Both the position numbers and the translations under genes were made by a program. Under the pieces are notes generated by a model. That model made no database searches. It was not told where the DNA came from and saw only the letters and a program-made list of their open reading frames with translations. 13,650 nucleotides of DNA from Planctomycetota bacterium (lineage in GTDB: Bacteria > Planctomycetota > Phycisphaerae > UBA1845), in contig JADFIX010000017.1 in NCBI GenBank assembly GCA_022566435.1, forward strand, positions 1-13,650, read 5' to 3'. How positions within the stretch are numbered: position 1 is the first letter of the stretch; the number at the start of each line of letters is the position of its first letter. This document shows positions 1 to 13,650 of this stretch, one piece after another.

Positions 1-885
1 GTAGAGCAGCACGCCGAGCGAGTACACGTCACTGCGGGTGTCGATATCCAGGCCGGACAGCTCGGCCTGCTCGGGGCTGACGTAGGCCGGCGTTCCGATG
101 AACTGGCGAAACTCGGTGAACACCGTCTTGTCCGTCAGCCGGACGTGCATGGCCTTGGCGATCCCGAAGTCGATCACCTTGGGCACCGGCACGCCGTCGT
201 GCATCGTGACCAGCACGTTGCTCGGCTTGATGTCCCTGTGGATGATCCCCTTCTGGTGGGCATGCTGGATCGCGTGGCAGACGCTCGTGAACAGGTCCAG
301 CCGCGCTTTCGTGTCGAGTTTGTCGGTGTCGCAGTACTCCAGGATCGGCACGCCCTTGATATACTCCATCACGAAGTACGGCCGCCCGGTCTCCGTCGAT
401 CCCGCATCCAGCACTTTGGCGATGTTGGGATGGTCCATCATCGCCAGCGCCTGCCGCTCGGCCTCGAACCGTGCGATCACTTGTTTGGTGTCCATCCCCA
501 GCTTGATGATCTTGAGCGCCACGCGACGCTTCACCGGCTCGCGCTGGTCCGCCATCCAGACACTGCCGAAGCCGCCCTCGCCGATTCGTTGCAGCAGCTT
601 GTAGCGGCCGATCACTGCCCCGGGCTTTTCGGAAAGTGGCGTGGTAACGGTCGTCTCGGCGGAAGGGGTACTGCTCCGGGCGCGGCTGGGAACCTTTAGT
701 GTTTCGTCCGAATTGGGCATAGGGCTACCCAACTCTGCCTCGGCCGCGAGGAGCTTCTCCACACGGGCGCGCATAGAGTCATCGCCGGCGCAGACTTTCG
801 CCAGGTAGGCATCTCGTTCGGCAGGATTCCCGATTTGGCGGGCCTCGTGACAGATCGATTCAACGCCGCGTCCTTTATCTGTCAT
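1..885 (-). CDS. Ser/Thr protein kinase, N-terminal part (runs off left edge)
   Basis: A Hanks-type serine/threonine kinase; 295 residues are visible and the C-terminus lies beyond position 1. Residues 1-90 form a charged N-terminal segment (a helical '[13 protein letters not shown]' stretch, then a Ser/Thr/Pro linker). The kinase domain starts near residue 93. Visible motifs are the glycine loop IGEGGFGSV (101-109), VALK with Lys125, Glu143 in helix C, HRDIKPSN (216-223), DFG (239-241) and SPE (270-272), so every catalytic element seen is intact. The ATG at 883-885 follows AAAGAAGGACGG, a good ribosome binding site. In planctomycetes such proteins usually continue into a membrane segment and WD40, TPR or other sensor repeats, which cannot be seen here. 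No ECF sigma gene, a frequent neighbour of this family, lies upstream; a broken kinase fragment sits there instead. The substrate is unknown. Confidence 0.93.
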
Positions 886-1104
886 GTCCGTCCTTCTTTC
901 GCTTTGCCTCGATGCGTCAGCATCTTGGCATCACGCTCGAATCGGGCGACGCGGTCCGCATCACGCGTCATGGCATCGTGAAGAATCTTGATCGCCACGT
1001 CGCAATCCAACCGCGTGTCCCGCGCGATAGACCGCTCTCATTCCGCTCGCACGGAGCGGCGCGACGATTTCGTAGGGACCGAGCTTCGTACCCGCGTCAA
1101 GGGC
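882..1104 (-). pseudogene. Decayed N-lobe fragment of a second Ser/Thr kinase
   Basis: Reading the minus strand from 1104 gives [17 protein letters not shown] followed by RASGMRAVYRA, the classic start of a different bacterial kinase subfamily (usual form: [36 protein letters not shown]). Near 1018-1026 two bases appear to be missing. After the shift the frame reads ARDTRLDCDVAIKILHDAM and then [19 protein letters not shown], ending at a TGA that overlaps the ATG of the next kinase. The glycine loop is degraded (RASGMRAV for GAGGMGEV), no in-frame ATG precedes it, and everything after kinase subdomain III is missing. It is therefore a relic and not a functional gene. It differs in subfamily from the intact kinase next to it, so it is not simply a local duplication of that gene. 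Confidence 0.72.
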
Positions 1105-1373
1105 CGGCAGTTCATTCGCTCTCGAACGAGACCGCAACCGAGCGGATTATCCCACAAATCTTGGCGAACTGAAAGAAGGGCGCCCATTGGCTGGCTAGCG
1201 ACGCTTGAGGAGACTTGGAAACCCATCGGATTGACGAGACTTGCCGAATCTGCTGGTCACGCGTCATCACAAAATCAACACGCACGCCAGGATAACGGGC
1301 TTGTCAACGATGGTTCTGGTGGGCGCTTACACGGTAGCAGGGGATTGTTCGATCCACCGGTTCGATTGGTGCA
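1105..1373. other. Non-coding stretch, nothing recognised
   Basis: No frame on either strand shows a convincing protein. The short open frames here are arginine-rich and unlike any family I know. I see no tRNA, no repeat array and no convincing promoter pair. It may be further decayed DNA from the event that truncated the neighbouring kinase fragment. Confidence 0.4.
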
Positions 1374-1399
1374 GCGGGCAAGTCCTGCTTGCGACCCGC
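1374..1399 (-). terminator. Stem-loop after the TPR protein gene
   Basis: Nine bases past the stop of the 1408-3342 gene the minus strand can fold GCGGG-TCG-CAAG / CAGGA loop / CTTGCCCGC: two stem blocks with a three-base bulge. No T-run follows, so it is at best a weak or Rho-assisted terminator, or an mRNA 3' end stabiliser. Confidence 0.35.
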
Positions 1400-1407
1400 C
1401 AAATCAG

Positions 1408-3342
1408 TTACGTCTTGCTCGACGGTACCACCTTCTTCGCCTTCGGCTTGCTGATATCCCCCGGCAGCACGCGGATCGCCGCGTCACGCACCAACCGAGC
1501 CAAAGTGTCGTCTGAATCCTCGTTCGTCAGCGCGCCCAGCGTGCTGACCGCGCCCTGCGGATCACCCGTCGCGTAGTAGAGGTAGCCCAGCAGGAACGCC
1601 AGTTCCGTGTCGGCTGAATGCGCGCTACGAACGCGGGCAAGCCTCCCTAGCTGCGTCGTCAAAACCGTCGGATCGTCATACACTGTCCGCAGATCGATCG
1701 GATAGTCGATCAGCTCCGGCACCTCCATCAGCGCTCGCCGAAACGCACTCGCCGCCACGTCGTATTGCCCCTGAGCGAAGTTCGCCAACCCATAGAAAAG
1801 CTTGGCGTATCCGTCTTCAGAATCCGCGAGCATCGCCCGCGCGTGCCAGCTTCGCGCCTCATCGTACCGCCCGGCACGGAAGGCCTCGTTGCCCTTTTCG
1901 ACCAGCGCCGGTGCGGGAGACTCCGCAGTCTTGCCCGCCACGTTCGACGGCTCGCCCGGCAAGGTCGGTCCAACACCGGCGACCGTGCCGCCCTCTGAGG
2001 GTAGGACCGTGACGGTCTGTTGCTCGATCACCGCTTCGGGCCGGATATACACCACTGAAGATCCTCCCGGCGGGGCGGTGAAGTAGGTTTCCTCAACGAT
2101 GGCGGGCTCCACGACGACCGTATCCGAGTAGACCACGCCCAAATCCGAATAGTAAGGCGAGAAATAGCCGGACGACCCTATCGAAATCGATGCATAGCCA
2201 TCGTAGTAGCGCGGGTAGTAATACGGTCGATAGTATGAGTCACCGGAACCGTAGCATCGCCCGTAGTTACGATAATAATGGTGACGATACCCTGGCGAAT
2301 AGTGGTGACCGAAAAGGTAACCGTACTGGTTCACCCCGTATCGATTCCGGAAATCACCATTATGGTGCCCATATCCATGACCGTAGGGCGACGAGTAGCC
2401 GTTGTAATGCCCCGAATACGAGCCACGCTGACCGCGAGAGCCATGGCTGCCGGACCGCCGTCCGTCGAAGGACCGATCGCGACTTCCACTAAAGCGCTCG
2501 CCGCTCGAACGGCCACTCCCTCGTCGACTCTCTCGGCGGCCTTCGCTGCGACGACCTGATCGCTCGCCACCGAGGGCGAACACCCGGCTGGATCCGTCCC
2601 TTCCGCCTCGGCGAACTCCTCGGTCTCCAGTACCTCTGCGGTCTCCGTTGCGCCGCGGTCGTGTCATTGAGGTCGAGCGCGTCGTGCGGCCGCTCGTAGA
2701 TCCAGAGCGCGGCGTAACAACTAACGAATCCGTGTGACTAGGACTCACGCTTCGAGATCCGCTCCGCCTGCCGGAAATCTGTGTCGTACTGCCTCTGCCG
2801 GAATTCGGGCTGAGCCGACCGGCACTTGATCGCGTCGACTCCGTTCTACCCAAACTTCGCCCGCTTCGCGAAGAGCGGTAGGACCGACCCAACGATGATG
2901 GCAATGTTGATCCCTTGATTCGACGACGTCCGGATGACCGCTGCGTCGAGCGAGCCGTAGGCCGGCTGGAGGATCGTGATGATCCACGCCCTATCGTCGG
3001 ACGCGTCGTGCCGCGACTTCTTCCGCCGGCGCCGATCTTTCTTGAAGATCGTGAGCGGCTACCGCTCGAGCGAGCCGAAGATCGACGGGATGATGAACGC
3101 GACCGGCCCGAGCTTGCTCGAGATCGTCCACTACGAGAGCCGCGCGATGCGGATGGCTTCGATCGACCGCGCGATGGACTTCTCGCGGAACGTGAGCCGG
3201 CGCTTCTTGACGGTCGGGCCGAGGATCGCGACGAGCCCCTTCCTCTCGGTGGACCGCCCTGCACTTCAATCGCCGCGGCGACCGCAAAGAAAACGGCACA
3301 TGCAATTGACAATTTTCGTCCGTAAGTGCGGTGGGGGTTCAT
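1408..3342 (-). CDS. Exported Arg/Ser-rich, Tyr-rich TPR protein (644 aa)
   Basis: Function unknown. Residues 1-30 look like a signal peptide (basic start, then ACAVFFAVAAAIEVQGG). Residues 33-309 are almost entirely Arg, Ser and Gly, with many RS and SR dipeptides resembling the RS domains of eukaryotic SR proteins. Residues 310-404 are rich in Tyr, Gly and His (for example HHYYRNY and YYRPYYYPRYY). Residues 405-478 are a Val/Pro/Glu linker. Residues 479-606 hold about three TPR-like helical pairs (EKGNEAFRAGRYDEARSW; LFYGLANFAQGQYDVAASAF; LAFLLGYLYYATGDPQGAVS). The tail is Lys-rich. The ATG at 3342 is preferred because GAAAGGGG lies about 7 bases upstream and the signal peptide follows; a longer frame to 3414 starts inside the promoter candidate. 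Proteins with a Tyr/Gly-rich middle and C-terminal TPRs are common in planctomycetes. The TPRs suggest protein binding, and the basic region could bind polyanions or envelope surfaces; both are inference. Confidence 0.85.
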   Translation of the reverse strand: MNPHRTYGRKLSIACAVFFAVAAAIEVQGGPPRGRGSSRSSARPSRSAGSRSARSPSRGRSKPSASRGSRSGRSRASSGRSRSSSRRSSARSSGSRSRSSRKIGAGGRSRGTTRPTIGRGSSRSSSRPTARSTQRSSGRRRIKGSTLPSSLGRSYRSSRSGRSLGRTESTRSSAGRLSPNSGRGSTTQISGRRSGSRSVSPSHTDSLVVTPRSGSTSGRTTRSTSMTRPRRNGDRRGTGDRGVRRGGRDGSSRVFALGGERSGRRSEGRRESRRGSGRSSGERFSGSRDRSFDGRRSGSHGSRGQRGSYSGHYNGYSSPYGHGYGHHNGDFRNRYGVNQYGYLFGHHYSPGYRHHYYRNYGRCYGSGDSYYRPYYYPRYYDGYASISIGSSGYFSPYYSDLGVVYSDTVVVEPAIVEETYFTAPPGGSSVVYIRPEAVIEQQTVTVLPSEGGTVAGVGPTLPGEPSNVAGKTAESPAPALVEKGNEAFRAGRYDEARSWHARAMLADSEDGYAKLFYGLANFAQGQYDVAASAFRRALMEVPELIDYPIDLRTVYDDPTVLTTQLGRLARVRSAHSADTELAFLLGYLYYATGDPQGAVSTLGALTNEDSDDTLARLVRDAAIRVLPGDISKPKAKKVVPSSKT

Positions 3343-3400
3343 AACGTTGCGGCCCCTTTCAGATCGTACAAAGTTTCTCAGTAACGAAAGACCAACATTG

Positions 3401-3430
3401 TAAATAGTACTCAACTGTTAAATAATACTC
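3401..3430 (-). repeat. Direct repeat TAAATARTACTC, possible operator
   Basis: Two 12-base copies, TAAATAGTACTC (3401-3412) and TAAATAATACTC (3419-3430), differ at one position and start 18 bases apart, close to two helical turns. The distal copy contains the candidate -10 of the 1408-3342 gene and the other lies just downstream around the start site. This spacing suits a regulator binding on one DNA face, but no regulator is identified. Confidence 0.4.
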
Positions 3431-3450
3431 GACGGACGCTGGCTACGCAA
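3422..3450 (-). promoter_or_regulatory. Candidate sigma-70 promoter of the TPR protein gene
   Basis: On the minus strand TTGCGT (3445-3450), then 17 bases, then TATTAT (3422-3427). The -10 matches the consensus at 5 of 6 positions and the -35 at 3 of 6. It lies in a locally AT-rich stretch of an otherwise GC-rich window and would give a leader of about 73 nt before the ATG at 3342. Confidence 0.45.
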
Positions 3451-3546
3451 ATGAAAATTGTGTTTTTCGGTAGAATTTTGGCCAACCTATCGGACGTAGT
3501 CCGGCATGTGACATGTCCCGTTAAGATGCACCATCGCGTTTTCTTG

Positions 3547-4251
3547 TCAGGCGCCCGGTATCGCACCATTCAGGACCGTGCGAAGTTCCGATAGGCCGGA
3601 AACCGTGAAATCCGGCTTCGCGGTGCCGATATCGTGAATTCGATTCTCCCGTCGTACCCAGACGCCGGCGATGCCCGCGGCCTTTGCCCCGGCGATGTCA
3701 CTATGAAGCGAGTCGCCGATATGCACCGCGCGCTCCGGCCGAACCTTCATCGCGAGCAGCGCGCGTTCGAAGATACCCGAATCCGGTTTGTAACACCGCG
3801 CGTCCTGGGAAGAGATCACGGCGTGGAATCGGAATCCGTGTTTTTGAATGGCGGCGAGGAGGGGCTTGGTATCCGCGTTGGACACGCAGCACAACGGCAG
3901 TTCGAGGTCGCGTAGAAATGCCAACGCGTCGTGATAGACGGGCGGGTTTCTCCAGTAGTCCTCGAGCTCCGCGACGAAAGGTCCCGGATCGAATGCCAAC
4001 CCCAAGGCATCAAATGTTGCCCGTAGGCTTTCGATCTCGCATTCGAAAAGGGTTTGAAATGCGGCGTGGTTGCTTTGTTCGACGGTGGCGAAGAAACGTT
4101 CGCCCCAGGTGATGGCGAACTCGTTGGCGGTCATTTCGAGCCCTACGGAATCGACGATGCGGCGGCACACGCGGTCGACGGCATCCCGATCACCCGAACA
4201 GATCGTGCCGTAGAAGTCTATAAATACAGCCTCATACCACTGATCCCGCAC
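3547..4251 (-). CDS. HAD-family hydrolase (234 aa)
   Basis: A haloacid dehalogenase superfamily hydrolase with a helical cap domain. Motif I is FIDFYGT with nucleophile Asp12. The second acidic residue of the usual DxD is Tyr14, as in L-2-haloacid dehalogenases (DxYGT). Motif II is CVSNAD (Ser124), motif III is Lys155 in CYKPDSGIF, and motif IV is GDSLHSD (Asp180, Asp185). Residues 20-105 form the cap. It starts with GTG at 4251, eight bases after AGGAG, and lies 24 nt after the membrane protein gene, so it is probably the last gene of the phosphodiesterase operon. Many HAD phosphatases and some dehalogenases share this layout. The Asp-to-Tyr change argues against assuming ordinary phosphomonoesterase chemistry. 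Substrate unknown. Confidence 0.88.
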   Translation of the reverse strand: MRDQWYEAVFIDFYGTICSGDRDAVDRVCRRIVDSVGLEMTANEFAITWGERFFATVEQSNHAAFQTLFECEIESLRATFDALGLAFDPGPFVAELEDYWRNPPVYHDALAFLRDLELPLCCVSNADTKPLLAAIQKHGFRFHAVISSQDARCYKPDSGIFERALLAMKVRPERAVHIGDSLHSDIAGAKAAGIAGVWVRRENRIHDIGTAKPDFTVSGLSELRTVLNGAIPGA

Positions 4252-4275
4252 GCGTCTCGCTCCTTTCGCTGTGTC

Positions 4276-5289
4276 TCAGAATTTCACGTCAAAAACGGGT
4301 CGGCACATCAACGCCACCGCCATGGAAACAACGAAGAAAGTCAAGACCCAGTAGTCGGCACCGTAAATGATCGATTCACGATCGGGGTACCTGATTTCAA
4401 TCGTTTCGGCGGGTTCTTGAGCCGAAAGGGGCGTCTCGACGGGATATAGGAGCTGGCTGGTCCAGACACTGCGAGGACGCAGGGGGCTTACCCGCCCGAA
4501 CCGATCGCCCACGACAAGTTCTTTCGCGAACCTCTTTCCGTCGACGTGGAACCACATCGTGTGCCGCCCGGGTGCGGTGCCGCGGATTCGCCAGACCGTC
4601 GTGCCGCCTCCCGGCACATCCGCTTCCACCGCGAATCCGTCAGACGCTTCCAATTCGACGGCGGTCCCCTTTTCGTAGGCCGAACTGAGCCTGAGCGTGA
4701 CTGTGGTGCGCTCGCCGACGCCAAGCGGTCGCCATTGGTAGCGAATCCCCATTTGTGCCAGGGCGAGCAGCATCGGAAGCGACAAAATCAACACCGGAAA
4801 TAGCATATGACGCTGCAAACGCACGATCGCACCCATCAAGCGCATTTGCGCCGTGAATGTGGCTCGTAGATTGTCCTTATAGAGTTTCAGCGAGAGAAGA
4901 TTCGCCTTAATGTCGTCCTTCGCCCGAACAATCCCCTCCTGATTCGAGAGCCGTCCGAAAGCCACCAACATCACGACGCCGGCCACCGCCGACAAAAGGA
5001 CCAAACCCGCCCAGATGGGAAGCGGACTCAACAGGGCATACACACCGTCACCGATCACCGTACAGACCGGGCTCAACAAGCGCAGCACGAAGGACAGCAC
5101 GGGGTTCAAGACCGTATTGAGCACGGCATAAGCGAGGCTAAAAACGGCGACGAGCGCGCCCCACAGCCAACCCAATCCCTCTGCCAAGTTAGTCAGCAGC
5201 CAGCCTAGTGTGTCCATCGATCCATGTCGTCCGAGAAAGGGCGTACACCCATTCCACTTGTTTCGGTCCGCCCATTCCCTTCGTTCCAT
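4276..5289 (-). CDS. Multi-pass membrane protein with soluble beta-rich domain
   Basis: I do not recognise a named family. With the longest start (5289, 337 aa) hydrophobic segments lie at about 40-60, 62-80, 92-112, 162-181 and 312-330. Between the third and fourth is a charged helical stretch (about 113-160, containing AKDDIKANLLSLKLYKDN). Residues 190-305 are hydrophilic and probably beta-rich, and the protein ends with a transmembrane helix and a short basic tail. The order helix, charged amphipathic region, helix loosely resembles EMC3/TMCO1 or YidC-type proteins, but no diagnostic motif is visible. The start is uncertain: an in-frame ATG at 5217 begins MDTLGWLLTNLAEGLGWLWG, right before the first membrane segment, while 5289 gives tight operon spacing (25 nt). 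Neither has a strong ribosome site. Its position between the phosphodiesterases and the HAD gene suggests a shared membrane process. Confidence 0.8.
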   Translation of the reverse strand: MERREWADRNKWNGCTPFLGRHGSMDTLGWLLTNLAEGLGWLWGALVAVFSLAYAVLNTVLNPVLSFVLRLLSPVCTVIGDGVYALLSPLPIWAGLVLLSAVAGVVMLVAFGRLSNQEGIVRAKDDIKANLLSLKLYKDNLRATFTAQMRLMGAIVRLQRHMLFPVLILSLPMLLALAQMGIRYQWRPLGVGERTTVTLRLSSAYEKGTAVELEASDGFAVEADVPGGGTTVWRIRGTAPGRHTMWFHVDGKRFAKELVVGDRFGRVSPLRPRSVWTSQLLYPVETPLSAQEPAETIEIRYPDRESIIYGADYWVLTFFVVSMAVALMCRPVFDVKF

Positions 5290-5314
5290 TCGCGCCGTGC
5301 GACCGTCGGTTTCG

Positions 5315-5500
5315 TTACTCGAGATAGCCTAAGCCACGAAGGCGCTCGGTGACTTCCTCATCGGAATCCGCCGATTCCAACACCGAGAGTTCCTTCTCGA
5401 TCACGTGTACGATGAATTCTTCAGGCGTCCCGTAGCCCGCCAGTTCGGACACTTTCTTGACTCGATCAAAGAGTGACGATTCGATCTTTATTTTGGCCAT
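5315..5500 (-). CDS. Small conserved-looking protein (61 aa) of the phosphodiesterase operon
   Basis: Begins MAKIKIESSLFDRVKKVSEL and ends RLRGLGYLE. The N-terminal half (a short strand KIKIE, then two helices with GYGTPEEFIVHVIEKEL between them) looks like a ribbon-helix-helix fold of the CopG/Arc kind. The acidic ESADSDEEV linker leads to the LRGLGYLE tail. That tail motif is, from memory, frequent at the C-termini of alkaline-phosphatase-superfamily and sulfatase proteins, which fits its location 20 nt after a phosphodiesterase gene. The ATG at 5500 is preferred over the adjacent ATG at 5503 because GGAG is then eight bases away. It could be a transcription regulator or a small partner protein of the enzymes; the sequence does not decide. 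Confidence 0.75.
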   Translation of the reverse strand: MAKIKIESSLFDRVKKVSELAGYGTPEEFIVHVIEKELSVLESADSDEEVTERLRGLGYLE

Positions 5501-5520
5501 CATTCATTCTCCATCCTTGC

Positions 5521-6402
5521 TCACTGATTGGCCGCCACGACGCGCGCGCCGAAGAGACTGCCACCTGTCATCTCCGCGGGCGGCATGATACCAAATTCCT
5601 TCAGGATGGTCGGCGCGAGATCCACCAGCGATGGTCGTTCACGCAGAATGGGCCTGTTGCTGAAAATCACGCCCGGTACTTCGGCCGCCGACACGCAATG
5701 ATCGGCACTCCAGGCAGAGTCATTGTCCGAGACGACCTCTTCGTTCATATCGCCGAGCGGCGTACTCCACGAAGCGCGATAACCGCGATGGTAGCCGACG
5801 ATCAAATCCGGAGCCTGGGCGACGAAAGGCCCGCGGTACACCTCGTCGGCGCGATCGACGACAGCAATCACCGGTTCACCGTTCAATGGGTCCCGAACGC
5901 CTAGCAACTTCTCACGCAACTCTTCGAGCAGCGCATCGCGATCCACCGGATCGACGATGCCGTCGCGTTCCCGCCCTTTCAGATTCAAATAGAGTCCGTT
6001 CAATCCCAGCCCGTACGCCCTTGATCGCCGCCAGTCCACCGCCACCTTCGTTTTACGGGGATCCCAGAGATGCGTGCACGCCGCGGGCCCAATGTACCCG
6101 TTGTCGCGGAGCCAACGATTGAGATTGAATTGACGGTGAAAGTTGCAGAAGCCGTGATCGGACATGACCAGAATCGTGGCCTGGTCACCATATCGCTCGA
6201 CCACGTCACCAATGACCTTATCCATTCGCGCATAAAGTTTTTCGATCACGGCGTTGTAGCGTTTGGCTTCGTCCGGAGCCCTCACCGGATGCTTCGCGTC
6301 GCTGTCCCACCAGAACATATGGGCCTGCAAATCGGTGCTGGAAAAATAGAAAAATAGCAGGCCGTCCCGGTAATTCGCCAACGCATGGGACAATAGATTC
6401 AT
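5521..6402 (-). CDS. C-terminal half of frameshifted type I phosphodiesterase-like enzyme
   Basis: This open frame (293 aa) is the C-terminal half of an alkaline-phosphatase-superfamily hydrolase. It carries STDLQAH (Asp24, His28), MSDHGF (Asp82, His83) and SADHC (His235), the expected two-metal ligands of the family. It aligns closely with the second half of the 7710-10001 paralog (DGTDRIQH, ISDHGF, SGDHC). In the same frame, upstream of the ATG at 6402, the sequence SDAEYLAQAEYVLQER continues directly from the N-terminal half, so this is one gene of 715 codons broken by a single missing base near 6450. The ATG overlaps the TGA of the upstream half (ATGA), which could allow coupled re-initiation. 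On its own this piece lacks the nucleophile. Confidence 0.85.
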   Translation of the reverse strand: MNLLSHALANYRDGLLFFYFSSTDLQAHMFWWDSDAKHPVRAPDEAKRYNAVIEKLYARMDKVIGDVVERYGDQATILVMSDHGFCNFHRQFNLNRWLRDNGYIGPAACTHLWDPRKTKVAVDWRRSRAYGLGLNGLYLNLKGRERDGIVDPVDRDALLEELREKLLGVRDPLNGEPVIAVVDRADEVYRGPFVAQAPDLIVGYHRGYRASWSTPLGDMNEEVVSDNDSAWSADHCVSAAEVPGVIFSNRPILRERPSLVDLAPTILKEFGIMPPAEMTGGSLFGARVVAANQ

Positions 6403-7667
6403 CCGCTCTTGGAGTACATACTCCGCCTGCGCCAGGTATTCGGCATCCGAAAGACTTTCTGGGACAGCGCCTTGTGGTCCTCCTGGAAGCCGGCCGTATA
6501 GAACAGACCGATATCCTCGGCAATTTCCTCGACAAACGACTCCGGCTCGCTGACCAACTGACCACTCGGATCGGACGGGTCGATATTGATCGGCGTGACA
6601 TACAAGCGGAAGTTGGGGCGGACCTCCTGTAAATAGAACCGGCAGATACCTTTCGCATGTTCGTCCGGAAGAAACGGCGGCATTTCGAGACGATAGTCTA
6701 CTTTTTGCCAGTCACTCCACTCGCCTTCATTCAAGACGATCGTCTGATTCTGCAACTCGATCCGGGCCGCCGGTTTTTCGGGATGGCGGAACACCTCGAA
6801 ATCGACCGCGACCATGCGCGGCTTCTTCAGATAGGTGTGGTCAGGCCCGGAGAGCTTGGCCTTCGCCACATTTCCCCGAAAAACGATTGGCTTTTTTATT
6901 CCGCCGCCCTCGTCAATCACACGAAATGTATCCTCGGCGAAGTGCTGGTACGTGCCGTAGGTTCCGAGCAAATCGGGCACACCCATGCCGCTTAAACAGC
7001 ACATGTGCCCATGTTTCGAGGGGCTCGGCGGGTAGTTTGCCGGTATGTCGTAAATACGGACCGTGACCCCCGCGGCGTCAAGATGATCCCAGAACGGCGT
7101 GCCGCCACGTTTCAGGAGTGTCTGCGTCGGGTTGTGATGGAACGGCCAAAACGTCAGCGGAAGGCGATAGGCACCGACCTCCCATCCCTCTTCACTCGTC
7201 TTGGTTTCGGCTGCGGAATAATAGGGAGAATACTGCCGCGCCGGATCGCGGTGGATGAAATCGAAGATACCGTGCGCACCGGGGCCTGCCCCGGTAATGA
7301 AGTTCGACCATGCCACAGGACTCTGCGGGGGGATGCTCGTTCCCAGCGGCTTGAACCCCCCGCTCTCTCTCAGTCGCGCCATATTGGGCAGCAGACCCGC
7401 GTCCATGAGACGTCCGCACAAGCGCGGGTCCATACCGTCGAATCCAAGAACGATGACCCTTGGATCGGCCGATTCTTGCGAGCCATCCTGACTGCATGAC
7501 GTCAAGAGAACCGCCGCGAAAACCACGCACGCAAATAATGCGCAGCGCCCTCGTATGCGGGCCGCACACAGAAGCCGAGCAGCGCGTGCAAGCAGGCATT
7601 GCAACTCCCGGACATCCACATCTCGACCGACACTAGCGTTCAACTCTATTTGCTCTCCACTCACCAT
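6399..7667 (-). CDS. N-terminal half of frameshifted type I phosphodiesterase-like lipoprotein
   Basis: The N-terminal half (422 aa; residues after 406 are out of frame) of an alkaline-phosphatase-superfamily hydrolase, close to type I phosphodiesterase/nucleotide pyrophosphatase. Hydrophobic residues 42-57 end in LLTSC, a lipobox with Cys58, so the protein is probably a lipoprotein outside the cytoplasmic membrane. VIVLGFDGMD supplies the first metal ligand (Asp77) and PPQSPVAW the probable nucleophile Ser116. Residues 120-400 match the paralog segment by segment (GPGAHGIFDF, KGICRFYLQEVRPNFRLYV, TPINIDP). The stretch before the signal peptide is long and the ATG at 7667 has no clear ribosome site, so the true start may be further in. 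It begins 42 nt after the stop of the paralog. The out-of-frame tail RMPNTWRRRSMYSKSG is an artefact of the shift. Confidence 0.85.
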   Translation of the reverse strand: MVSGEQIELNASVGRDVDVRELQCLLARAARLLCAARIRGRCALFACVVFAAVLLTSCSQDGSQESADPRVIVLGFDGMDPRLCGRLMDAGLLPNMARLRESGGFKPLGTSIPPQSPVAWSNFITGAGPGAHGIFDFIHRDPARQYSPYYSAAETKTSEEGWEVGAYRLPLTFWPFHHNPTQTLLKRGGTPFWDHLDAAGVTVRIYDIPANYPPSPSKHGHMCCLSGMGVPDLLGTYGTYQHFAEDTFRVIDEGGGIKKPIVFRGNVAKAKLSGPDHTYLKKPRMVAVDFEVFRHPEKPAARIELQNQTIVLNEGEWSDWQKVDYRLEMPPFLPDEHAKGICRFYLQEVRPNFRLYVTPINIDPSDPSGQLVSEPESFVEEIAEDIGLFYTAGFQEDHKALSQKVFRMPNTWRRRSMYSKSG

Positions 7668-7709
7668 GATCGATGCACAACCCGGAAACGCAACAGGGTC
7701 ATGTTGTTT

Positions 7710-10001
7710 TCAGGCCCCGTGGGCATGGCGTTTTTTTGTGGCCTTGCCGTTCCCCCGGCCATTCACATGCCCGTTTGAAGGAAACGAGCCGTCCGCATCG
7801 GCCACCTCGAGAGGACGTCCATCCATCACTGAAGGCACTCCCACGCCGAACATGTCCAGCGCCGTGGTGCCAATATCCAGCAAGCGAGGATTGGCGGTCT
7901 TGATCTTGCGATTACAGAAGAGCACACCAGGTACGACTTTCGGATCCACACAATGATCGCCGCTCCAGGCCTTGGTGTTGTCGTGAAACAGTGCGTTGGT
8001 CGGTTGGCCGATCGCGGCCTCCCAACACACACGGTATCCGTTGTTGTACCCGACGACGACATCCGGGGCTTCGGTCTTGTAGGGCCCGCTGTAGATTTTT
8101 TGGGTGTTGAACGCCCGATTGATCGCGGTTTTCCCTTTCTCTTCATCCCGAAGACCCGCGAGCTTTTCACAAATCTCGTCGCGTAACGCGTCCGCATCAG
8201 ACGGATCGACAATTCCGTTCGCCTCGCGACCTTTGATGTTCAGCCATAGACCCGCGAGCCCGAGACAGTATGCCTTAGTCTTCGACCAATCCACAGCGGC
8301 CAGGTACTTGTCCTCACGACCTTCGGCGTTCAAAGTCAGGTAGCCGTTCTGCTCGAGCCAAACATTTAAATCGATGCCCCGGCGAAATGAAGCGAATCCG
8401 TGATCGGATATCACCATGAGCACCGTATTCTCATCGTCGCACTCCGCCATGGTCCGACCGACCAGGTCGTCCATACGTTCGTATAGCTCTCGAATGGCGT
8501 CTCGCCGTTGCGGTTCCGCCTGTCCGGCGTGTGCGGGATGTTCCGCGTCGATATAGCGCCAGAACATGTGCTGAATACGATCCGTGCCGTCGAACACGCA
8601 GACGCAAAGACCGCGCTTCACCTTTTCCAGGGCATCGAAGAACATGTCCTCTCGCTCCTCGTCGGCTTCGAGACATTGGTGCAGGAAGGCGTCGTCGTCC
8701 AGAATCTTGGCATTCATGCCCCAGGTATCTTCCGCCAAGCCCAGCGTCGCGTAGCGACCCTGCATTTTCGACAGGTAGGTCGCGTACACGGATGGGTACG
8801 AAATGGGCATTGCCGGTTTGTCGGGATCGATTTGGATCGGGGTCACGTACAATTCGAACTCGGGTTCGGTCTTGATCAACAGGAACTGGCAGATTCCCTT
8901 GACCTTGATGCCCAATCCCGCTTTGAATTCCACGACGATCCAATCGGTATATTCTCCTCGTGTCAGGGCCACACGCTCGCGCCCGACGGTCAACGTCGCT
9001 TGGTCCGGCGTGTCGATACGAATCCGGAACGGGCAGCACATTGCGCCGCCATCCTCTCGCAAACCATTCTCCGGGCCTACCAAGTGCGAACGGATCGCGT
9101 CGCCGTCGCGTGTCACATGAATCTGCTCACCGCCGATGTGCTCCTCGTGGACCGCCGCCGTCGTGTAGTAGGAAAACGTACCTTGCGAACCGCGCAGATC
9201 GGGCACACACATCGCGGAAAGGACTAGACCGCGACACCGCTCCGGGGGAAACGTGATCGGCACGCGAATGACGTTGCTGAAAATCCCGTGCTCGCCGAGG
9301 ACGTGCCAGAACGGTTTGCCCTTTCTCAGCAGACGGATGTCCGCCTTGCCCAGCGGAATGCGATAACGACCGAGCTTGAGTTCTCGCCGCGGTGGATGAA
9401 TACTGACGGAAGAGAGCGCCGGCAGGTAGTTTCGCCGATTGCGGGTGAGGAAATCGAAAATATTGTGTTTGCCGGGATTACTGCAGGTCAAGAAGCTCGA
9501 CCAAGCCACCGGCGAGAGCGGCGGCGCCGTCGTTCCAAGACGTAAGAAGGAACCCTGATTCTTCAACTTTTCCAAATTCGGCAGCCTTCCCTCGGCCATA
9601 TACTTCTCGGCCAAAGTCGGCTCCATGCCGTCGAGACCCAGCACTACGAAGCGCTGGATCCGAGCTTGCGAAAGTGCCCGACGACCACGTAGAAACCGGA
9701 TGAACCAACGCAGAGGCCAAAGAAATATGGCGGCCAATCCAGAAAGGAAGGCGAGAAAGAACGCAATCATCGAGGAGCCGATGGCGAATCCGGCGCCGGG
9801 TCCGATATAGGCATGCGCTTCGTCGCCGATCAGCAGCAAACACAACAGGCCCATAGCGATCGATCGGGCGAGAATCCGCCGGTCGGAATTGCCTGATTTC
9901 CCATGGATTTCGATCATTTCGCGCTGGCACATCGGATTTTTCGATTGGTCACCATTCGGATCGTCACACGCAATGTCTCGCCGGTTCAGAGTCGCTGCCA
10001 T
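7710..10001 (-). CDS. Membrane-anchored alkaline-phosphatase-superfamily hydrolase (type I phosphodiesterase-like)
   Basis: Intact 763-residue paralog of the broken gene downstream. Residues 43-64 are a signal-like segment, AYIGPGAGF (64-72) follows, and 75-97 is a transmembrane helix followed by the Arg-rich RWFIRFLRGRR. The catalytic domain begins near 117. LGLDGM gives Asp124, PPLSPVAW gives probable nucleophile Ser163, DGTDRIQH gives Asp474 and His478, ISDHGF gives Asp533 and His534, and SGDHC gives His683, so the two-metal site is complete. The family hydrolyses phosphodiester, phosphonate or nucleotide bonds; the substrate here is unknown. The last 30 residues are a Gly/Asn/Lys tail. 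Start is uncertain: ATG codons at 10001, 9932 and 9917 are in frame without strong ribosome sites. The promoter candidate at 10019-10047 would leave almost no leader for 10001, which favours 9932 or 9917. Confidence 0.9.
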   Translation of the reverse strand: MAATLNRRDIACDDPNGDQSKNPMCQREMIEIHGKSGNSDRRILARSIAMGLLCLLLIGDEAHAYIGPGAGFAIGSSMIAFFLAFLSGLAAIFLWPLRWFIRFLRGRRALSQARIQRFVVLGLDGMEPTLAEKYMAEGRLPNLEKLKNQGSFLRLGTTAPPLSPVAWSSFLTCSNPGKHNIFDFLTRNRRNYLPALSSVSIHPPRRELKLGRYRIPLGKADIRLLRKGKPFWHVLGEHGIFSNVIRVPITFPPERCRGLVLSAMCVPDLRGSQGTFSYYTTAAVHEEHIGGEQIHVTRDGDAIRSHLVGPENGLREDGGAMCCPFRIRIDTPDQATLTVGRERVALTRGEYTDWIVVEFKAGLGIKVKGICQFLLIKTEPEFELYVTPIQIDPDKPAMPISYPSVYATYLSKMQGRYATLGLAEDTWGMNAKILDDDAFLHQCLEADEEREDMFFDALEKVKRGLCVCVFDGTDRIQHMFWRYIDAEHPAHAGQAEPQRRDAIRELYERMDDLVGRTMAECDDENTVLMVISDHGFASFRRGIDLNVWLEQNGYLTLNAEGREDKYLAAVDWSKTKAYCLGLAGLWLNIKGREANGIVDPSDADALRDEICEKLAGLRDEEKGKTAINRAFNTQKIYSGPYKTEAPDVVVGYNNGYRVCWEAAIGQPTNALFHDNTKAWSGDHCVDPKVVPGVLFCNRKIKTANPRLLDIGTTALDMFGVGVPSVMDGRPLEVADADGSFPSNGHVNGRGNGKATKKRHAHGA

Positions 10002-10018
10002 TCGTATCGGCTACTGCA

Positions 10019-10047
10019 ATGATACGGCTCGCCGCCCGGCAACGCAA
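10019..10047 (-). promoter_or_regulatory. Candidate promoter of the phosphodiesterase operon
   Basis: Minus strand TTGCGT (10042-10047), 17 bases, TATCAT (10019-10024). The -10 matches consensus at 5 of 6 positions and the -35 at 3 of 6. The hexamer and spacing are the same as at the promoter candidate of the TPR protein gene. Transcription would start near 10012. Confidence 0.4.
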
Positions 10048-10249
10048 AATCGAGGACTGCAACATCGATGGCAAGCACGATTCGCACGCCACCGGGCATT
10101 CGAAAAGGATAGGCTGGACCTTTCATCCGCGGTGTGAGCCCGACTCGACGGTAACGAGGACAATCATCTCCCGCCCCCGAACATGCCGGCTTCGCGTTTA
10201 CACTGGAGGAAGACAAGAGGTCGAGGTGTTACCGGACCCAAAAGCCCGA

Positions 10250-10380
10250 TAAAAAGGCGTGCGGCACCCCGGTAAGTAATTGGCGCGGTCAAAGGGTGCC
10301 GCAGCGAGTGGAAGCTTATAAGCTCTGGTACAATCGAACTGTCCACGGCCGTCCGTCGCGGATAGTAGCCGTGCAGAACA
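10250..10380 (-). ncRNA. Candidate small RNA, about 130 nt
   Basis: The minus strand holds a complete transcription unit without a convincing reading frame: a promoter at 10387-10414, a predicted start near 10380, and a terminator ending in T5 at 10251-10255. The transcript could form three structures. These are a hairpin with CACGGC (10368-10373) pairing GCCGTG (10344-10349) and an inner CCG/CGG; a perfect 12-base palindrome AGCTTATAAGCT (10313-10324); and the terminator stem. It matches no RNA family I recognise. Its gap lies between the divergent phosphodiesterase operon and the HerA gene. It could also be a leader for read-through into the operon, terminated as an attenuator. Confidence 0.45.
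10251..10303 (-). terminator. Intrinsic terminator-like hairpin with T5
   Basis: A 10-base perfect inverted repeat, TGCGGCACCC (10260-10269 on plus) and GGGTGCCGCA (10294-10303), separated by 24 bases. On the minus strand it is followed by CGCC and then TTTTT, the order expected for a Rho-independent terminator. The 4-base gap before the T-run and the long loop are not ideal. On the plus strand no T-run follows, so the orientation is minus. Confidence 0.5.
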
Positions 10381-10386
10381 CTCTCT

Positions 10387-10414
10387 AGTATATCGGCCAA
10401 ACGACAGATTTCAA
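10387..10414 (-). promoter_or_regulatory. Strong candidate sigma-70 promoter of the small RNA
   Basis: Minus strand TTGAAA (10409-10414), 16 bases, TATACT (10387-10392). Both hexamers match consensus at 5 of 6 positions, making this the best promoter match I found in the window. No protein-coding gene starts downstream of it before the terminator. Confidence 0.5.
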
Positions 10415-10684
10415 GAACGATTCTGTAACATTCTCTATTTCTTGATCCGTACAGCGCATCAACCACTCAACCCAAATCGAAAGGCCGATCAGCGGGAGTC
10501 CTGGCGTCGCGATCCCGTCATTATCACACGTTCCGAATGTCGCTTGGTAAACCGTGGCCCCAAACGAATCTACCTCGCGCAACTTTCGAATTCGAGCTTT
10601 CGGTTCGCCTGCCATCTTACGATATTCGATTTGTGGGCACTCACGGTCGCCCGGGAAATACCGGTAGCCAGAACGAGAAAACGG
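10415..10684. other. Upstream region of the HerA-like gene
   Basis: The HerA reading frame stays open upstream to 10442, but the 81 extra residues are Arg-rich, low in conserved character and precede a typical HerA N-terminus, so I treat this as non-coding leader. I could not find a convincing plus-strand promoter pair. No repeat or RNA gene was recognised. Confidence 0.4.
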
Positions 10685-12685
10685 ATGAATCCACTCAAAA
10701 TCGGAAACGTCGTTCGTGTGGAAAGTGGACGCGTCGATGTCGTGATCACGGCCAACGATCTCAATCTACTCCATGATGATCGGACGTATAGGGTCGGCCA
10801 GCTCGGCTCCTACATTACGATCCCCATGGACGCGCGAACAATCATCGGGTTCGTAGTGGGCGTCGGCCGTCAAGAGGTCTCCGTTGTCGACGTCGAACCC
10901 CAGCTCATCATGCAAGTGCAGCTTCTCGGAGAAATCGCCGCAGGGAGCTTCGTGCGCGGGGTCAACGAGTATCCGATCGTGGGCGACGACGTTTGGGTCG
11001 CCATCCAGGCGGACTTCGAGGCCATCTTCGGAAGCTTCGACCAACTCTTGAGTGGCACCGAACACCCCCAAAGCTTCACGTTGGGCCGGTTCGCCCTGAA
11101 TACGGACTTTGAAGTCAAGGTGCTCGGTACCGAGATGTTTGCGAAGCATGTGGCCATCGTGGGCAACAGCGGAAGCGGAAAGAGCTGCACGGTGGCAAGG
11201 ATCTTGCAGGAGGTGCTCGATCTCGAACAATCGCAAGTGGTGATGTTCGATATGCACGGCGAATACCGTGCGGCGTTCTCCGACGAAGAGGGTCAGCTTA
11301 ACGCCAACGTCACGTACTTGGATGTCGACGACCTCGTGCTGCCGTATTGGTTGCTCAAGTACGAAGAGTTGGAAGCCATATTCGTTGATCGATCCAACCC
11401 GCTGCATGTCAGCACGCAAATATCATTCTTACGTTCGGCGATACTCGAATTCAAGCAGGATGCCGCCGAGCAGTTGGGCCTAACGAAGTCCCTGACGCTT
11501 GATACGCCGATCTATTTTTCGCTCGAATGTTTGAAAAACTACGCCGAAAACCTCAACGAAGCGCGGTATGTGTTGAATGAAGATCATCTCGCCTTCAGCA
11601 AGCTCGCTCTACGCTCGCTTGATCCCGAAGAGCAGCAGAAGCTCATGCGCACGACGCGGTGCCAGTTCAATCGCGGCAATCCGGAAGGCGAGACACCGCA
11701 CCCGCTCTATTTCGGTAAGCTTCTCGGCTTGATCGACCAGATCGATACCAAGTTTCTGGATCGTCGTTACCAGTTCCTTCTACGCCCCCTTCAACATGGA
11801 AAGAATTCCCGATACTTCCGCGACGAGCTGTCTCAACACGATGGAAGCGGGCGAACGTCCCAGCTGATGAACCACCTGATCAAGCTGCTGACCGGACGCG
11901 TCGAGCCGAGAAGTAATCTGACCATTATCGACCTGTCCGGCATCCCGTTCGAAATCGTCGACATCGCCGTCGCCGTCCTCACGCGGCTGTTGTTCGATCT
12001 AAATTTCTGGACCCCCGCCGCGCAGCGGCACCCCATGCTCCTGGTCTTCGAGGAGGCACACAACTACGTGCCGCGGGTAGTCGGAAACCGCTCATCGTTC
12101 GCCAAGACGGCGGTCGAACGGGTGGCCAAAGAGGGCCGAAAGTATGGCGTCAGCGCGATGATCGTCTCTCAGCGCCCGTCGGAGCTTTCGGAAACCGTTC
12201 TCGCCCAGTGCAACAGTTTTATCGCCATGCGATTGAACAATCCCGACGACCAGCGATACGTGGAAAAAGTGGTCAGCGACCACTTCGCGGGTCTGCTGAA
12301 GATGCTGCCCGTGCTCCGCCCGGGTGAGGCGTTTGTCATCGGCGACAGCGTCATCATGCCCATGCGCACCCTCATCGACATTCCCAACCCAAAACCGCAA
12401 AGTGGAAACATTGACTTCTTCAAGCACTGGGCTGATTCCGACCCGGATTACGACATCGACGAAATCATCCAACATTGGCGCGCCCAAAACCGCCACGCCG
12501 TCACCGAGACGCCGGACCTTGCACCTACGTTCGACGCCGATGCCCCACCGGCGCCGTCGAGCGTTTCTCGTCCGGGCACTCCGGTACCGGCAACCGCATC
12601 GCCGGCCGGCGCCTTATCGGGCGCCCCGCAGGGAAAGCCCGTCACCGCCTCATCCATCCGAAAGTCCAAGTGGCTTGCCGGCTGA
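10685..12685 (+). CDS. HerA-like P-loop ATPase (DUF87 / FtsK-HerA superfamily)
   Basis: A 666-residue hexameric-translocase-type ATPase. Residues 1-150 form a HAS-barrel-like beta domain (IGNVVRVESGRVDVVI). Walker A is GNSGSGKSC (160-168), followed by VVMFDMHGEY (185-194), typical of the family. A helical insert occupies about 222-400. Walker B is LLVFEEAHNYVP (452-463), and SQRPSELSETVLAQCNSFIAM (495-515) contains the sensor and arginine-finger region. The C-terminal DFFKHW to HWRAQ helix is followed by a Pro/Ala/Ser-rich tail (610-655). ATG 10685 is chosen because the HAS-barrel begins there, although its ribosome site is weak. HerA proteins work with the NurA nuclease in archaeal end resection, and in bacteria with Sir2-, DUF4297- or nuclease-type partners in anti-phage defence. 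No such partner is in the window, so it may act alone, with an unlinked partner, or in DNA repair. It does not overlap its neighbours. Confidence 0.9.
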   Translation: MNPLKIGNVVRVESGRVDVVITANDLNLLHDDRTYRVGQLGSYITIPMDARTIIGFVVGVGRQEVSVVDVEPQLIMQVQLLGEIAAGSFVRGVNEYPIVGDDVWVAIQADFEAIFGSFDQLLSGTEHPQSFTLGRFALNTDFEVKVLGTEMFAKHVAIVGNSGSGKSCTVARILQEVLDLEQSQVVMFDMHGEYRAAFSDEEGQLNANVTYLDVDDLVLPYWLLKYEELEAIFVDRSNPLHVSTQISFLRSAILEFKQDAAEQLGLTKSLTLDTPIYFSLECLKNYAENLNEARYVLNEDHLAFSKLALRSLDPEEQQKLMRTTRCQFNRGNPEGETPHPLYFGKLLGLIDQIDTKFLDRRYQFLLRPLQHGKNSRYFRDELSQHDGSGRTSQLMNHLIKLLTGRVEPRSNLTIIDLSGIPFEIVDIAVAVLTRLLFDLNFWTPAAQRHPMLLVFEEAHNYVPRVVGNRSSFAKTAVERVAKEGRKYGVSAMIVSQRPSELSETVLAQCNSFIAMRLNNPDDQRYVEKVVSDHFAGLLKMLPVLRPGEAFVIGDSVIMPMRTLIDIPNPKPQSGNIDFFKHWADSDPDYDIDEIIQHWRAQNRHAVTETPDLAPTFDADAPPAPSSVSRPGTPVPATASPAGALSGAPQGKPVTASSIRKSKWLAG

Positions 12686-12714
12686 TGGGCAGAAACATGT
12701 TGAGGGTGTATACT
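12686..12714 (+). promoter_or_regulatory. Candidate promoter for rnpB
   Basis: TGGGCA (12686-12691), 17 bases, TATACT (12709-12714); matches to consensus are 4 of 6 and 5 of 6. It starts right after the HerA stop codon and would give a leader of about 80 nt before the mature RNase P RNA. Confidence 0.35.
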
Positions 12715-12940
12715 CATGGATACAGCACTACGAGCGGCCTCACGGATCCCGGGCGCATGGAATCAAACCGGGCATCTGCGAGTCGGCTCGAATGACAGGC
12801 ATAGGACGAAGCGGGCGGAGGCGATCGCCGGCAAACGATAAGGTTTGCGGGAGGAAAGTCCGGACTGGGCAGGGCACGGTGGTTGGTAACGCCAACCCGG
12901 CGCAAGCCGAGGGAAAGTGCCACAGAAACGACACCGCCGG

Positions 12941-13022
12941 GAAAACGTCAAAACGCCCAAAAAGTCGAAACGGCGAAAGACCGTGTTTTGGCTTTTCGAC
13001 GTTTCGATGTTTCGACGTTTTC
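12941..13022 (+). repeat. Octamer-based inverted repeat extending rnpB helix P12
   Basis: Outer arms GAAAACGTC (12941-12949) and GACGTTTTC (13014-13022) pair perfectly. The 3' arm is a tandem of octamers: TTTCGACG (12994-13001), TTTCGATG (13002-13009), TTTCGACG (13010-13017). The 5' arm carries the opposite-sense units GTCGAAAC (12964-12971) and GGCGAAAG (12972-12979). It sits where the short P12 hairpin is expected, between the conserved ACCGCC and GGTAAGGGTGAAA elements. Confidence 0.8.
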
Positions 13023-13138
13023 ATCGGTAAGGGTGAAATGGTGCGGTAAGAGCGCACCGCGCGGCCGGTGACGGTCGCGGCAGGGTAAACCCCACCGCCA
13101 GCAAGCCCAAATAGGCAGCGAGAGGCGGCCCGTCTCGG

Positions 13139-13209
13139 AGAATGCAGAATGGCGAATTCAGAATAGCGGATTCTTCATTCGCTATTCGCCATTCTAAATT
13201 CTGCATTCT
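13139..13209 (+). repeat. Heptamer-based inverted repeat inserted in rnpB near P16/P17
   Basis: Perfect 12-base arms AGAATGCAGAAT (13139-13150) and ATTCTGCATTCT (13198-13209), with inner arms GGCGAAT (13151-13157) and ATTCGCC (13184-13190). The whole element has period 7: units of the form GAATNNN on the 5' side and NNNATTC on the 3' side (for example TTCATTC, GCTATTC, GCCATTC, TAAATTC, TGCATTC). It lies between the P17 strand (GTCTC) and the P16 3' strand (GCTG), leaving the flanking core elements intact. Confidence 0.85.
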
Positions 13210-13433
13210 GAAGCTGTGGGTAGGGCGCTCGAGCCGGCGGGCAACCGTCGGCCCAGATGAATGATCGCCGCCCGCTCGGCCAACGCCAAGCGGGAACAGA
13301 ATTCGGCTTACAGACCCGCCGGTCCGTCTTGTTTTGTTTCGTTGCACTTCCGACGCCCCCCAACCACCCGCCTCGCGTTCGACCACTCGCGCCACCCAAC
13401 ATTCGGGGCGCCCTGGCATTAGGCGCATGACAA

Positions 13434-13461
13434 CGGGCCGCCCCGGCTTCGGAGCGACCCG
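13434..13461 (-). terminator. Hairpin downstream of the PEP-CTERM gene
   Basis: On the minus strand CGGGTCGCTCC and GGGGCGGCCCG form an 11-pair stem around GAAGCC. Two of the pairs are G-T (G-U in RNA) that become mismatches on the plus strand, so the minus transcript is favoured. It begins 25 bases after the stop codon. No T-run follows. Confidence 0.45.
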
Positions 13462-13485
13462 TAATAGGTCTCAGTTTTCAGTCTA

Positions 13486-13650
13486 TTACCGTCGGCGCCT
13501 TGCGAGCATCAGTCCACCGAGGGCGAACAGCAAGAGCGTGGCGGGTTCGGGAACTGCGGAACCTTGACCTTGAATCGTCGCTCCAACTTCCAAGGTTACG
13601 CCACCCGGAGGAACGATGAAGCTCAGACTTTCATAAGTAGGAGTGCTAGA
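13486..13650 (-). CDS. PEP-CTERM sorting-domain protein, C-terminal end (runs off right edge)
   Basis: Only the last 54 residues are visible. They end in VPEPATLLLFALGGLMLARRRR: a VPEP motif, a hydrophobic helix and an Arg cluster, the complete PEP-CTERM sorting signal recognised by exosortase in bacteria that make extracellular polysaccharide. The upstream residues (SLSFIVPPGGVTLEVGATI) look like the edge of a beta-rich extracellular domain. The start and the main domain are outside the window, so the function is unknown. No exosortase gene is present here. The stop TAA at 13486-13488 is followed by a hairpin. Confidence 0.9.
   Translation of the reverse strand, partial: SSTPTYESLSFIVPPGGVTLEVGATIQGQGSAVPEPATLLLFALGGLMLARRRR

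Follow-up and report, generated by a model that had tools for sequence, protein, structure and literature searches.

Short tandem heptamers of the STRR type reportedly lie within rnpB of heterocyst-forming cyanobacteria, an observation said to go back to Vioque in 1997. The repeat family that we describe here shares with the cyanobacterial STRRs a tandem heptamer unit that is scattered over genomes, in our case those of relatives, and that also occurs inside rnpB. It is unlike them in its Phycisphaerae host, its GAATNNN unit, the inverted arrangement of its arrays around a loop, and the presence of a second kind of repeat in the same gene. The unit sequences of STRRs differ from GAATNNN. Three further systems are close enough to be compared. 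REP elements, in the part of the source that treats them, are small extragenic palindromes, 20-40 bp long and tagged with GTAG or CGTC, which are present in many copies per genome and occur in planctomycetes as well (PMC3733652). Marine Beggiatoaceae carry TAACTGA heptamer repeats, which the relevant sections of PMC4679880 describe as intergenic arrays with an odd taxonomic spread; unlike GAATNNN, TAACTGA is there a fixed heptamer found nearly always in direct repeats, and the terms rnpB and RNase P are absent from the text of that paper on these repeats. The peripheral helices of RNase P RNA vary in length between lineages, and the helix reported here is unlike the extended helices in the passages that describe them (PMC8172020) in being made of a dispersed repeat. 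In literature searches we recognized no report of such repeats in planctomycete rnpB, although an earlier mention in Butler and Fuerst 2004, which deals with planctomycetes, is possible.

The stretch of DNA that we analyzed, hereafter the window, is 13,650 nucleotides long, and its host, judged by sequence, is a Phycisphaerae MAG. The closest sequences to the protein encoded next to rnpB (10442-12685), which we take to be a HerA-like ATPase, come from MAGs of Phycisphaerae and Planctomycetota, at up to 75% identity. The class A RNase P RNA gene, rnpB, is found at 12812-13326 (+), where it gave a full-length match to RF00010 (model 1-367 of 367) of 280.9 bits against a gathering score of 100. 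Two stretches of the gene depart from the family consensus in this match, and both are long insertions, one in P12 and one in the P16/P17 region. The genome assembly is 64% complete and consists of 939 contigs, and for this reason the repeat counts given below for the window's own genome are lower bounds. Elsewhere in the window, two open frames on the minus strand (6399-7667 and 5521-6402, spanning 5521-7667) overlap by 4 bases and together resemble by eye the intact 763-residue frame at 7710-10001, each corresponding to one half; they are perhaps a split or frameshifted neighbour copy of it. The reverse strand at 13480-13560 (-), translated by eye, reads AVPEPATLLLFALGGLMLARRRR, a motif that is presumably a PEP-CTERM-like sorting tail.

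Repeat and fold analysis identified the insertion in the P16/P17 region as a heptamer palindrome, GAATNNN / NNNATTC, at 13139-13209 (+), which folds into an additional hairpin between the P17 and P16 3' strands. GAAT starts at 13140, 13147, 13154 and 13161, and ATTC starts at 13170, 13177, 13184, 13191, 13198 and 13205. The insert contains eight period-7 adjacencies, whereas 5000 dinucleotide shuffles averaged 0.025 and never exceeded 2. Its self-identity reaches 0.64 and 0.67 at lags 7 and 14 and stays within 0.15-0.29 at lags 3-6 and 8-13. These results bear out the initial annotation, which had recognized a period-7 palindrome inside rnpB. Folding of the 136-nt region 13110-13245 gave a z-score of -3.55, which was equalled by none of 200 shuffles. 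The initial annotation had also proposed a hairpin with one heptamer slipped out on the 3' side, and this part did not hold. At minimum energy (-33.0 kcal/mol) the hairpin pairs in register and contains two 3x3 internal loops; forcing the slipped pairing gave -30.2 kcal/mol, which is 2.8 kcal/mol worse, and the slipped version loops out one heptamer on each side rather than on the 3' side alone. Inspection of the window copy by eye found no element-specific tag of the REP type (GTAG or CGTC); the CGTC and GTAG nearby are rnpB sequence and are present in relatives with a bare slot too.

The helices around the insert were assigned by eye, in comparison with relatives, because cmscan left P17 unplaced there, and we take the names P6, P16 and P17 to follow the E. 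coli helix scheme. The 5' strand of P16 (GGCAGC) lies at 13114-13119 (+) and its 3' strand (AGCTGT) at 13212-13217 (+), with 13115-13119 pairing with 13213-13217. The P17 hairpin, GAGA...UCUC, occupies 13120-13136 (+), with 13120-13123 pairing with 13133-13136, and its loop holds the P6 strand GCCC (13128-13131). This strand stands opposite GGGC at 12872-12875 (+), which from its position in the sequence and by analogy with E. coli we take to be the 5' strand of P6. By eye, the insert falls 3' of the end of P17 and before the 3' strand of P16. The flanking strands of both helices are still able to pair, as had been claimed from the sequence alone, and the P15-P17 and P6 pairings around the insert appear by eye to be kept. 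We infer that the RNase P RNA of the window is probably active with its insert, which would be tolerated since all it contributes is one more hairpin at a peripheral junction, while P16, P17 and the P6 contact can still pair. The long stems could also behave as a processed intervening sequence, removed by a double-strand RNase that leaves a nick in the mature RNase P RNA. RNase III could plausibly cut such long stems, but many RNase P RNAs have long peripheral helices without excision, and we consider such processing very unlikely.

We compared the P16/P17 region among relatives, recovering rnpB from 55 of 60 genomes and, in the host's family (f1), from 32 of 36; G036, G056 and G057 were left out of the classification of the P16/P17 slot. 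An extra stem occupies the slot in 28 of the 32 f1 genes and is very different in sequence and length from one to another. Folding of the slot stretch identified 26 of these stems (those of G017 and G032 being weak as cut), and two, in G008 and G019, were identified by eye. The slot is bare in the other four f1 genes (G004, G034, G028 and G035). With a stem in 28 of 32 genes, the slot usually holds an ordinary hairpin in this family, and the P16/P17 point is a variable accessory-stem slot in f1. Outside f1, a slot stem was found in none of six f5 genomes, and by eye the slot is bare in five genomes of f4 (G038, G044, G051, G054 and G048). A 5'-side hairpin takes the place of the slot stem, by eye, in G043 and G047 (f2), G040 (f6) and G041 (f7), and G059 (f8) has something on the 3' side of the slot (by eye).

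Within this first set of relatives, GAATNNN units were found in the slot of the window genome (G000) and of G031. A slot-specific GAATNNN pattern applied to 114 genomes of the order matched four (G000, G031, G089 and G093), and its control matched none; because the pattern is strict, it misses degenerate slot arrays. The four genomes belong to three genera, G089 being in the same genus as G031.

The second insertion is an octamer palindrome at 12942-13022 (+), which forms P12 and was identified by period-8 repeat analysis, so the earlier statement that two kinds of repeat share this RNA was correct. By eye, P12 octamers are present in 9 of 32 f1 genomes. The octamer P12s of six genomes (G000, G031, G032, G002, G030 and G021) align with one another, and when co-folded they gave 33 pairs, nine of which change on both sides in one or more sequences, with an overall covariation term that is unfavourable (+1.97 kcal/mol). 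Maintenance of the P12 pairing in the octamer P12s is thus no more than suggested. Across genomes, the octamer pattern TTTCGANG x2 matched 18 of 60, with 2 control matches. A palindromic octamer pattern matched in 10 of 60 genomes, at 24 places after merging by eye, and its control matched one genome, G008, once per strand. In the window's own genome, at 64% completeness, both octamer patterns were found nowhere outside rnpB. Other repeat-like palindromes seen by eye in P12 are another heptamer in G027 (L088) and other octamers in G044 (L021) and G051 (L006). Longer P12 palindromes, each different, were seen by eye in G049 (L002), G059 (L074), G011 (L086), G014 (L084) and G015 (L082).

Among the close relatives we found an empty site beside an occupied one. 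G093 and G028 belong to one genus, and 309 of the 331 positions that align between their rnpB genes are identical (93.4%). In G093 the slot is filled by a GAATNNN palindrome whose centre is long, and P12 carries octamer arrays; in G028 the slot contains just a few bases, and at P12 there is a minimal GAAA loop. The heptamer element was not found to be both single-copy and conserved in sequence among distant relatives, the combination that the initial annotation had said would make it an ordinary P16/P17 variant.

The two inserts also occur together. By eye, octamer units are present in P12 of all four heptamer-slot genomes (the 3' octamer arm of G089 being degenerate, also by eye), versus 9 of the 32 f1 members of the first set. 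This association would be expected from one ancient event, either an ancestor with both inserts, which were then mostly lost or rewritten, or a two-insert rnpB allele spread by recombination. The alignment of the six octamer P12s points in the same direction, as do the slot arrays of the window and G031, which align somewhat above chance (score 47, with 6 of 300 nulls as good); these two slot copies could be inherited. However, the rnpB core of G093 is nearer to that of the bare G028 than to that of the window (387/450 identical), and a clean loss of both inserts would be needed in G028. Congeners also differ at each site: the slot holds an octamer array in G002 and a plain stem in G032, and P12 is a long octamer form in G008 and a minimal TTCG form in G035. 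We therefore regard one ancient event as unlikely.

Three trees were built. The rnpB core tree (54 sequences) did not separate relations within the family, and a tree of the neighbouring ATPase, whose gene is beside or near rnpB in 11 of 36 genomes, had weak support; both were set aside. In the rpoB tree the family falls into two clades, and the window genome was not placed by this tree, since its rpoB, a fragment of 370 residues, forms a long branch. This fragment (L355, G000:C758) may be a binning error.

The heptamer palindrome is dispersed in relatives. A 3+2-unit inverted heptamer pattern matched 45 places (overlapping matches merged by eye) in 16 of 60 genomes, against one control match in all, and the strict pattern gave one to nine copies in each of the 16 genomes. 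The usual element has 2-6 GAATNNN units, a loop of mostly about 16-27 nt, and then 2-7 ATTC units. By a crude ORF caller, 37 of the 44 places examined fall in intergenic gaps, mostly short ones, and 7 within predicted ORFs, while ORFs make up 89% of these loci. For the 36 places with both neighbours, 26 lie between co-directional, 8 between convergent and 2 between divergent genes (P = 0.016 for divergent placement, against an assumed 20% divergent). As extragenic palindromes in many copies, the heptamer elements are like REPs as these are described in part of PMC3733652; they are unlike them in being about 50-95 bp long and built of 7-nt units. At L052 (G048, 1501-1667), heptamer arrays lie in tandem with a common ATCCGCGTGGCGGCG stretch between them.

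The initial annotation had suggested that the repeats spread through the genome and survive only at peripheral helices. Dispersal holds for relatives (heptamers in 16/60 genomes, octamer pairs in 18/60) but is not visible in the window's own genome. There, in the 64% complete assembly, a relaxed heptamer palindrome pattern matched rnpB only, one further, imperfect heptamer element (L031) was found, and octamers were confined to rnpB. The intergenic majority of heptamer copies in relatives makes survival at peripheral helices alone too strong a statement. Within rnpB itself the inserts do sit at peripheral points, and the same two kinds of repeat occupy the same two sites in other genera.

Among 42 dispersed elements, the best match to the window copy is L209, an intergenic element of G015, which belongs to another genus. 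The alignment of the two, which takes in the loop, has one gap of 7 nt and 56 identical bases out of 62; of 300 random elements built with the same grammar, 1 matched as well. The five best matches all come from G015. The loop and arm order held in common with L209 argue against growth in place, by which slippage during replication and template switching at a DNA hairpin would have enlarged an accessory stem, no element having come in from elsewhere. The occurrence of the GAATNNN unit at many unrelated places in 16/60 genomes also counts against such growth, as does the slot of G028, which has no stem to grow from. Growth in place would fit units that differ in exact 7-nt steps and the plain stems that occupy the slot in many relatives. 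It would also fit the loops of the dispersed elements, most of which are by eye mutually unrelated and so argue against the copying of one fixed element. Finally, the heptamer array of L217 in G002 (1004-1083), an element between two genes, starts within the final codons of the gene upstream; the congener encodes identical residues there by other codons, and local growth would also explain this overlap. On the other side, G032 offers an empty syntenic site for L217: 106 unmatched nt in G002 correspond to 14 nt in this congener, a difference that exceeds the length of the palindrome itself. An apparent decayed counterpart of L219 is seen by eye in G032, and the L218 region is too diverged for comparison. 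Weighing both sides, we find growth in place distinctly improbable. Folding after arm swaps was tried as a signal and rejected: 11 of 39 elements fell in the best tenth, with a median rank of 0.26, and the measure is confounded by arm length and the small triplet pool.

A match to Y1_Tnp was found in 58 of 60 genomes, 57 of them over the cut-off, and for this reason its presence is uninformative. No heptamer arrays of three units were found near a Y1 transposase at the 30 loci scanned, and octamer arrays were found at 1 of the 30 (L270 in G013), where oppositely oriented arrays (961-1000 and 2745-2778) flank the Y1 gene, with other open frames between.

We think it probable that a copy of the dispersed GAATNNN palindrome sits in the variable P17/P16 slot, tolerated as a peripheral hairpin. 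The element would belong to a family of dispersed palindromes built of short tandem repeats, broadly comparable to STRR and REP, and the copy may have entered the slot by a transposition-like or recombination route. The octamer family would have done likewise in P12, with small mobile-type palindromic repeats repeatedly settling at two peripheral points of rnpB. In its favour count the dispersal of the family between genes, the match to L209, the optional nature of the slot and its differing occupants in G002 and G032, the empty sites of G028 (in rnpB) and of G032 (at L217), and the excess of both kinds of repeat in rnpB. Against this explanation stand the single other heptamer element in the window's own genome, the unrelated loops, the L217 overlap and the failure to find a transposase link at the Y1 loci scanned.

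The rnpB gene holds 2 of the 45 heptamer places, where about 0.03 would be expected under a uniform intergenic model (11% of bases assumed), and 5 of the 24 palindromic octamer places, where a rough uniform model predicts about 0.02; because inherited copies are not independent, this over-representation is an indication only. Inserts may last longer in rnpB, where the hairpin would be harmless or mildly useful, while intergenic copies would decay, and the simplest reason for the over-representation would be retention inside a transcribed RNA. A different reading is that rnpB of Phycisphaerae serves as a site-specific landing pad, with octamers directed to P12 and heptamers to the P17/P16 junction by a dedicated, perhaps hairpin-recognizing, insertion. 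We hold this to be doubtful; if it were true, the same pair of inserts would arise anew in separate genera.

Where such inserts occur, automatic RNase P models can misplace P17. By analogy, the window insert may work like the STRR insertions in cyanobacterial rnpB, with a different unit, architecture and host. It is an instance of dispersed short-unit repeats inside an essential ribozyme in a lineage far from the cyanobacteria. Because one pair of congeners offers both an occupied and an empty site, these natural alleles could serve to study the movement of the elements and the reason for their persistence in RNase P RNA.
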